A stretch of DNA of 64,000 nucleotides from Rhodospirillales bacterium (GTDB lineage: Bacteria > Pseudomonadota > Alphaproteobacteria > Acetobacterales > Acetobacteraceae), in the NCBI GenBank assembly GCA_025352565.1, contig JANXTF010000087.1, positions 1 through 64,000 of the forward strand, written 5' to 3'. Positions 1 to 64,000 of this stretch are shown one piece after another. The notes beneath the pieces were generated by a model. That model had not been told where the DNA came from, did no database searches, and saw only the letters and a program-made list of their open reading frames with translations. Numbering within the stretch: the stretch's first letter is position 1; the number at the start of each line of letters is the position of its first letter. A program made the position numbers and the translations under genes.

Positions 1-1
1 G

Positions 2-319
2 ACGCCGGCCAACCAATTATGCATCGACGGTGGCAAAGCCATCGCCGCGTTCGCGCGGGTGGCGGGCATTCCCTATCATGTGTTGCCAAAACCCGGCGGC
101 CCGAAACCCGGTGCGCCGGCGTTGCACATCAACAACGTCAACGCCTACCACAGCCGCCTCAAGGAATGGCTGCGGCCGTTCCATGGCGTGGCGACCAAGA
201 ACCTTTCGCACTATCTCGGCTGGCGCCGAACGCTGGAGGCGTTCGGCCACATCAAAGACCCAAGTCAATGGCTGAACGCCGCACTCGGCTCGGGCGTCTA
301 TCAACAGGTAACGCTATAA
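2..319 (+). CDS. IS1595-type (ISXO2-like) transposase, C-terminal part
   Basis: The open frame enters from the left edge and encodes the last 105 residues of a DDE transposase of the IS1595/ISXO2-like type. An Asp in CIDGGKAI probably belongs to the catalytic triad. The block around NNVNAYHSRLKEWLRPFHG and LSHYLGWRRTLEA is the typical C-terminal signature of this family. The N-terminus and zinc-ribbon lie outside the window, so completeness cannot be judged. No terminal inverted repeat is seen after the stop, because another transposase remnant begins two bases later. That suggests this end of the element was lost. Confidence 0.75.
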   Translation, partial: TPANQLCIDGGKAIAAFARVAGIPYHVLPKPGGPKPGAPALHINNVNAYHSRLKEWLRPFHGVATKNLSHYLGWRRTLEAFGHIKDPSQWLNAALGSGVYQQVTL

Positions 320-320
320 G

Positions 321-530
321 AGCGACGCGGGTTGGTATTACCGCGCCGCGTTCATCACATCGCTCCCGCACACCCGCGAAAACGGCCGAGATCGCCGACT
401 GCGCCAGGGTTCGGTGGAAGATCGAGACGAAAGCCTCAAGGTCCTGAAGAACAACGGCTATGCGCTCGAACACAATTTCGGCAACCGGAAGCGCAACCTC
501 GCCATGATGTTCTCCGCCATGGTTCGCTGA
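321..530 (+). pseudogene. Frameshifted remnant of a second transposase
   Basis: Reading across frames gives SDAGWYYRAAFITSLP, then AEIADCARVRWKIE, then LKVLKNNGYALEHNFGNR and NLAMMFSAMVR before a TGA. The order and wording match the C-terminal part of a DDE transposase with a RWKIE...LKNNGYxLEHNFG signature. Two frame changes are needed, near 383-388 and near 423-428, and the N-terminal half is absent, so this is a dead fragment. It starts immediately after the stop of the IS1595-type gene, so the two remnants share a junction. The family name of this second element is uncertain. Confidence 0.65.
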
Positions 531-603
531 AGCAAGGCCGCCTATTGGGACGGCTCCCGTGCTTTGGAGAGCCTTGTAGCGCGGGTTCCGTGCAGCCGAT
601 GGA

Positions 604-2697
<2,094 letters not shown>

Positions 2698-2879
2698 GGA
2701 TGATCCTTCTGGGCATCGCGGGCCAATTCGCCCTTGTGTGGCGATTAAATGCTCAGAGCTTGCAGAGTTCCCGTTCCGCCGGCGGATTTGGGTCGTGGGC
2801 CGCTCTCGCACCGTGGCGGGCCGCGTCCGGTTCATGGATCGGGCAATTGCGGCGTCCCACGGCTAAGCGAGCCGTGGTT

Positions 2880-3548
2880 TCAGAAATCCAGGTTCGCGTA
2901 ATGCTCCGGCGGGATCATCCCCGGCACCCGGTCCGCCAGCAGCGGCCGGAAGCTCGGGCGGGACTTCATGCGCGCGTACCATTCCCGCGTCGCCGGGCTC
3001 AATGACCAGTCCACGTCGCCGGTGAAGTCCAGCACCGACAGATGCGCCGCGGCGGCGAAATCGGCGAGCGAGATAGTCGGCCCAGCCAGCCATTTTCGGT
3101 TTTCGGACAGCCAGCCGAGATATTGCAAATGGTCGCGCAGATTGGCGTAGCCAGCCCGCAGCGCTCCCGCGTCCGGATGCCCACGCCCGGCCAGCCGCCG
3201 CATGTATTTCTGCTCGCTCAGGTTTCGCGTCACGTCGGCGGCGAACTTGGTGTCGAACCACTGCACCAGCCGGCGCACCTCCACCCGCTCCGCGGGCGTG
3301 TCGCCCAGCATCGGCGTGTCCGGGTAGATCTCATCCAGATACTCGCAGATCACTTGCGAATCGGGCACCACCAGCCCGGTGTCGTCGATCATCGTCGGCA
3401 CCGTCGCCGCCGGGTTGAGGATCATATACTCGGTCCGCCGCTCCCAAACCTTCTCCATCCGCAACTCGAACGGGAGGTGCTTCTCGGCCAGCACGAGGCG
3501 GACCTTACGGCAATAAGGCGACAGGGGAAGATGATAGACGACACGCAT
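2880..3548 (-). CDS. Glutathione S-transferase family protein
   Basis: Cytosolic GST-like protein of 222 residues. The N-terminal thioredoxin fold shows SPYCRKVRLVLAEK near the start, the cis-proline loop ATVPTM and the glutathione-contacting DSQVICEYLDE. The rest is the all-helical C-terminal domain, ending PPEHYANLDF. The ATG at 3548 is preceded by GGGAGA about nine bases upstream, which favours it over the GTG five codons earlier. The gene is divergent from the molybdenum hydroxylase gene, with an 86-bp shared promoter region. The substrate cannot be inferred. Confidence 0.85.
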   Translation of the reverse strand: MRVVYHLPLSPYCRKVRLVLAEKHLPFELRMEKVWERRTEYMILNPAATVPTMIDDTGLVVPDSQVICEYLDEIYPDTPMLGDTPAERVEVRRLVQWFDTKFAADVTRNLSEQKYMRRLAGRGHPDAGALRAGYANLRDHLQYLGWLSENRKWLAGPTISLADFAAAAHLSVLDFTGDVDWSLSPATREWYARMKSRPSFRPLLADRVPGMIPPEHYANLDF

Positions 3549-3634
3549 CCGCCTATCTCCCACGCCCGCGCGCGGTTGCGCAATCGCGCGTCTGCCGCCA
3601 CCTTTGCCGAACGCCGCCGCAAAGGAGCCGACCC

Positions 3635-5992
3635 ATGGACGCTTTCACCGACAACCTGCTGCCGCCCGATCGCTTCGCCATCGGCCAGCCGGTCTCGCGC
3701 CTGGAGGATCCTGTGCTGCTGCGCGGCGAGGGCCGCTACACCGACGACCTCAACCTCCCGGGCCAGCTTCATGCGGTGATGGTTCGCAGCCGGCTCGCGC
3801 ATGGCAGGCTGCGCGGCGTCGATGCCGCCGATGCCCTCGCCATGCCGGGCGTGCTCGGCGTCTACCTCGCGGCCGACCTGGCCGCGGCCGGCATCAATGC
3901 CATGCCCGCCAACGTCACCGGCCAGAATCATGACGGCCGTCCCATTCCCAAGCCCCACCAGATGGCGCTCGCCACCGACCGCGTGCGCTATGTCGGCCAC
4001 CCGCTCGCCGTCGTTGTCGCCGAGACCGCCAAGCAGGCCAAGGACGCGGCCGAAGCGGTGCTGGCCGACATCGACGCCCTCCCCGCCGTCACCGACGTGG
4101 CCGAGGCCGCCGCCTCCGGCGCCCCCCAGCTGTACGACGACGCCCCTGGCAACGTGGTGCTCGACTGGAAATACGGCGACATGCCCCGCGTGAACGCGGC
4201 CTTCGCCGCCGCCGCCCACGTGACCAGACTCCGCATCCGCAACAGCCGCATCGTGGTCGCCGCCATGGAGCCGCGCGCGGCGCTCGCCGAGATCGACCCC
4301 GAGGACGGCCGCGTCATCCTTCGCGTCGGCTGCCAGGGCGTGTTCGGCCTGCGCGCGGCACTCGCCGGCATTCTCGGCGTGGCGACGGAGAAGGTGCGCG
4401 TGCTTACCGGCAATGTCGGCGGCAGCTTCGGCATGAAGGCCTCGGTGTATCCGGAATACATCGCCATCCTGCACGCCGCCAAACAGCTCGGCCGGCCGGT
4501 GAAATGGGCCGACGAACGCAGCGAGAGCTTCCTGTCCGACAGCCACGGCCGCGACCACGACCACACGGTCGAGTTGGCGCTGGCCTCCGACGGCACCTTC
4601 ATGGCGCTGCGCGTCACCGGCTTCGGCAACGTCGGCGCCGTGCTGAGCAACGCGACCACGCTGCCGCCGACCATGAACATCGTGAAGAACATCATCGGCG
4701 TCTATCGCACGCCCCTGATCGCGGCCGAGGTGACCTGCGTGTTCACCAACACCTCGCCGGTGGGCGCCTATCGCGGGGCGGGCCGGCCGGAAGGCAACTA
4801 CTACATGGAGCGCATGGTCGACACCGCGGCGCGCGAGATGGGCATCGACCGGCTGGAGCTGCGCCGCCGCAACCAGATCTCGCCCGACATGATGCCCTAC
4901 GCCGCCCCCAACGCCATGGTTTACGACAGTGGCGACTTCCCTGCCGTGTTCGAGCGGGCACTCGCCGCCTGCGACTGGGACGGCTTCGCCGCCCGCCGCG
5001 CCGAAAGCCGCAAGCGCGGCCGGGTTCGCGGCCTGGGCGTCGCGCAGTACCTTGAAGTCACCGCCCCGGGCAGCCCCGAGATGGGCGGCATCCGCTTCGA
5101 GGCGGATGGCACCGTCACCATCGTCACCGGCACGCTGGATTACGGCCAGGGCCACGCGACCCCGTTCGCCCAGGTATTGGTGGACCGCCTCGGCGTTCCG
5201 TTCGAGCGCGTGCGTCTGTTGCAAGGCGACAGCGACCAGCTCATCGCCGGCGGCGGCACTGGCGGCTCGCGCTCGATCATGGCCAGCGGCAACGCCATTT
5301 CCGAGGCCAGCGACACCGTCATCGAGAACGGCCGCAAGCTCGCCGCCCATGTGCTGGAGGCCGCCACCGCCGACATCGAGTTTTCCGCCGGCCGCTTCAC
5401 CATCGCCGGCACCGATCGCGGCATCGGCATCATGGACCTCGCCGCGAAGCTCCGCGCCGGCGCCCCGCGGCCGCCCGACCTCCCCGCGACGCTCGACGCC
5501 AGTCTGGTGTTCGCCGGCGCCCCATCGGCGTTCCCGAACGGCTGCCATGTGGCCGAAATCGAGATCGACCCCGAGACCGGCCAAATCGACGTGGTCCGTT
5601 ACGGCATGGTCAATGATTTCGGCGTGCTGGTGAACCCCATGCTGGTCGAGGGCCAGGCCCATGGCGGCATCGTTCAGGGGATCGGCCAGGCGCTGACCGA
5701 ATCCGTGGTGTACGACGCGGACGGCCAGCCGCAGACCGGCTCGTTCATGGATTACTGCCTCCCCCGCGCCGACGACACCCCCGCCTTTTCGTTCCTGAGC
5801 CACCCCGTCCCAGCCCGCACCAACAAGCTAGGCGTCAAAGGCTGCGGCGAAGCCGGCTGCGCCGGCTCGTTGCCGGCGGTGATGAACGCGGTGGTGGACG
5901 CGCTGAGCGAGTTCGGCGTGACCCATATCGACATGCCCGCGACGCCGCAGAAGGTGTGGGCCGCGATGCGGAGCCGGCTCGCGCGGAAATAG
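3635..5992 (+). CDS. Xanthine dehydrogenase-family molybdopterin-binding large subunit
   Basis: Molybdenum hydroxylase large subunit of 785 residues, the CoxL/XdhB/aldehyde oxidoreductase type. Residues 20-130 form the a/b hammerhead domain. TGNVGGSFGMKAS and VGAYRGAGRPEGNYYMER are cofactor-binding segments, and VKGCGEAGCAGSLPAV carries the expected catalytic Glu near the C-terminus. The AYRGAGR loop is not the AYxCSFR loop of form I CO dehydrogenase, so an aldehyde or N-heterocycle substrate is more likely. AAAGGAG lies just upstream of the ATG. No FAD or 2Fe-2S subunit gene is adjacent, which is unusual because the enzyme needs electron-transfer partners. Confidence 0.88.
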   Translation: MDAFTDNLLPPDRFAIGQPVSRLEDPVLLRGEGRYTDDLNLPGQLHAVMVRSRLAHGRLRGVDAADALAMPGVLGVYLAADLAAAGINAMPANVTGQNHDGRPIPKPHQMALATDRVRYVGHPLAVVVAETAKQAKDAAEAVLADIDALPAVTDVAEAAASGAPQLYDDAPGNVVLDWKYGDMPRVNAAFAAAAHVTRLRIRNSRIVVAAMEPRAALAEIDPEDGRVILRVGCQGVFGLRAALAGILGVATEKVRVLTGNVGGSFGMKASVYPEYIAILHAAKQLGRPVKWADERSESFLSDSHGRDHDHTVELALASDGTFMALRVTGFGNVGAVLSNATTLPPTMNIVKNIIGVYRTPLIAAEVTCVFTNTSPVGAYRGAGRPEGNYYMERMVDTAAREMGIDRLELRRRNQISPDMMPYAAPNAMVYDSGDFPAVFERALAACDWDGFAARRAESRKRGRVRGLGVAQYLEVTAPGSPEMGGIRFEADGTVTIVTGTLDYGQGHATPFAQVLVDRLGVPFERVRLLQGDSDQLIAGGGTGGSRSIMASGNAISEASDTVIENGRKLAAHVLEAATADIEFSAGRFTIAGTDRGIGIMDLAAKLRAGAPRPPDLPATLDASLVFAGAPSAFPNGCHVAEIEIDPETGQIDVVRYGMVNDFGVLVNPMLVEGQAHGGIVQGIGQALTESVVYDADGQPQTGSFMDYCLPRADDTPAFSFLSHPVPARTNKLGVKGCGEAGCAGSLPAVMNAVVDALSEFGVTHIDMPATPQKVWAAMRSRLARK

Positions 5993-5994
5993 GC

Positions 5995-6885
5995 GTGGCC
6001 CTTCCCGCCTGGGCCACCGCCATCCTCGCCCCCGGCACCGAAGCTGATTTCCACGACGGCATCCTCCGCCTCCCGCTCCCGACCGAAGCCGAAGGCATCC
6101 GCCAGTACCGCGCCATCGGCGGCGCGCGTTTCCACGAGCGCCGGCACGTCGCGTTCTCCATGAGCGCGCTCGAAACGCCGCTCTACCATGCCCATCTCGA
6201 CGCCTTTCGCGGCGACAAGCACGGCGTCGTCGTCGATATCGGCGGCGGCGACGGGCGCAACGCCTGGCCATTCCTGGAATGGGGCCACACCCGCCTCGTC
6301 GTCATCGACGCCGCCGGCGACGCCCTGCTCCGCTTCCGCGCCCGCATCGAGGCCCAAAACCCCGCCTGGCTCGACCGTGTGCTGCTGATCGAGGCCGACG
6401 CCCGCGACCTGCCTCTCGTCTCCGGCTGCGCCGATCGGGTGTTCGCCATCGAGGCACTCTACTACCTCAACGACGACTACGAGATCGGCCTGCGCGAAGC
6501 CCGCCGCCTGCTGGCGCTCACCGGGAAGCTCCTGCTGTCGGAGCGCGATTGGGAGAACGGCCTGCTGATGCGCGCCCTCTATCACGGCATCGAAGGCGTG
6601 CTGCAAACCGCCGCCGGCCGCACCCTGTTCGACGGCGACCCGGCCGCCCCGATGCGGACCCGCTGCTTCACCGAAGCCGAGTTGCTGGCGCTCCTTGCGG
6701 CCGAAGGCCTGCGGGTCGAGCGCAACGAGGGCATGCCCGTACTGTCGCTCGTCCTCGGCTGGCTGAACGCCCAGGGCCGCATCGCCGCCAACGGCCATCG
6801 GGACGCGATGACGAAACTGCTCGTCCGTCTCGCAACCGAAGGCCGCGCGCGCCGATGCCACGTTATCACCGCCGGCCTCGCCTAA
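5995..6885 (+). CDS. Class I SAM-dependent methyltransferase
   Basis: About 296 residues. VVVDIGGGDGRNAWPFLEWG is the SAM-binding glycine-rich motif I, followed by an acidic VIDAAGD (motif II) and ADARDLPLVSGCADRVFAIEALYYL (motifs III and IV), a Methyltransf_11/25 pattern. The substrate is unknown. The start is uncertain: a GTG two bases after the stop of the upstream gene is preferred. An ATG at 5956 inside that gene would add 13 residues. The TAA stop overlaps the stop of the convergent binding-protein gene. Confidence 0.72.
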   Translation: MALPAWATAILAPGTEADFHDGILRLPLPTEAEGIRQYRAIGGARFHERRHVAFSMSALETPLYHAHLDAFRGDKHGVVVDIGGGDGRNAWPFLEWGHTRLVVIDAAGDALLRFRARIEAQNPAWLDRVLLIEADARDLPLVSGCADRVFAIEALYYLNDDYEIGLREARRLLALTGKLLLSERDWENGLLMRALYHGIEGVLQTAAGRTLFDGDPAAPMRTRCFTEAELLALLAAEGLRVERNEGMPVLSLVLGWLNAQGRIAANGHRDAMTKLLVRLATEGRARRCHVITAGLA

Positions 6886-8096
6886 CCCGTGAAACGCCGC
6901 TCCCAATCCGCCACCAGCCGCGTCATCCAGCTTGGATGCGGCTCGGGCAACGGGCGCCCCAATTCCGCATCCGACAAAATCGCCGGCGATTTCGGCAGAT
7001 CGTCGAACAGCTTGCGATCCCGCGCCGTAAGCCGGTCCAGCGCCAGCACCGTGGCACTCCCGCCCAGGCGCGGGTCCATCTGATGCGCCTGCGCCTCGGG
7101 TGACAGCAGGAAGTCCGCCAGCAGCATCGCCCCCTCGACATGGCTCGCGTTGTACGGAATTGCGTTGAAGCTGCAATTTCCGATGGTGCCGCCATCCAGC
7201 ACGTAGGTGCGGATACTGGGCGGCAAGGTGCCCTGTGCGATCGCGGTCGCGGCCTCGGCGGGGTTGAACGAGATCGAGATATCCACCTCGCCATCGTTCA
7301 TCAGCGAACGCTGGGCCTGACCGCTTTCCGGGAAGTTCCGCCCGGATCGCCACAGCAGCGGCCGCAATGCTGTGTACCACTCCCACAAATTCGCCGTGGC
7401 GGGCGCGTATGCGCTTTCCACAACGGGGCGCTGCAACGCAGCCGCATCGGGCGCGAACGCGAACAGCGCCTGCTTGAGGAACGTGGCGCCGAGGAAATTG
7501 CGCGCCGTCGGATGGGTGAGCCGCCCCGGGTGCGCGAGCGCCCAGTCCAGCATGGCCGCCATGCTGCGCGGCGGCGCCGCCACCCGTTCCAAATCGTACA
7601 GGAACACGACGCGCGCCATCCGCCATGGCACTTCCAGCCCGTCCACGCTGACCGTGAAGTCCACCATCGTGGTCGGCTTGCCCACCCGGTCGATCAGCAC
7701 CGCATTCGGCAGCGCCTCCACCACCGGCCCGAACAGCAGCCCTGCCTGCTTCATCGACAGGAAGTTCGGCCCGTTGATCCACACCAGATCGACCGAGCCG
7801 TCCGTGTTCCGCCCCGCCGCCTTCTCGGCGACCACGCGCGCCACCGCCTCGGACGTGTCGCGCAGCCGCACATGGTTCACGCCCACGCCGTGCAGCACGC
7901 GCATCCGTTCGTTGGTCCAGGCGATGAACGCGTTGGTCCGGTCATCGCCGGCCCAGGCGTTCCACGCCACGGTCTGCCCGCGCGCCTTCGCCGCAACATC
8001 GGCCCACGCCGCCGCCGCCGCCGCCGCCGCCCGCGCGCGACCAATCAGGCCGCACGCCGCCGTCAACGCCAGAAATCCCCGCCGTGTCGTGCTCAT
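6882..8096 (-). CDS. YnjB-like ABC transporter substrate-binding protein
   Basis: A 404-residue periplasmic binding protein with an N-terminal signal (MSTTRRGFLALTAACGLIGRARA; the twin Arg suggests Tat export). RGQTVAWNAWAGDD, VDLVWINGPNF and NPAEAATAIAQGTLPPSIRTYV resemble the COG4134/YnjB group, related to thiamine and iron binding proteins. The gene is translationally coupled to the upstream radical SAM gene (ATGA overlap). No permease or ATPase gene is beside it, so the cognate transporter must be elsewhere, or the protein may act without one. The ligand is unknown. Confidence 0.78.
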   Translation of the reverse strand: MSTTRRGFLALTAACGLIGRARAAAAAAAAWADVAAKARGQTVAWNAWAGDDRTNAFIAWTNERMRVLHGVGVNHVRLRDTSEAVARVVAEKAAGRNTDGSVDLVWINGPNFLSMKQAGLLFGPVVEALPNAVLIDRVGKPTTMVDFTVSVDGLEVPWRMARVVFLYDLERVAAPPRSMAAMLDWALAHPGRLTHPTARNFLGATFLKQALFAFAPDAAALQRPVVESAYAPATANLWEWYTALRPLLWRSGRNFPESGQAQRSLMNDGEVDISISFNPAEAATAIAQGTLPPSIRTYVLDGGTIGNCSFNAIPYNASHVEGAMLLADFLLSPEAQAHQMDPRLGGSATVLALDRLTARDRKLFDDLPKSPAILSDAELGRPLPEPHPSWMTRLVADWERRFTG

Positions 8097-9142
8097 GCCA
8101 TCGACTTTCCCATTCGGCGGGTCCGTGCTGCCGCGATGACAGGCGCCAGCACTTCCTCATGGAAGCGGTCGCAGCCGATGCACAGATTCGCATACGGCTT
8201 GCCTTCGGGCGTCGTCGTGCGCGACTTCTCGCGAAACGCTTCCACGCTCCAGCCGAAAGCAAGCCCCATCCGCTCCGGCTTGCCGGCGTTGATCGCCTCG
8301 TACACCGGGTCGCCAACAAGGCTGTCCAACACATCCATCAATTGCTCCTCGATCAAGTTTCCGATCGGCAGCCTGGTCTTCACGCAGCATGGATACACCG
8401 ACCCGTCGGGCTCGATCGACACCTCCGACCCCGCATACCGATGATCGAGGAAGTTCAGCCCGCCCGACCAGCGCGCGCAGAAATTATCCGCCATCCCCGC
8501 CGTCGAAAGACCGTTCTCCCAGGCCCGCCCGCGCGGCCACAGCTTGCCGATCCAGGCATCGGGCGTGGCGCCGAAGAAGCTGAACACCGGCCCCGCCTCC
8601 TGATGCCATAACGGGTTTTTCGCAGCCGTGGTGGACGCGCGCAGCCCTTGCGCCTCCATCGTCGCGGTCAGTCCCGCCCGAATGGCCTCCTGCTTGTCCG
8701 CGCCCTCCATGCCGACATGGAAATCGTCCATGCCCGAGATCGACACCATCCACACCCCGCGCGCCACCAGGTCGCGCACGATCTCTGGCGTCACCAGGTC
8801 GCCGGTGGTCTGCACAACGATCCGCGCGAGCGGATATTTCGCGGCCAGTTGCTCGATCACCCGATACGTCACCCGCTCCCGCACGGCATCCAGCAGCGAC
8901 TCGCCGCCCGAAAGCACGATACGGCCGTGCCGCACGGGCAGCGTGCCATCGGGGTTCGGCGCGTTCTGATCCAGATAGGTCAGCGTCGGCGGCAAATTGG
9001 CGATGATGCGCGGAAAATTCGCCTCCGCCTCCGCCACCACCGCCTCCAGCTGCCCCCGCACATAGGGCCGGAACCGGTCCTCGTAGCAATGCCGGCATTT
9101 GCGGTGACACGCCCACGCCATCACGTAGTAAATCGCTTCCAA
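8093..9142 (-). CDS. Radical SAM/SPASM-like protein
   Basis: A 349-residue radical SAM protein. ACHRKCRHCYEDRF is the CxxxCxxC iron-sulfur motif, IVLSGGES is the SAM-binding GGE motif, and the C-terminal half has paired cysteines (VYPCCVKTRLPIGN, NLCIGCDRF) typical of a SPASM or twitch auxiliary cluster. I chose the TTG start (giving MEAIYYVMAWACH) because GGAGG sits eight bases upstream. The ATG at 9169 has no ribosome site and would fall before the start point of a likely -10 box. Coupling to the YnjB-like gene suggests a joint role, but no substrate peptide gene is evident. Confidence 0.82.
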   Translation of the reverse strand: MEAIYYVMAWACHRKCRHCYEDRFRPYVRGQLEAVVAEAEANFPRIIANLPPTLTYLDQNAPNPDGTLPVRHGRIVLSGGESLLDAVRERVTYRVIEQLAAKYPLARIVVQTTGDLVTPEIVRDLVARGVWMVSISGMDDFHVGMEGADKQEAIRAGLTATMEAQGLRASTTAAKNPLWHQEAGPVFSFFGATPDAWIGKLWPRGRAWENGLSTAGMADNFCARWSGGLNFLDHRYAGSEVSIEPDGSVYPCCVKTRLPIGNLIEEQLMDVLDSLVGDPVYEAINAGKPERMGLAFGWSVEAFREKSRTTTPEGKPYANLCIGCDRFHEEVLAPVIAAARTRRMGKSMA

Positions 9143-9169
9143 GCACCGACCTCCGCATAAGCTGGCCAT

Positions 9170-9175
9170 AGTATA
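9170..9175 (-). promoter_or_regulatory. Candidate -10 hexamer of the radical SAM gene
   Basis: Read on the minus strand this is TATACT, one change from the consensus TATAAT. It lies 28-33 bases upstream of the TTG start. No convincing -35 hexamer lies 17 bases further upstream. If used, transcription would start near 9163, which supports the TTG over the ATG at 9169. Confidence 0.35.
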
Positions 9176-9202
9176 CGATGCTTCGGCATACGATGTTTCG
9201 GC
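9173..9202. repeat. 15-bp direct repeat, two copies
   Basis: Two adjacent copies of ATACGATGYTTCGGC differ at one base. They sit directly upstream of the putative -10 hexamer of the radical SAM gene. They could be an operator with two direct half-sites or one of the many slippage repeats of this genome. Confidence 0.6.
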
Positions 9203-9236
9203 GCTACGCCGATCCGCGCGACCGCATCACCAGCGG

Positions 9237-9302
9237 GACCGAGGCCGGCGCGGGCGGCGGAACATGCGAACATCGCCGTGGCAAGTCAACGACGGCTGGC
9301 GC
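9237..9302 (-). repeat. 66-bp dispersed repeat, copy 1
   Basis: Read on the minus strand this intergenic block runs from GCGCCAGCC through TTGACTTGCCACGGCGATG and TTCGCATGTTCCGCCGCCC to CTCGGTC. It matches 12633-12698 on the plus strand with about eight differences. It lies between the radical SAM promoter and the end of the DUF6931-like gene, and no coding sequence covers it. Confidence 0.75.
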
Positions 9303-9340
9303 GGAGGCGGTGCTCCTTGTTCCCTCCGCGCGAACGCTCC

Positions 9341-9931
9341 TCAGGCCGCCCGCAACGGAATACGCCCCTCGCCGCCCAGAGCGATCTCGCGGGCGCTGGC
9401 CAGGAATTGCCGCAGCCGCTCCGTCCGCAGATGCGGACCACCGCGAATCGCGGCCAGGCCGACCGCGCCCGCCACCGCAACGCCGGTAAGGTAGGTCGGG
9501 AGCGGCACCAACGCCTCGTCGCCGGGCTCGCTCCAGAACGCGGCCACAGCGGCCCAGGCCTCCGGGGTCGCGAGCCCGGCACTCTCCGCCCGCTCCATGG
9601 CCCTGCGCCGCGTGGCGCCGCGTGGGTGCCGCGCCCAACTCCGTGCGGCCCGGACCGCGAGGCGGTCGCAGGCGGACAGCGTCGCGGGCGCCGTGTGGTG
9701 CGCGCACATGCAGGCCCACCACACGGCCTCGCGGCGCGGGAGCGCATGGGCCACCAGGGTTGTGGCTTCGGCCAGGAAGCCGGATTCGACCAGCCGGTCC
9801 AGCGCCTCGGAAACCGTGACACAGCGTACGGCGATATCGGCGGCCTCCCGGTCAAATGCCACGCGCTTCAGAACGGTTGACAGGTCGCTCGTGTCGAGGC
9901 GGTCGCCGGTCGCTGCGTCCATGATTGTCAT
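9341..9931 (-). CDS. DUF6931-like protein
   Basis: A 196-residue soluble protein, mostly helical. LKRVAFDREAADIAVRCV, then ESGFLAEATTLVAHALPRRE, and the end segment EAWAAVAAFWS...LPTYLTGVAVAGAVGLAA resemble the uncharacterised DUF6931 family. Members often end in a PPPxxLTxxAVxGAVxLAA stretch. No catalytic motif is visible. The start is uncertain: ATG at 9931 has a weak ribosome site, and an in-frame GTG at 9997 would add 22 residues. It follows the secreted repeat-protein gene on the same strand after about 95 bp, so the two may be cotranscribed. Confidence 0.6.
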   Translation of the reverse strand: MTIMDAATGDRLDTSDLSTVLKRVAFDREAADIAVRCVTVSEALDRLVESGFLAEATTLVAHALPRREAVWWACMCAHHTAPATLSACDRLAVRAARSWARHPRGATRRRAMERAESAGLATPEAWAAVAAFWSEPGDEALVPLPTYLTGVAVAGAVGLAAIRGGPHLRTERLRQFLASAREIALGGEGRIPLRAA

Positions 9932-10026
9932 CCCGCGCTGAGATAGCACCACGGCATTCTCGCGCGGCTCATACGTTTCAACTGTGAGCCGCGTCACATG
10001 GATGCGGGTTTCGCGCCGCTTTTTGG

Positions 10027-11049
10027 TCAGCGACCCACCGTCACCGCGGCGTTGGCGCACAGCTCCAGCCCATGCAGATCGCGATCGGCGACGTGGCCCG
10101 CGAACACCAGATGCGCCGAGAACCGGCACGAGGCGCCACGTGCCAGACTCACCGACTTGCTGAGCCCGTCCCGCAGCACGCCGGTGCCCAGCAGGTCCGT
10201 TCCCTGATCGGCCTCGCCCTCCGGATACAGGTAGATTTGCGTCACATCGGCGCCGCTGTCGTTGGTCACGCGCACCTCGGTCTGGACGATGTCCGCCGGC
10301 TTGGCCGCGACAACCGGGACAGGCGCGGACATGGGCGCGGACATGGGCGGGGACACGGGCGGGGACGGCGGTCGGGGAACCGGCGGCGCGTCGGCCGTGG
10401 TCCAGCCGGGCTCGATCGACAGCGCCGGCGTGGTGCAGATATCCAGCCCGCGCCGCTCCTCGGCCGCGCGGTTGTCGAACACCACCCGCAGGTCGACCGC
10501 GCAGCCGCCGCGATAGGGGATGTCCAGCCGGTCGCCGACCGACACGCCCCGCGTCGTCACCCGGTCGTCGCCCCACTGGGCCGTCTCGGCTTCGGACAGG
10601 AAGACCTGCTGGATCGGCCGGGTGGCGTTGTTCACCAGTGCCACCGGATGCGGCGTCCCGACCGGCACGTCGGTGGCGGTCGAGCCGTCGAACGCCACCT
10701 GGCTGGTGCGGCACACATCCAGGTCGTGCAGCTCCTCGCGGCTGCCATCGGCATAGAGGAACTGCACGTCGAACAGACACATCCGGGTGCGGCCGAGCTT
10801 GGCGCGGAACACACGGCCAGGAGCCACCACCGCGCCGGCCAGCCGCTCCTCGCCCCAGTCCGGCGCATCGTTGGGTGAGACGTAAAGCTCGACCGCGGGC
10901 TTGCGCGCCCGGTTCGCGACCGACAATTCGCGCTCCACCAACGGGCGCTGCGCTGGCGCAGGCGCGCGACGCGACTGCGCCAGCGCCTGCGACGCGACCG
11001 CAATCGCGCACACCACGATCAGCCCGGCGATCATCCGTTTCACAACCAT
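10027..11049 (-). CDS. Secreted protein with three tandem WG-containing domains
   Basis: A 340-residue exported protein of unknown function. A signal peptide (MVVKRMIAGLIVVCAIAVASQALAQ) is followed by three copies of a domain of roughly 85 residues. Each starts with a V/L-N strand, then a Y/F-L-S/Y-P segment, W/Q-G-x-D/E-R/L, and a Cys near the middle and near the end (for example LYADGSREELHDLDVC, DLRVVFDN...RGLDIC and HLVFAGHV...LHGLELC). The paired cysteines suggest one disulfide per domain. The linker between copies 2 and 3 is Pro-rich and arises from a 12-bp tandem repeat. AGGGG precedes the chosen ATG. Confidence 0.7.
   Translation of the reverse strand: MVVKRMIAGLIVVCAIAVASQALAQSRRAPAPAQRPLVERELSVANRARKPAVELYVSPNDAPDWGEERLAGAVVAPGRVFRAKLGRTRMCLFDVQFLYADGSREELHDLDVCRTSQVAFDGSTATDVPVGTPHPVALVNNATRPIQQVFLSEAETAQWGDDRVTTRGVSVGDRLDIPYRGGCAVDLRVVFDNRAAEERRGLDICTTPALSIEPGWTTADAPPVPRPPSPPVSPPMSAPMSAPVPVVAAKPADIVQTEVRVTNDSGADVTQIYLYPEGEADQGTDLLGTGVLRDGLSKSVSLARGASCRFSAHLVFAGHVADRDLHGLELCANAAVTVGR
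10325..10368. repeat. 12-bp tandem repeat inside the secreted protein gene
   Basis: Three full units and part of a fourth of GCGGACATGGGC, with drift to GGGGACACGGGC. On the coding strand they give the Pro/Ser/Met-rich linker between the second and third domains (PPMSAPMSAP). The unit length keeps the frame. Confidence 0.75.
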
Positions 11050-11141
11050 CCCGGCCCCTGTGCCATCCACGGCCACCATTTTCCAGTGCCCATCGCGCAA
11101 GCCCGCCTTGCACCCATACCCGCGCGGGCCATGTCGGATGC

Positions 11142-11351
11142 ATGAGCCAGATCAATCCGCCTGCCCCCGAGCCGACTGACCTCGAACCGCGCCTGACGCG
11201 CACCCTGCCCCAGTCGATGCCCCAGTCGATGCCCCAGTCGATGCCCCAGCCGATGCCCAAGCCGATGCCCAAGGAGATCGGTGGCCCAAAGGGGCCCGAG
11301 CCCACGCGCTACGGCGACTGGGAGCAGAAAGGCCGCTGCACCGATTTCTGA
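11142..11351 (+). CDS. Succinate dehydrogenase assembly factor 4-like protein (DUF1674)
   Basis: A 69-residue protein ending [26 protein letters not shown], which is the hallmark C-terminus of the DUF1674/SDHAF4 family. SDHAF4 proteins assist maturation of the flavinated succinate dehydrogenase subunit. The N-terminal half is a low-complexity run made by a 12-bp DNA repeat (QSMP, QPMP and KPMP units). The last 43 bases overlap the 3' end of folD on the other strand. No strong ribosome site is seen. The family assignment rests on the very conserved last 25 residues. Confidence 0.85.
11208..11271. repeat. 12-bp tandem repeat in the SDHAF4-like gene
   Basis: Five units of CCCCAGTCGATG, the last two changed to CCCAGCCGATG and CCCAAGCCGATG forms. 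They encode [21 protein letters not shown] just before the conserved C-terminal domain. The unit keeps the reading frame. Confidence 0.85.
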
Positions 11352-12190
11352 TCGCAGGCCCGACGGGCGATCGCCGCGTCGAGGGTATTCTCCAGCAGGC
11401 AGGCGATGGTCATCGGCCCCACGCCGCCCGGCACCGGCGTGATGGCAGCCGCCACCGCCGCGCATTCCGCATAGGCCACGTCGCCCACCAGCCGGCCATC
11501 GGCCAGCCGGTTGATGCCGACATCGATCACCACGGCACCGTGCGCGAGCCACTCGCCCCGGATCATCTCCGGCCGGCCGACGGCCGCAATCAGCACGTCC
11601 GCCCGGCGGCATTCGCCTTCGAGTTCGCGGGTTCGCGAATGCGCCAGAGTCACGGTGGCATCCAGCGCCGTCAGCATTGCCGCGACAGGCCGGCCGACCA
11701 GCGCCGAGCGGCCCACCACCACGGCGCGCGCGCCGCGCAGGCTCACGCCATCCAGCAGCTTCACGACCCCGCGCGGCGTGCAGGGGGCAAGGCCCGGCAG
11801 CCCACCATGCAGCCTGCCGACATTGATCGGGTGCAGCCCGTCCACGTCCTTGGCCGGGTCGATCAGGTCGATCACCGCGCGCTGGTCCAGATGCGCGGGA
11901 AGCGGCAGCTGCACCAGGATGCCGTCGATCGCGGGGTCGTCGTTCAGCGTCCGCACGGTCGCCAGCAATTCCGCCTGCGCCGTGACGGCGGGAAGCCGGA
12001 TGGTGCGCGTGACGATGCCCACACCCGAAGCCGCGCGATCCTTGTTGCGGACATAGACCGCACTCGCCGCATCGTCGCCCACAAGCACCACGGCCAGCCC
12101 CGGCCGATACCCGAGACCCGCCACGCGCGCCGCCACATCGGCGCGCAAAGCGGCGGCGACGGCTTTCCCGTCGATGATGCGCGCGGCCAT
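11309..12190 (-). CDS. folD: Methylenetetrahydrofolate dehydrogenase/cyclohydrolase
   Basis: Bifunctional enzyme that interconverts 5,10-methylene- and 10-formyl-tetrahydrofolate with NADP. The 293-residue length is typical. [15 protein letters not shown] contains the catalytic Lys region, [10 protein letters not shown] and [10 protein letters not shown] are substrate-loop signatures, [12 protein letters not shown] is the nucleotide-binding motif, and [19 protein letters not shown] is the C-terminal signature. It follows yggT after five bases, so both are probably one transcript. Its 3' end overlaps the SDHAF4-like gene on the opposite strand. Confidence 0.95.
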
Positions 12191-12195
12191 GGTGG

Positions 12196-12513
12196 CTAGA
12201 GCAGCAGGCCGTTGACGTCGCCCAGCACGACCGCCGCATATACCCGCCGCAGCGCCTCCTGCGCCACGAAGATCAGCAGGATCAGCACCAGCGGGCTGAG
12301 GTCGATGCCACCGAAACGGGGCATCATGTTGCGGATGGGCCGCAAGGCTGGCTCCGTGATCCGGTACAGGAAGTCGCCGATGGTCCAGACGAAGCGATTG
12401 CGCGTGTCGAGCACGCCGAACGACACCAGGGTGGCGAACACCGCCGCCAGGATCACCGCCCAGCGATACAGGCTCAGAACCTCGGACAGCAGTTGGTAGA
12501 TGATGGTGATCAC
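12196..12513 (-). CDS. YggT family membrane protein
   Basis: A 105-residue integral membrane protein with two hydrophobic segments (about residues 16-37 and 74-95) separated by the conserved loop [23 protein letters not shown], the YggT (DUF165-like, COG0762) signature. YggT proteins have been linked to osmotic tolerance and cell-division or membrane-protein placement, but the biochemical role is not settled. The gene is first in a yggT-folD pair. Confidence 0.92.
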
Positions 12514-12586
12514 GCGAGGTCCCCTGAAAGCGCGCGCAACCTAGCGACGGGGCACCGCCTCCGCAACGGGCTCAAAATGTGCCTTC

Positions 12587-12628
12587 CTTCCCCCCTCCCC
12601 CTCGTGGACCACAAGGGGGAGGGGGAAG
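12587..12628. repeat. C-rich/G-rich palindrome
   Basis: A long hairpin. The left arm CTTCCCCCCTCCCCCTCGTG pairs with the right arm CACAAGGGGGAGGGGGAAG, with one bulge, one mismatch and a three-base loop. Palindromes of this type are common intergenic elements in GC-rich alphaproteobacteria. It stands directly before copy 2 of the 66-bp repeat and could also act as a transcription stop between yggT and the tRNA. Confidence 0.7.
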
Positions 12629-12632
12629 ACTC

Positions 12633-12698
12633 GCGCCAACCGCCGCTTGACTTACCAGGGCGATGTTCGCATTTTCCGCCGCCCGCGCCGACCTCGGT
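12633..12698 (+). repeat. 66-bp dispersed repeat, copy 2
   Basis: Plus-strand match to 9237-9302, in inverted orientation relative to it. The core is TTGACTTACCAGGGCGATG followed by TTCGCATTTTCCGCCGCCC. It ends 21 bases upstream of the tRNA-Ala gene, so its TTGACT could serve as a -35 hexamer for the tRNA, although no good -10 box follows. Confidence 0.75.
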
Positions 12699-12719
12699 CG
12701 CGCACGGGGCCGGCAGGAT

Positions 12720-12795
12720 GGGGCTGTAGCTCAGTTGGGAGAGCGCCTCGTTCGCAATGAGGAGGTCAGCGGTTCGATCCCGCTCAGCTCCACCA
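12720..12795 (+). tRNA. tRNA-Ala (anticodon CGC)
   Basis: A 76-nt cloverleaf with acceptor stem GGGGCTG/CAGCTCC and a D arm in TAGCTCAGTTGGGAGAGC. The anticodon stem CCTCG/TGAGG has loop TTCGCAA, giving anticodon CGC for GCG codons. GGTTCGATCC is the T arm, and CCA is encoded at the 3' end. Confidence 0.96.
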
Positions 12796-12813
12796 CTGTC
12801 CTGCCGCCTGTGA

Positions 12814-14436
12814 TCAATCCGCGAACAGCGTGATCGAGACCTTTCGTCCGTTGGAATAGTTGAACCCGTCGATCCGGCCCGCAACACGCGCCGGCGTCCG
12901 ATTCGCGGCCAGGAACGAATCGAGGTCGCGTGACTCAACCCCCAGCACCCGTCCCGGCCCCTCCGCCAGGAACGCCGCCCCTGCCGCGCCGCCCGACAGC
13001 AGCCGAGTCGCGGTGCCGGCCAAAAACAGCAGGCTCGGCTCGGCGAACCCCACCGTCGCCAACGGCGCGTCGGACGAGATCGCGGCGCGCGCGGCCGCGA
13101 TGCGGGGCGAGATCCACAGCCGCGCTTCGTGCGGCACCAGCAGCCCGAGCACCGTCCAGATCACCAGCGGCATGCAGGCGATGCCCGCCACCACCCGCTC
13201 CAGCCGCGCATTCGCCGCGCGCACCCGCCACACGAGAAATCCCACCGCCGCCAGCGCCGCAAGCCCGAGCGATACGGTCCACGACCAGCCGCCGACCACG
13301 AACGGCAGCGCCACGGCCCCGCCGCCCAGCGCCAGCGCCGCAACCCCGAACAGCAGCCACGCCGGCAAGCTCAGCCATTTCGGCGCCGGCTTGCCGCTTC
13401 CCGCCGCCCACACGGCGCCCAGCAGGCACAAAGCCGGCAGCAGCGGCAGGATGTAGTGCGGCAGCTTGGTCGGCACCGCCTCGAACACGATCCATGACGG
13501 CACCGCCCAGGCCAGCAGGAACCGCATCGCGGGCTCCCGCCGCCGCCGCCACGCCTCCGGCAGCGCGCACACCACCGCCGGCGCCACCGGGAACAGCGTC
13601 AGGCACAACAGGACGGTGTGATACAAAGGCGGTGCCCCATGCGCGTCGTCGCCGCCCGCCAGCTTGGCGCCCAGATCGCCGCCGACGGCGTCGCGAAAAA
13701 ACTGCCCATGCGTCGAAATCCCGATCGCCACGAACCACGGCAGCACCACCGCCAGCATCAGCGGCAGGCCCCACGCCGCCCGCAGCGCCTTCAGCCACGC
13801 CGCCCGCCGGTCGACGGTCACCAGCGAGACCACCGCCAGCGCCGCCACCATCGGCATTACCGGCCCCTTGACCAATATGGCCAGGCCTGTCGCCAGCCAG
13901 AACAACGCCGCGCCGCCGCGTCCGATTCCGCGTTCGAGATACGCCCGCGCCAGCACCGCCATCGCGAGCGTGGTCAGTCCCACCAGCACGGCGTCGGTCT
14001 TGGCGATGTTGGCCTCCACCGCCAGCAGCACGCTGCCGCCCAGCATGGCGGCAGCCAGCATGGCGGTGCGCCGATCGAACAGCCGAACGCCGATCGCATG
14101 GGTGGCCAGCACCGCCAGCAGCGCGCCCAGCAGCGAGGGGATGCGATACGGCCAGATCGGGTTGGCGGTCGCGAGCCCCATGGCGCGCGCCATCGCCACG
14201 CCCGGCAGCTGCAGCCAGTGAATGCCGATCGGCTTGCGGTTGCGGGCCTCGGTCCCGTTGCGGATGGTCACGTAGTCGCCGGTCTCGATCATCTGGCTGG
14301 TCGCCTGCGCGAACCGCGACTCGTCGCGGTCCGATGGCGGTACCGACAGGATGCCGGGCAGCCACATCGCCAGGCAGAAAGCCGCCAGCAGGAGCCTGGG
14401 GTGGCGCGTGTCGAGCAATCGGATGAGGCGGATCAT
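12814..14436 (-). CDS. Glycosyltransferase family 39-type membrane protein (ArnT-like)
   Basis: A 540-residue polytopic membrane protein with about ten hydrophobic helices. The first periplasmic loop has PPSDRDESRFAQATSQMIETGDYV, the DE(S)RYA-type motif of ArnT and dolichyl-phosphate-mannose transferases that use polyprenyl-phosphate sugars. ILVKGPVMPM and KLPHYILPLLPALCLL are further ArnT-like segments, and a soluble C-terminal domain follows. It probably transfers a sugar or aminosugar from an undecaprenyl-phosphate donor to lipid A or another envelope acceptor. It is divergent from rsmB. Confidence 0.85.
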   Translation of the reverse strand: MIRLIRLLDTRHPRLLLAAFCLAMWLPGILSVPPSDRDESRFAQATSQMIETGDYVTIRNGTEARNRKPIGIHWLQLPGVAMARAMGLATANPIWPYRIPSLLGALLAVLATHAIGVRLFDRRTAMLAAAMLGGSVLLAVEANIAKTDAVLVGLTTLAMAVLARAYLERGIGRGGAALFWLATGLAILVKGPVMPMVAALAVVSLVTVDRRAAWLKALRAAWGLPLMLAVVLPWFVAIGISTHGQFFRDAVGGDLGAKLAGGDDAHGAPPLYHTVLLCLTLFPVAPAVVCALPEAWRRRREPAMRFLLAWAVPSWIVFEAVPTKLPHYILPLLPALCLLGAVWAAGSGKPAPKWLSLPAWLLFGVAALALGGGAVALPFVVGGWSWTVSLGLAALAAVGFLVWRVRAANARLERVVAGIACMPLVIWTVLGLLVPHEARLWISPRIAAARAAISSDAPLATVGFAEPSLLFLAGTATRLLSGGAAGAAFLAEGPGRVLGVESRDLDSFLAANRTPARVAGRIDGFNYSNGRKVSITLFAD

Positions 14437-14484
14437 GCGACCGCCTCTAGCATGCGCCCGCCGAAGCCGTCATGAACCCCGCCA

Positions 14485-15717
14485 ATGGCAACCGACCCCA
14501 CCCGCGACGCCGCCTTCACCTTGCTGGCCGGCGTGCTCGACCACCGCCGCCCCTTGGACGAGGCGCTCGATGCCCTTGCCGGCACCGAGCCACGCGACCG
14601 CGCGGCCGGCCACCGGATCGCCGCCGCCGTGCTGCGCCGCCTCGGCACGCTCGACGCCGTGCTGGAGCCGTTCCTGAAAAAGGCGCCGCCCGACCCGGTA
14701 CGACATATCCTGCGCATCGGCGCCGCCGGCCTGCTGCTGCTCGACACGCCGCCGCACGCCGCCGTCGCCACCGCCGTGGCGTTGGCCCGCTCGCGCGGTC
14801 TTGCGCCCTTCGCCGGCCTGGTCAACGCCGTCCTGCGCCGCGTGGCGGAAGCCGGCCCCGTGGCACTCGAGGCGCTGGACGGCCCGCGGCTTGACACTCC
14901 CGGATGGCTCTGGACCGCCTGGGGCCGCGAGGCACGCGACATCGCCCGCGCCCATCAGCATGAGGCCCCGCTCGATCTCACGCTCCGCGAAGGCGCCGCC
15001 CCACCGCCCACCGGCGCCGCGCTCCCCACTGGCAGCTGGCGCTGCCCTGCCGGCACCCGCGTCACCGAACTCCCCGGCTTCGCCACCGGCGAACTCTGGG
15101 TGCAGGACGCCGCCGCGGCGCTGCCCGCCATGCTGCTCGCGGCCCGGCAAGGCGAGCGCGTGGCCGACCTTTGCGCGGCACCGGGCGGCAAGACCGCGCA
15201 GCTCGCCGCCACCGGCGCCCATGTCATCGCGGTCGAGCGCGACCCGACCCGGCTGCTCCGCCTGCGCGAAAACCTCGACCGCCTCGGCCTCGCGGTGGAA
15301 ACCATTGCAGCCGATGCCTGCCTCTGGCGCGCGCCCGCCCTGCTTGACGCGGTGCTGCTGGACGCGCCGTGCAGCGCCACCGGCACCATCCGCCGCCACC
15401 CCGACGTGGCCCACCTCAAGCGCCCGCGCGAGATCGCCGGGCTCGCCACCCAGCAGGACCGATTGCTCGACGCCGCCTGCGCCATGCTCCTGCCCGGCGG
15501 CCGCCTGGTCTATGCCGTGTGTTCGCTGCAACCCGAGGAGGGCGCCCAGCGCATCGAGTCGGCCCTCGCCCGCCTGCCCCTCCGCCTGGACCGCATCGCG
15601 CTCCCCGCTTTGCCCGAGGCCGTCATGCCCGATGGCTGCCTGCGGACCACCCCCGCCATGTGGGCGGATCGCGGCGGCATGGACGGGTTCTTCGCGGCGC
15701 GGCTGATCCGGCGTTGA
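14485..15717 (+). CDS. rsmB: RsmB-like rRNA cytosine-C5 methyltransferase
   Basis: A 410-residue protein. The N-terminal third is a NusB-like RNA-binding domain (AAFTLLAGVL, LRIGAAGLLLLDTPPHAAV, FAGLVNAVLRRV). The C-terminal part is the RNA m5C methyltransferase domain with VADLCAAPGGKTAQLA (SAM motif I), DAVLLDAPCSATGTIRRHPDV (motif IV with its Cys) and VYAVCSLQPEEG (motif VI Cys). It modifies C967 of 16S rRNA in Escherichia coli. Here it leads an rsmB-rpe-heparinase gene run. Confidence 0.92.
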   Translation: MATDPTRDAAFTLLAGVLDHRRPLDEALDALAGTEPRDRAAGHRIAAAVLRRLGTLDAVLEPFLKKAPPDPVRHILRIGAAGLLLLDTPPHAAVATAVALARSRGLAPFAGLVNAVLRRVAEAGPVALEALDGPRLDTPGWLWTAWGREARDIARAHQHEAPLDLTLREGAAPPPTGAALPTGSWRCPAGTRVTELPGFATGELWVQDAAAALPAMLLAARQGERVADLCAAPGGKTAQLAATGAHVIAVERDPTRLLRLRENLDRLGLAVETIAADACLWRAPALLDAVLLDAPCSATGTIRRHPDVAHLKRPREIAGLATQQDRLLDAACAMLLPGGRLVYAVCSLQPEEGAQRIESALARLPLRLDRIALPALPEAVMPDGCLRTTPAMWADRGGMDGFFAARLIRR

Positions 15718-15759
15718 CCTTGTCTTGTGCGCGACGGAGTCCCGCCTCTAGATAGGCCC

Positions 15760-16428
15760 ATGTCAGCTCCAGTATCCCGCCGCACCATCGCGGCCAGCCT
15801 GCTCGCCGCCGATTTCTCCCGCCTGCGGGAGGAAGTCGCCGCCGTCGAGGCCGCCGGCGCCGACTGGCTGCACCTGGACGTGATGGACGGCCATTTCGTG
15901 CCCAACATCAGCTATGGCCCTCTGGTGCTGAAGGCCCTTCGTCCGCATACGGCGCTGCCGTTCGACGTCCACCTGATGATCGCGCCGGTCGATCCCTTCG
16001 TGCAGGCCTTCGCCGAAGCCGGCGCCAACCACATCATCGTCCATGCCGAGGCCGGCCCGCATCTGCATCGCACGCTCCAGCTGGTGCGCGCGCTCGGCTG
16101 CAAGGCCGGCGTGGCGCTCAACCCCGCGACGCCAGTGGAACACGCGACCACGGTTCTGGACATCGCCGACATCGTGCTGGTGATGACGGTCAACCCCGGC
16201 TTTGGCGGCCAGTCCTTCCTGACCGGCCAGCTGGCGCGTATCGCGGCCCTCCGCCACGCCATCGATGCCTCGGGGCGGGCGGTCACGCTCGAGGTCGATG
16301 GCGGCATCGGCGCCGAGACCGCGCGTGCCTGCCACGAGGCCGGGGCCGACAGCTTCGTCGCCGGCACCTCGGTGTTCGGCGCGGCCGACTACGCCGCCGC
16401 CATCGCCGGCCTGCGGGGCGTTTCATAA
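15760..16428 (+). CDS. rpe: Ribulose-phosphate 3-epimerase
   Basis: A 222-residue TIM-barrel enzyme that interconverts ribulose 5-phosphate and xylulose 5-phosphate. Signatures are IAASLLAADFSRL, WLHLDVMDGHFVPNISYGP (metal-binding His and Asp), LPFDVHLMI, VMTVNPGFGGQSF and LEVDGGIGAETA. The ATG at 15760 fits the usual family N-terminus better than the GTG eleven codons earlier. The stop overlaps the heparinase-like start (TAATG). Confidence 0.96.
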   Translation: MSAPVSRRTIAASLLAADFSRLREEVAAVEAAGADWLHLDVMDGHFVPNISYGPLVLKALRPHTALPFDVHLMIAPVDPFVQAFAEAGANHIIVHAEAGPHLHRTLQLVRALGCKAGVALNPATPVEHATTVLDIADIVLVMTVNPGFGGQSFLTGQLARIAALRHAIDASGRAVTLEVDGGIGAETARACHEAGADSFVAGTSVFGAADYAAAIAGLRGVS

Positions 16429-18026
16429 TGGCCGCCGGCCCCTCGGCCTGGATGCGCGCCGCCCGCCGCGCAATGGCCCGGCTGCCGAGCCTGCGCATGA
16501 CCCGCACGCCCGACGCGCCCGCGCTGCCCGTGCGCGACCCCTGGCCCGGCGATCCGGTGCGCGGCGCCGCCCTGCTCAAAGGCGAACTGGAAGTCGGCGG
16601 CGTCACCGCGCGCCTGCGTCCCGGCAGCTTCATCGACGCGAGCGAGAACGCCCTGCCCCGCGCGGTCGCCCACGGCTTCACCTGGCTGCGCGACCTCCGC
16701 GCGCTGGGCACCGACGCCGCCCGTGTGCGCGCCCGCGCCTTGGTCACCGACTGGATCGCGTCGGGTGCCGCCGACCCGCTGGCGCAACGGCCGGACGTGG
16801 CGGGCGCCCGCATCGCGGCCTGGCTCGGGCATTACGATTTCTTCGCCGCATCCGCCGATGACGGATTCCGCCAGAAGCTCATGGCCCGCCTGGTCTCCGA
16901 CGCGCGCAGCCTCGCCGCCGCCCTGCCCGCCGAGGAGCTGGACGCCCGTGCCCTCACCGCCGTGAAGGGCCTGATCGCCGCCTCGGTGGCGCTGCCCGAA
17001 CACGCGGCGTTCCTCACGCGCGCCATGCGCGTGCTGCCGCAAGAGATCGCGCGCCAGATTCTGCCCGACGGCTCGCATTGCGAACGCAGCCCCGCCCAGC
17101 TGCTCGCGGCGCTGCAGGACCTCACCGAGATCCGCGCCTTGCTCCAGGCCGCCCAGGCGCCGCCGCCCGCCTTGCTGCCCAACGCCATCGAACGCATGGC
17201 GCCCGCCTTGCGCGCGCTGCGCCACGGCGATGGCGGATTGGCCCTGTTCAACGGCAGCAAGGAGGAGACGCCCGCGCTGATTGAGCTGGTGCTCACCCAG
17301 GCCGGCCGCGCCGGCCGCGCGCCCGGCACGCTCGGCGATGACGGCTTTCAGCGTCTGCAGGCGGGCCGCAGCGTGCTGATCGCCGATTGCGGCGTGCCAG
17401 CCCCCCCCAAACTCGACCGCCTCGCCCATGCCGGCACGCTCTCGTTCGAGCTGTCGATCGGCCGCGAGCGCCTGATCGTGAATTGCGGCGCGGCCCCGGC
17501 CGCTGGCCCGGAATGGCGCGAGGCCACCCGCGCCACCGCCGCCCATTCCACCCTGGTGATCGCCGACACCAACTCATCCGAACTCCGCGACCACGGCCTC
17601 GGCCGCCGGCCCGAGAAGGTCGAGGCGCATCGCCAGGAGGCCAATGGCGCCCATTGGCTCGAAGCCAGCCACGATGGATGGAAACGCTCCTTCGGCGCGA
17701 TCCACCGCCGCCGGCTCTACATGTCCGAAACCGGCGAGGACATCCGCGGCGAGGACGCCATCGAGGCCGCGAGCCCGATGCCCTACACCATCCGCTTCCA
17801 CCTGCACCCCGCCGTCAACGCCAGCCTTCAGCAGGACGGCGAGGCGGTGCTGCTCCGCCTCCCCTCCGGCGGCGGCTGGCGCCTGCGCGCGGACGGCGTG
17901 CGCATGAGCCTCGACGAAAGCGTCTATCTCGGCGGCCCGGAACCGCGCCGCGCGGAACAGGTGGTGCTGACCGGCTTCGCGGATGCGCCGCAGCAGGTGA
18001 AGTGGGCGATCACGAAGGTCGGCTAG
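16428..18026 (+). CDS. Heparinase II/III-like protein
   Basis: A 532-residue protein. The N-terminal half is an alpha-toroid-type helical region (ARIAAWLGHYDFF, LPQEIARQILPDGSHCERSPAQLLAALQDL). The C-terminal half is the beta-rich heparinase II/III domain, with RSVLIADCG, HAGTLSFELSIGRERLIVNCG and ATAAHSTLVIADTNSSE. In many alphaproteobacteria a gene of this family lies beside rsmB and purH, and its substrate is unknown. Here purH is not next to it. Its TAG overlaps the TAG of the convergent DUF1259 gene. Confidence 0.85.
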   Translation: MAAGPSAWMRAARRAMARLPSLRMTRTPDAPALPVRDPWPGDPVRGAALLKGELEVGGVTARLRPGSFIDASENALPRAVAHGFTWLRDLRALGTDAARVRARALVTDWIASGAADPLAQRPDVAGARIAAWLGHYDFFAASADDGFRQKLMARLVSDARSLAAALPAEELDARALTAVKGLIAASVALPEHAAFLTRAMRVLPQEIARQILPDGSHCERSPAQLLAALQDLTEIRALLQAAQAPPPALLPNAIERMAPALRALRHGDGGLALFNGSKEETPALIELVLTQAGRAGRAPGTLGDDGFQRLQAGRSVLIADCGVPAPPKLDRLAHAGTLSFELSIGRERLIVNCGAAPAAGPEWREATRATAAHSTLVIADTNSSELRDHGLGRRPEKVEAHRQEANGAHWLEASHDGWKRSFGAIHRRRLYMSETGEDIRGEDAIEAASPMPYTIRFHLHPAVNASLQQDGEAVLLRLPSGGGWRLRADGVRMSLDESVYLGGPEPRRAEQVVLTGFADAPQQVKWAITKVG

Positions 18027-18925
18027 CTCCGTGCCACATTGACCTTATCGAGGGCTTGGCGGAGCCCACTGGCCAGTTTGGCCGCGTCGCCATTCGCCCA
18101 GAAATGCATGAAGAACAACCGCGGCTGATCGTCCAGCATGTGGTTGTGTATGGCCGTGACTTCGATCCCGTTCTCCCGCAACGCGCGCAGCACCGGATTC
18201 ACCTCTTTGGCCGTGAGCACGAAGTCGCCGGTGATGGCCGCCTTGCCGCCGCCGGTCGGCTGGAAATTGATCGCTTCGCCAGACCCCATGGCGACTGGCA
18301 CCTCCATATCGCCGTCCTTAACGAGTTCGGCCCGCCGGAGGCCAACCTGATAGACGCCGCCAGCGACGGTGCCCCTGGCGCCGAGCGTGCGATCGATCAT
18401 CGCGGTATCCAGATCGAGAGCGGGCGGTGGCGCGCCCGCGGCTGCCGGTGCCGGTGCGAGTGCCGCATTGACGAATGGCGTCTGGCTGAGAGCCAGGCCA
18501 TCATGCAGCGCCGCAGCCAGCTTGGCGCCGTTACCGTGCCCGAGGATGTGCATGTAGAACGTCGCGGGGCGCGCGCGGAGCAGATGGTTATGCAAGGCGG
18601 TGATCTCCACGCCGCCCTCCATCAGCTTTTTCATCACCGGATTGACCTCGTCTTCGGTCAGCACGAGATCGCCCATCACCATGGCCATCTCGCCCTGACC
18701 GCGGAAAGCCAGCCATGAGCCGAGGGCGAGTGTCGGCTTTATCTCAACGCCATCGAGCGTGACGTGCAGGTCGGTGCGGGGCAACCCGACGCGGTAAACC
18801 TCGCCCGGCAGCTCCGTGCCGGATTTGCCGAGCGCGTTTGCGACCTTGGTCCAATCTGCCGCCCCTGCCGGGAAGGCTGGCAGAGCAAGGCAGAGCGCCG
18901 CGACCGTGAGTGCCATCTTGTGCAT
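18023..18925 (-). CDS. Secreted protein with two DUF1259 domains
   Basis: A 300-residue exported protein with a signal peptide (MHKMALTVAALCLALPAFPAGAA). It has two copies of a DUF1259 (LppY/LpqO-like) domain of about 125 residues. Each copy has a YRVGLPR or YQVGLRR strand, a GD(L/F)VLT segment, E(V)NPV, and an ITALHNHLL or VTAIHNHML motif followed by FYMHI or LFFMHF. The repeated HNH could bind metal, which is inference. It is last in the chromate-resistance operon; a link to chromate is suggested only by position. Confidence 0.82.
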   Translation of the reverse strand: MHKMALTVAALCLALPAFPAGAADWTKVANALGKSGTELPGEVYRVGLPRTDLHVTLDGVEIKPTLALGSWLAFRGQGEMAMVMGDLVLTEDEVNPVMKKLMEGGVEITALHNHLLRARPATFYMHILGHGNGAKLAAALHDGLALSQTPFVNAALAPAPAAAGAPPPALDLDTAMIDRTLGARGTVAGGVYQVGLRRAELVKDGDMEVPVAMGSGEAINFQPTGGGKAAITGDFVLTAKEVNPVLRALRENGIEVTAIHNHMLDDQPRLFFMHFWANGDAAKLASGLRQALDKVNVARS

Positions 18926-18957
18926 CGTCGTTCTCCTGATTGGAACTTTCCCGTCGG

Positions 18958-19632
18958 CTATTTCAACGGCTTGATTTTGAGCTGCTCGAAATGCGTCACG
19001 CTATCGGCCTTGGTCCACAGAGCGACCCTGCCGGGACCGGCGAAGCTTTGGTGGCCAGCGAAGCTTTGGTCGGTTCGGGTAACCAGCAGCTTGCCGTTGA
19101 AAGAGGCTGACATTTGGTCTCCTTCGATGCGCAGGGCCAGGGTGTGCCACGCACCGGAAGAGACCTTCACCGTTGCGCTGGCGAGTTGCTGACGGTCGCC
19201 TTTCACCACGCGATACAGGCGCACATTATCCTCAAGGGCGTTGGCGCGGACGACATAGTAGTTGTCGGCGTCCCGCACCCGCACGGCGAGACCGCCGGCT
19301 CGGTCTCCTTCGCCTGAGATTGCCTTGAACCGAACGCTTGCCTCCAGGTCTTCGGCGTGGATCGGTTCATAGATCGCAAGCGGGAAGCGGTAATCCGTCG
19401 CATCGGTGTTCACCTGGGCGATGGCTTTGCCCTGACTGGCGGTCGGATCCTCGACCACCCGCCAGTCGCCGACCGCTCCTTTGCCTGTGCGTTCCGAAGT
19501 GAAGAACTCGCGCGGCAATGGCCCGACTTGATAGCGCGACAAATCGACTTCGCCGGTCACGCCTTGCGCCGCGGCTTCGGCCGAGATGAGCGAGGGCGCC
19601 AGCGTGGCCATGATGAGGACGCGCCTGCGCAT
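18958..19632 (-). CDS. Exported LamG-like (DUF1080-type) domain protein
   Basis: A 224-residue protein with a signal peptide (MRRRVLIMATLAPSLISAEAAAQ) and one concanavalin-like beta domain. WRVVEDPTASQGKAIAQVNTD, ASVRFKAISGEGDRAGGLAVRV, NYYVVRANALEDNVRLYRVVKG and WHTLALRIEGDQMSASFNGK follow the 3-keto-disaccharide hydrolase (DUF1080) pattern. Its ATG overlaps the chrA stop (TGATG). A short imperfect duplication (FAGHQSFAGPG) is visible near the C-terminus. The role in this operon is unknown. Confidence 0.72.
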   Translation of the reverse strand: MRRRVLIMATLAPSLISAEAAAQGVTGEVDLSRYQVGPLPREFFTSERTGKGAVGDWRVVEDPTASQGKAIAQVNTDATDYRFPLAIYEPIHAEDLEASVRFKAISGEGDRAGGLAVRVRDADNYYVVRANALEDNVRLYRVVKGDRQQLASATVKVSSGAWHTLALRIEGDQMSASFNGKLLVTRTDQSFAGHQSFAGPGRVALWTKADSVTHFEQLKIKPLK

Positions 19633-21053
19633 CAGACTATTCCCGCGAAGTGCAGGGCGATGCCGACCACCGAACAGGCCAGCAACGTCGGGATCATCCC
19701 CACCTTGAAGCGAAACACGGCGATGATGGCCGCCGCCGACAGCGCAAGCGCCCACGGATCGAGACTACCGATCACGGGTGCATCGAACCCCATGCCCATA
19801 GCGCGCATCGGGCGCGTCTCGCGGAACCAAGTGTGCAGGGCGAACCACACCGCGAGATTCAGGATGACACCGACGACCGCCGCCATAATGGCCGATAGCG
19901 CGCCGCTCAACGCCTTGTTGCCGCGCAGCCGCTCGATGAAGGGTGCGCCAAGGAATATCCAGAGGAAGCAGGGCGTGAAGGTGACCCAGGTGGTCAGCAA
20001 CCCGCCAAGCGTGCCGGCCAGCATTGGGGGCAATGCGCCGGGATCGCGATAGGCCGCCATGAAGCCCACAAACTGCGTCACCATGATCAACGGTCCTGGC
20101 GTGGTTTCCGCCATGCCCAGGCCGTCCAGCATCTCGCCTGGGCGTAGCCAGTGATAATGCTCGACCGCCTGCTGCGCCACGTAAGCGAGGACCGCATAAG
20201 CGCCGCCGAACGTGACGACCGCCATCTCGCTAAAGAAGATGGCGATTCGACCGAAGGTGCTCCCGGCTCCGAGCGTTGCGAGAATGAGGAGCACCGGCAC
20301 GAGCCAGAGCACCAGCCATACCGCGGCGGCGCGACGTGCTCCGCTGACGGTCACGCGCGCATGGACGGGCATTTCCTCACCCAACAGGCTGTCCGCTTCG
20401 GCTAAGCCCTTTGCGCCACTCCCATGACCGCCGCCGACTTGGAATAGCGGCGAGCCCGCGCGGGTGCCGAGCCAGCCGGTCAGGCCCGCCGCTAGAATGA
20501 TCAGCGGGAACGGCACACCGAGAAAAAAGATGCCGACGAATGCCGCGGCAGCGATGCCGATCATCAGCCGGTTCTTGAGCGCCCGGGAGCCGACGCGGAC
20601 CACCGCCTGAAGCACCACGGCCAGCACGGCGGATTTCAGCCCAAAAAACAGAGCTGCGATGGCGCCCACCTGGCCCCAGCCGGCATAGACGTAGCTTAGC
20701 GCCATGATGGCCAGCATGCCCGGCAGCACGAACAGAGTGCCGGCAACGATTCCGCCGCGCGTTCCGTGCATCAGCCAGCCGATATAGATGGCAAGCTGCT
20801 GAGCTTCAGGCCCAGGCAGGAGCGTGCAGTAGGACAGCGCATGCAGGAACCGCGCTTCGCCAATCCAGCGTTGCTCATCGACGACGATGCGGTGCATGAC
20901 CGCGATCTGCCCAGCCGGGCCGCCGAACGAAAGTGCCGCCACGCGCAACCAGACGCGGAACGCTTCGGCCGATGTGACCCCATGCCCGGCCGCACGGGAC
21001 AAGGCGACTGGAACTGCCGCTCCGGCGCCTTCCGGCAGCAAGGCGCCACTCAT
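19632..21053 (-). CDS. chrA: Chromate efflux transporter ChrA
   Basis: A 473-residue inner-membrane protein of the CHR family with two homologous halves. The first has LSFGGPAGQIAVMHR and LLPGPEAQQLAIYIGWLMHG; the second has VTFGGAYAVLAYVAQQ and TTPGPLIMVTQFVGFMAAYRD. Long-chain ChrA proteins expel chromate. The chosen ATG has GGAGG nine bases upstream and overlaps the upstream gene by ATGA. An N-terminal extension of 17 codons is possible but has no ribosome site. Base composition here is less GC-rich than in the housekeeping neighbours. Confidence 0.93.
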   Translation of the reverse strand: MSGALLPEGAGAAVPVALSRAAGHGVTSAEAFRVWLRVAALSFGGPAGQIAVMHRIVVDEQRWIGEARFLHALSYCTLLPGPEAQQLAIYIGWLMHGTRGGIVAGTLFVLPGMLAIMALSYVYAGWGQVGAIAALFFGLKSAVLAVVLQAVVRVGSRALKNRLMIGIAAAAFVGIFFLGVPFPLIILAAGLTGWLGTRAGSPLFQVGGGHGSGAKGLAEADSLLGEEMPVHARVTVSGARRAAAVWLVLWLVPVLLILATLGAGSTFGRIAIFFSEMAVVTFGGAYAVLAYVAQQAVEHYHWLRPGEMLDGLGMAETTPGPLIMVTQFVGFMAAYRDPGALPPMLAGTLGGLLTTWVTFTPCFLWIFLGAPFIERLRGNKALSGALSAIMAAVVGVILNLAVWFALHTWFRETRPMRAMGMGFDAPVIGSLDPWALALSAAAIIAVFRFKVGMIPTLLACSVVGIALHFAGIV

Positions 21054-21895
21054 GGCGATGGCCTCCTTCGCCCCAGGCCGCCCGGTGGAGCTGCCGCAGG
21101 CCAATTATGCGTTTCTTCGCTGGCGTCCCGACACCAGCGATAGAACGCGTCGTAAAGTTGGATTCCGGCATCGAGCTGGACTAGATCGTCAGCATGCATG
21201 CGCGAGAGCCCAAGCGATGCCGCGAGCAATCCAGGCGCTTCAGGTGCGAGATCGGGTCGTGCGGTGTCGGCACCGCGCACGATCAAAGCCAGGCGATCGA
21301 GTGCGGGCGTGTGCAAATCGAATTCATCGAGCATGGCATCGAACGTGCAGTCATCGCCGCGATGGGTCCAGAACACACCTTCGATGTCGAAGGGGGTCGC
21401 GCCAAAACGGTCGGCAACGGCCAACACCTCCGACGGTGTCACGAACAGAAATACGGCGGCGGGATCAATAAACCGACGGATGAGCCAGGGACAAGCGATG
21501 CGGTCCACCTTGGGCCGGGCGCGCGTAACCCAGATTGTGCGGCCTTCAGCGTCGCGCGGCGGCATCTTATCCAGGCGCACGAGCGGCAGCCCGGCATCTC
21601 GCCACCCCTCAAATCCCCCCTCCATGCTTTCGGCCGCCGCGCCTTCGTGACGCAACCAGGCCGCCGCACCCTGACTCAGTTTGAGCCCGCGCTGGCATAT
21701 GACGACAACGGAGTGACCCTTGTGATCAGGCGCCCACGAGGCAACCTGCCGGAAATCACGACGGACGGCGCCGGGCAGGCTGCGCGGGTCCACGTCGAAG
21801 TCTTCGTCGATGCGGACGTCGATGAGGGTCGGCCCGTCAGGCAGGCCAACAAGGCGGGAGAGCTGGGCAGACGTAAGAATGGTAGGTGAAGGCAT
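21050..21895 (-). CDS. chrB: Rhodanese-ChrB fusion, chromate resistance protein
   Basis: A 281-residue protein. Residues 1-110 form a rhodanese domain (TLIDVRIDEDFDVDPRSLPGA, loop VVICQRGLKLSQGAAAWLR with the active Cys). Residues 125-270 are the ChrB C-terminal domain (WVTRARPKVDRIACPWLIRRFIDP, THRGDDCTFDAMLDEFDL). AAAGGAG lies nine bases upstream of the ATG. The gene starts the operon that continues with chrA. The classical N-terminal ChrB regulator part is replaced by rhodanese, so the protein may reduce or handle chromate rather than regulate. Confidence 0.88.
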   Translation of the reverse strand: MPSPTILTSAQLSRLVGLPDGPTLIDVRIDEDFDVDPRSLPGAVRRDFRQVASWAPDHKGHSVVVICQRGLKLSQGAAAWLRHEGAAAESMEGGFEGWRDAGLPLVRLDKMPPRDAEGRTIWVTRARPKVDRIACPWLIRRFIDPAAVFLFVTPSEVLAVADRFGATPFDIEGVFWTHRGDDCTFDAMLDEFDLHTPALDRLALIVRGADTARPDLAPEAPGLLAASLGLSRMHADDLVQLDAGIQLYDAFYRWCRDASEETHNWPAAAPPGGLGRRRPSP

Positions 21896-22207
21896 GGCGT
21901 CCGCTCCTTTCTGAGGAGTTTTGGACGCGATACTTCGGCCTAAGCCTCACGGGGCTATCGCGCTATCCCCTTGCCGAGAGGATGACGACGGCAAGGGGGT
22001 GAAGTCAAGACCTGTGCCGCTGGCGAAGCGACGGACATCGACGCGAAGACCGACCCGGTCCCGCGCGTGGGCAACAAAAGGCCGGCTGTATGCGCCCGCC
22101 GCCGCCGATTCGAGGATCGCCTCCGCCGTGCTCTCCCAAGGCCTGCCCGGCCGCCGCATCGACGGCGCCGGCAAAACCACCGCCGGGAACATCTGGACCG
22201 TGGATCG
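21896..22207. other. Intergenic region with a hairpin
   Basis: About 310 bases between the chromate operon and the RidA gene. A perfect 10-bp stem lies at 21967-21976 (CCCCTTGCCG) and 21989-21998 (CGGCAAGGGG) with a 12-base loop, located 72-103 bases upstream of the chrB start. It could end transcription from the ridA side or act in the chrB leader. Short open frames here have no family resemblance or ribosome site. Confidence 0.45.
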
Positions 22208-22591
22208 TCAGGCGGCCCGGATACGCGCCGTCACCTCGATCTCGATCTTCATGCGCGCATCGGCCAGACCGGCCGCGATCATCGTCGCGGCAGGACGCAC
22301 ATCGCCGAAATACCGCCGCAGCACCGGCCAGCAGGGTGCGAAATCCGCGGCGTCCGGCAGGATGTAGCGCACGCGCACCACGTCGGCGAAACCGCTTCCC
22401 GCCTCCGCCAGCGCCGCCCCGATGTTGCCCATCGCCTGCTCGGCCTGCGCCGCGACGTTGTCCGAGATCGTCATGGTCCGGTAGTCGAAACCCGTCGTGC
22501 CCGACACGAACACCCAGTCGCCATCGACCACCGCGCGCGAATAGCCGATGCTGGCCTCGAACGGCGAGCCGGAATCGATCAGGCGGCGCAT
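22208..22591 (-). CDS. RidA family protein (reactive imine/enamine deaminase)
   Basis: A 127-residue Rid/YjgF-fold protein. GYSRAVVDGDWVFVSGTTGFD, QAEQAMGNIGAALAEAGSGFADVVRVRYIL and ARMKIEIEVTARI are family segments. Rid proteins hydrolyse reactive enamines or imines. This one has the later-subfamily ending EIEVTA rather than the strict RidA Arg signature. It follows the cytidine deaminase gene after seven bases. Confidence 0.88.
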   Translation of the reverse strand: MRRLIDSGSPFEASIGYSRAVVDGDWVFVSGTTGFDYRTMTISDNVAAQAEQAMGNIGAALAEAGSGFADVVRVRYILPDAADFAPCWPVLRRYFGDVRPAATMIAAGLADARMKIEIEVTARIRAA

Positions 22592-22598
22592 GGTCCGT

Positions 22599-23027
22599 TC
22601 ACCTTCGATAGGGCACCGGCAGCAGCGTGCGGATCGGCAGCTTTACCGGGCCGGGCAGGATCACCCAGGCATCCGGTGCATAATCCGTGATCAATTCGCG
22701 GCAGGCGCCACAGGGCGGCACGATCGCGATCTCGCGGAAATCCTCGTCCGGCTTGGGATGCCGCAGTGCCACCGCCGTGGCGATCGTGCCGTCGCCCTCC
22801 ATCACCGCCCGGCCGAACGCGATCGCCTCGGCGCAGATCGACAGCCTCCCCACCGTGGCGCCCAGATGCACCCCGGTCCAGATGCGGCCATCATGCCCGC
22901 GCAACGCCGCCGACACGGTATGCCAGAACGGACGGTAATGCCGCAGCAGAGCCGCCTCGGCCGCCGCGATCAGTTCCTGATCGGCGGCGTCAAGCGGGGC
23001 GGCATCGGTGTTGACGGAGTCGAGCAA
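22599..23027 (-). CDS. Cytidine deaminase-like protein
   Basis: A 142-residue zinc-dependent nucleoside deaminase fold. LSICAEAIAFGRAV provides the catalytic CxE motif and PPCGACRELITDY the two other zinc cysteines. Length and motif spacing fit the cytidine/blasticidin-S deaminase family. The exact substrate is uncertain. The gene lies downstream of recA on the same strand. Confidence 0.87.
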   Translation of the reverse strand: MLDSVNTDAAPLDAADQELIAAAEAALLRHYRPFWHTVSAALRGHDGRIWTGVHLGATVGRLSICAEAIAFGRAVMEGDGTIATAVALRHPKPDEDFREIAIVPPCGACRELITDYAPDAWVILPGPVKLPIRTLLPVPYRR

Positions 23028-23057
23028 GACCTGGCCGCCTGCCTCAGACCTGGCGGC

Positions 23058-24203
<1,146 letters not shown>

Positions 24204-24205
24204 GC

Positions 24206-25900
24206 TTACGCGTCGCCTCCCGAGTCTGTCACATCCGAAGCCTCAAGGGCAATCGCTCGCGGCCCACCCCTTAATGTTTTGTTCGTTATATGTTCGTCAA
24301 GGGCCGAATTGACGAACGAAGCAGAAACATCGATCGGCCCTGGCCCGTGGGCGAAGGGTTCCAGCGCGGTCGCAAGCTGCTCCAGCGTGTAGGGTTTGGC
24401 CAGGAACACCGCGCCGGCGCCGAGCCGGGCCATCTCCACCGCAAGCCCGCGGCCGCTGAATCCCGAGGTCAACACCACCGGCAGAGCGGGCGCGCCAAGC
24501 CGTTGCCGCACCGCGTGAGCGAGCACCCATCCGTTCATGTCGGGCAATGCGATGTCGGTCACCAGCACGGTCGGCCGGCCGGCACCGGGTCGCGAGGCGT
24601 CGGCCAAGGCCAGCGCCGCCTCGGCGGAAGCGGCCAGCAGCACACGCCAGCCGCCCCGCCGCAGCGTCAGATCCGCGAGCCTGGCCAGCGCAAGCTCGTC
24701 CTCGACCAGCAGCACCGTGCCGCGCCCGGCCCCAAAGGCGGGTGGCGGGGAGGATGCCGGGGCGGATGCCGGGGCCGCCAAAAGCGATTCGACAGCGCGG
24801 TCTGTCATGGCGGGCATGTTCAGGCATGGCAGATAAACCCGCATGCACGTCCCGCCGCCAGGCGCGCTGCGCACATCGAGAAACCCGCCGAACGCGCCGA
24901 CGATCTCGCGCACCGTCGAGAGCCCGAGCCCGTTGCCGCCCTGCTCGTGCCGCGTGGTGAAGAACGGTGCGAAGATGCGGGGCAGGATGTGGGCGGCAAT
25001 GCCGGTTCCGGTATCGGCCATCTCGGTCACCACATAGGGACCGGGCGGAATTCGGCCGCCAACCGCGTCCAGCGCCTGCTCCAGCACCCGCCTCTCGGTG
25101 CGGATCGACAGGGTGCCGCCATCCGGCATCGCGTCTCGCGCGTTGATCGCGAGATTCACCAGCACCTGGTCGAGCCGCGTCGGGTCGGCGCGCACCCGCG
25201 CGGCTCCGGCCCGAAGATCGAGCGCGAGACGGATCGCCCGGGGAAACAGCCGCCGCAACATGTCGGCGAGATCGGCGACGGCGGCATCCACGTCCAGCTC
25301 TCTCGGCGCTTCTTCCGCCGGGCGGCCGTACCCCAGCAGACGGCCGACAAGGGCCTTGCCCCGCATCGCGCTGCCGCGCAATTCGGCCAGCATATCCCGG
25401 CTCTCGGCATCGTCGCGGCACATGGCGCTCTGCTCCAGCATCCCGGCGGCGGCCAGCATGGCACCCACCAGATTGCTGAAATCATGCGCCACCGCCGCCG
25501 TGAGGTGGCCAAGGGAGTGGAGTTTCTGTCCATTCACGTCGCCCGACGCGGCTTGCCGCGCGGATGGCTGTCCCCGCAGGCGCAGCAGATGGCCGGTCAC
25601 CGCCCCGTCGGCATCGCGCATCGCGGTGGCTTCAAGGCCGATATCGAGACCGGTGCCATGGATCCGCAAACCGAGTACGGCGTCGGCTGCTTCGGCCAAC
25701 CCGGCCTTCAGCATGGCCCGGTACGGCAGGCCGACCAGCATGAGCGCCGGCCAGCCCTCGATCTGGTTCAGCGGCAACGCGGTCATCCGCGTCACGGCCT
25801 CGTTCGCGCGGACCACCCAGCCCTCGCCGTCCAGGATCAGCAGGCCGGTTTGCGTGTCCTGAAACAGCAGATCGGCCATCCCGTCCAACAAGGCGCTCAT
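24206..25900 (-). CDS. CckA-like hybrid histidine kinase without membrane segments
   Basis: A 564-residue hybrid kinase. A PAS domain spans about 5-110, the phospho-accepting His139 is in [12 protein letters not shown], the ATPase domain has [25 protein letters not shown] and [15 protein letters not shown], and a receiver domain spans about 394-510 with Asp449 in [11 protein letters not shown]. The AHDFxNL H-box, the place beside flhB and the nearby recA all resemble Caulobacter CckA, the start of the CckA-ChpT-CtrA relay. CckA of Caulobacter is longer and has N-terminal membrane helices, which are absent here. Its ATG overlaps the flhB stop. Confidence 0.8.
24281..24295 (-). promoter_or_regulatory. 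LexA (SOS) box and promoter of recA
   Basis: On the minus strand GAAC-N7-GAAC (plus strand GTTC at 24281 and 24292), the direct-repeat LexA box of alphaproteobacteria. A -35 TTGACG at 24300-24295 followed by a 17-base spacer and an ACATTA -10 hexamer puts the box inside the promoter spacer. It lies 78-92 bases upstream of the recA start and inside the last codons of the cckA-like gene, so recA can be induced independently of the flagellar operon. Confidence 0.8.
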
Positions 25901-27006
25901 GGCGCGGCCGCCGGCGCGCGGGCGCGCGGGCTCCCGACAGGCGCGCGGGCGGGCGGCCTCCCGACAGGCGCGCGGTCGCGCAACCGCCAGACATAGGCAA
26001 TGATCTCGGCCACCGCCTTGAAGTGCTCGGCGGGGATTTCCGCGTCGATCTCGAGCGGGAACAGCGCCCGCGCCAGCGGCGGATTGGCGACCAGCGGCAC
26101 GCGATGCTCGGCCGCCACCGCGCGGATGCGGGCGGCCACCTCGTCGGCACCCTTGGCCACCACGCGCGGGGCGCCCGAACCGCCTTTGTCATAAGCCAGC
26201 GCCACCGCGTAATGCGTCGGGTTGGTAATGACCACGGTGGCGTTCGGCACCGCCGCCATCATGCGCCGGCGCGCGCGCTGGCGGCGCAGCTGCTTGATCC
26301 GGGCCTTCACCCGCGGGTTGCCGTCGCTCTCCTTGTGCTCGTCACGCACATCCTGATGACTCATCCGCAGCGAGCGCGCGTGCTTGAGGCGGCCGAGGAC
26401 GATGTCGATCAGCGCGATCGCCGCCTGCCCCGCGAGCAGCCCGAACACGATCCGCAGCATGCCCCGAAACGTGCCGTCGAGCAGATGCGTCGCATCCCAC
26501 TGCAACGAGACGATCAGTTTCGGTGCAAGGCCCGCAAGCCCGCTCCACAGCAGGCTTGCCACCAGCATCAGTTTCAACACGGACTTGCCGGTCTCCAGCA
26601 GCACGCCCGGCCCGAACACGCGCTTGAACCCGCGCGCCGGATTGAGCCGCGCGAGATCGGGCATCGCAGCCTGCAAATGCAGCAGGAAGCCGGTTTGCAG
26701 CAGGGTTGCCGCGGCCGTGGCAACCGCGACCGCGAGCACGATCGGCGCCGCCGTCCAGGCCATCGCGCGCGCGGCTTCCAGGATCGCCTGATGCGGATCG
26801 GCCCGATGCGCCCGCGCCAGAAAGCCGGCCAGCGTCGCGCCCAGGTCACGCGCCTGCATCGGCGTCATCGTCACCAGCGCCAACGTGCCCGCGCCAAGCG
26901 CCGCCAGCATCGTGGCATCGCGCGATTGCGGCGCGCGGCCCTCGTCGCGGGCCGCCTGCAGACGCTTCTGCGATGCGGCGAGCGTGCGGTCCTCGGCATC
27001 CGCCAT
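25897..27006 (-). CDS. flhB: Flagellar export apparatus switch protein FlhB
   Basis: A 369-residue inner-membrane component of the flagellar type III export gate. Four hydrophobic segments in the first 215 residues are followed by the cytoplasmic domain with the autocleavage motif NPTH (residues 262-265) in VVITNPTHYAVAL. RVKARIKQLRRQRARRRMM is the usual linker. GGAGG ten bases upstream supports the ATG at 27006. The last 25 residues are a Pro/Arg/Ala tail made by a 27-bp repeat and run into the cckA-like start. It is downstream of fliR. Confidence 0.95.
   Translation of the reverse strand: MADAEDRTLAASQKRLQAARDEGRAPQSRDATMLAALGAGTLALVTMTPMQARDLGATLAGFLARAHRADPHQAILEAARAMAWTAAPIVLAVAVATAAATLLQTGFLLHLQAAMPDLARLNPARGFKRVFGPGVLLETGKSVLKLMLVASLLWSGLAGLAPKLIVSLQWDATHLLDGTFRGMLRIVFGLLAGQAAIALIDIVLGRLKHARSLRMSHQDVRDEHKESDGNPRVKARIKQLRRQRARRRMMAAVPNATVVITNPTHYAVALAYDKGGSGAPRVVAKGADEVAARIRAVAAEHRVPLVANPPLARALFPLEIDAEIPAEHFKAVAEIIAYVWRLRDRAPVGRPPARAPVGSPRARAPAAAP
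25914..25975. repeat. 27-bp tandem repeat at the end of flhB
   Basis: Two full units (25914-25940 and 25941-25967) and one partial unit; each full unit starts GCGCGCGGGC and ends CTCCCGACAG. They encode the C-terminal tail APVGRPPARAPVGSPRARAP of FlhB. The repeat ends 13 bases from the cckA-like start codon. Confidence 0.8.
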
Positions 27007-27022
27007 GTCCGGCCGGCCTCCT

Positions 27023-27793
27023 TCAGCCGCCTGGAAGCAGCGCGAAGCCCGCGCGGGCACCCTGCAGCCAAACAGCGAGCATCGCCGAGCCGAGTACCGC
27101 GAGCAGCAGCACCCCGCCCAGGATCTGCCCCGGCATGGCCACGAAATACACCTGGAGCTGCGGCACCAGCCGGGTCAGCAATCCCAACGCGGCCTGCCAG
27201 ATCATGCCGCCCAGCACGAACGGCGCGGCCAGCCGTGCGACCAGCGCGAACGCGACGCCCAAAGCCGCGATCGCCTGCTCGCCGCTATCGGCCGCCGGCA
27301 GCAGCGTGCCCGGCGCGATCAGCCGGTAACTGCCCGCGAGCGCCGCGAGAGGCAGCGCGTGCAGCCCACTTGCGAGCAGCGCCACCGGAGCGGCCAGCGT
27401 CAGCGCCCGGCTGATGGCCGACGCCTGGTTGCCCATCACCGCATCCGGCTGCAACACGCTCGACCATCCGGCGAGGCTCGCGATCACCTGTCCCGCCATC
27501 GGCAGCGCCAGCACCAGCAGGCGCGTCAGCCAGCCAAACCACAGCCCGGTCACCACCTCGGCCACCACCATCAGGCCGGTGTCGACGCCGCCCGCTGGAA
27601 TCGCCGGCACCAGCGGCGCCACGCCGGGCAACAGCAACGCCGACAGCGCCACGGCGAACCCCGCGCGCAGCATCGCCGGCACCTCCGCCTCCCCGATCCC
27701 GGGCAGCATCATGCAGGCGCAACCGATGCGCGCCAGCATCAGCGCGAAGGCGAACGCCTGGTGCGGCAGATCGGCCAGCAAATCGGCGTCCAT
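27023..27793 (-). CDS. fliR: Flagellar export gate protein FliR
   Basis: A 256-residue polytopic membrane protein with about six hydrophobic helices. FALMLARIGCACMMLPGIGEAEVPAMLRAG, VVAEVVTGLWFGWLTRLL and LLTRLVPQLQVYFVAMPGQILGG are FliR signatures. It forms the export gate with FliP and FliQ. Three bases separate it from fliQ and 16 from flhB, so all belong to one operon. Confidence 0.93.
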   Translation of the reverse strand: MDADLLADLPHQAFAFALMLARIGCACMMLPGIGEAEVPAMLRAGFAVALSALLLPGVAPLVPAIPAGGVDTGLMVVAEVVTGLWFGWLTRLLVLALPMAGQVIASLAGWSSVLQPDAVMGNQASAISRALTLAAPVALLASGLHALPLAALAGSYRLIAPGTLLPAADSGEQAIAALGVAFALVARLAAPFVLGGMIWQAALGLLTRLVPQLQVYFVAMPGQILGGVLLLAVLGSAMLAVWLQGARAGFALLPGG

Positions 27794-27796
27794 CGC

Positions 27797-28069
27797 TCAG
27801 GAACCGCCCACGGCCACGAGCCGGTCGAACAGCACGTGGGTGAAGTCGGTCAGCGTGCTCGCCATGAACGAGCCCAGCAGCAGCAGCGCCGCACCGAGCG
27901 CCACGGCCTTCGGTGCGAACGCCAATGTCTGCTCGTTGATCTGGGTGACCGCCTGCAGCAGCGACATCACGAGGCCGACCGCGAGTGCCACCAGCAGCGG
28001 CGGCCCGCCCAGCTTCAGCACCACCATCATGCTTTCCCGCAGCAGCTGCCCGACATCGTTCTCGTTCAT
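27797..28069 (-). CDS. fliQ: Flagellar export gate protein FliQ
   Basis: A 90-residue membrane protein with two helices. The loop LLQAVTQINEQTLAFAPKAV is the FliQ signature. It is a subunit of the FliPQR export gate. It lies between fliE and fliR on the minus strand. Confidence 0.94.
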   Translation of the reverse strand: MNENDVGQLLRESMMVVLKLGGPPLLVALAVGLVMSLLQAVTQINEQTLAFAPKAVALGAALLLLGSFMASTLTDFTHVLFDRLVAVGGS

Positions 28070-28095
28070 GCCGCGTGCCCCCCCGCGCGCGGCAT

Positions 28096-28398
28096 TCAGA
28101 TCGGCATCCGCATGATGTCCTGGTACGCCTGGACCACCCGGTCGCGGATCGCCACCGTGGTCTGCAACGCCAGCTCCGCCTTGGACACCGCCGCCACCAC
28201 ATCGGTGAGGTTGCCGCCGCCGCTCGCCGCCTCCGCCGCCTTCGCGTCGGCCTGGCGCCCCATCTCGACGGCACCTTCCAGCGCATGCTGGAGCGTGGCG
28301 CCGAACCCGCTCGCCCCCTGCCCGGCCGCGCCGGAGGTGGCCTGGGCGTAGGCGCGCGCCGCGCCTGACGCCGTGGCGTGGATCGCGGCCAGCGTCAT
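28096..28398 (-). CDS. fliE: Flagellar hook-basal body protein FliE
   Basis: A 100-residue rod adaptor that links the MS ring to the rod. FGATLQHALEGAVEMGRQADAKAAEAASGGGNLTDVVAAVSKAELALQTTVAIRDRVVQAYQDIMRMPI has the FliE pattern, with the conserved VxxAVxKAExALQ and RDxxVxAYQxIMxMPI ends shortened here. Its start overlaps the flgC stop. Confidence 0.93.
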   Translation of the reverse strand: MTLAAIHATASGAARAYAQATSGAAGQGASGFGATLQHALEGAVEMGRQADAKAAEAASGGGNLTDVVAAVSKAELALQTTVAIRDRVVQAYQDIMRMPI

Positions 28399-28802
28399 TT
28401 CAGCATCTCGATCACGCGCGTGAGCATCGACCGCGTCGATTGCATCACCGCGAGGTTGGCGTTGTACGACCGCTGTGCCTCGCGCATGTCCATCACCTCC
28501 ACGAAGCTGTTCACGTTCGGCGTGCGCACATAGCCCTGCTCGTTGGCCGCCGGGTGCGACGGGTCGAAGCGCACCGGGAACGCGCTGCGGTCCTCGCCCA
28601 CCCGCTTCACGCGAACGGTTTCAGTCCCCAGCGCCGCGTCCATCTGGTTGCCGAAGGCCACGGTCTTGCGCCGGTACGGCAAAGCGGTCGGCGAGGTGCC
28701 GGTGGTGTCCTGGTTGGCCAGATTCTCGGCAATGACCCGCAGCCGCGTGGTCTGCACGTCCATGCCACGCGCCGAGATGTCGAGTGCCTTGGTGAGATCC
28801 AT
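28395..28802 (-). CDS. flgC: Flagellar basal-body rod protein FlgC
   Basis: A 135-residue proximal rod subunit. The N-terminus ALDISARGMDVQTTRLRVIAENLANQDTT and the C-terminus YVRTPNVNSFVEVMDMREAQRSYNANLAVMQSTRSMLTRVIEMLK are the conserved coiled ends of rod proteins. It sits between flgB and fliE, the standard order. Confidence 0.95.
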   Translation of the reverse strand: MDLTKALDISARGMDVQTTRLRVIAENLANQDTTGTSPTALPYRRKTVAFGNQMDAALGTETVRVKRVGEDRSAFPVRFDPSHPAANEQGYVRTPNVNSFVEVMDMREAQRSYNANLAVMQSTRSMLTRVIEMLK

Positions 28803-28810
28803 AGATGCGC

Positions 28811-29185
28811 CTACTTGCCGATCGCGGTACGGAACAGGCCAAGATATTTGCGGTAGAGCGTGGTCGCGAGCTCATGCGCCGTGTCGGTGTCCGCGATCCG
28901 CGTCAGTTGCTCGTCGAGCCGGACGCCATTTCCGTCCGGCGCCTTTTCGGACGCGAGCTTCCGCGCGGCCGTGCCACCCGCCGTCGGTGAAATATGCCGG
29001 TCGCTGGTGACCGCCGGCGCGAGCGACGCGCCGGACAGCGCACGGGCGAAACTCGGCAGGTCGCGCGCCGCATAGCCCGGCGTGTCGGCGTTCGCGACGT
29101 TCTGGGACAGCACGCCTTGGCGCGCATCCAGCCAGGCGATGCGGCGATCCAGCAGGCCGAACAGCGGGAGGTCGGTCGGGTTCAT
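28811..29185 (-). CDS. flgB: Flagellar basal-body rod protein FlgB
   Basis: A 124-residue proximal rod subunit. LFGLLDRRIAWLDARQGVLSQNVANADTPGYAARDL is the rod-protein N-terminus and the C-terminus has the TLYRKYLGLFRTAIGK motif. The ATG at 29185 is chosen because the upstream alternative is a TTG without a ribosome site. It is the first gene of the minus-strand flgB-flgC-fliE-fliQ-fliR-flhB-cckA-like operon, divergent from the fliO-fliP side. Confidence 0.93.
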   Translation of the reverse strand: MNPTDLPLFGLLDRRIAWLDARQGVLSQNVANADTPGYAARDLPSFARALSGASLAPAVTSDRHISPTAGGTAARKLASEKAPDGNGVRLDEQLTRIADTDTAHELATTLYRKYLGLFRTAIGK

Positions 29186-29231
29186 GCGCCAAGACTGGCA
29201 TGCGAAGTTCAACGATTGGTTAACCGGCGAT

Positions 29232-29243
29232 TTGACGCGTCAA
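29232..29243. promoter_or_regulatory. Perfect 12-bp palindrome in a divergent flagellar promoter region
   Basis: TTGACGCGTCAA is a perfect inverted repeat in the 92-base region between flgB and the small gene before fliO. Next to it, at 29220-29223, is TTAA followed seven bases later by TTTG, a degenerate form of the CtrA TTAA-N7-TTAA site. No sigma-54 signature is present here. The regulator is unknown. Confidence 0.4.
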
Positions 29244-29277
29244 TCCTTCAGTAACCTTTTGGTGCTGATCTGTCCGC

Positions 29278-29553
29278 ATGAGGACGATGCCAGCAACCGA
29301 CCCGGATTCGGCGGCCCCGCTTACAGCGGTGCTGGCGCTCGCCGAACAGGTGGGCGGAACGTTGCGCGTGGCCGAGGGGCTGCTGCAAGGCCGCCGCATG
29401 GTGGATCTCGCGGGGCTCGACCGCCATGTCGGACGGCTATGCGCCAGCGCGCTCGACCTGCCCGTGGCACAAGGACGCGAGGCCCGCACCCGCCTCGTGC
29501 TTCTGCGGATGGAGCTGGACCGCGTGACGCGGCAGCTGGTCCCGCCCGCATGA
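29278..29553 (+). CDS. Small uncharacterised protein before fliO
   Basis: A 91-residue soluble, mostly helical protein (AVLALAEQVGGTLRVAEGLLQGRRMVDLAGLDRHVGRLCASAL...GREARTRLVLLRMELDRVTRQL) with no recognised motif. Its stop overlaps the fliO start (ATGA) and it begins the fliO-fliP unit, so a flagellar role such as a chaperone or assembly factor is likely by position. Its helical character and length are like FlgN/FliT-type chaperones, but I see no sequence proof. Confidence 0.6.
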   Translation: MRTMPATDPDSAAPLTAVLALAEQVGGTLRVAEGLLQGRRMVDLAGLDRHVGRLCASALDLPVAQGREARTRLVLLRMELDRVTRQLVPPA

Positions 29554-29816
29554 CGGCCGTCAACGTGCTGACGGCATTCGCCGCGCTGGGCGTGGTACTC
29601 GGCCTTATCTGGCTGGCCCAGGCGGTCGCGCGCCGCAACCCGCGCTTCCGCACCCACCCAGCCGCAGGCTCCAGGCTCGCGATCGCGGCCTCGCTCGCGC
29701 TCGACCCGCGGCGGCGCGTGCAGCTCGTGCGGTGCGACGGTCAACATTTCCTGCTGCTGACCGGCGGCCCGCACGACCTGATGCTCGGCTTCGTCCCCGG
29801 GCCCGACGCGCCATGA
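29550..29816 (+). CDS. fliO: Flagellar biosynthesis protein FliO
   Basis: An 88-residue single-pass membrane protein. An N-terminal helix (TAFAALGVVLGLIWLAQAV) is followed by the small cytoplasmic beta domain ASLALDPRRRVQLVRCDGQHFLLLTGGPHDLMLGF, the FliO pattern. FliO helps assemble FliP into the export gate. Its TGA overlaps the ATG of the repeat-derived mini-ORF. Confidence 0.85.
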   Translation: MTAVNVLTAFAALGVVLGLIWLAQAVARRNPRFRTHPAAGSRLAIAASLALDPRRRVQLVRCDGQHFLLLTGGPHDLMLGFVPGPDAP

Positions 29817-29881
29817 AGCGGCGCGCCATGAAGCGACGCGCCATGAAGCGACGCGCCATGAAGCAACGGGCACGGCCATGA
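29813..29881 (+). CDS. Repeat-derived 22-codon mini-ORF joining fliO and fliP
   Basis: Four 15-bp units (ATGAAGCGACGCGCC and variants) make an open frame for MKRRA repeats, ending QRARP. Its ATG overlaps the fliO stop as ATGA, and its TGA overlaps the fliP ATG as ATGA. Every unit carries an in-frame ATG. It may pass terminating ribosomes from fliO to fliP, or it may be only an expanded spacer. Whether the peptide accumulates is unknown. Confidence 0.5.
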   Translation: MKRRAMKRRAMKRRAMKQRARP

Positions 29882-30621
29882 GGCGGCTCGCGCATACGGC
29901 GTGGCCGATCGCCCTCCTGCTCCCGATGGCGACGGCGCACGCGCAATCCATCAGCATCGACCTCGGCGCCGCCGGGGGCGCGGGCGCCACCTCGCGCATC
30001 GTCCAGCTCACCGTGCTGATCGGCCTGTTGTCGCTGGCACCCAGCCTGCTGGTGATGGGGACCGCCTTCACCCGCATCGTGATCGTGCTGTCGCTCCTGC
30101 GCAGCGCCATCGGCAGCCAGGGCGTGCCGCCGAACACGGTGCTGATCGGCCTCGCGCTGTTCCTGACGTTCTTCGTGATGCAGCCGGTGCTCGACCAGGC
30201 CTGGACCCTGGGCCTGCTGCCGATGAGCGAAGGGCGCGTGGGCGAGATCGAGGGCCTGCGCCTCGCCGCCGAGCCGTTCCGCGCCTTCATGTCAGCCAAT
30301 GTGCGCGGCGACGACCTGCGCCTGTTCCTCGATCTTGGCCAGCTGCCCGACCCGGCGGGGGCAGAGGCCGCTCCGTGGCGCGCGCTGGTGCCCGCCTTCC
30401 TCGTCGGCGAACTCCGCCGCGGCTTCGAGATGGGCTTCCTGCTCTATCTGCCATTCCTGGTGATCGACATGGTCGTGGCCAGCGTATTGATGAGCCTGGG
30501 CATGATGATGCTGCCACCCAGCGCCATCTCGCTGCCGTTCAAGCTGATCTTCTTCGTGCTGGTGGATGGCTGGCGGCTGGTGTCCGGCAGCCTCGTGCAA
30601 AGCTTCGCACCCCCGCATTAA
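29878..30621 (+). CDS. fliP: Flagellar export gate protein FliP
   Basis: A 247-residue membrane protein. A cleavable N-terminal signal ends AHAQS, then come four helices with LVMGTAFTRIVIVLSLLRSAIG, PPNTVLIGLALFLTFFVMQPV, LVPAFLVGELRRGFEMGFLLYLPFLVIDMVVASVLMSLGMMMLPP and LPFKLIFFVLVDGW, all FliP hallmarks. It forms the export pore with FliQ and FliR. Its TAA overlaps the TAA of the convergent speE. Confidence 0.96.
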   Translation: MRRLAHTAWPIALLLPMATAHAQSISIDLGAAGGAGATSRIVQLTVLIGLLSLAPSLLVMGTAFTRIVIVLSLLRSAIGSQGVPPNTVLIGLALFLTFFVMQPVLDQAWTLGLLPMSEGRVGEIEGLRLAAEPFRAFMSANVRGDDLRLFLDLGQLPDPAGAEAAPWRALVPAFLVGELRRGFEMGFLLYLPFLVIDMVVASVLMSLGMMMLPPSAISLPFKLIFFVLVDGWRLVSGSLVQSFAPPH

Positions 30622-31532
30622 TGCTCCGATTCAGCCAACGCGCCGAGACGTGCGTCGGCATCGGACCGCGAACGCGGCAACGCGCGCGCGATATACGGCG
30701 GCAGCGCGAACGCCGCGGCATGGATTTCGGGCGACCAGTATTGCGTCGTGCCCAGAATCCCGGCGCGCGCGGCGCGGGCGCGCAGCTCGGGGACAGCAAG
30801 ATCGTCCATGCCGCCTCGCTTGGCGGCGAAACCCAGCGTCATAAAGCCGCCCACATAGGTCGGGACCGCCGCTACATAGGCGCCCACATGCGAGAAGAAT
30901 CGTGCGCGCCGGATGCTCGTTTCGCGCAACTCGTCGGCCTGCATGAACGGCACGCCGCACTGGTTCACGATCAGCCCGTCCGGCGAAAGAATGCGCGCGG
31001 CATCGGCGTAGAACGCGTCGGAGAACAACGACTCGCCTGCGCCGATCGGGTCGGTGCTGTCGACGATGATCGCATCGAAGCTTTCCGCGTCCGCGCGGCG
31101 GACGAAGTCGATCCCGTCGCCCACGATCACGTCCGCGCGCGGATCGTCCCATGCCTCGGCGCCGATCCGCGGCAGGAACGCGCGCGCGAGACGGATCACC
31201 TCGCCGTCGATCTCGACCATCACCACGCGCGACACGCCGCAATGTTGCAGCACGCGGCGCAGCACGCCGCCGTCGCCCGCGCCGATGATGAGCACGCTGC
31301 GGCACGCCCCGTGCGCGATCAGCGGCACATGCGCGATCATCTCCTGATAGACGAACTCGTCGCGCTCGGTGATCTGCACCACGCCGTCCAGCAGCATCAC
31401 GCGGCCATGGCTTTCGCTCTCGAAGATCAGGATCTCCTGAAACGCGCTGCGCACGCGGGCGAGTTCGCGGCGCACACGGAATCGCTGCCCCCACGCGGGA
31501 TATAATCCCTCGTCGATCCAGGTCTCGGTCAT
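30618..31532 (-). CDS. speE: Spermidine synthase
   Basis: A 304-residue aminopropyltransferase that makes spermidine from putrescine and decarboxylated SAM. VMLLDGVVQITERDEFVYQEMIAHVPL, VLIIGAGDGGVLRRVLQH (the GGGDGG region, with GAGDGG here), VEIDGEVI, VIVGDGIDFVR and IIVDSTDPIGAGESLFS are diagnostic. GGAG nine bases before the ATG supports this start. It follows speD on the same strand, so polyamine synthesis genes form a pair. Confidence 0.95.
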   Translation of the reverse strand: MTETWIDEGLYPAWGQRFRVRRELARVRSAFQEILIFESESHGRVMLLDGVVQITERDEFVYQEMIAHVPLIAHGACRSVLIIGAGDGGVLRRVLQHCGVSRVVMVEIDGEVIRLARAFLPRIGAEAWDDPRADVIVGDGIDFVRRADAESFDAIIVDSTDPIGAGESLFSDAFYADAARILSPDGLIVNQCGVPFMQADELRETSIRRARFFSHVGAYVAAVPTYVGGFMTLGFAAKRGGMDDLAVPELRARAARAGILGTTQYWSPEIHAAAFALPPYIARALPRSRSDADARLGALAESEH

Positions 31533-31598
31533 ATCGGTGGTCTCCACATGCGAACGGCGGACGCCTCTGGCGCCCGCCGCCGCCGCCGCCGATCAGGG

Positions 31599-32060
31599 TT
31601 AGCGGACGCGACCGCGCCGCTTCTCCTCGACATCCACGCGCATCGGGGCGAACGCCGCCTCGAGCACAGGAATCGAATCGTTCGGATCGCAAGCGCCACA
31701 CATGAATATGTCCACAGCGGCGAAATCGCGCTCTGGCCAAGTGTGGATCGAGATGTGGCTTTCGGCCAGCACCACCACGCCCGACACGCCGCCATTGGGC
31801 GTGAAGTGGTGGAAGTGGCTGTGCAGGATCGTGGCGCCGGCCGTGATGGCCGCCTCGCGCAACGCCGCGTCGATATGCGCGGGATCGGCGAGATTTATCG
31901 CACCCCACAGATCGACCAGCAGATGCGTGCCGGCGAAGCGCATGCCGTCACGTTCCACGAAATAGTCGTTACGTTCCTCCTGCCCCGGGACAGGAAACTC
32001 GTGCGTCTGGTTTTCGCTCGGAAAATCCGAGACCATCCCCAGTGGTGTGAGTGCGTTCAT
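31599..32060 (-). CDS. speD: S-adenosylmethionine decarboxylase proenzyme
   Basis: A 153-residue prokaryotic-type AdoMet decarboxylase. [13 protein letters not shown] contains the Ser at which self-cleavage makes the pyruvoyl group, and [16 protein letters not shown] and DIFMCG(A)CDP are further signatures. AGGAGG lies seven bases before the ATG. It supplies decarboxylated SAM to SpeE. An N-terminal extension of about 35 residues precedes the usual core ([12 protein letters not shown]). Confidence 0.95.
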
Positions 32061-32156
32061 CACGCAACCTCCTCATTACCAACCAGTAGACGGCCTGTTG
32101 GACGCACACCGACTGCGTGCGCCCCCTGGGGCCAAGAGCGCGGAAGATGGTGAAAA

Positions 32157-32205
32157 GGGGGGGGGGGCGCAAGTGAAATTCGGGTCATCGACGTCAAAAT
32201 TTCAC
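32157..32205. other. G11 tract and inverted repeat upstream of speD
   Basis: Within the 194-base gap between the AMIN-domain gene and speD there is an 11-base G run (32157-32167). An inverted repeat GTGAAATT (32173-32180) and AATTTCAC (32198-32205) follows with a 17-base gap. No T run follows on either strand, so an intrinsic terminator is unlikely. A two-half-site operator of speD is possible. Confidence 0.35.
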
Positions 32206-32254
32206 ATGCCCGCCTTGCGAGACCCGTGCGCAAGGCGGCGCGGAACCGGTCGGT

Positions 32255-35200
32255 TCAACGCGTGGCGAGTTTCCGCGGGGCCAGCGCGTCCAGCTGGGCG
32301 GGCAATTGGCGGGCGAGCGTGGCCTCCTGCCCCGCGCGCGCCAGATCCGCGACCGCCGTCACGGGACGCTGGGTGAGCACCGCGAACACGCGCGCGAGTT
32401 CCGGGACCGGGATGCGGTCACGGAACTGCCGCCCCAACTCGGCGAGCGTCGCCTCATCGCCCGCCTGCGCCGCGTCCGACGCCATCCGCAGCAGCGTCTT
32501 GCCCTGCGCGGCGTCGAGCGGTCCCGTGTCAGGCAAGGCCGCCAGGATCGGCGCCAGAGCCGCCATCGCGCCGGCCCAGTCCCGCGCCTGTTCCATCAAG
32601 GCCGCGCGCAGCTCGGACGCAGCGGGGCCGGTCAGCGGAGCCACGTCCGCGAGAGCCGCCGCGCGATCGTTCCGCGCCATGTGCGCGCGGGCCGCCGTGA
32701 GGCCGCGCGCGGTGCGCACCGCGACCGGGAGGTCGGGCGCATCGCTGTCCCGAAGGGCCGCCAGCGTGGCCGGCGCGTCCTCCTCGGACAGCAGCAAGGC
32801 GGCGAGGCGCGCGCCGAGTATCGCGCGCGACGTGCCCGGCACGGAGGCGGCCATCACCCGCCCCAGCAAGGCGGCGGCGCGACGCGGCAGATCGAGAGCA
32901 CTAAGCCGGTCGGCGAGCATTTCCGCCACCGGCTCCCCCGCGAACCCGGAGGGAAGCAGGTCGGCGTTGTCCTCCACCATCGACACGAATTCGAGCGGCG
33001 GCAGGACGGGCCGGGCATCCGGCGCGATCGCCCGGGTCAGCAGCTCCGTCATGCTCCCCCGCAATCGGGCCGTCTCGTCCGGCCAGAGGCGGGCGGTTTC
33101 CCGCAGCAGCGCAATGGCCGGCCGGGTCGCGCCGCCCTCGGCGCGCAGCGCGGCCGCGCGCTCGCGCAGCGCGATCTCGGTCGGATCGTCCCGCCAGGCA
33201 TAGAATAGACGTTCCAACGCATCGGCCGCCGCCGCCGGCCCCGTCAGTTGGCGCGCCAGACGGGTCTCGGCCGCGAGCCGGGCCGCGCGGAACCGCATCC
33301 GCCGATCGGCGCCGGCCGCCACGGCGTCGAGGCCCGCCAACGAGGCCCCGCTCGCGCCTGACAACGTGGGGCCTGACAACGTGGGGCCTGGCAGCGTGGG
33401 GCCAGGCAGCGTGGGGCCAGGCAGCATCGCGCGTGCCAGCGCCAGACGCGGGTTGCCCGGAAGGGCCTTGTCGAGTTGGCCGAAGGCGGCTGCCTGCCCG
33501 CCTTCGGCCAAAGTCTCGCCAACGAGCCCCAGAAGCCGATCGCGCAAAGGGGCGGGATAGGCGATCAACCGACCGATGCCGAATGCAAGGGCCGTGGCGG
33601 CGGCGGGCACGTCCCGCCCCAGCAACGCCGCCCGGACGCCGCGCCAGAACGCCACCTCGCCGTTCCCATCGAGAGATTGGGCCAGCAAGCCATCGCTTTC
33701 CGCCACCCGGCCGGCCAGCAGCGCCGCCATGGCGGCGGTCATGCGCAGCTCCGGGAGGTCCGAGGCCCGAGGGTCGTCACGCACCGCGGCCGCGACCGCC
33801 CCTTGCGCCTCCACCCCCATGCCGAGCGCCAGCAGCGAACGCGCGACGTCCAGCCGCTTTCCGGTCCGGGAGCGGGCGGGTGCCCCGGCCGCGCCTGCCA
33901 CCGCCGCCTGCATGCGCCGCAGCAGGACCTCCGGCGGGAACGCGGTCAACTCCGGGGGCCGCCCATCCGCGTCCGCCACGGCTTGATCGGCTGGAACGAA
34001 GCCATCCGATGTCGCCAAGGCGCCGCCAACCCCGGCGGAGAGCAGAAAGCCTTCCGGCACCGCGCGCATCCGCAGCGTGTCGAGGACGGGCTCCACGACC
34101 ACGCCGAGCCAGGTCGGCCAAAGGATGAACTCGGTCGAGCGCCGCGCGGTCGGCACCGCCGCACTGGCTTGCCGCAATGTGCCCACCAGCAGGATACCGC
34201 CGCCATTCGGATCTGGCACCGCGACCACGCGCCCGATGTCGCGCGCCGCCAGCATCAGACTCCCGCCGGCGAGGCGCGGCACGAAGCCGGGCGGCGACGC
34301 CGGACCCAGCGAAAGCTGCCAACCGGCCGCCTCGTGCCGCAGCACGAGGCCCGTGCCGGCGATGGCATCCAGCCGCAGCACGGTCGCCTCGGGCAGCAGC
34401 TGAACCGTGGCTCCGGCAAATTTCGCTCCCTCGCTGGAACGTGAAACCCCGTCATGCGAACCTGAAAAGTCGATCGGCCTCCGCTCGTCGAACACCACAT
34501 ACCAGGAGTCGCCGCGCTGAAACGCCGCCGCGCCGGCCTGGGCGGAGAACGGCAATGACAATGCGCGCCCCATGGACGTGGGAGCGAGGTCGGAAATCCC
34601 GGCCGGATGTTGGGAAGCTGGGATCTCGGCGGTCGAGGGGCGCGCGGGCGGCGTGGTTGCCCCGGCCGGCGATCCATGCGGCGGTGTCGCGGCGGCCGGC
34701 GCGGCAGGAAGGCTTTCCACGGAAATTTCTGGCGCCGGGACCACCGCCGTCGCCGCGATCGGCGGCAGGGCGGCCAAAGCCGGCCTTGCGTCCGGCGATT
34801 TGACCGAAGGCGCATTGACCGAAGGCGTATTGACCGGCGGCATATTGACCGGCGGCGCCTTGCCCGCGATCGGCACCGGCCGCATGGCGTCCAACAGATC
34901 CACGACCAGCCGATTTCCGAGCCGAGTCACCTTGAGTCGCGTGCCCTGCGTCACGATCAAATCCATGCCGTCCGGCATGATCGTGGTCCGTCGGAGATTG
35001 CGCGCCGTGACCGCGCCTGGCTCGATGGCGTCCCATGTCAGTTTATCTCCGGCGAAGCGGATCGCAATTCGGTCGCCGTCCTGCGACGCCGTCCCGGTCT
35101 GACCGTCGGGCATATCGAACACCACGCGTCCGAAACCCGGATGCGCGCCAACCCGCACGCTGGTCCCCGCCGCGTCCGCGCGGCCCGCGATCGCGAACAC

Positions 35201-35308
35201 GGCAAGCAGCGCAAGCCCGGCAACCCAGGAAGCCCAGGAAACCCCGGAAACCCCGGAAACCCCTGAAACACGGGCAACAACATGGCTTCGCATCGCGGGC
35301 CGCTTCAT
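32255..35308 (-). CDS. Large exported AMIN-domain/helical-repeat protein of the flagellar cluster
   Basis: A 1017-residue protein. After a signal region (VAGLALLAVFAIAGRADA) the N-terminus has an AMIN-like beta domain (VRVGAHPGFGRVVFDMPDGQTG, NRLVVDLLDA). It then has a long Pro/Ala linker, a second beta-rich part, and from about residue 470 an alpha-helical region that looks like TPR repeats. Three tandem-repeat tracts lie inside. It is last in the fliL-fliM-DUF6468-motE-cheY run, so a role in flagellar placement, motor or envelope anchoring is plausible but unproven. The start is uncertain (ATG at 35293 is possible). Confidence 0.72.
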   Translation of the reverse strand: MKRPAMRSHVVARVSGVSGVSGVSWASWVAGLALLAVFAIAGRADAAGTSVRVGAHPGFGRVVFDMPDGQTGTASQDGDRIAIRFAGDKLTWDAIEPGAVTARNLRRTTIMPDGMDLIVTQGTRLKVTRLGNRLVVDLLDAMRPVPIAGKAPPVNMPPVNTPSVNAPSVKSPDARPALAALPPIAATAVVPAPEISVESLPAAPAAATPPHGSPAGATTPPARPSTAEIPASQHPAGISDLAPTSMGRALSLPFSAQAGAAAFQRGDSWYVVFDERRPIDFSGSHDGVSRSSEGAKFAGATVQLLPEATVLRLDAIAGTGLVLRHEAAGWQLSLGPASPPGFVPRLAGGSLMLAARDIGRVVAVPDPNGGGILLVGTLRQASAAVPTARRSTEFILWPTWLGVVVEPVLDTLRMRAVPEGFLLSAGVGGALATSDGFVPADQAVADADGRPPELTAFPPEVLLRRMQAAVAGAAGAPARSRTGKRLDVARSLLALGMGVEAQGAVAAAVRDDPRASDLPELRMTAAMAALLAGRVAESDGLLAQSLDGNGEVAFWRGVRAALLGRDVPAAATALAFGIGRLIAYPAPLRDRLLGLVGETLAEGGQAAAFGQLDKALPGNPRLALARAMLPGPTLPGPTLPGPTLSGPTLSGASGASLAGLDAVAAGADRRMRFRAARLAAETRLARQLTGPAAAADALERLFYAWRDDPTEIALRERAAALRAEGGATRPAIALLRETARLWPDETARLRGSMTELLTRAIAPDARPVLPPLEFVSMVEDNADLLPSGFAGEPVAEMLADRLSALDLPRRAAALLGRVMAASVPGTSRAILGARLAALLLSEEDAPATLAALRDSDAPDLPVAVRTARGLTAARAHMARNDRAAALADVAPLTGPAASELRAALMEQARDWAGAMAALAPILAALPDTGPLDAAQGKTLLRMASDAAQAGDEATLAELGRQFRDRIPVPELARVFAVLTQRPVTAVADLARAGQEATLARQLPAQLDALAPRKLATR
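33356..33429. repeat. 15-bp tandem repeat in the AMIN-domain gene
   Basis: Four full units (GCCTGACAACGTGGG drifting to GCCAGGCAGCGTGGG) and a partial fifth. On the coding strand they give PGPTLPGPTLPGPTLSGPTLSG between helical repeats. The frame is kept. Confidence 0.85.
34800..34859. repeat. 15-bp tandem repeat in the linker of the AMIN-domain gene
   Basis: Four units of TTGACCGAAGGCGCA-like sequence drifting to TTGACCGGCGGCGCC. They encode PPVNMPPVNTPSVNAPSVK in the Pro-rich linker after the AMIN-like domain. Confidence 0.85.
35228..35272. repeat. 9-bp tandem repeat in the signal region of the AMIN-domain gene
   Basis: Five units of GGAAACCCC, the first and last degenerate, encoding VSGVSGVSGVS just before the hydrophobic part of the signal peptide. 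Confidence 0.85.
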
Positions 35309-35416
35309 CCGCGGCTTGCCAACGGTCGGTCGATTTTACCTAGCGCCAACGCCAACGCCGATGCCGCGCCCCGCGGACCGCACAGCCAACGCGCGTGCGG
35401 CGCCGGAGTCGCGTCA

Positions 35417-35800
35417 TCATCCATTGCCGAGAACCTTCTCGATCTTGTCGCGCAAAGTCTCGGCGTCGAACGGCTTGACGATGTAGTTCGACACGCCGGC
35501 CTGCTTGGCCGCAACCACGTTCTCGGCCGTGCTCTCCGCCGTCACCATGATGAACGGCATCGCGCGCAACCGGCTGTCGGCACGCACCTCCTGCAGCAGC
35601 TCCAACCCGGTCATCGGCTGCATATTCCAGTCGCTGATGACCAACCCGTATTCGCCGTGTCGGAGCTTGGTCAGCGCCTCGGCGCCATCGCTCGCCTCAT
35701 CGACGCGGTCGAAGTCGATCTGCTTCAGAAGATTTCGGATGATCCGCAGCATCGTCTTGTAGTCGTCGACGATGAGGACGTTCATTGCACGGCCGTTCAC
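35417..35800 (-). CDS. CheY-like single-domain response regulator
   Basis: A 127-residue stand-alone receiver. NVLIVDDYKTMLRIIRNLLKQI carries the acidic pair, VISDWNMQPMTGLELLQ the phospho-accepting Asp, VTAES the Thr, and NYIVKPF the Lys. I chose a GTG start because AAAGGAGG lies seven bases before it; the ATG at 35785 is 22 bases away from that site. No output domain is present. Position between motE-like and flagellar genes suggests motor control, possibly by binding FliM. Confidence 0.9.
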   Translation of the reverse strand: MNGRAMNVLIVDDYKTMLRIIRNLLKQIDFDRVDEASDGAEALTKLRHGEYGLVISDWNMQPMTGLELLQEVRADSRLRAMPFIMVTAESTAENVVAAKQAGVSNYIVKPFDAETLRDKIEKVLGNG

Positions 35801-35863
35801 CACCTTGCCTCCTTTCGCGCGCTCGCGCGCTGCTGCCGCCGTCCGATGAGGGCGTGCCACATG

Positions 35864-36553
35864 TTATTTCCCCGCGACGCCGGTTCGCCCTTGCATCGGA
35901 GCGTCGGGCACCGCATCCGCCTTTGTGCGCATGGCCGCGAGTGCCGCCGTGATCTCGCGCGCCCGTTCCGGCAGCATCGCGGCCAACACCAGAGAGGCAC
36001 GCCGCTCCTGCATACGATCGAGGATTTGCAGCAGCACCGGCCGATCGAGCTCATTGAAGATGGTCGCGGCCTCGCGCGGCTTCATGGTTTCATACAATTT
36101 GACCATGGCGCGCCAATTCGCCGCGTCGTGCGCGTCGCGTGCCTGCTCCATCTGCTCCAACCGCCGCTGCAGGACAGTCAGTTCATCGAGACGTGCGCCA
36201 AGCCGATGCTCGGCCGCCTGCTGCACCTGTTCGCGCAGCTCGAGCGCCCGCGCGCGGGACTCGAGTTCCGTTCGGCGCTGGCGAAGATCGCCGAGCAGTG
36301 CGCGCTCGGAGTCGCTGACCGGGGCGGGTTGCGGCGGCAAAACCGGCGGCGCGGTCGCAGCTGAAGCCGGAACCGAAGCCGGCGCCGGCGTTGGCGTTGG
36401 CGTCGGCGGGTGCGCGTGTCGATCTGGCGCGGCTGGGGCGGCGGCTTCGGCGTGCGGCGAGGCGGCCCGCACCAGCGAAACCGATTTCACCCCGAGCAGC
36501 GTGGCCATGACGCCGATCGTCACCGGCAATAATCGGGGAAACGCCAGCTTCAT
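35864..36553 (-). CDS. MotE-like (MgtE N-domain) flagellar protein
   Basis: A 229-residue protein. One N-terminal membrane segment (RLLPVTIGVMATLLGVKSVSLV), a Pro/Ala/Thr-rich linker, a coiled coil (RQRRTELESRARALELREQVQQAAEHRLGARLDELTVLQRRLEQME) and a C-terminal helical domain (KLYETMKPREAATIFNELDRPVLLQILDRMQERRASLVLAAM) match the MotE family. MotE chaperones the stator partner MotC in rhizobia. Here it lies in the fliL-fliM operon. Confidence 0.82.
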   Translation of the reverse strand: MKLAFPRLLPVTIGVMATLLGVKSVSLVRAASPHAEAAAPAAPDRHAHPPTPTPTPAPASVPASAATAPPVLPPQPAPVSDSERALLGDLRQRRTELESRARALELREQVQQAAEHRLGARLDELTVLQRRLEQMEQARDAHDAANWRAMVKLYETMKPREAATIFNELDRPVLLQILDRMQERRASLVLAAMLPERAREITAALAAMRTKADAVPDAPMQGRTGVAGK

Positions 36554-36577
36554 GGCATCACGCCCCGGCCCGCGCGC

Positions 36578-37003
36578 TCATCGGACAAGCTTCAGCGCCT
36601 TCACGAGGTCGCGCTCCGCCTGACTGCGCAGCCGCTGCGGCGGCTCCGTGGGCTCGATCGCCGAGACATGCCCCTCCAGCGCCACCCGCGCCCCGCGCAC
36701 CAACCGGTCAAGCCGGTCCGCCATCGTGTCCCCCCGCTCGATCAGGAAGGCGAGATCCTGCCGCAGCGCGGCGCCGGTCTCGATCTGGCGCGCGATCTGC
36801 CGGCCGGCGCCCTCCGATGCCGAACGAAGCCGTTCGATGCCCAGTTCGGCCTGCGCGGTGCTCTCGTTGAAACTCGACACCAGTGTTTCCAGCGCGCCGC
36901 GGTCGCGCTTCAGCACGCCCAAGGCGCGCTCGAGCCGGATCGCATGAAACAGCGTCGCCATCAGCAGCGCCGCCAGTGCGATCTCCAGCAGCCGCTCCAT
37001 CAT
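36578..37003 (-). CDS. DUF6468-like flagellar-operon membrane protein
   Basis: A 141-residue protein with one N-terminal membrane segment (LLEIALAALLMATLFHAIRLERALGVLKRDRGALETLVSSFNEST) and a long helical, probably coiled-coil remainder. It ends SQAERDLVKALKLVR. This matches the uncharacterised DUF6468 type that accompanies fliM in Rhodospirillales. TGGGGA six bases upstream supports the ATG at 37003 over one 11 codons earlier. Function is unknown; cotranscription with fliM and motE-like genes suggests a motor or stator role. Confidence 0.7.
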   Translation of the reverse strand: MMERLLEIALAALLMATLFHAIRLERALGVLKRDRGALETLVSSFNESTAQAELGIERLRSASEGAGRQIARQIETGAALRQDLAFLIERGDTMADRLDRLVRGARVALEGHVSAIEPTEPPQRLRSQAERDLVKALKLVR

Positions 37004-37057
37004 GTTGTTCCCCAGGGTCAATTTTGGCATGTCCATTTTGGCGCATGTTCCGCCGGT

Positions 37058-38119
37058 TCATGCCGGCACGATCGGTGGACGCGCGATCTCGTGCTCGATC
37101 CGCACCGCCATCCGGTTCTTGCGCCGGCCGACGCGCCCCTCGAACAAGGGTGTCACGCCGCAACGTATCTGCACCGAGCCGCCCGGCGACGTGCCCAGAA
37201 CGACACGGCTGCCTGGGCGCAGTGCCATGATATCGGACAGGCGCATGGTCTGCTCGTCGAGCACCACCGACAGCTCGATCTCGGTGTTGAGCAGCTCCTC
37301 GGCCAGATGCGTCTCCCAGATGGAATCCCGCCCGAACTTCTCGCCCATGAATTGCTGCAACAGCAACTCGCGCACCGGCTCCAGCAACGCGTAAGGCAGC
37401 AGTAATTCGAGCCGCCCGCCGCGATCCTCCATCTCGATGCGCATGCGCGCCAGGATCGCCGCGTTCGACAGCCGGCTCACCGCGGCAAAACGCGGGTTGA
37501 CCTCCAGCCGCTCGAACCTGAACGTCACCAGGCACAGCGGCTCGAAACTCGCCGACAGATCGGCCAGCACCACGCGGATCAGCCGCTCCACGAGCGACCG
37601 CTCGATGGTGGTGTACGGCCGCCCCTCGATGCGCATCGCGGCCGTGCCGCGCCGGCCGCCGAGCAGCACGTCCACGATCGAATAGATCATGGCGCTGTCC
37701 ACCACCATCAGGCCGTAATTGTCCCATTGCTCGACCTTGAACACCGCCAGCATGGCGGGCATCGGGATGGCGTTCAGGTAGTCGCCGAACCGCAGGCTGA
37801 CGATGTTGTCGATGCCCACCTCAACGTTGTCGCTGGTGAAGTGGCGCAGGCTGGTGGACATGATGCGCACCAGCCGATCGAACACGATTTCGAGCATCGG
37901 CAGGCGCTCGTAGGAGACCATCCCCGAGCTGATGATCTTGCGCATGCCGCTGATCGACGAGTCGTCCTCGCCATCCTCGAGACCGAGCAGGCTGTCGATC
38001 TCCGCCTGGTTGAGCGCCCGCGCGTCCCGCCCGCCTTCCGCCGCGTCGGCGTCCTGCCAGGCAGCGGCCAGCGCGTCGGCCGCGGCATCGGCGGTCGATG
38101 GGGGCACAGTGCCGCTCAC
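37058..38119 (-). CDS. fliM: Flagellar motor switch protein FliM
   Basis: A 353-residue C-ring protein. An N-terminal segment with LNQAEIDSLLG (the CheY-binding region) is followed by the middle domain (RKIISSGMVSYERLPMLEIVFDRLVRIMSTSLRHFTSDNVEV) and a C-terminal SpoA domain (LAEELLNTEIELSVVLDEQTMRLSDIMALRPGSRVVL). The start is a GTG overlapping the fliL TGA (GTGA). An 87-bp-downstream CheY-like gene fits its role. Confidence 0.94.
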   Translation of the reverse strand: MSGTVPPSTADAAADALAAAWQDADAAEGGRDARALNQAEIDSLLGLEDGEDDSSISGMRKIISSGMVSYERLPMLEIVFDRLVRIMSTSLRHFTSDNVEVGIDNIVSLRFGDYLNAIPMPAMLAVFKVEQWDNYGLMVVDSAMIYSIVDVLLGGRRGTAAMRIEGRPYTTIERSLVERLIRVVLADLSASFEPLCLVTFRFERLEVNPRFAAVSRLSNAAILARMRIEMEDRGGRLELLLPYALLEPVRELLLQQFMGEKFGRDSIWETHLAEELLNTEIELSVVLDEQTMRLSDIMALRPGSRVVLGTSPGGSVQIRCGVTPLFEGRVGRRKNRMAVRIEHEIARPPIVPA

Positions 38120-38685
38120 TGGATCAGCATTCCCGTGAACAGCACATCCACCACCTGCACAGGCGCCACGGCGACCGCCGCGCGCGCGATCAACTCCTCC
38201 CGGAGCCGGTACGTGCCTTCCGACCCACGCAGTTCCTCCGGTCGCATCTCGCGCAGATAGGTCTGAAAAAGATCGAGGATGCGCGGCATGGCCTGCGTCA
38301 ACGCCGGAAGGTCCTCGGCACGGGCGAGTTCGAGCTTCGCCTGAAGCTTGATGAACATGGTGCGGCGGGGGCCGGCATTGAGGTTGGCGATGATTTCGGG
38401 CAGATCCGCGAAGATCAGCTTGCGCCCCGGTTCGGCTGCGGGCTTCGTCTCGCGCCTGCCTTCTCCGCCGTCGGGTTCCGCCGCGTGCCCACGGCCCGGC
38501 TGCTCGGCCCCCGCGTGCTCCGTCCTGCCCATACCGAGCAAGGGTGGCAGCACGCCGCCGAACCACAGGCCCGCACCCGCGCCACCCAGCACGATCGGCA
38601 GCACCAGCAGCAGAAGCAGCAGAAGCTTTCGCTTTCCGCCGCCCGGTGCCTTGGCCTTTTCGCTCGTCGCGGCCGCGCGCTTCAT
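38116..38685 (-). CDS. fliL: Flagellar basal body-associated protein FliL
   Basis: A 189-residue single-pass membrane protein. A Lys-rich start, the helix LLLLLLLVLPIVLGGAGAGLW, a disordered charged linker and the periplasmic domain (FADLPEIIANLNAGPRRTMFIKLQAKLELA...RAEELIARAAVAVAPVQVVDVLFTGMLIQ-like end) match FliL. It interacts with stators and the MS ring. AGGGGA nine bases upstream supports the start. It is first in its operon and divergent from flgF. Confidence 0.92.
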   Translation of the reverse strand: MKRAAATSEKAKAPGGGKRKLLLLLLLVLPIVLGGAGAGLWFGGVLPPLLGMGRTEHAGAEQPGRGHAAEPDGGEGRRETKPAAEPGRKLIFADLPEIIANLNAGPRRTMFIKLQAKLELARAEDLPALTQAMPRILDLFQTYLREMRPEELRGSEGTYRLREELIARAAVAVAPVQVVDVLFTGMLIQ

Positions 38686-38846
38686 TAGCCCGTCCCCTGC
38701 TGACCAGGCCCATGGTGACGCGGCCTGATTAACGAAAGCTTTCACCGGCCGATATTGCCGGAGGGGCACCGGCGTGCCCGGCAATACCTGCCGGCCACGA
38801 TCCGGGGGCGCGTGCAATTCGGTAATCTTTGCAGCGCAGGATGCCG

Positions 38847-38862
38847 TGGCACGCCTTGTGCT
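38847..38862 (+). promoter_or_regulatory. Sigma-54 promoter of flgF
   Basis: TGGCACGCCTTGTGCT matches the sigma-54 consensus TGGCACG-N4-TTGCW with one change and has the exact GG-N10-GC spacing. It lies 36 bases before the flgF start. Sigma-54 promoters drive hook and rod operons in Caulobacter under FlbD/FliX, and a FliX-like gene is in this window. Confidence 0.82.
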
Positions 38863-38897
38863 GAACCAATGGCTGAACCGCAGGCTTGGAGCCACTC

Positions 38898-39635
38898 ATG
38901 GAGAATGCCACCACGATCGCGCTGTCCCGGCTCGTCGCCCAGCAGCGCGCGATGGATGTCACGGCCGGCAACATCGCCAACGCGGCGACGCCGGGCTACC
39001 GGACCGAGCGCATGATGTTCAGCGATTTCCTGGTGCGCCAGCATGGCACGGCCGCGCCCGGCGACTCGACGCTGGTCTATGCGCAAGACCGCGCCAGCTA
39101 CCGTGACCGGCAATCGGGTCCGCTGACCCACACCGCCAACCCGCTCGACCTCGCGATCGGCGGCGACGGCTATTTCACCCTGCGCACACCAACCGGGCCG
39201 CGCCTGTCCCGGGCCGGCCATTTCGGGCTGGCGCCGGATGGCGGCGTCATCGACGATTCGGGCAACCCGCTTCTGGACAGTGCCGGCCAGCCGATCCGCA
39301 CGTCGCCCGCCGACAGCACGCTCAGGGTGACCGCCGACGGGGTGCTCGCCAGCGAGAACGGCCCGATCGGCACCATCGGCATCGTCACGCCCGCCGACCC
39401 GCTGCAACTGAAGGGCGAAGGCGGGCGGCTGCTCAACGCCACCGCGACCACCACCGCCAAGACCGCCGACCCGAAGGTGACGCAAGGCGCGATCGAGGGC
39501 AGCAGCGTGCTGGCCACCGTCGAGATGACGCGGATGATGACCGAATTGCGCGAATTCCAGTTCGTGACGCAGTTCGTGCAAGGCGAGGGCGACCGCCAGC
39601 AGAACGCCATCGACAAAATTCTCCGCCGCGGCTGA
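38898..39635 (+). CDS. flgF: Flagellar basal-body rod protein FlgF
   Basis: A 245-residue rod protein. ALSRLVAQQRAMDVTAGNIANAATPGYR is the N-terminal rod motif, DRQSGPLTHTANPLDLAIGGDGYFTLRTPTGPRLSRAGHF the FlgF/G core, and SSVLATVEMTRMMTELREFQFVTQFVQ...AIDKIL the C-terminal motif. GGAG six bases before the ATG supports the start. It leads the flgF-flgG-flgA-flgH operon. Confidence 0.94.
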   Translation: MENATTIALSRLVAQQRAMDVTAGNIANAATPGYRTERMMFSDFLVRQHGTAAPGDSTLVYAQDRASYRDRQSGPLTHTANPLDLAIGGDGYFTLRTPTGPRLSRAGHFGLAPDGGVIDDSGNPLLDSAGQPIRTSPADSTLRVTADGVLASENGPIGTIGIVTPADPLQLKGEGGRLLNATATTTAKTADPKVTQGAIEGSSVLATVEMTRMMTELREFQFVTQFVQGEGDRQQNAIDKILRRG

Positions 39636-39653
39636 ACCTAAAGGACAACGATC

Positions 39654-40439
39654 ATGCGCTCGCTCGACATCGCCGGCACCGGCATGCAGGCCCAGCAGAC
39701 CAACGTCGAAGTGATCTCCAACAACATCGCGAACATGACCACCACCGGCTTCAAGCGCCGGCGGGCCGAGTTCCAGGATCTGATCTACCAGAACCTCCGC
39801 CGCGTCGGCGCCAGCTCGTCCGACAGCGGATCGGTGGTGCCGGCGGGCGCGCAGGTGGGCCTCGGCGTGAAAACCGCCGCGATCTACCGCATCAACGAGC
39901 AGGGCAACCTGCAGCAGACCTCGAACAGCCTCGACGTCGCCGTGCGCGGCAACGGCTATTTCCAGGTGACGCTCCCCTCCGGTGACACCGCCTACACCCG
40001 CGACGGCACATTCGGATTGTCGCCGAGCGGCACCATCGTGACCGCCGACGGCTACGTGGTGCAGCCGGGCATCACCATCCCAAACAACGCCACCAGCATC
40101 GCGATCAACGGGGCGGGCCAGGTGCAGGCGACCCTTTCGGGGCAGACCACGCCGCAGACCGTGGGCACCATCCAGCTCGCGGCGTTCCCCAACGAGGCGG
40201 GGCTGGAGGCGCAGGGCGACAACCTGTTCATCCAAAGCGCCGCAAGCGGCAACGCGGTGACCGGCGCGCCCGCCTCGCCCGGTTTCGGCACCGTGCTGCA
40301 GGGCTTCGTGGAGACCTCGAATGTGAACGTGGTGAGCGAGATCACCGATCTCATCACCGCCCAGCGCGCCTACGAGATGAACAGCCGCGTCATCACCACG
40401 AGCGACCAGATGCTCTCCACACTGACCAACCTCCGGTGA
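39654..40439 (+). CDS. flgG: Flagellar distal rod protein FlgG
   Basis: A 261-residue distal rod subunit, the usual length. It starts MRSLDIAGTGMQAQQTNVEVISNNIANMTTTGFKRRRAEF and ends SNVNVVSEITDLITAQRAYEMNSRVITTSDQMLSTLTNLR, both nearly invariant FlgG ends. AAAGGA lies upstream of the ATG. Its TGA overlaps an alternative GTG start of flgA. Confidence 0.97.
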   Translation: MRSLDIAGTGMQAQQTNVEVISNNIANMTTTGFKRRRAEFQDLIYQNLRRVGASSSDSGSVVPAGAQVGLGVKTAAIYRINEQGNLQQTSNSLDVAVRGNGYFQVTLPSGDTAYTRDGTFGLSPSGTIVTADGYVVQPGITIPNNATSIAINGAGQVQATLSGQTTPQTVGTIQLAAFPNEAGLEAQGDNLFIQSAASGNAVTGAPASPGFGTVLQGFVETSNVNVVSEITDLITAQRAYEMNSRVITTSDQMLSTLTNLR

Positions 40440-40447
40440 GCGCCGCC

Positions 40448-41431
40448 ATGCGGCTGCTGCTGGCGGCGGCGATTTGCGCCACCGTACCCGCCGCCGCCGA
40501 CGCGGCGCGGCTGCGCGGCAGCACCACGCTCGCCGGAAAGGACGTCACCATCGCCGATCTGTGGGACGATACGGGGGCGGAAGGCCCGCGCGTGCTGGGT
40601 CCGGCGCCTGGGCCGGGCGGGCACATCACGGTGGAAGCGCCGCAACTGGCCGCGATCGCACGGCAGTTCGGCATCGCGTGGCGGCCGGCCTCGCCCGCCG
40701 ACCGCGCCACGCTGGACCGTCCGGGCAGGCCATTGCCGCGTGAGGCCGTGCTTGCGGTCCTGCACGATGCGCTTGCCGGGCTCGGCGCGCCCGACGACGC
40801 GGATATCGCGCTTGCGGCGTTTGCGCCGCCTATGCTGCCGCTCGAGGCCGAGGCCCGCGCCACAGTCGAACAGGTTGAGTACGACGCCGCCACCGGCCGC
40901 TTCACCGCGATCCTCGTGATGGCCGACGCCGCGCCCGCGATGCGGCAGCGCCTCCTCGGCAGCGTTCGGGAGATGGTGGAACTGCCCACGCCCACCCACC
41001 GATTGCCGCCGGGTGCCGCCATCTCGGCGCAGGATCTGCGCCTGACCCGGCTGCCTGCCGCCAGCCTGCGCGCTGAGCCGGTGCGGACACTCGCCGACGC
41101 GATCGGCATGGCGCCCCGCCACGCCGCCGCCGCCGGGCAGCCGCTGGCGCGGAGCGAGATGATGCGGCCGGTCGCGGTGGAAAAGGGCGCGCGGGTCACG
41201 ATGGAGTTGGAGGCGCCCGGCCTTGCCGTGGTCACGGTCGGGCAGGCTGCCGAAAGCGGCGGGATCGGCGACCGCGTGCCGATCATCAACCTATCCTCCC
41301 GCGCGGTGGTCGAGGCCGAGATCGTGGCGACGGGCCGCGTCCGCGTGATGCCGGACACGCTGCCCCGCCTGCCGGGACGCGGGCTGGACCCGCTTTACGC
41401 CAACCTGCCGCCTGCCAGCCGCGTCCAGTAG
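40448..41431 (+). CDS. flgA: Flagellar P-ring assembly chaperone FlgA
   Basis: A 327-residue periplasmic protein with a signal peptide (MRLLLAAAICATVPAAADA). The C-terminal SAF-like region is ISAQDLRLTRLPAASLRAEP, IGMAPRHAAAAGQPLARSEMMRPVAVEKGARVTMELEAPGLAVVTVG and AVVEAEIVATGRVRV. FlgA helps FlgI form the P ring. A GTG at 40436 overlapping the flgG stop is an alternative start. The last codon and stop belong to an 18-bp tandem repeat. Confidence 0.9.
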   Translation: MRLLLAAAICATVPAAADAARLRGSTTLAGKDVTIADLWDDTGAEGPRVLGPAPGPGGHITVEAPQLAAIARQFGIAWRPASPADRATLDRPGRPLPREAVLAVLHDALAGLGAPDDADIALAAFAPPMLPLEAEARATVEQVEYDAATGRFTAILVMADAAPAMRQRLLGSVREMVELPTPTHRLPPGAAISAQDLRLTRLPAASLRAEPVRTLADAIGMAPRHAAAAGQPLARSEMMRPVAVEKGARVTMELEAPGLAVVTVGQAAESGGIGDRVPIINLSSRAVVEAEIVATGRVRVMPDTLPRLPGRGLDPLYANLPPASRVQ

Positions 41432-41467
41432 GCCAGCCTCGTCCTGTAGGCCGGCCGCGTCCAGTAT
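41414..41467. repeat. 18-bp tandem repeat over the flgA stop codon
   Basis: Three units (GCCAGCCGCGTCCAGTAG, GCCAGCCTCGTCCTGTAG, GCCGGCCGCGTCCAGTAT) span the end of flgA and the gap to flgH. The flgA stop is in the first unit, and the second repeats an in-frame TAG. The expansion has therefore lengthened the intergenic spacer. Confidence 0.8.
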
Positions 41468-41482
41468 GAAAGCCCCACCCGC

Positions 41483-42220
41483 ATGCGAATGGCCGCTTCT
41501 CTGCTTGCCCTGCCCCTGCTGCTCCCGGCCTGCACATCGCTGACCCGGCTGTCTGAAATCGGGCGGCCGCCGACCATGACGCCACCCAGCGATCCCACAA
41601 AGACCGAGACCTACCGCCCGCTCACCATGCCCATGCCGTCGCCCGAGGTCGCGGCACCCGAGGCCAACGCCCTGTGGCGCACTGGCAGCCGCGCCTTCTT
41701 CAAGGACCAGCGCGCGGCCCAGGTCGGCGATATCGTGACCGTGCTGGTCAACATCACCGACGCCGCCGATCTCAAGAACAACACCACCGCGGGGCGCACC
41801 GGGGCTGAGACCATGGGCCTGCCCAACATGTTCGGCCTGGAGGCCATGCTGCCGCGCATTCTGGCGAAGGCGGTCAATCCCGCACAGCTGGTCTCGGCCA
41901 GCAGCGCCAATAACAATGCCGGCACGGCGGAGCTGAAGCGCAACGAGACCGTGACGCTGCGCGTCGCCGGCGTCATCACCCAGGTGCTGCCGAACGGCAA
42001 CCTCGTGGTATCCGCGCGCCAGGAAGTGCGGGTGAACAGCGAGTTGCGGCAATTGCAGGTGAGCGGCGTGATCCGTTCGCAGGACATCGCCAGCGACAAC
42101 ACCGTCCAGCATGATCGGATGGCCGAGGCGCGCATCTCCTACGGCGGACGCGGGCAGCTGACCGATGTGCAGAATCCCCGCTGGGGCCAGCAGGCGCTCG
42201 ATGTTTTGCTGCCGTTCTAG
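41483..42220 (+). CDS. flgH: Flagellar L-ring protein FlgH
   Basis: A 245-residue outer-membrane lipoprotein. The signal peptide ends with the lipobox LLPAC. ALWRTGSRAFFKDQRAAQVGDIVTVLVNITDAADLKNNT, NPNG-like VLPNGNLVVSARQEVRVNSELRQLQVSGVIRSQDI, VQHDRMAEARISYGGRGQLTDVQNPRWGQQALDVLLPF are FlgH signatures. It forms the L ring around the rod. It closes the flgFGAH operon. Confidence 0.95.
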   Translation: MRMAASLLALPLLLPACTSLTRLSEIGRPPTMTPPSDPTKTETYRPLTMPMPSPEVAAPEANALWRTGSRAFFKDQRAAQVGDIVTVLVNITDAADLKNNTTAGRTGAETMGLPNMFGLEAMLPRILAKAVNPAQLVSASSANNNAGTAELKRNETVTLRVAGVITQVLPNGNLVVSARQEVRVNSELRQLQVSGVIRSQDIASDNTVQHDRMAEARISYGGRGQLTDVQNPRWGQQALDVLLPF

Positions 42221-42229
42221 TGGTCCGGA

Positions 42230-42255
42230 CCTGACGCTCATTACCGAGCGTCAGG
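42230..42255 (+). terminator. Perfect 10-bp hairpin after flgH
   Basis: CCTGACGCTC and GAGCGTCAGG pair perfectly around a six-base loop, ten bases after the flgH stop. The run after it is AAGTTTGG, not a clean T tract, so it is a weak intrinsic terminator or an mRNA-stabilising stem for the flgF operon. Confidence 0.55.
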
Positions 42256-42281
42256 AAGTTTGGCCCATAAGTCGAAGCTCA

Positions 42282-42321
42282 TGGATGGATTCTGACGGAT
42301 GCCACCGTCAGATTCCATCCA
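42282..42321. repeat. 17-bp hairpin between flgH and the thiolase gene
   Basis: TGGATGGATTCTGACGG pairs with CCGTCAGATTCCATCCA with one mismatch and a six-base loop. The 277-base region from 42221 to 42497 holds two hairpins (this one and 42230-42255) and no coding sequence. The second may be a small palindromic insertion or a bidirectional terminator without a T tract. Confidence 0.6.
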
Positions 42322-42497
42322 CTGGCCGGCGCCCGCCGCCTGGATCGTCCCCCGGCCAACCCCTTCGGACACAACATCACGCACTCGTGATGCGACGGCT
42401 TGACGACGCCCGAGCAATCCCCGGCCAATCCCGTGCCGGCTTGTTCCGCGGCGCGCCCAGCCCTAGTTTCCGGCCAGCGACACGGGGAAAGAACACC

Positions 42498-43700
<1,203 letters not shown>

Positions 43701-43725
43701 CCCCGCTCGGCCAGCAGCGCCGCCG

Positions 43726-45045
43726 TTAGGCGAGTTCCTTCGCCAGCACGGGCCGGAACGTCTCGGTCGCCTTCTTCAGCTCGGTCGCCACGTCCGCGCC
43801 GCCGATGATGTTGGTCAAGGCGACGCCGATTCCGTCGCGGAACTCGGTCACCGCCGCGATTTCCGGCAGTCCGGAGCGCGCGATACGCAGGCACTCCCGC
43901 GTGGTGTCGAACCATTCCGGCGGGAACGCGCTGGTCTTCACGATGTCGGTGTCCTGATACACGCTGCCGCGCGCCGGCGTGCCCGAGCCGGTGCGCAGCA
44001 TCTCCTTCAACATCGCCTTGCTGGTCGCCCACTGCACGTACATCCACGCGGCCTTCTTGTTGCGGCTGCCGTTGGCGACGCCGATACCGTCCACGAAGGT
44101 GCAGGAATTCTGCGATTTGGGTCCGCGCGGCACCGGGGCGAAGCCCGCGACGTCGGCCACCTTCGATTTGGTCTTGTCCACCAGGGGCGCGGAGAAGCCG
44201 ATGCCATCGACCCACATCGCGGCACGGCCTTGGCTGAACGTGGTCTGGCATTCGTTCCAGTTGAAGCCCACCACGCCCGGCGGCGCGCAGTTGCGCATCA
44301 GCTTGGCGAAATACTCGCCCGCCTGCACCGCTGTCGGCGTGTCGGTCAGCAGCGTTTTCCCGTCGGCCGAGATGGTCTCCTGGTCATAACCCAGCATCAG
44401 CTGCGACCACAGCACCACGTTGGCGTTCTTGAGGCCGCGACCCACGAAGCCGAACTGGTTCTTGGATTTGTCGGTCAGCTTCACCGCATGTTCATACATC
44501 TCGTCCATGGTACGGGGCAGCGAAAGGCCCGCCTCCTTGAACAGCTGCTTGTTGTAGAACAGGATGAACAGATCCTGGTTGAACGGAATGTTGTGCAGCG
44601 TGCCATCCGCCGCCGTGGCCGCATGCACGCCCGGCCCGCCGAAATCGGCGAAATCGTAGTCGGGCGACACGGTGGCCGGGTCCTTGATGAACGGCCGCAA
44701 ATCGGCCATCCACTTGCCGCGCTCGATCAGACGTTTCTGCACATGCAGCGCGACGTTCACCACATCGAAGCTCGGCCGGCCGGAGACGAACTCGACCGCC
44801 ACCTTGGGGCGCTGCTGCTGCTCGGGGATCTGCTCGTAGCCGACCGTGATGCCGGTCAGCTCCTCGAATTCCTTCTGGTGCGCCGCCAGCACATCGGCCC
44901 GCGGCGACTTGGCCATATTGACCTCGATCTTGCTGCCCTTGGCCTGCTTCCAGTCGAAGGCGGTCTGCGCGCCCACGCGCTCCACATAGGCCGGCGCCGC
45001 GAGCAGCCCGGCCGTTGCCTGCAACAGATGACGCCGACGGATCAT
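43726..45045 (-). CDS. Sugar-type ABC transporter substrate-binding protein
   Basis: A 439-residue family 1 extracellular binding protein. The signal MIRRRHLLQATAGLLAAPAYVERVGAQ is followed by SPRADVLAAHQKEFEELTGITVGYEQIPEQQQRPKVAVEF and DVVNVALHVQKRLIERGKWMADLRPFI; YNKQLFKEAGLSLPRTMDEMYEHAVKLT and GRAAMWVDGIGFSAPLVD are typical of this family. GGGGAGAG precedes the ATG. No permease or ATPase is adjacent, so it is an orphan here, and the ligand is unknown. Confidence 0.85.
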   Translation of the reverse strand: MIRRRHLLQATAGLLAAPAYVERVGAQTAFDWKQAKGSKIEVNMAKSPRADVLAAHQKEFEELTGITVGYEQIPEQQQRPKVAVEFVSGRPSFDVVNVALHVQKRLIERGKWMADLRPFIKDPATVSPDYDFADFGGPGVHAATAADGTLHNIPFNQDLFILFYNKQLFKEAGLSLPRTMDEMYEHAVKLTDKSKNQFGFVGRGLKNANVVLWSQLMLGYDQETISADGKTLLTDTPTAVQAGEYFAKLMRNCAPPGVVGFNWNECQTTFSQGRAAMWVDGIGFSAPLVDKTKSKVADVAGFAPVPRGPKSQNSCTFVDGIGVANGSRNKKAAWMYVQWATSKAMLKEMLRTGSGTPARGSVYQDTDIVKTSAFPPEWFDTTRECLRIARSGLPEIAAVTEFRDGIGVALTNIIGGADVATELKKATETFRPVLAKELA

Positions 45046-45090
45046 GTTTTCTCTCCCCAAGCCCGGCCTCTGCGAGCCGGATGGGCGACC

Positions 45091-45939
45091 CTAGCGGTCG
45101 CGGAGGCCCGGGAAAAGCGCTTCGTCGCCTGAAACAAAGGCGACTTCTCGCGCAGCGGCGGCTGTCTCGAGGATCGCGCGCGTCTCGGCCGACACGATGG
45201 CCGCCATAAGCCCGGAGCGCGCGTCGCCGATCTGCAGCGTGGCCTCCGCCGGGCCGTGGCGCCATCCCAGCGCAATGGCGAGGCAGATGGCGGCGTCGAG
45301 CCGGTCCTGGTGGGCCTTGCGCGGCCTGATGCGGACGGCCTCGCACTCCAGCCAGTCGGCCAGCGCGGCCGCCCCCAGCCCGCGCGCATAGGAGGCCACC
45401 CCGCCGGCCGCCAGCATCCAGTCCAGCGGAGCGAAGCTGCCGACCATGGGGTTGTACTTGGCCCCGCGCCTGCGGAGCCACAGCTCGGGTATCATGGCGG
45501 GAAGCGCCAGGGCCGGGAACACCTCCGCCACGAACCGGCCGCGATGCGCGTTGCGCGCGGCCAGCGGATCGTGCACGGCACCAAGCGCCCCGAGGAAGCG
45601 CCAGATGGGCGCGCCGTCGCCGAACAGGGGTGCCGCGATCCCGCCCCGCCGCGCGGGCTGCACGCCGCCCTTCATCCGCGAGATGAGACTCGCCGCGACC
45701 CTGTCGACGGGACGTGCGCCATCGAAATTCGGCACCACCGTCGGCTGATCGATCGCGACCAGCAGGTAGTCGGCCCCCGGCGCCCATTCGCCGATCAGGC
45801 CAAGAGCCTGGTCGAACGTCGCCAGCACGGGGGGATGAAACACCGGCGCCGCCCCGCCTAATACCAGGGCCGTGATCGCACCGGGGTTGCGCGGATTATC
45901 CGCCCAGGCCGAGTCGAACCCGACGAGAACCTCGTTCAA
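45091..45939 (-). CDS. DUF429 family protein
   Basis: A 282-residue protein. EVLVGFDSAWADNPRNPGAITALVL near the start and LLVAIDQPTVVPNFDGARPVDRVAA match the RNase H-like DUF429 fold, and RKAHQDRLDAAICLAIALGWRHG is the conserved C-terminal motif with acidic residues. The start is a TTG overlapping the dksA TGA (TTGA), so it is translationally coupled to dksA. Family function is unknown. Confidence 0.82.
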   Translation of the reverse strand: MNEVLVGFDSAWADNPRNPGAITALVLGGAAPVFHPPVLATFDQALGLIGEWAPGADYLLVAIDQPTVVPNFDGARPVDRVAASLISRMKGGVQPARRGGIAAPLFGDGAPIWRFLGALGAVHDPLAARNAHRGRFVAEVFPALALPAMIPELWLRRRGAKYNPMVGSFAPLDWMLAAGGVASYARGLGAAALADWLECEAVRIRPRKAHQDRLDAAICLAIALGWRHGPAEATLQIGDARSGLMAAIVSAETRAILETAAAAREVAFVSGDEALFPGLRDR

Positions 45940-46352
45940 TCGTCGCGGTGGACGCGCTCCATGCGCTCGTGCCGCTCCTGCGCCTCGATCGACATGGTGG
46001 CGATCGGGCGGGCTTCGAGACGGCGCAGGCCAATCGGCTCTCCGGTCTCGTCGCAGAAGCCGTAGCTGCCGTTCTCGACCCGTTGCAGCGCATGGTCGAT
46101 CTTGGAGATGAGTTTCCGCGCCCGGTCGCGGGTGCGGAGTTCCAGCGCCCGGTCGGTTTCGACGCTGGCGCGGTCGGTGATGTCGGCCTCGTGAATGCCG
46201 CCTTCGGAGAGGCTGGCCAGGGTGCCGTCCGCGTCGCGCAGCAGCTCGCTGCGCCAGCGGAACAGCTTCTGGCGGAAATATTCCTGCTGCACCGGGTTCA
46301 TGAATTCCTCGGTATCGGCTGGGCGATAATCGGGGGGCAGTGTGATCATCAT
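45936..46352 (-). CDS. dksA: DksA-type RNA polymerase-binding regulator
   Basis: A 138-residue transcription factor that binds the RNAP secondary channel with ppGpp. NPVQQEYFRQKLFRWRSELLRDADGTLASL and ADITDRASVETDRALELRTRDRARKLISKIDHALQRVENGSYGFCDETGEPIGLRRLEARPIATMSIEAQERHERMERVHRDD match the alphaproteobacterial DksA. Only one of the four zinc-finger Cys is kept (YGFCDETGEPIG), as in zinc-independent DksA relatives. In several alphaproteobacteria it lies near flgI and fliX. Confidence 0.92.
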   Translation of the reverse strand: MMITLPPDYRPADTEEFMNPVQQEYFRQKLFRWRSELLRDADGTLASLSEGGIHEADITDRASVETDRALELRTRDRARKLISKIDHALQRVENGSYGFCDETGEPIGLRRLEARPIATMSIEAQERHERMERVHRDD

Positions 46353-46476
46353 GGTCGCGATCCCGCTTAAAGTTCCCCCCGGGCGAAGGCTCCGGGCGCG
46401 TCACTTGGCGGGCTTATAGCCACGCCCGCGCGCCGCGCCAAGGGCAAGAAGCCCGTCGCATTTCCACGACTTGCCG

Positions 46477-46932
46477 CTAGCCGTCGTATCGGGCCAGTTC
46501 GATCCGGGCGCGCAACACCGCTGCCGCCACCACGTCCCGCAGCAGTGGATCGGCGGCGGGCGGCACGTTTTCCGCCAGTTCCGCCAGGCGCGCGAGGATC
46601 GCCCGGCCCCGGCCGCCGCGCAGCAACTCGCGCTGCAGCCTGGCCAGTTCGGTCACCACATCCCGCGCCCGGCTCCGCGCCGCGCGGTCGCGCTCATCGG
46701 CGCCGGCCGCCTCCTGCAAGCCCAGCAGCCATCCGGCGGCTACCGCGCCCGTCTCAGGCACGGCGCCCGTCTCATGCGCTGCGCCCGTCTCATGCGCTGC
46801 GCCCGTGGGCCCGCTGGCCAGACCGCCTTGAACCTGGAACCCGGACGATCGGGCACGTGGCCGCACGCTCCCGGTCAGGCCAATCCCGGTCAGGCCGGTC
46901 CCGTATGCCGCTCCCACTCCCGATACCACCAT
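46477..46932 (-). CDS. fliX: FliX-like flagellar assembly regulator
   Basis: A 151-residue protein. It starts MVVSGVGAAYGTG like FliX, has a Gly/Thr-rich variable middle, and ends in helices ELARLQRELLRGGRGRAILARLAELAENVPPAADPLLRDVVAAAVLRARIELARYDG, the FliX C-terminal pattern ending with RxRIELAR. In Caulobacter, FliX controls FlbD and couples class II assembly to sigma-54 genes, and it lies divergent from flgI, as here. An 18-bp repeat expands residues 45-65. Confidence 0.8.
   Translation of the reverse strand: MVVSGVGAAYGTGLTGIGLTGSVRPRARSSGFQVQGGLASGPTGAAHETGAAHETGAVPETGAVAAGWLLGLQEAAGADERDRAARSRARDVVTELARLQRELLRGGRGRAILARLAELAENVPPAADPLLRDVVAAAVLRARIELARYDG
46745..46807. repeat. 18-bp tandem repeat in fliX
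   Basis: Three full units (GCGCCCGTCTCATGCGCT, the first with a variant end) and a half unit. They encode TGAAHETGAAHETGAVPETGA in the variable middle of FliX. Two units are identical, which suggests recent expansion. Confidence 0.88.
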
Positions 46933-47037
46933 CGCCCCTCGCCTCCCCGCCTCTCGGGGCCCGGCAAAATCTGCCGACCAACCCGTTCATGCCGACTCGC
47001 GGCACCCGAAAAACCGGCGTCCCCGCCGCGCGGCCCG

Positions 47038-47053
47038 TGGCACGAAGCTTGCG
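47038..47053 (+). promoter_or_regulatory. Sigma-54 promoter of flgI
   Basis: TGGCACGAAGCTTGCG matches TGGCACG-N4-TTGC over all conserved positions with correct GG-N10-GC spacing. It lies 74 bases before the TTG start of flgI in the fliX-flgI divergent region. It is the best sigma-54 match in the window. Confidence 0.88.
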
Positions 47054-47126
47054 CCTGCCCCCTCGACCCACGCGGCATCCTGCGCCGCAAACATTGACGC
47101 CCTCCTACCGGGCACCGGAGTTTCCA

Positions 47127-48224
47127 TTGCGCGCTTTGCCGCTCGCCCTCTGCTTCGTCTTGCTGGCATTCGGCACCGCCATCGCCCAAATCCGCATCAA
47201 GGACATCGCCGATGTCGAGGGCATCAGGCGGAACCAGCTCGTCGGCTACGGCCTCGTGGTCGGCCTGAACGGCACCGGCGACCGGCTCGATTCGGCCGTG
47301 TTCACCCGTCAATCCCTGATCGGCATGCTGGAGCGGCTCGGCGTCAACACGCGCGACCAGGAGGCCAAGCTGCAGACCAAGAACGTCGCCGCCGTGATGG
47401 TGACGGCCGACCTGCCGGCCTTCGCGCGCACTGGAAGCCGGATCGACGTCGCGGTCTCGGCGCTGGGCGACAGCACCAATCTCACTGGCGGCATATTGCT
47501 CGTCACGCCGTTGCTCGGGGCGGATGGCGAGGTGTTCGCGGTGGCACAAGGTGCGGTCGCCACGGGCGCCATCGCGGCGCGGGGTGCGGCCGCATCGGTC
47601 ACGCGCGGAGTGCCCACCTCGGCCCGCATCTCCAACGGCGCCACCATCGAGCGCGAGCTCGGCTACCGGCTCGGCGCCAAGCCGGTGCTCCGTCTGGGTT
47701 TGCGCAACCCCGACCTCACCACCGCGCGGCGCATCGCAACCGTGGTGAACGCGGCGCTTGGCGGAACCCCCGCGCGCGCCACCGATCCGCGCACCGTGGT
47801 GCTCGACCTCACCGGGCGGGACGTCATCGAGTCGCTTGCAAAGCTCGAGGAGCTGCGCGTCGAGCCCGACAGCCCGGCAATCGTGGTGATCGACGAAGCC
47901 AGCGGCACCATCGTCATGGGCGACAATGTCCGCATCAGCACGGTCGCCATCGCGCAGGGCAACCTCACCATCCGCGTCACCGAGACGCCACAGGTAAGCC
48001 AGCCGGGGCCGCTGTCCGGCGGCACCACGGCGGTCGTGCCGCGCACCGGCATCCAGGTGGACGACAGCCGCGACAAACGCCTGGGCATCCTGCATTCCAG
48101 CGTCACGCTGCGCGACCTGGTCGGCAGCCTCAATGCACTCGGCATCGGCCCGCGCGACATGATTTCCATCCTGCAATCCATCAAGGCGGCCGGCGCCTTG
48201 CAGGCCGAGCTGGAGGTTCGCTGA
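47127..48224 (+). CDS. flgI: Flagellar P-ring protein FlgI
   Basis: A 365-residue periplasmic protein with a signal peptide (MRALPLALCFVLLAFGTAIAQ). RIKDIADVEGIRRNQLVGYGLVVGLNGTGD, NVAAVMVTADLPAFARTGSRIDVAVSALGDSTNLTGGILLVTPL, SLGDAKSL-like LYGDSTNL core and VVVIDEASGTIVMGDNVRISTVAIAQGNLTIRVTETPQVSQP are FlgI signatures. The start is TTG with GGAG six bases upstream. Other start choices upstream lie in low-complexity sequence. Its TGA overlaps the next start (TGATG). Confidence 0.94.
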   Translation: MRALPLALCFVLLAFGTAIAQIRIKDIADVEGIRRNQLVGYGLVVGLNGTGDRLDSAVFTRQSLIGMLERLGVNTRDQEAKLQTKNVAAVMVTADLPAFARTGSRIDVAVSALGDSTNLTGGILLVTPLLGADGEVFAVAQGAVATGAIAARGAAASVTRGVPTSARISNGATIERELGYRLGAKPVLRLGLRNPDLTTARRIATVVNAALGGTPARATDPRTVVLDLTGRDVIESLAKLEELRVEPDSPAIVVIDEASGTIVMGDNVRISTVAIAQGNLTIRVTETPQVSQPGPLSGGTTAVVPRTGIQVDDSRDKRLGILHSSVTLRDLVGSLNALGIGPRDMISILQSIKAAGALQAELEVR

Positions 48225-48523
48225 TGCCATCCATCATCCCCGCCGCAAATGGCGCACCGCCGGCCGATCCAACCGCCGCGAAGCTGTGGAAGGCGGCGCA
48301 GGATTTCGAGGCGATGGCGCTGAACCAGCTGTTGAGCCCGATGTTCGCCACCGTCGACAATGCGCATGGCGCGTTCGGCGGCGGCAATGGCGAGGAGACG
48401 TGGAAGCCGATGATGGTGCAGGAGATGGCCAGGAACATGGCCCGTCACGGCGGCATCGGCCTCGCGGTCCCCGTCTACAACCAGATGCTGCGCATGCAGG
48501 AAGCCGGACAGAAAACCCCATGA
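48224..48523 (+). CDS. FlgJ-type rod-binding protein (no muramidase domain)
   Basis: A 99-residue protein with the rod-binding domain only. KLWKAAQDFEAMALNQLLSPMF and GGNGEETWKPMMVQEMARNMARHGGIGLAVPVYNQMLRMQE match FlgJ residues 15-95. The peptidoglycan-hydrolase half of enteric FlgJ is absent, as in most alphaproteobacteria. It is tightly coupled to flgI upstream and a FlgN-like gene downstream. Confidence 0.88.
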   Translation: MPSIIPAANGAPPADPTAAKLWKAAQDFEAMALNQLLSPMFATVDNAHGAFGGGNGEETWKPMMVQEMARNMARHGGIGLAVPVYNQMLRMQEAGQKTP

Positions 48524-48888
48524 CCCATGCTCTCGCAGACGCCATGAAGCGGCTCGCCACCATCGTTCGAAGCGAGAACGCGGCGCTGGCGGCACTCGAC
48601 TTCACGGCAGCGTTTGCGCTGCTGAAGCCCAAGCAGGATGCGATTGGCGCGTTCGAGGCCGCGAGCAAAGGCGGTGCGCGGCCAGACGAGGCCGATCTGG
48701 CTCGCCTGCGCGACGCCGCCCTCGACAACACGACCCTGCTCGAACGCGCCATCAGGGTGCAACGAAGCGTGATCGAAACCGTCCTCGCTGCCGTGCCGCC
48801 GCAGGACGCGGCGCCCCGCTATTGCCCCAATGCCGCGATGGCGCGCGCGCGTCGCACGGCGCCGATGACGCTGCTCGCGCGTGCCTAG
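48520..48888 (+). CDS. FlgN-like flagellar chaperone
   Basis: A 122-residue helical protein. MKRLATIVRSENAALAALDFTAAFALLKPKQDAIGAFEAASK, LARLRDAALDNTTLLERAIRVQRSVIETVLAAV and the C-terminal YCPNAAMARARRTAPMTLLARA resemble the short FlgN/FlbE-type chaperones found next to flgJ in alphaproteobacteria. It overlaps the rod-binding gene as ATGA. A role in escorting hook-filament junction proteins is inferred. Confidence 0.7.
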   Translation: MTHALADAMKRLATIVRSENAALAALDFTAAFALLKPKQDAIGAFEAASKGGARPDEADLARLRDAALDNTTLLERAIRVQRSVIETVLAAVPPQDAAPRYCPNAAMARARRTAPMTLLARA

Positions 48889-48960
48889 GCGACCACCGCT
48901 CTGGACAGCGCGCGCCCACGCGCTCACCTTGGCGCGTGGTCAGGAAACCGACGATCCGCG

Positions 48961-49455
48961 ATGCCGCCGATGAGTGAACCCTGCGCGATCCTTGCGTTCG
49001 CCCGCTTCATGTCGCCGCCAGAACTGGATGCGTTGATCCAAGCGCTGGCGAAACTCGCCGACCTCGACTGGACACTGCGCGTCGTTGTCGCGCGCGGTTG
49101 GTCAGGCGCACCGCACCCGCCATGCGTCGCCGCACGCTTCGTCTTCACGACCGCGGCAGACTGGGACGCCGCGACAGACTGGGACGCCTCAACCAACTGG
49201 GACGCCGCCGACCTGTTCGCCTGCGCCGTCGAGCCGCCCGACCTCGATCGCGCCGCTGCCGATGCCTTCCGCCATGGCATTCCAGTGATCGCCTGCGCCG
49301 CGGCGCCCGGCACGCTCATCACGCCCGAAACCGGGCTCGTGTGTCCGCCCGGCGATGTGGAGCAACTTTCCAAGGCCATCCGCCGCCTGATCTTCGACAC
49401 CGGGCTCCGTCGCGACATGGCCGCGGCGGTGCGCGCCCGCGCGCGATCGTTCTAG
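48961..49455 (+). CDS. Truncated family 4-type glycosyltransferase
   Basis: A 164-residue product, about half of a glycosyltransferase. The C-terminal part HGIPVIACAAAPGTLITPETGLVCPPGDVEQLSKAIRRLIFDTGLRRDMAAAVRARARSF is the nucleotide-sugar end of GT4 enzymes. The N-terminal acceptor domain is missing, and the start region may be a short remnant. An 18-bp repeat encodes DWDAATDWDASTNWDAAD in the middle. It may be a degraded gene between the flagellar and OtnK genes. Confidence 0.55.
   Translation: MPPMSEPCAILAFARFMSPPELDALIQALAKLADLDWTLRVVVARGWSGAPHPPCVAARFVFTTAADWDAATDWDASTNWDAADLFACAVEPPDLDRAAADAFRHGIPVIACAAAPGTLITPETGLVCPPGDVEQLSKAIRRLIFDTGLRRDMAAAVRARARSF
49156..49209. repeat. 18-bp tandem repeat in the glycosyltransferase remnant
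   Basis: Three units (GCAGACTGGGACGCCGCG and two variants) encode ADWDAATDWDASTNWDAA. The unit keeps the frame. Confidence 0.85.
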
Positions 49456-49465
49456 GAGACCGAAG

Positions 49466-50734
49466 ATGTCCTCGCCCCTGCTGGGCTGCATCGCCGATGA
49501 TTTCACCGGCGCCACCGATCTCGCCTCCATGCTGGTCCGCAGCGGCATGCGCACCGTTCAACTCATCGGCGTGCCGGCCGAGGACGACAGCGTGCCCGAC
49601 GCGGACGCGATCGTGGTGGCTCTGAAGTCCCGCACGTCGCCGGCGGGCGAGGCCGTGGCGGAGAGTCTTGCGGCGCTTGCCTGGCTGCGCCGCGCTGGCT
49701 GCCGGCAGTTCTTCCAAAAATACTGCTCCACCTTCGACAGCACCGAGCACGGCAATATCGGCCCCGTCGCCGACGCGCTGGTCGCGGCGCTCGATTGCGG
49801 TTTCGCGCTTGCCTGCCCGGCATTCCCGGCCAATGGCCGCAGCGTGTATCAAGGCCATTTGTTCGTCGGCGCCACGCTGCTGAACCAGAGCGGCATGGAG
49901 CTCCATCCGCTCACGCCGATGACCGACGCGAATCTGGTGCGCGTGCTGGGCCGCCAGACCGAGGGCAATGTCGGCCTCGTGCCCTTCGCCACCGTCGATC
50001 GCGGCCCCGGTGCCACACGCGACGCGATGACCGCGCTGAAGGAGCGTGGCCACCGCTACGCCATCGTCGATGCCATCACCGACGCGCATCTCGCCACCAT
50101 CGGCGAGGCCGCTTCGGCCCATGCGCTGTTGACCGGCGGCTCCGGCGTCGCACTCGGCCTGCCGGAGAATTTCCGCCGCGTGGGTCTGCTCCCGGTGCGC
50201 GAGGCGGCGGGCGCGCTGCCCGAGGTCACCGGCGCTGCCGCCGTCATCGCCGGCTCCTGTTCGCGGGCCACGCTGTTCCAGATCGGCACCGCGCGCGAGC
50301 ATCTGCCCACGCTGGAACTCGACGCGCTCGCCACGCCCGATGCGCCAGCGCTGGTGCGCCAGGCACTCGACTGGGCGAATGGCAAGCTTGGCGCCGCGCC
50401 GGTGGTGATCGCCGGGTCGGCCAATCCGGAGCGCGTCGCGGCATTGCAGCAGAAAATCGGGCGCGCGGCCGCGGGTGAACTGATCGAGACGGCGCTTGCC
50501 GACATCGCCGCCGGACTGGTGGCGCGCGGCGTGCGCCGCATGGTGGTGGCGGGCGGCGAAACCTCGGGCGCCGTCGTGACCCGCCTCGGCGTGAAACGCC
50601 TGCGGATCGGCGCCGAGATCGACCCCGGCGTGCCCTGGACCTACGCCGAAGGCGGCGCGGCACCTTTGCTGATGGCGCTCAAGTCGGGCAATTTCGGCGC
50701 ACGGGATTTCTTCCTGAAAGCCTTCGCCGTTTAG
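49466..50734 (+). CDS. otnK: Four-carbon acid sugar kinase (3-oxo-tetronate kinase type)
   Basis: A 422-residue two-domain kinase (DUF1537 family). LGCIADDFTGATDLASMLVRSGMRTVQLIG opens the N-terminal domain, with RQFFQKYCSTFDSTEHGNIGPVADAL; the C-terminal nucleotide domain has VVAGGETSGAVVTRLGVKRLRIGAEIDPGVPWT. OtnK phosphorylates 3-oxo-tetronates in catabolism. AGGAGA precedes the ATG. Neither otnC nor otnI neighbours are present. A terminator-like hairpin follows. Confidence 0.88.
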   Translation: MSSPLLGCIADDFTGATDLASMLVRSGMRTVQLIGVPAEDDSVPDADAIVVALKSRTSPAGEAVAESLAALAWLRRAGCRQFFQKYCSTFDSTEHGNIGPVADALVAALDCGFALACPAFPANGRSVYQGHLFVGATLLNQSGMELHPLTPMTDANLVRVLGRQTEGNVGLVPFATVDRGPGATRDAMTALKERGHRYAIVDAITDAHLATIGEAASAHALLTGGSGVALGLPENFRRVGLLPVREAAGALPEVTGAAAVIAGSCSRATLFQIGTAREHLPTLELDALATPDAPALVRQALDWANGKLGAAPVVIAGSANPERVAALQQKIGRAAAGELIETALADIAAGLVARGVRRMVVAGGETSGAVVTRLGVKRLRIGAEIDPGVPWTYAEGGAAPLLMALKSGNFGARDFFLKAFAV

Positions 50735-50744
50735 AGCGCAAACA

Positions 50745-50775
50745 GAAAGGGCGCCCCTCGCGGGACGCCCCTTTC
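50745..50775. terminator. Hairpin between convergent otnK and histone-like gene
   Basis: GAAAGGG pairs with CCCTTTC outside and CG/CCC with GGG/CG inside, with two bulges, making a stem at the convergent boundary. T-rich on neither side, so it is a moderate bidirectional terminator candidate. Confidence 0.5.
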
Positions 50776-50793
50776 GTGCGTGTTGAAGCGAGC

Positions 50794-51651
50794 CTAGTCC
50801 TGCGTGTCGTGATGCTCTGTCGCGGCATCATCCACTTCGTGCATGACGGCCGTCTCGGGCGCGGGAATGCTCGCCACAGCGATCTTGCGCGGACGGCGCG
50901 TGACCTTCACTGCCGCAGGCGCCTTCTCGCTTTTGGCGACCCGCCGCTTCGGCGCGACAGGCTTCACGGCGCGCACGGCCTTGGCGGCGCCGCGCGTGGC
51001 GGCGGCACGCGCGGGCGTACGCGTCGCCTTCGGCGCGGTCCGCGTCACAGTCGCGGTTTTACGGGTCGCGATCTTGCGCATGGCGTTGGGAGCCGCCTTC
51101 GGCGCCGCGCGCTTGGTCGCCACGGGCTTGCGGCCCACGGCCTTGGCGGCTGTCTTGCGGGCGGGTGTGCGCGCGACGGACGACGCCGATTTACGCGCTG
51201 TGGTCGCCTTGCCGCGCGCCGTGGTGGCGCGGGTCGAGGTCTTGCGGGCCGGCGCCTTGGTCGCGGCAGCGGCGCGCTTTGGGGCGAGGGCCTTGCGCGC
51301 GGTCTTGGCGGCGGTCGCACGCACCGGCTTCCTTGCGGTCGCCTTGGCGGTGCGCGTGGTCGCCTTGGCACGCGTGGTCTTGGCCGGCGCCTTCGCGCGG
51401 GTCGCGGCCTTCGCGGTCGCGCGCACCGGCTTCTTGGCGACGGCTTTCCGTGCAACGGCCTTCTTCGCCGCCGCCTTCTTTACCGGCGCCTTCTTCACCG
51501 ACGCTTTCTTCACCGGCGCCTGCTTCACCGGCGCCTTCACGGCCTTGGCCGGCCCGCGCGTGGCGCGGGCGGCTGGCTTGGCGGTCTTTCGCGCATTCGC
51601 GCGCATCGCCATCGGCTGTGCGCGTTCGGTTTCGATGGTATCCTGGCTCAC
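50794..51651 (-). CDS. Histone H1-like Lys/Ala/Pro-rich DNA-binding protein
   Basis: A 285-residue, very basic protein made of AKKA/APVKK/RKTA/TRKTA repeats with an acidic end (EVDDAATEHHDTQD). It is similar in composition to histone H1-like nucleoid proteins of bacteria (for example BpH1/HctB-type). A GTG start is chosen because AAGGAG is nine bases upstream; an ATG 19 residues in is an alternative. Part of the body is a 15-bp repeat (APVKKA units). It probably coats DNA and may act in nucleoid compaction. Confidence 0.75.
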   Translation of the reverse strand: MSQDTIETERAQPMAMRANARKTAKPAARATRGPAKAVKAPVKQAPVKKASVKKAPVKKAAAKKAVARKAVAKKPVRATAKAATRAKAPAKTTRAKATTRTAKATARKPVRATAAKTARKALAPKRAAAATKAPARKTSTRATTARGKATTARKSASSVARTPARKTAAKAVGRKPVATKRAAPKAAPNAMRKIATRKTATVTRTAPKATRTPARAAATRGAAKAVRAVKPVAPKRRVAKSEKAPAAVKVTRRPRKIAVASIPAPETAVMHEVDDAATEHHDTQD

Positions 51652-51673
51652 GTCGAAAAACTCCTTGTCTGCC

Positions 51674-51709
51674 GTGTTTGGGGGCGTGTTTGGGGGCGTG
51701 TTTGTGGGC
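51674..51709. repeat. 12-bp tandem repeat in the leader of the histone-like gene
   Basis: Three units of GTGTTTGGGGGC, the third with one change, 23-58 bases before the GTG start. Read on the coding strand they are ACACGCCCCCAA-type units in the untranslated leader. A length change could alter expression. Confidence 0.75.
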
Positions 51710-51973
51710 GTGTCGTTTGGTTGGCGATACACGGAACGGTCACCAATGCGGCCGGTTCCGCAACACAAGCGCGGCACGCTCGAAGCAATCCGGTGACTAG
51801 CTTTGCGCTCATCGCGCGTGCCTTCCCTGTCGCACGCATCATTTTCGACCGCATATCCGCAAGCTATCGCTTGACGGGCCGCGAATCGCACGCACGCGTG
51901 CTGAATCCGCTATCCGCCGTCACCCGCGTGCATGTCAACAAAAAGCAATGGAGTTTCGCGACGATCGCACAAA

Positions 51974-52006
51974 AAAACGCCGCGACGTCGTCCGTCGCGG
52001 CGTTTT
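51974..52006. terminator. Strong bidirectional terminator
   Basis: A perfect 14-bp stem, AAAACGCCGCGACG with CGTCGCGGCGTTTT, around a five-base loop TCGTC. A run of seven A on the left and TTTT on the right give intrinsic terminators in both directions. It lies just after the prpD-like stop (minus strand); on the other side lies the histone-like leader region. Confidence 0.9.
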
Positions 52007-52025
52007 GGCACAGCGTGTTCGTGGA

Positions 52026-53525
52026 TCAGAAGATGCCGGTCTTGCCGACAACGAGTCGTCCGGCGGGCAGCGCCACGTTCAACAACGACAATTCGCCCGC
52101 CGCGAGTTTCGGCAATTCCTGCACCGTGTCGAGGAAACGCTCCGTCTCGCGGGCGGAAATCACGCCATCGGTCAGCGTGCGGAACTTGCCGATATAGTCT
52201 CCGCGTCCGAACGGACGGGCGCCATGCGGATGCGCGTTGGCCAGCGCCAACTCGTCCACCAGCGTCGATCCGTCCTTCATGAACACCTCGAGCCGGCCGC
52301 CGAACGCAAGCTCGTTCGGATCGCGCGCGTGGTAGCGGCGGGTCCACTCGGGATCCTCGCGCGTCTCAATCTTGTGCCACAGCTCGACCGTGTCGGCCCG
52401 CGCCGCGCGCTTCGGCGCATAGCTGTCCACGTGATGCCAGACGCCATCCTGCAGCGCCACGGCCAGGATATACATGATCGAGTGGTCGAGCGTCTCGCGG
52501 CTGGATTTCGGGTCCATCTTCTGCGGATCGTTGGCCCCGGTGCCGATCACGTAATGCGTGTGGTGGCTGGTGTACAGAACGATGCGCTTGATGGCCTTGA
52601 GGTCCGTGATGCGCTCGCGCATGCGGAACGCGAGGTCGATCAGCGCCTGGCTCTGGTATTCCGCGCTGTGCTCCTTGGTGTAGCTGTCCATGATCGCGCG
52701 CTTGGCCTCGCCCGGCTCGGGCAGCCAAACCTGGTAATTCGCGTCCGGCCCGTCGAGCAGCCACGCGATCACGCTGTCCTCGCCCTCGTAGATCGGGCTC
52801 GGCGCGCCCTCGCCGCGCATCACGCGGTCCACCGCCTCGACCGCGAGCTTGCCGGCATGCGCCGGCGCATACGCCTTCCAGCTGCTGATCTCGCCCTTGC
52901 GGCTCTGGCGCGTGGTGAAGCTCACATGCACCGCCTGCTGCACCGCCTGATAGATCGTCTCGGTCGGCAGCCGCAGCAACGTGCCGATGCCGGCGGCCTG
53001 GGCGGGGCAGAGATGGGCGATGTGGTCGATCTTGTGTTCGTGCAGGCAGATGCCGCGCACGAGGTCGATATGGATCTCGTAGCCGGTCGCAATCCCGCGG
53101 ATCAGATCCTTGCCGGATTTCTCCATGGTCTGCGCCACCGCCAGGATCGGCGGGATATTGTCGCCGGGGTGGGAGTAGTCGGCGGCGAGGAACGTATCGT
53201 GCATGTCCAGCTCGCGCACCGCCGTGCCGTTGGCCCATGCCGCCCATTCCGGGCTCGCGCGGCGGTTAGAGGCCGCGCCGATGATCGTGGCGCCGCCGCG
53301 GCGGATGTGGCCCAGCGCCATGTCGCGGGCGGACACCACCGGGCGGCGGTTGATGGCCGCGATCGCCACGGCCGCGTTGTCGATGATGCGATTGACGATC
53401 ATGTCGGTGACATCGCGTGGCACCGCCACGCGGTCGGCGGCGACCGCCGCGATCTTCCAGGCCAGCTGGTCTTCACGGGCGAGTTTCGTCTTGGACGGAT
53501 AGACCTTTACATCGTGCCGCTTCAT
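52026..53525 (-). CDS. MmgE/PrpD family dehydratase-like protein
   Basis: A 499-residue protein. [72 protein letters not shown] and the C-terminal HHVDSYAP...[47 protein letters not shown] match PrpD/MmgE. PrpD is 2-methylcitrate dehydratase, but no prpB or prpC is adjacent and MmgE-family proteins have varied roles. AGGAGG lies six bases before the ATG. It is divergent from the amidohydrolase gene. Confidence 0.85.
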
Positions 53526-53643
53526 GGCTTCACCTCCTGGAAAACGCGGTTTAGCGTGGCCTTACGCCGGCCGCTGATCGCTTCGTAGTGTCGCGCAACC
53601 ATCGCCGCAAGCCATCACGGCCAGGCAACAGAGGTCTTATATA

Positions 53644-55020
53644 GTGTCAGCACCGTTCGACCGCGTTTTCCTGGGCGACATCGTCACCGCCACCGAGGTT
53701 CTGCCACGCGGATATATCGCCCTTCGCGGCGAGATCATCGCGGCGATCGGACAGGGCGAGCCGCCGCCTTGCATCGAAATCGTCGATCATACCGGCAGGA
53801 TGATCCTGCCTGGGCTGGTCGACGGCCACATGCACACGTCCTCAGCGATCGGCTGGGCCGGCATCGAGGGCGCGACGCGAAGTGCCGCGGCCGGCGGCGT
53901 CACCACCTGCGTCGACATGCCTTACGACGTGCCGCAGGCGGTGACCGATGCCGCCGTTCTGACCGACAAAATCGGGTGGGTGGAGCGGACCGCCCATGTC
54001 GATGTGGCGCTCTATGGCACCATCCGAAAGACCGGCGGCATCGACGCGATCGCCGAGCTGGCGGCCGGCGGCATCTCGGCGTTCAAGCTCTCCACCTACG
54101 AGTACGATGCCGTGCGCTTCCCGCGCATCGACCATCCCACCATGGTCGCGGCCTTCGCCGAGATCGCCAGGACCGGCCTGCCCGTTTCGGTCCACAACGA
54201 GGACCAGGAACTGGTCGAGCGGCTCACCGCCGAGGCGCGCGAGGCCGGCAAGACCGACGCCATCATGCATTGCCGCACCCGCCCGCCGCTCGCCGAGACA
54301 ATGGCGGACCTAGAGATATTCGAGATCGGCCTCGCCACCGGCGCCCATGTCCATATCGCGCATTCCTCGCTCGCGCGCGGCTTCGATATCGCCGAGGCGT
54401 TCCGCGCCATGGGCGGCCAGGCCACGGGCGAGGCCTGCATTCAATATCTGTGCATGACCGAGGAGGACATCGTCCGTCTGGGCGGCCGCGGCAAATGCAA
54501 CCCGCCGTTCCGCACCGCGGGCGAGGTGGCGCGCATGTGGGACAGGCTGCTCACGGGCAAGATCGAATATGTCTCCACCGACCACGCGCCGTGGCCGACC
54601 GACCGCAAGGGCTCGCCCGACATCTTCGCCAACAGCGCGGGCCTGCCCGGATTGCAGAGTTTCGCGGTGCTAATGTTCACGCTGCTGGACGAGCGCGGCC
54701 TGTCCCCCACGCTGATGGCGAGGTACTGCGCCGAGAAGAGTGCGCGGTTCCACGGGCTGTATCCGCGCAAGGGCACGCTCCGCGTCGGCTCGGATTGCGA
54801 TCTTCTCGTGCTCGAACGCGCCGATTATGCATTCGATGAGAGCGCCATCGAGGACCGGCCGGAACTGCGCTGGTCGCCCTATCAAGGCCGCCGCATGCGC
54901 GCCCGCGTGGCCGCGACCGTGCTGCGGGGCCGCACGATATGGGATGGCGCGCGCGTTCTTGCCACGCCCGGCACAGGCCGCTTCGTCCGCCGGCAGGCTG
55001 GCGCGGCCGCACCGGTGTAA
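53644..55020 (+). CDS. Cyclic amidohydrolase (hydantoinase/allantoinase-like)
   Basis: A 458-residue metal-dependent amidohydrolase. All metal ligands are visible: His62 and His64 in DGHMH, carbamylated Lys148 in AFKLS, His184 in VSVHNED, His240 in HIAHSS and Asp313 in STDHAPW. It opens cyclic amides such as hydantoins, allantoin or dihydropyrimidines. The start is GTG with AGAGGT eight bases upstream. Its TAA overlaps the carbamoylase ATG (TAATG), so the product is probably a ureido acid passed to the next enzyme. Confidence 0.88.
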   Translation: MSAPFDRVFLGDIVTATEVLPRGYIALRGEIIAAIGQGEPPPCIEIVDHTGRMILPGLVDGHMHTSSAIGWAGIEGATRSAAAGGVTTCVDMPYDVPQAVTDAAVLTDKIGWVERTAHVDVALYGTIRKTGGIDAIAELAAGGISAFKLSTYEYDAVRFPRIDHPTMVAAFAEIARTGLPVSVHNEDQELVERLTAEAREAGKTDAIMHCRTRPPLAETMADLEIFEIGLATGAHVHIAHSSLARGFDIAEAFRAMGGQATGEACIQYLCMTEEDIVRLGGRGKCNPPFRTAGEVARMWDRLLTGKIEYVSTDHAPWPTDRKGSPDIFANSAGLPGLQSFAVLMFTLLDERGLSPTLMARYCAEKSARFHGLYPRKGTLRVGSDCDLLVLERADYAFDESAIEDRPELRWSPYQGRRMRARVAATVLRGRTIWDGARVLATPGTGRFVRRQAGAAAPV

Positions 55021-56000
55021 TGCCCATGTCCCGCATCCTGACGGTCGCCGCGGCCCAACTTGGCCCGATCCAGGCTGCCGAGCCGCGTACTTCCGCCGTC
55101 GCCCGCATGGTGCGACTGATGGAGCGCGCACATCGGCGCGGGGTGGAACTGGTGGTGTTCCCCGAACTGGCGCTCACCACGTTCTTTCCGCGCCACTACC
55201 ATGAGGACATCGCCGAGGCGGATCTCTGGTTCGAGCCATCCATGCCCTCGATCGAGACGGCGCCGCTGTTCGACGCGGCGCGGCGGTTCGGCATCGGCTT
55301 TCATCTGGGCTACGCGGAACGTGCCGGGACCCGTCGTTTCAACACGGCCATCCTGGTCGCGCCCAGCGGCGAGATCGTGCTGAAATACCGCAAGGTGCAT
55401 CTGCCCGGCCACGCCGAGTTCGACCCGGCACGGCGCGTGCAGCATCTGGAGAAGCGGTATTTCGAGGTGGGCGACCTGGGTTTTCCGGTGATCGAGGCGC
55501 CCATGGGCACGCTCGATGGCATCAATATGGGCATGATGATCTGCAATGACCGCCGCTGGCCGGAAGCGTGGCGCGTGCTGGGCCTGCAAAGCGTGGAACT
55601 GGTGATGCTCGGCTACAACACGCCGACCACCAACCAGGATGCCGCCACGCAGGCGGGCGCCGCGTTCGAGGCGCCGCATCTGCGGGTGTTCCACAGCCAT
55701 CTTTCCGTCCAGGCCGGCGCCTACCAGAACGCGACCTTCGCCGTGGCCACCGCCAAGACCGGTATCGAGGATGGCTGCGAGTTGTTCGGCCACTCGATCA
55801 TCGTGAACCCGCAAGGCGAGATCGTGGCCCAGGCCACCGGGCGGGGCGATGAGCTGATAACGGCCGATTGCGACCTCGATCAATGCCGGCTCGGCCGCAC
55901 CTCCATCTTCGATTTCGCGCGGCACCGGCGGCCCGAGGCCTATGAACGCATCATCGATCAGGTGGGCGCGATATCTCCACCGCGATTCATTCCGCGTTAG
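55020..56000 (+). CDS. N-carbamoyl-D-amino acid hydrolase-like nitrilase
   Basis: A 326-residue carbon-nitrogen hydrolase. The Glu-Lys-Cys triad is E49 (FPELALTTFFP), K125 (KYRKVHLPGH) and C175 (MMICNDRRWPEA). The FFPR loop, NTPTTNQDAATQAG and the C-terminus IFDFARHRRPEAYERI are close to D-carbamoylase of Agrobacterium. It splits carbamoyl-D-amino acids to the amino acid, CO2 and ammonia. It is coupled to the amidohydrolase gene; a start at 55026 is also possible. Its TAG overlaps the convergent racemase stop. Confidence 0.9.
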   Translation: MPMSRILTVAAAQLGPIQAAEPRTSAVARMVRLMERAHRRGVELVVFPELALTTFFPRHYHEDIAEADLWFEPSMPSIETAPLFDAARRFGIGFHLGYAERAGTRRFNTAILVAPSGEIVLKYRKVHLPGHAEFDPARRVQHLEKRYFEVGDLGFPVIEAPMGTLDGINMGMMICNDRRWPEAWRVLGLQSVELVMLGYNTPTTNQDAATQAGAAFEAPHLRVFHSHLSVQAGAYQNATFAVATAKTGIEDGCELFGHSIIVNPQGEIVAQATGRGDELITADCDLDQCRLGRTSIFDFARHRRPEAYERIIDQVGAISPPRFIPR

Positions 56001-56686
56001 GCATTCATTGGTATGGTTCCTTCCGACGACGCGAATGCGCGGAAAAATTCCGCGGTGCGTGTCGCCAGAATGGCTTGCACCGCCGCCGCCTGACACGGTT
56101 CGATCACTGGAACGCCGATGGCGCGCTCAATGGCGTCGCGATGATGCGCCATGCCGGTGCAACCGAGCACCACCGCGCCGGCCCCGGCCGCGACCAGGTC
56201 TCGCCCGGCCGCGATAAGCCGGGTTCGGGCTGCCCGCGGGTCGAGCAACGCGTCCATCCCGACGTTCAACGCCACTTCGGCCGCAAGCCTGTGCTCCAGC
56301 CCCATGGCCCGCAATGCTGCCATGTGGCGGGCCTGGGATGCGTCCACGATGGCAATCACGCCGAATCGTTCCGCCCGCGTGATGGCGCTGGCGACGGCGC
56401 AGCGGAATACGCCAAGCACCGGCCTGGTGGTGATCGCCCGCACCGCCTCGATCCCCGGGTCGGACGCGCAGGCGATGACGTAGGCATCCGCCGCCTCCCG
56501 CTCCACCAGTTTGCAGAGCGGTTCGACCACTCCATGCCAGTCCCGCCAAGTCAGGATCGCGGGCGGCCCGTCGGTCAGGGTGACCACCGTCATGGCGCCC
56601 TCATGGTCGAAGGGCGCCACCGACGCGGCGATGCCGGCCGTGCAGGAGGCGGTGGAATTCGGGTTGACGATCAGGATGCGTGCCAT
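55997..56686 (-). CDS. Asp/Glu/hydantoin racemase family protein
   Basis: A 229-residue cofactor-independent racemase fold. RILIVNPNSTASCTAGI is the start pattern, YVIACASDPGIEAVR carries one catalytic Cys and VVLGCTGMAHHRDAIERAIGVPVIEPCQAAA the second (GCTGM). It could racemise hydantoins, so that the D-specific pathway uses both enantiomers. It is convergent with the carbamoylase and belongs to the same locus by content. AAGAG lies upstream of the ATG. Confidence 0.85.
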   Translation of the reverse strand: MARILIVNPNSTASCTAGIAASVAPFDHEGAMTVVTLTDGPPAILTWRDWHGVVEPLCKLVEREAADAYVIACASDPGIEAVRAITTRPVLGVFRCAVASAITRAERFGVIAIVDASQARHMAALRAMGLEHRLAAEVALNVGMDALLDPRAARTRLIAAGRDLVAAGAGAVVLGCTGMAHHRDAIERAIGVPVIEPCQAAAVQAILATRTAEFFRAFASSEGTIPMNA

Positions 56687-56777
56687 CCGCAACTCTTGAT
56701 CCGGCGCCGCAAGCCGATCAAGTAGGGGATGCGTTGAGGGCGCGCGCGCCTGTCTCAGCCCCCGAAAGGCAAAACCC

Positions 56778-57203
56778 GTGCCCGATGACCTCGTGACAAG
56801 GTGGCGGCCCGACCGCCTCGCGACCCTGCCGGCCTGGCCGCTGCCGCCACTGCCAACCGCGCTCGGACGCGGCCTGCTTGGCCGCTGCCCCGGCTGCGGC
56901 AAGACGCATCTGTTCAACGGCTATCTCAAGGTGGTGCCGGAATGCACCAATTGCGGCGCGCCCCTCGGCCTTGCGCGGGCGGATGACGCGCCGCCGTACT
57001 TCACCATCGTGATCGTCGGCCACATCGTCATCGGTGGAATGCTGGCCGTGGAGAAGGCCTACAGGCCGCCGCTGTGGGTCCATGCCGCGATCTGGCTGCC
57101 GCTGACCGTGGTGCTGTCGCTGCTGTTGCTGCAGCCGATCAAGGGTGCGACGGTCGGGTTGATGCTCAAGCTCGGGATGCTGAAACACGATATTGATGAG
57201 TGA
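56778..57203 (+). CDS. DUF983 family membrane protein
   Basis: A 141-residue protein. A zinc-ribbon region LLGRCPGCGKTHLFNGYLKVVPECTNCGAPLGLARADDAPPYF (two CxxC) is followed by two membrane segments (FTIVIVGHIVIGGMLAVEKAY and WVHAAIWLPLTVVLSLLLLQPIKG). The start is a GTG with AAAGG eight bases upstream. Function is unknown. Its end overlaps the UPF0262 start by eight bases. Confidence 0.9.
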   Translation: MPDDLVTRWRPDRLATLPAWPLPPLPTALGRGLLGRCPGCGKTHLFNGYLKVVPECTNCGAPLGLARADDAPPYFTIVIVGHIVIGGMLAVEKAYRPPLWVHAAIWLPLTVVLSLLLLQPIKGATVGLMLKLGMLKHDIDE

Positions 57204-57669
57204 GGCCACCAGCCTCGCGACGATCACGCTGGAAGGCGAGGCGCTGACTCGCCTCTCGGCCTTGCAAGAGGCCGATCGCGCCCAGGCCGTGGCCGATCTT
57301 CAGGTCGAGAACCGCTTTCTGCCAGCCGGCGCCGGCGCCGGTCCGTTCACGCTGCGCCTGTCGATCCAGGAAGGCCGGCTGGTGTTCGACGTGCGCCGGA
57401 CCGACGAGACGCCGCTGAAGGCGATCGTGTTGGCGCTGGGGCCGTTCCGGGGGCTCATCAAGGACTACCAGATGCTGGTGGACAGCCACATGGTGGCGGT
57501 CGAGGAAGGCCGCGAGGCCCGTATCCAGGCGATCGACATGGGCCGCCGGGGTTTGCACAACGAGGGCGCGCAGCTGATGATCGCGCGGCTCGACGGCAAG
57601 GTCGATATCGACTTCGAGACCGCGCGGCGGCTTTTCACGTTGGTTTGCGTGATGCACCAGCGGGTTTAG
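57196..57669 (+). CDS. UPF0262 family protein
   Basis: A 157-residue cytoplasmic protein. ADLQVENRFLPAG and GPFRGLIKDYQMLVDSHMVAVEEGREARIQAIDMGRRGLHNEGAQLMIARLDGKVDIDFETARRLFTLVCVMHQRV are the highly conserved UPF0262 segments, confined to alphaproteobacteria. Function is unknown. It is translationally coupled to the DUF983 gene. A TTG one codon earlier is an alternative start. Confidence 0.92.
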   Translation: MSEATSLATITLEGEALTRLSALQEADRAQAVADLQVENRFLPAGAGAGPFTLRLSIQEGRLVFDVRRTDETPLKAIVLALGPFRGLIKDYQMLVDSHMVAVEEGREARIQAIDMGRRGLHNEGAQLMIARLDGKVDIDFETARRLFTLVCVMHQRV

Positions 57670-57804
57670 CGATGCTGTCGCGGTCCTGGACATCGCCATT
57701 GCCGGGATTTCCCCGCAGGCACTCGCATGGAACTCCGTCGTCCGCAGGCCGATCCTGCGCATGACGATATGGGCTGCTGGTATCGACCGGGCTATACCGC
57801 GCCC

Positions 57805-58896
57805 ATGAAAATCGACGGCACGCCCTATCGAAGCATCTGGGTCGACGAGCAGGATGGCTGGTCCGTCCGCATCATCGACCAGACCAGGCTACCCTGGTCC
57901 ATCGACATCCTGCGCGTCACCAACGTGGCGGAGGTGGCGCATGCGATCCGTACGATGCAGGTGCGCGGCGCCCCGCTGATCGGGGCCACCGCCGCCTATG
58001 GCGTGTGTCTCGCCTTGCGCGCCGACCCATCGAGCCAGGCCATGGAGGGCCACTGCGCCATGCTGGCCGAAACCCGCCCCACCGCCGTCAACCTTCGCTG
58101 GGCGCTCGAGCGGATGCTCACGCGGCTGCGCAACACGCGCGCGGAGGATCGGGTTCGCGCGGCCTATGCCGAGGCGCGGGACATCGCCGACGAGGATGTG
58201 GCGCAGTGCCAGTCCATCGGCCGCCATGGCGCCGAACTGATCGAGGCGGCGTCCACGCGCACCGGGCGGCGGGTGAACGTGCTGACCCATTGCAACGCCG
58301 GGTGGCTCGCGACCGTCGATTGGGGCACCGCATTGGCGCCGATCTACACCGCGTTCGAGCGTGGCATCGACCTGCATGTGTGGGTGGACGAGACGCGGCC
58401 GCGCAACCAGGGGGCGGCCCTCACCGCATGGGAACTGGGGCGGCACGGCGTGGCGCACACGCTCATTTCCGACAATGCGGGCGGCCATCTGATGCAGCAC
58501 GGCGAGGTCGATCTCGTGTTCGTCGGCGCCGACCGGGTGACGCGCACCGGGGATGCCGCCAACAAGATCGGCACCTACCTCAAGGCCCTGGCCGCGCACG
58601 ACAACGGCGTGCCGTTCTGGGTGGCCCTGCCGTCCTCCACGATCGACTGGACCGTGTCGGACGGCGTGCGGGAAATCCCGATCGAGGAACGCGCGCAAAG
58701 CGAGGTGACCACCATCTCGGGCCGCGCGCTGGACGGCACGGTGACGACGGTGCGCGTGGCGCCGAGCGACACGCCAGCCGCCAACCCGGCCTTCGACGTG
58801 ACGCCCGCGCGGCTGGTGAGCGGGCTGATCACCGAGCGCGGACGGTGCCCGGCCACGGCCGACGGGCTGCTGGGACTGTTTCCGGAGCGGGCGTAG
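57805..58896 (+). CDS. mtnA: Methylthioribose-1-phosphate isomerase
   Basis: A 363-residue enzyme of the methionine salvage pathway. AIRTMQVRGAPLIGATAAYG, NVLTHCNAGWLATVDWGTALAPIYTAFERGIDLHVWVDETRPRNQGAALTAWEL (the catalytic Cys region) and FVGADRVTRTGDAANKIGTYLKALAA (the Asp region) define MtnA. The ATG at 57805 matches family N-termini better than one 26 codons upstream. No other mtn gene is near. It stands back-to-back with the DUF29 gene. Confidence 0.93.
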   Translation: MKIDGTPYRSIWVDEQDGWSVRIIDQTRLPWSIDILRVTNVAEVAHAIRTMQVRGAPLIGATAAYGVCLALRADPSSQAMEGHCAMLAETRPTAVNLRWALERMLTRLRNTRAEDRVRAAYAEARDIADEDVAQCQSIGRHGAELIEAASTRTGRRVNVLTHCNAGWLATVDWGTALAPIYTAFERGIDLHVWVDETRPRNQGAALTAWELGRHGVAHTLISDNAGGHLMQHGEVDLVFVGADRVTRTGDAANKIGTYLKALAAHDNGVPFWVALPSSTIDWTVSDGVREIPIEERAQSEVTTISGRALDGTVTTVRVAPSDTPAANPAFDVTPARLVSGLITERGRCPATADGLLGLFPERA

Positions 58897-59343
58897 TCAG
58901 TCCGGGAGGAACTGCTCGGAGAATATCTGCGCCTCGTTCCAGGGGCAGGTTTCCGGCAGGGAGCCCTCCCGGACGCCCGTCTCGCGCAACGCGGTCGGCA
59001 GCCCATACCCGAAGCCTGTTGCAATCGGACGCGGCACCAGACGTTTCAGGCTCGGGTTGTCCGCGAGATGCGCAGCCAGGCGGCGACGCTGCTCCACGAT
59101 CGTGAGGCGCCAGCTATTGCCCCGATGGCTGGGCTGGAACTGCCATTTAAGCAGGTGGCACAGCAACACCGAGAGGCGGTCGACCAGTTCGCTCCTGAGG
59201 CTCCCGCCCATATCCGCCAACTCCTGGGCGATGTTCTCGTTATCGGCTTCCGAAAGGCGTCCGTCGCGGAGCAGCGCCGCCTGTTCCATCGCCCAGCCAT
59301 ACCCATCGCTTTCGTAGCTGATCGCGTTGTCGATCGCGCCCAT
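58897..59343 (-). CDS. DUF29 domain protein
   Basis: A 148-residue protein. [94 protein letters not shown] is a clear DUF29 pattern (common in cyanobacteria and alphaproteobacteria). Function is unknown. AGGAGG lies eight bases before the ATG. Its stop codon begins directly after the mtnA stop. Confidence 0.88.
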   Translation of the reverse strand: MGAIDNAISYESDGYGWAMEQAALLRDGRLSEADNENIAQELADMGGSLRSELVDRLSVLLCHLLKWQFQPSHRGNSWRLTIVEQRRRLAAHLADNPSLKRLVPRPIATGFGYGLPTALRETGVREGSLPETCPWNEAQIFSEQFLPD

Positions 59344-59404
59344 TGCCCCAGCCTCCTGCACGCGGCATCGTTGCAATCGTATTCGCCACATTGGGGGTCC
59401 CGCC

Positions 59405-60259
59405 GTGACGCTTCGCCGCATCCTGCTCGCCGCCGCGTTCATTAGCACATTCAGCTTCACATTCGCCGCCGCCCGCGCGGAAGACCTGCCGCCGCTGCGA
59501 ACCGGGGTGGACGGCACCTTCGCACCGCACGCCTTCCAGAAACTGGGCGGCGGGCTCGACGGCTTCAACATCGAGCTGTTCACCGAGGCTGCCCGCCGGA
59601 TGCATCGCGGCATCACCATCGACAGCACCACTTTCAGCGGCCTCGTTCCCGGCCTCATGGCCGGCCGCTATGACTTCATCGCCGCGCCCACGACAGTCAC
59701 GAAGGAACGCGCGGAGAGCATGTTGTTCACGGCGGGCTACCTGTGGACCGACTATCAGTTCGGCATCAAGAAGGGCTCGGCGCCGATCAAGGGCTGGGAG
59801 GATCTGAAGGGGAAGGCCGTCGCGGTGAACAAGGGGACACCGTATGAGACGATGTCCAAGGCGCAGGGCGAGAAGCTTGGCTTCGAGGTCCAGGTGTACG
59901 AAAACCAGCCCGACGCGATCCAGGCGGTGCTGTCCGGCCATGCCTATGCGACGCTCGGCGGCAACACGGTGATCCAGTATGCCGCCAGCAAGACGCCGAT
60001 GCTGGTGGCGGACTACGTGCTGCAGGACACCAAGGCGCATTGGGCCGCGCCCTTCCGCAAGGACGAGGTGGCATTGCGCAACCAAATGCAGGACGCGCTG
60101 GATTGCATGAAGCAGGACGGCACCATCGCGAAGCTGTCGGAGAAGTGGTTTGGCGTGAAGCCGGGGGCCGACGATCTGGAGCGCGTGGTCACGCCCGGCT
60201 ACGGCGTGCCGGGAATGCCCAACTACGACCCGACGCCGCACCCGATGCATTGCGGTTGA
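59405..60259 (+). CDS. Polar amino acid ABC transporter substrate-binding protein
   Basis: A 284-residue periplasmic protein of SBP family 3. The signal [22 protein letters not shown] is followed by [82 protein letters not shown] and [32 protein letters not shown]. The start is GTG after GGGGG. It is the first gene of a transporter operon with an ATPase and two permeases. Confidence 0.9.
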
Positions 60260-60272
60260 TCGACGCGCGGGG

Positions 60273-61004
60273 GTGATCCAGGCGCGGGCCATCCACAAGC
60301 ATTTCGGCGCCCTGCACGTATTGCGGGGCGTCGACCTCGCGGTGGCGGAACGGGAACTGGTGTTCGTGATCGGCCCGTCGGGCTCGGGCAAGTCCACCCT
60401 GCTGCGGTGCCTGAACCGGCTGGAGGAGCCGTCTTCCGGGTCCATCGTGATCGACGGGATCGACCTGCTGGACAAGCGCACGGACATCAACCGCGTCCGC
60501 CAGCGCATCGGCATGGTGTTCCAGTCGTTCAACCTCTACCCGCACATGACGGCGCTGGGGAATGTGACGCTCGCGGTCCGCAAGGTGGGCGGCAAGTCGC
60601 GCGCGGAGGCGGACGCGATCGGACTCGCGGCGCTGGAGCGGGTGGGGCTGGCGGATCGTGCCGATCACCATCCCGCACAGCTTTCGGGCGGGCAGCAGCA
60701 GCGGGTGGCGATCGCGCGGGCGGTGGCACTTGAGCCGCGTGTGATGCTGTTCGATGAACCCACCAGCGCGCTCGATCCCGAACTCGTGGGCGGCGTGCTG
60801 AAGGTGATGCGGGAGTTGCGCGAGAGCGGCATGACGATGGTCGTGGTCAGCCACGAGATGGGTTTCGCGCGGAGTGCCGCCGACCGGGTGATCTTCATGG
60901 CCGATGGCGCGATTGTCGAACAGGGTACGCCCGAGGCGGTGTTCGGCGCGCCGGTCGAGGCGCGGACGCGCGCCTTCATCGGGCAGATCCAGCGTCACGC
61001 GTGA
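60273..61004 (+). CDS. Amino acid ABC transporter ATP-binding protein
   Basis: A 243-residue ABC ATPase. Walker [11 protein letters not shown]-loop [19 protein letters not shown], signature [14 protein letters not shown], Walker [15 protein letters not shown] and H-loop [10 protein letters not shown] are complete. The subfamily (NLYPHMTxLxN, SALDPE) is polar amino acid uptake, like GlnQ/HisP. The start is a GTG. Its TGA overlaps the GTG of the first permease. Confidence 0.95.
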
Positions 61005-61669
61005 GCTTCCTCGACACGTTCTTCAACGCGGCCGTGATGGCGCGGTATGCGCCCGACATTCTGCGCGGCCTGCTCGTCACGATCCGGCTGGCCGCGCTGG
61101 TGGTGGTCACCGGCCTTGGCACGGGCCTCGCGCTCGCTTTGCTCCGCAGCCTCGGCATCCGGCCGCTGAACTGGGCGATCGTGTTCGTGGTCGACGCGTT
61201 CCGCGCCCTACCGCCGCTCATCATCATCGTGCTGATCTATTTCGGGCTGCCCGGCGCCGGCTGGGCGCCCTCCCCGTTCGTCTCGACCTGGGTGAGCCTG
61301 GCCTTGGTGCTGATGGCATTCGCGGAGGAAATCTTCTGGGCGGGCCTCACCGCCATCCCCGCCGGGCAATGGGAAGCGGCGCGGTCCACCGGCCTCGGCT
61401 TCGGCCAGACATTGGCCCATGTGGTTCTGCCGCAGGCGTTGCGCCTCACCATCCCGCCGCTCACCAACCGCACCATCGCCATCACCAAGGGAACGGCGCT
61501 CGGCTCGGTGGTGGCGTTGTCGGAAATCCTCGGGGCGGCGTCCTCGGCGGTGTCCAACAGCTACAACCCTTCCCCGCTCACCCTGGGAACGGCGGCCTAC
61601 CTCGTGCTGTTCATTCCGGTGGTGGCATTCGGCCGCTGGGTCGAGACGCGGTTCGCCTGGAAACGATGA
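61001..61669 (+). CDS. Amino acid ABC transporter permease 1
   Basis: A 222-residue membrane permease with five hydrophobic segments ([21 protein letters not shown] onwards). The HisM-type motif region is [74 protein letters not shown]. It starts with a GTG overlapping the ATPase stop and ends ATGA-coupled with the second permease. Confidence 0.93.
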
Positions 61670-62331
61670 TCGAGACCTTCCTCAACCTCGACATTCTGCG
61701 CGCGGCGTGGCCGGTGCTGCTGCACGGGCTGGGGATCACACTGCTGCTGTCGGCGATGACCATTCCGCTCGGGCTCGGCGCCGGATTGGGATTGGCGCTG
61801 CTCTCGACGGTGCGGACGCGGTGGGTGCGATGGCCGTTGATCGCGTATGTCGATCTGTTCCGCGCCTTCCCGCCGCTGGTGCTGCTCATCCTCCTCTATG
61901 CCGGGCTGCCATTCGCCGGCATCGAGATGGGCGGGTTCGGCTGCGTGGCGGTGGGATTCTTCCTCAACACCGGCGCTTATTACGGCGAGGTTCTGCGCGC
62001 CGGCATCGAGAGCGTGCCCGCCGGCCACTCCGAGGCGGCGCGGGCGACCGGGCTTTCGCGGCTGCAAACCCTCATTTGGGTCGTGCTGCCGCAGGCGATC
62101 CGCAACGTGGCGCCCGACCTGCTTTCCAACACGCTCGAAGTTGTGAAACTCACATCGCTCGCCAGTGTTGTGGCGATCCCCGAATTGTTGTTTCAGTCGC
62201 GTCAGGCGCAAGCCCTGACCTACAACCCGACACCCCTCGTCGCAGCCTCGGTGATCTATTTTGTCGTACTATGGCCACTCGTAAGACTGCTCAGCCGGCT
62301 CGAACACCGCGCCATCGCCGGCCGCCGTTAA
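61666..62331 (+). CDS. Amino acid ABC transporter permease 2
   Basis: A 221-residue membrane permease with an EAA-type loop NTGAYYGEVLRAGIESVPAGHSEAARATGLSRLQTLIWVVLPQAIRNVAPDLLSNTLEVVKLTSLASVVAIPELL. It pairs with the permease before it to form the heterodimeric channel of the polar amino acid transporter. Its start overlaps the first permease stop. Its last 61 bases overlap the DUF2272 gene. Confidence 0.94.
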   Translation: MIETFLNLDILRAAWPVLLHGLGITLLLSAMTIPLGLGAGLGLALLSTVRTRWVRWPLIAYVDLFRAFPPLVLLILLYAGLPFAGIEMGGFGCVAVGFFLNTGAYYGEVLRAGIESVPAGHSEAARATGLSRLQTLIWVVLPQAIRNVAPDLLSNTLEVVKLTSLASVVAIPELLFQSRQAQALTYNPTPLVAASVIYFVVLWPLVRLLSRLEHRAIAGRR

Positions 62332-63185
62332 TTCTCGTCTGCCTCGTGGCCGCGGGTCTGGCGGGCTGCGCGTCCAAGCCGACGCGGACCCCAACCGCCC
62401 GCGCGGCGGGCGCGATCGATCCGCAGGCCCATACGCCCGATTTCGCGCGCCGGCCGAATGTGCCGTTTTCCCGCGCGGAGGTGGTGGCGATCGCGCTGCG
62501 CGAATGGCGGCTGTTCGGCCAGCCGGTCGATGACGATCCGCCGGACACACGCCCGGTGCCCCTGCCCGACGACAAGCCGGAACGCCAGGCCGGGCTTTGG
62601 CAGCGCGTGGGCGAGTATTGGTGGACCGGCATGGACGCCGGCATGCGCGAAGGCAGCTGGACCGGCAAGCACGACGATTTCGGCGCCGAGTTTCCCGCCA
62701 CGTCGGATGCCAACTACCCGTGGTCGGCCGCTTTCATCTCCTATGTCATGCGGATCGCCGGCGCCGGCACGCGGTTCCCTTATTCGCCGTCCCACGCGAC
62801 CTATATCAACGCCGCCTACGACGTGGCGCAGGGCCGCGACCGCGACAACGCCGTCACGGCCGAGCGCGCCGACGCTTACGCGCCCAAGGCGGGCGACATC
62901 ATATGTGCCAGCCGCGGCCGCCGCCGGGTGCGCTTCGAGGACCTGCCGACCTCGTTCCCCGGCCATTGCCAGATCGTGGTGCAGGCAGCGCCCGGGATGC
63001 TGTCCACCATCGGCGGCAACGTCGACGACGCGGTGACGATGATCCACGTGCCAACGACGCCGGATGGCAGGCTCGCATACCCAGGCGGTGACCTCGCGGA
63101 CACCCGGTATCCGTGGTTCGTGGTGCTGCGCGTGCTGTACGACAGGAACCTGGTGGCGCAGACCCTAACGCTGGCGCCAGGGTAG
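62271..63185 (+). CDS. DUF2272 lipoprotein
   Basis: A 304-residue lipoprotein. A signal with lipobox VAAGLAGC ends near residue 33. SRAEVVAIALREWRLFGQPVDD, WQRVGEYWWTGM, NYPWSAAFISYVMRIAGAGTRFPYSPSHATYINAAYDVAQGRD, ADAYAPKAGDIICASRG and FPGHCQIVVQAAPGMLSTIGGNVDDAVTM match DUF2272, a CHAP/NlpC-like fold with Cys and His. It may act on the cell wall. The ATG lies inside the second permease gene. Its 3' end overlaps the convergent rhodanese gene by 21 bases. Confidence 0.85.
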   Translation: MATRKTAQPARTPRHRRPPLILVCLVAAGLAGCASKPTRTPTARAAGAIDPQAHTPDFARRPNVPFSRAEVVAIALREWRLFGQPVDDDPPDTRPVPLPDDKPERQAGLWQRVGEYWWTGMDAGMREGSWTGKHDDFGAEFPATSDANYPWSAAFISYVMRIAGAGTRFPYSPSHATYINAAYDVAQGRDRDNAVTAERADAYAPKAGDIICASRGRRRVRFEDLPTSFPGHCQIVVQAAPGMLSTIGGNVDDAVTMIHVPTTPDGRLAYPGGDLADTRYPWFVVLRVLYDRNLVAQTLTLAPG

Positions 63186-63575
63186 CCCCTCGGCCTGCCA
63201 GCCGGCCACCCCGCCGCGATGGCCCTCGCCGTCCGGCGGCCCCTCGAAGCCATCGGCGATGTTGTAGGCGTGCGGAAACCCCGCGGCCTGCGCCGCCTGC
63301 GCCGCGGCAAGGCTGCGTACGCCGCTGCGGCACAGGAAGTAGATGTGGTGCTCGGGCGTGAGGCCCGCCTGCTTCATCTGATCGACGAAGCCGGCATTCA
63401 CCTGCATGGACGGATAGATCTGCCAGGCGATCAGCGCCGGCTGCTTGCCCGCACCGGACAGGTCGGCGAGGCCCACGAAGTTCCATTCGGCGTCGGTCCG
63501 CACGTCGACCATCGCCGCCTTCGGCTCGGCGGCGAGCGCCTCCCATACTTTGCGCGGCGATATGTTTTCGACCAT
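63165..63575 (-). CDS. Single-domain rhodanese-like protein
   Basis: A 136-residue sulfurtransferase domain. [19 protein letters not shown], the active loop [15 protein letters not shown] with the persulfide Cys, and [30 protein letters not shown] are typical. It is convergent with the lipoprotein gene and divergent from the cysteine synthase gene. A sulfur-trafficking role is plausible, but the target is unknown. Confidence 0.9.
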
Positions 63576-63633
63576 GGTCCTGCTCCGTCAAATGCGTCCG
63601 GCTCTATAACCCAGAACACGGGAAACAGTCTCA

Positions 63634-64000
63634 TGGACATCGACCCGCACATCACCGTGGCCCCCCCGGTGGCCGACGATCTCGCGGCCGCGATCGGCAA
63701 CACGCCGCTGCTCAAGCTGCGCCGCGCCTCGGCCGAGACCGGCTGCACCATTCTCGGCAAGGCCGAGTTCATGAATCCCGGCGGGTCGGTTAAGGACCGC
63801 GCGGGGCTCGCGATCATCCAGGACGCCGAAAAGCGGGGCGTGCTGAAGCCAGGCGGCACGGTGGTGGAGGGCACGGCGGGCAACACCGGCATCGGGCTCA
63901 CCCTGGTCGGCAACGCACGCGGCTATCGCAGCGTGATCGTGATGCCGGAGACGCAGAGCCAGGAGAAGATCGACTTCTTGCGCATGATCGGGGCCGATCT
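63634..64000 (+). CDS. cysK: Cysteine synthase A, 5' part
   Basis: PLP-dependent O-acetylserine sulfhydrylase. [41 protein letters not shown] contains the Schiff-base Lys in SVKDR, and [36 protein letters not shown] the TxGNTG substrate loop. The ATG follows GGGAAA. The gene runs off the right edge (122 codons visible), so a cysM-type assignment is not excluded. Confidence 0.88.

Follow-up and report, generated by a model that had tools for sequence, protein, structure and literature searches.

A tandemly duplicated stop–start overlap between fliO and fliP is a candidate translational relay in a Rhodospirillales genome

In repeat-based phase variation, as at contingency loci, a tandem repeat near a start codon switches the reading frame. 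Termination–reinitiation coupling through ATGA overlaps is well described in the excerpts drawn on here (PMC10666635, PMC6728339), and one of them presents the −4 overlap as the commonest arrangement of adjacent genes and the route of post-termination ribosomes to the next start as disputed (PMC10666635). The same excerpt gives a loss of 80–100% of reinitiation at 38 nt for native E. coli gene pairs, and quotes other studies with reinitiation over 73 to 850 nt (PMC10666635). Also described are short ORFs that pass ribosomes on to a coupled gene, for example the ORF before iraD (excerpt of PMC5574718). A review excerpt cites mycobacterial MIRUs as repeats carrying an ORF that is coupled at −4 (PMC12548453), with further background in a passage of PMC3635867. 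According to such excerpts, MIRUs stand between genes in several copies of variable number and occupy 41 scattered places in one genome, being seemingly mobile (PMC12548453, PMC2734929, PMC4213456); their units measure 40–100 bp (PMC2734929), and three 77-bp copies lie between senX3 and regX3 in H37Rv (PMC4213456).

In this study, the junction of fliO and fliP was analysed in the window, which here denotes the whole stretch of 64,000 nucleotides from a Rhodospirillales bacterium (genome G000). A mini-ORF made of a 15-bp tandem repeat lies between the two genes. Both of its ends are −4 overlaps, the 4-nt stop/start arrangement by which ATGA-coupled gene pairs are recognised, but fliO–fliP has two overlaps and a repeat-made ORF in place of one overlap. 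Like the coupled short upstream ORFs, it is short and its stop codon overlaps the start of the following gene, to which it is predicted to be coupled; unlike the iraD type, it sits between two genes and overlaps the stop of the preceding one. The tandem repeat is close to a start codon, as in contingency loci, whereas its 15-bp unit is a multiple of 3 and gain or loss of units keeps the closing frame. The locus shares with MIRUs a repeat ORF at −4 to the following gene, the mini-ORF stop overlapping the fliP ATG with predicted coupling. However, its 15-bp unit falls outside the size range excerpted for MIRUs and was made locally from the junction, and a search of the 4.5-Mb genome with an 18-base pattern, in which the unit is followed by the next ATG with one ambiguous base, gave three matches, all at the fliO–fliP locus. 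By analogy, the array would resemble a MIRU in its working, yet it is not a MIRU, being short, local and junction-made. The original prediction, made from the letters of the window, held that a translational relay built from a tandem repeat was not a feature known to be described. This stands in part: among the matches listed from open-access literature, none described tandem repeats built from stop–start overlaps, or their frame bias, but MIRUs, as far as the excerpts go, are a partial precedent.

The features of the junction are collected in Table 1. Tandem Repeats Finder detected the array with a period of 15, 94% matches and a score of 116, and its first bases lie within fliO, 9 bp upstream of the start assigned in the original prediction. 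That prediction had reported a 15-bp unit occurring four times and a 22-codon frame with an ATGA overlap at each end. Both were borne out: the former by the 4.3 copies detected and by unit starts at 29813 (1 mismatch to the predicted unit), 29828 and 29843 (both exact) and 29858 (3 mismatches), and the latter, with the coordinates assigned to it, by direct reading. The ATGs at these four positions share one common frame, and the ATG-to-ATG spacings along the array to fliP are 15, 15, 15 and 20 nt. The final unit departs from the others at several bases, besides its length. In the fliO frame, the units of the window read DAP*, GAP*, DAP* and DAP*, and in the mini-ORF frame they read MKRRA; since a unit reads as the end of fliO in one frame and as MKRRA in another, every unit is a copy of the stop–start overlap. 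Counted by eye, 12 of the first 15 bases of fliP are identical to those of the first unit. FliO and FliP both exceed the Pfam thresholds; FliO scored under the cut-off of NCBIfam TIGR03500 (37.1 vs 55.25 bits), and the N-terminus of FliP looks like a signal peptide. A 113-aa ORF across the array on the opposite strand had no Pfam match (112 residues scanned) and was set aside as mechanical.

Table 1. Features at the fliO–fliP junction, in positions of the window
Feature	Coordinates	Strand	Basis or remark
91-aa ORF	29278..29553	+	No Pfam match; ATGA overlap with fliO at 29550–29553
fliO, 88 aa	29550..29816	+	Pfam PF04347, 26.2 bits (cut-off 22)
15-bp tandem array CGACGCGCCATGAAG, 4.3 copies	29804..29868	+	fliO-end/ATGA/fliP-start junction in every unit
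First ATGA: fliO stop (TGA 29814–29816) over mini-ORF start	29813..29816	+	
Mini-ORF, 22 codons, MKRRAMKRRAMKRRAMKQRARP*, proposed relay	29813..29881	+	Direct reading
Final diverged 20-nt unit	29858..29877	+	Its length takes the mini-ORF out of frame with fliP, to close on the fliP ATGA
Second ATGA: mini-ORF stop (TGA 29879–29881) over fliP ATG (29878)	29878..29881	+	
fliP, 247 aa	29878..30621	+	Pfam PF00813, 250.6 bits; TIGR01103, 271.6 bits

A survey of 170 fliP loci comprised the window, its congener and sets of 80, 28 and 60, mostly from Acetobacteraceae and some from Rhodospirillales or other groups. FliO was recognised upstream of fliP in 151 of the 170 loci, using a profile made from the same loci, and 123 distinct junctions remained after identical sequences were collapsed; the 19 loci without a FliO match fall outside these 123. 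Two loci without FliO (L006 and L009) have an ORF, similar by eye to the 91-aa ORF, that ends directly on fliP. Junctions were classed by the in-frame fliP start closest to the fliO stop; this FliO-anchored classifier was used instead of an early one that allowed CTG starts and any upstream ORF and did not single out the window. The distinct junctions were at −4 in 115 cases and at −1 in six, with one at +14 (L085, whose fliP start is uncertain) and the window at +61, so that the overlap is kept as −4 or −1 in 121 of 123. In the single-copy relative L076, 14 of 15 bases agree with the repeat unit; FliO ends in DAP* there and FliP starts with MKR. Judged from these sequences, the array consists of tandem duplicates of the ancestral fliO-stop/fliP-start junction. 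The units of the array are too alike to show selection on the MKRRA peptide. The best tandem score over the 123 junctions was 41, in the window, and the next was 18. Comparison with relatives, proposed earlier as a check on the relay, went against conservation: none of the other 122 distinct junctions with a recognised FliO holds a comparable array. The sole congener compared (G001) has a plain ATGA at fliO–fliP without an array, and the array itself is therefore not conserved.

This restriction to a single junction is also what neutral slippage would give, that is, a chance duplication with the mini-ORF as a by-product free of function or constraint and with fliP started independently or by short scanning. 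The many other tandem arrays in the window and the ordinary RNA folding around the junction (z −1.15; 32 of 200 shuffles folded equally well) agree with such an origin. As a tandem array, the fliO–fliP array is beyond chance, because resampling the window 30 times with an order-3 Markov model gave top tandem scores of 46 to 93; tandem arrays as such are not rare in the window, where two more reach 117 and 120. An independent start of fliP is less easily reconciled with the upstream sequence, in which no Shine–Dalgarno-like site was found ahead of fliP. The scan used the Shine–Dalgarno reference motif AGGAGG; its best upstream match covered 3 of 6 bases, and a Shine–Dalgarno-driven start of fliP was rejected. 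Under neutral slippage, the chance that the mini-ORF frame closes exactly on the fliP ATGA would be one in three, which is weak evidence when taken alone.

We consider it probable that the array arose by duplication of the junction and that fliP has been kept coupled by a termination–reinitiation relay via the mini-ORF. An ancestral 4-nt overlap of the fliO stop and the fliP start would have been duplicated in tandem, leaving in every copy the end of fliO (DAP*) in one frame and the start of fliP (MKR) in another. Expansion by clean 15-bp steps would keep the first ATG and fliP in a single frame, merely lengthening FliP. The irregular last copy, 20 instead of 15 nt, would instead put array and fliP out of phase by 2 mod 3: with this last spacing fliP lies 65 nt beyond the first ATGA, and the ORF opened by the first ATG therefore ends, after 22 codons, on the TGA overlapping the fliP ATG. 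Ribosomes finishing fliO would reinitiate at 29813 and make MKRRA repeats up to the stop at 29879, then restart at 29878, and fliP would stay coupled despite the 61 nt between the fliO stop and the fliP start. The suggestion that copy number could change without breaking the relay is true by arithmetic while the 20-nt last spacing stays. The loss of reinitiation at 38 nt in E. coli pairs speaks for the relay, as coupling would require proximity; given the longer reinitiation distances in the quoted studies, the mini-ORF may be unnecessary. Most likely, the array holds fliP coupled to fliO by a two-step relay and persists because it does little harm.

Recurrence was analysed across the family, in as many as 298 genomes, by scanning for sets of four ATGAs spaced at a constant period. 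Arrays were present in 54 of 298 genomes at period 15 and, among 297 genomes each, in 43 at period 14, 16 at period 16 (several being simple 8-bp repeats), 14 at period 17 and 3 at period 13. Each array was then tested by coding frame for whether it lay between a same-strand gene pair and whether a restarting ribosome would reach the downstream gene (connected), with identical sequences collapsed; four arrays were outside the tested set (G201:C87 and G063:C12 at period 15; G222:C58 and G190:C152 at period 14). Among the matches listed, period 14 gave 27 non-simple junctions in 71 arrays, 24 of them connected through chains of five-codon ORFs. Period 17 gave 13 junctions in 19 arrays, with 11 connected, mostly through six-codon ORF chains, and period 15 gave 16 junctions in 72 arrays, with 11 connected. 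Both junctions found in the 22 period-16 arrays were connected via every second unit, as was one further array flagged as simple, and the coding-frame test found no junction in the 3 arrays of period 13. The unconnected junctions were L271, L309 and L326 (period 14), L120, L138, L228, L234 and L238 (period 15), and L338 and L339 (period 17). Three arrays (L118, L119 and L131) were among the 21 of 71 that passed a first filter, but by eye their gene is in the third frame or absent, and they are not junctions by coding frame. Periods 14 and 17 connect automatically once the end ATGAs are the genes' own, so the connected fraction checks the anatomy and not selection.

Nine of the 11 connected period-15 junctions are in-frame extensions, in which the downstream protein is lengthened by Mxxxx pentapeptides (L142, which encodes a 2Fe-2S/FAD protein by Pfam, L205, L210, L213, L214, L219, L222, L225 and L240), and two are relays, namely the window and L229. 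The predominance of extensions, for example at L142, L205, L213, L222 and L240, is in line with a sequencing or assembly error, by which the last unit would truly have one base more or fewer and the FliP signal peptide would carry an in-frame MKRRA-repeat extension. By arithmetic, inserting one base into the last unit would bring the two frames together, and the phase of the mini-ORF depends on the base accuracy of a 164-contig assembly. However, the last unit differs at several bases beyond its length, and two 15-bp arrays in genome G014 close out of frame likewise; we give an error of this kind only a very slight chance. One of the two, L229, lies between two ABC permease genes (Pfam) and has a 19-codon mini-ORF closing on the ATGA of the next gene. 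The other, L230, recognised by direct reading and Pfam outside the coding-frame count, has a 34-codon mini-ORF closing on the next ATGA; its flanks, a glycosyltransferase 28 and a Mur ligase by Pfam, are read as murG–murC. In the 15-bp arrays L138, L226 and L235, the short frame after the ORF reaches no gene. Genome G014 (7.7 Mb, 96% complete, 7% contamination) has many ATGA arrays at junctions (L229, L230, L318, L319, L322, L323, L343, L353 and L357).

The genes flanking the 14- and 17-bp chains are varied. By Pfam, L272 lies between FtsW-type and glycosyltransferase 28 genes and L264 between two FAD oxidoreductases; both flanking genes contain a known domain at L265 and L345, and the downstream gene only at L256. 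At L256 (G118:C44), a 14-bp chain reading MKRRP*, MKRRA*, MKRRA* precedes a HAD-type hydrolase that starts MKRRA; the peptide unit is that of fliO–fliP, though the gene is unrelated. The genome of the window has three further chains, with flanks assigned by Pfam: L315 (14 bp; G000:C163) between peptidase M20 and an ABC ATPase, L341 (17 bp; G000:C67) between AzlD and an MFS protein, and L348 (17 bp; G000:C144) between CcmE and CcmF. In the congener, the ccmE–ccmF junction is a plain ATGA, and the azlD–MFS junction is read as a GTGA overlap. At other junctions, the number of units in connected arrays ranges from 4 to 7. Such variation would suit a copy-number dial, by which the fliO:fliP ratio might be tuned as the original prediction suggested and in which ribosomes are lost at each hop and the array length tunes the protein ratio and varies between strains; the identical or nearly identical units are likely slippage-prone, which would also suit it. 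At fliO–fliP, however, copy number alters the length of one mini-ORF and leaves the number of hops constant. We therefore regard a dial as quite improbable, and the 14- and 17-bp chains are a better place to seek one; in the ccmE–ccmF chain, hops do vary with copy number.

Without any constraint on expansion, no excess of periods 14 and 17 over 13 and 16 would be expected. The ORF-length counts exclude simple repeats and units containing two ATGAs, with identical sequences collapsed. Among the matches listed, arrays flanked on both sides by an ORF of 100 codons or longer numbered 42 for periods 14 and 17 and 6 for periods 13 and 16 (binomial p = 1e-7), where ORF length is a rough guide to genes in GC-rich DNA and several of the counted arrays come from one genome, G014. 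The corresponding counts, again among the matches listed, were 14 vs 3 with a long ORF downstream only, 6 vs 1 upstream only, 7 vs 4 on neither side and 5 vs 0 at a contig end. The one-sided classes are biased too, reflecting either missed junctions or a bias unrelated to junctions. Junctions by coding frame numbered 40 vs 2 and a 150-codon ORF test gave 33 vs 5, both among the matches listed. The 150-codon classifier called the window not connected after picking a spurious 534-codon ORF, a call set aside because coding frame and direct reading connect it. The reversed-pattern control gave no excess, with 3 and 0 genomes (periods 14 and 17) vs 3 and 5 (13 and 16). A Fisher test of both-ORF against neither-ORF arrays, among the matches listed, gave p = 0.079, a value limited by the small background sample. 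In a class-wide sample, period-14 arrays occurred in 11 of 195 genomes, one being the window's own, and 3 of 15 non-simple ones had long ORFs on both sides, one of these in the window's genome; the pattern thus extends beyond the family and is rarer in that sample.

The preference of arrays flanked by long ORFs for relay-keeping periods counts against neutral slippage, which we judge unlikely. The proposal of a relay made from a tandem repeat gained from the similar arrays at other junctions and from the excess of the relay-closing periods 14 and 17. The array, its recurrence and the frame counts together favour a termination–reinitiation relay that would be under frame selection. A broader reading is held tentatively, as a possibility rather than an expectation: duplication of stop–start overlaps may be a general and ongoing process in these bacteria, building chains of up to five tiny ORFs between operon genes in which one and the same ribosome would stop and restart several times. 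The excess of 2 mod 3 over 1 mod 3 periods would then be a genome-wide mark of selection on such repeated restarts, and the number of hops could set the protein ratio.

If ribosomes traverse these arrays, they would constitute a natural experiment on the minimal length of an ORF and on the number of successive stop–restarts. Public genomes alone suffice to test the bias between periods 13/16 and 14/17, and the arrays can serve directly as reporter constructs. They also carry a warning for annotation: where an array is present, coupled genes seem to be separated by a gap or to have an N-terminal extension, and in-frame Mxxxx N-termini at 15-bp arrays may be mis-annotated.

Further tandem arrays in the window, with units of 9, 15, 27 or 30 bp, are located at 33356–33441, 34800–34866, 35216–35278 and 51458–51538, the first three inside a minus-strand ORF of 1017 codons. 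On the minus strand, flhB (PF01312) and the following ORF, sensor-kinase-like by eye, share a 4-nt overlap at 25897–25900, and the end of flhB contains a 27-bp tandem repeat (25913–25981, score 117) immediately ahead of this overlap.
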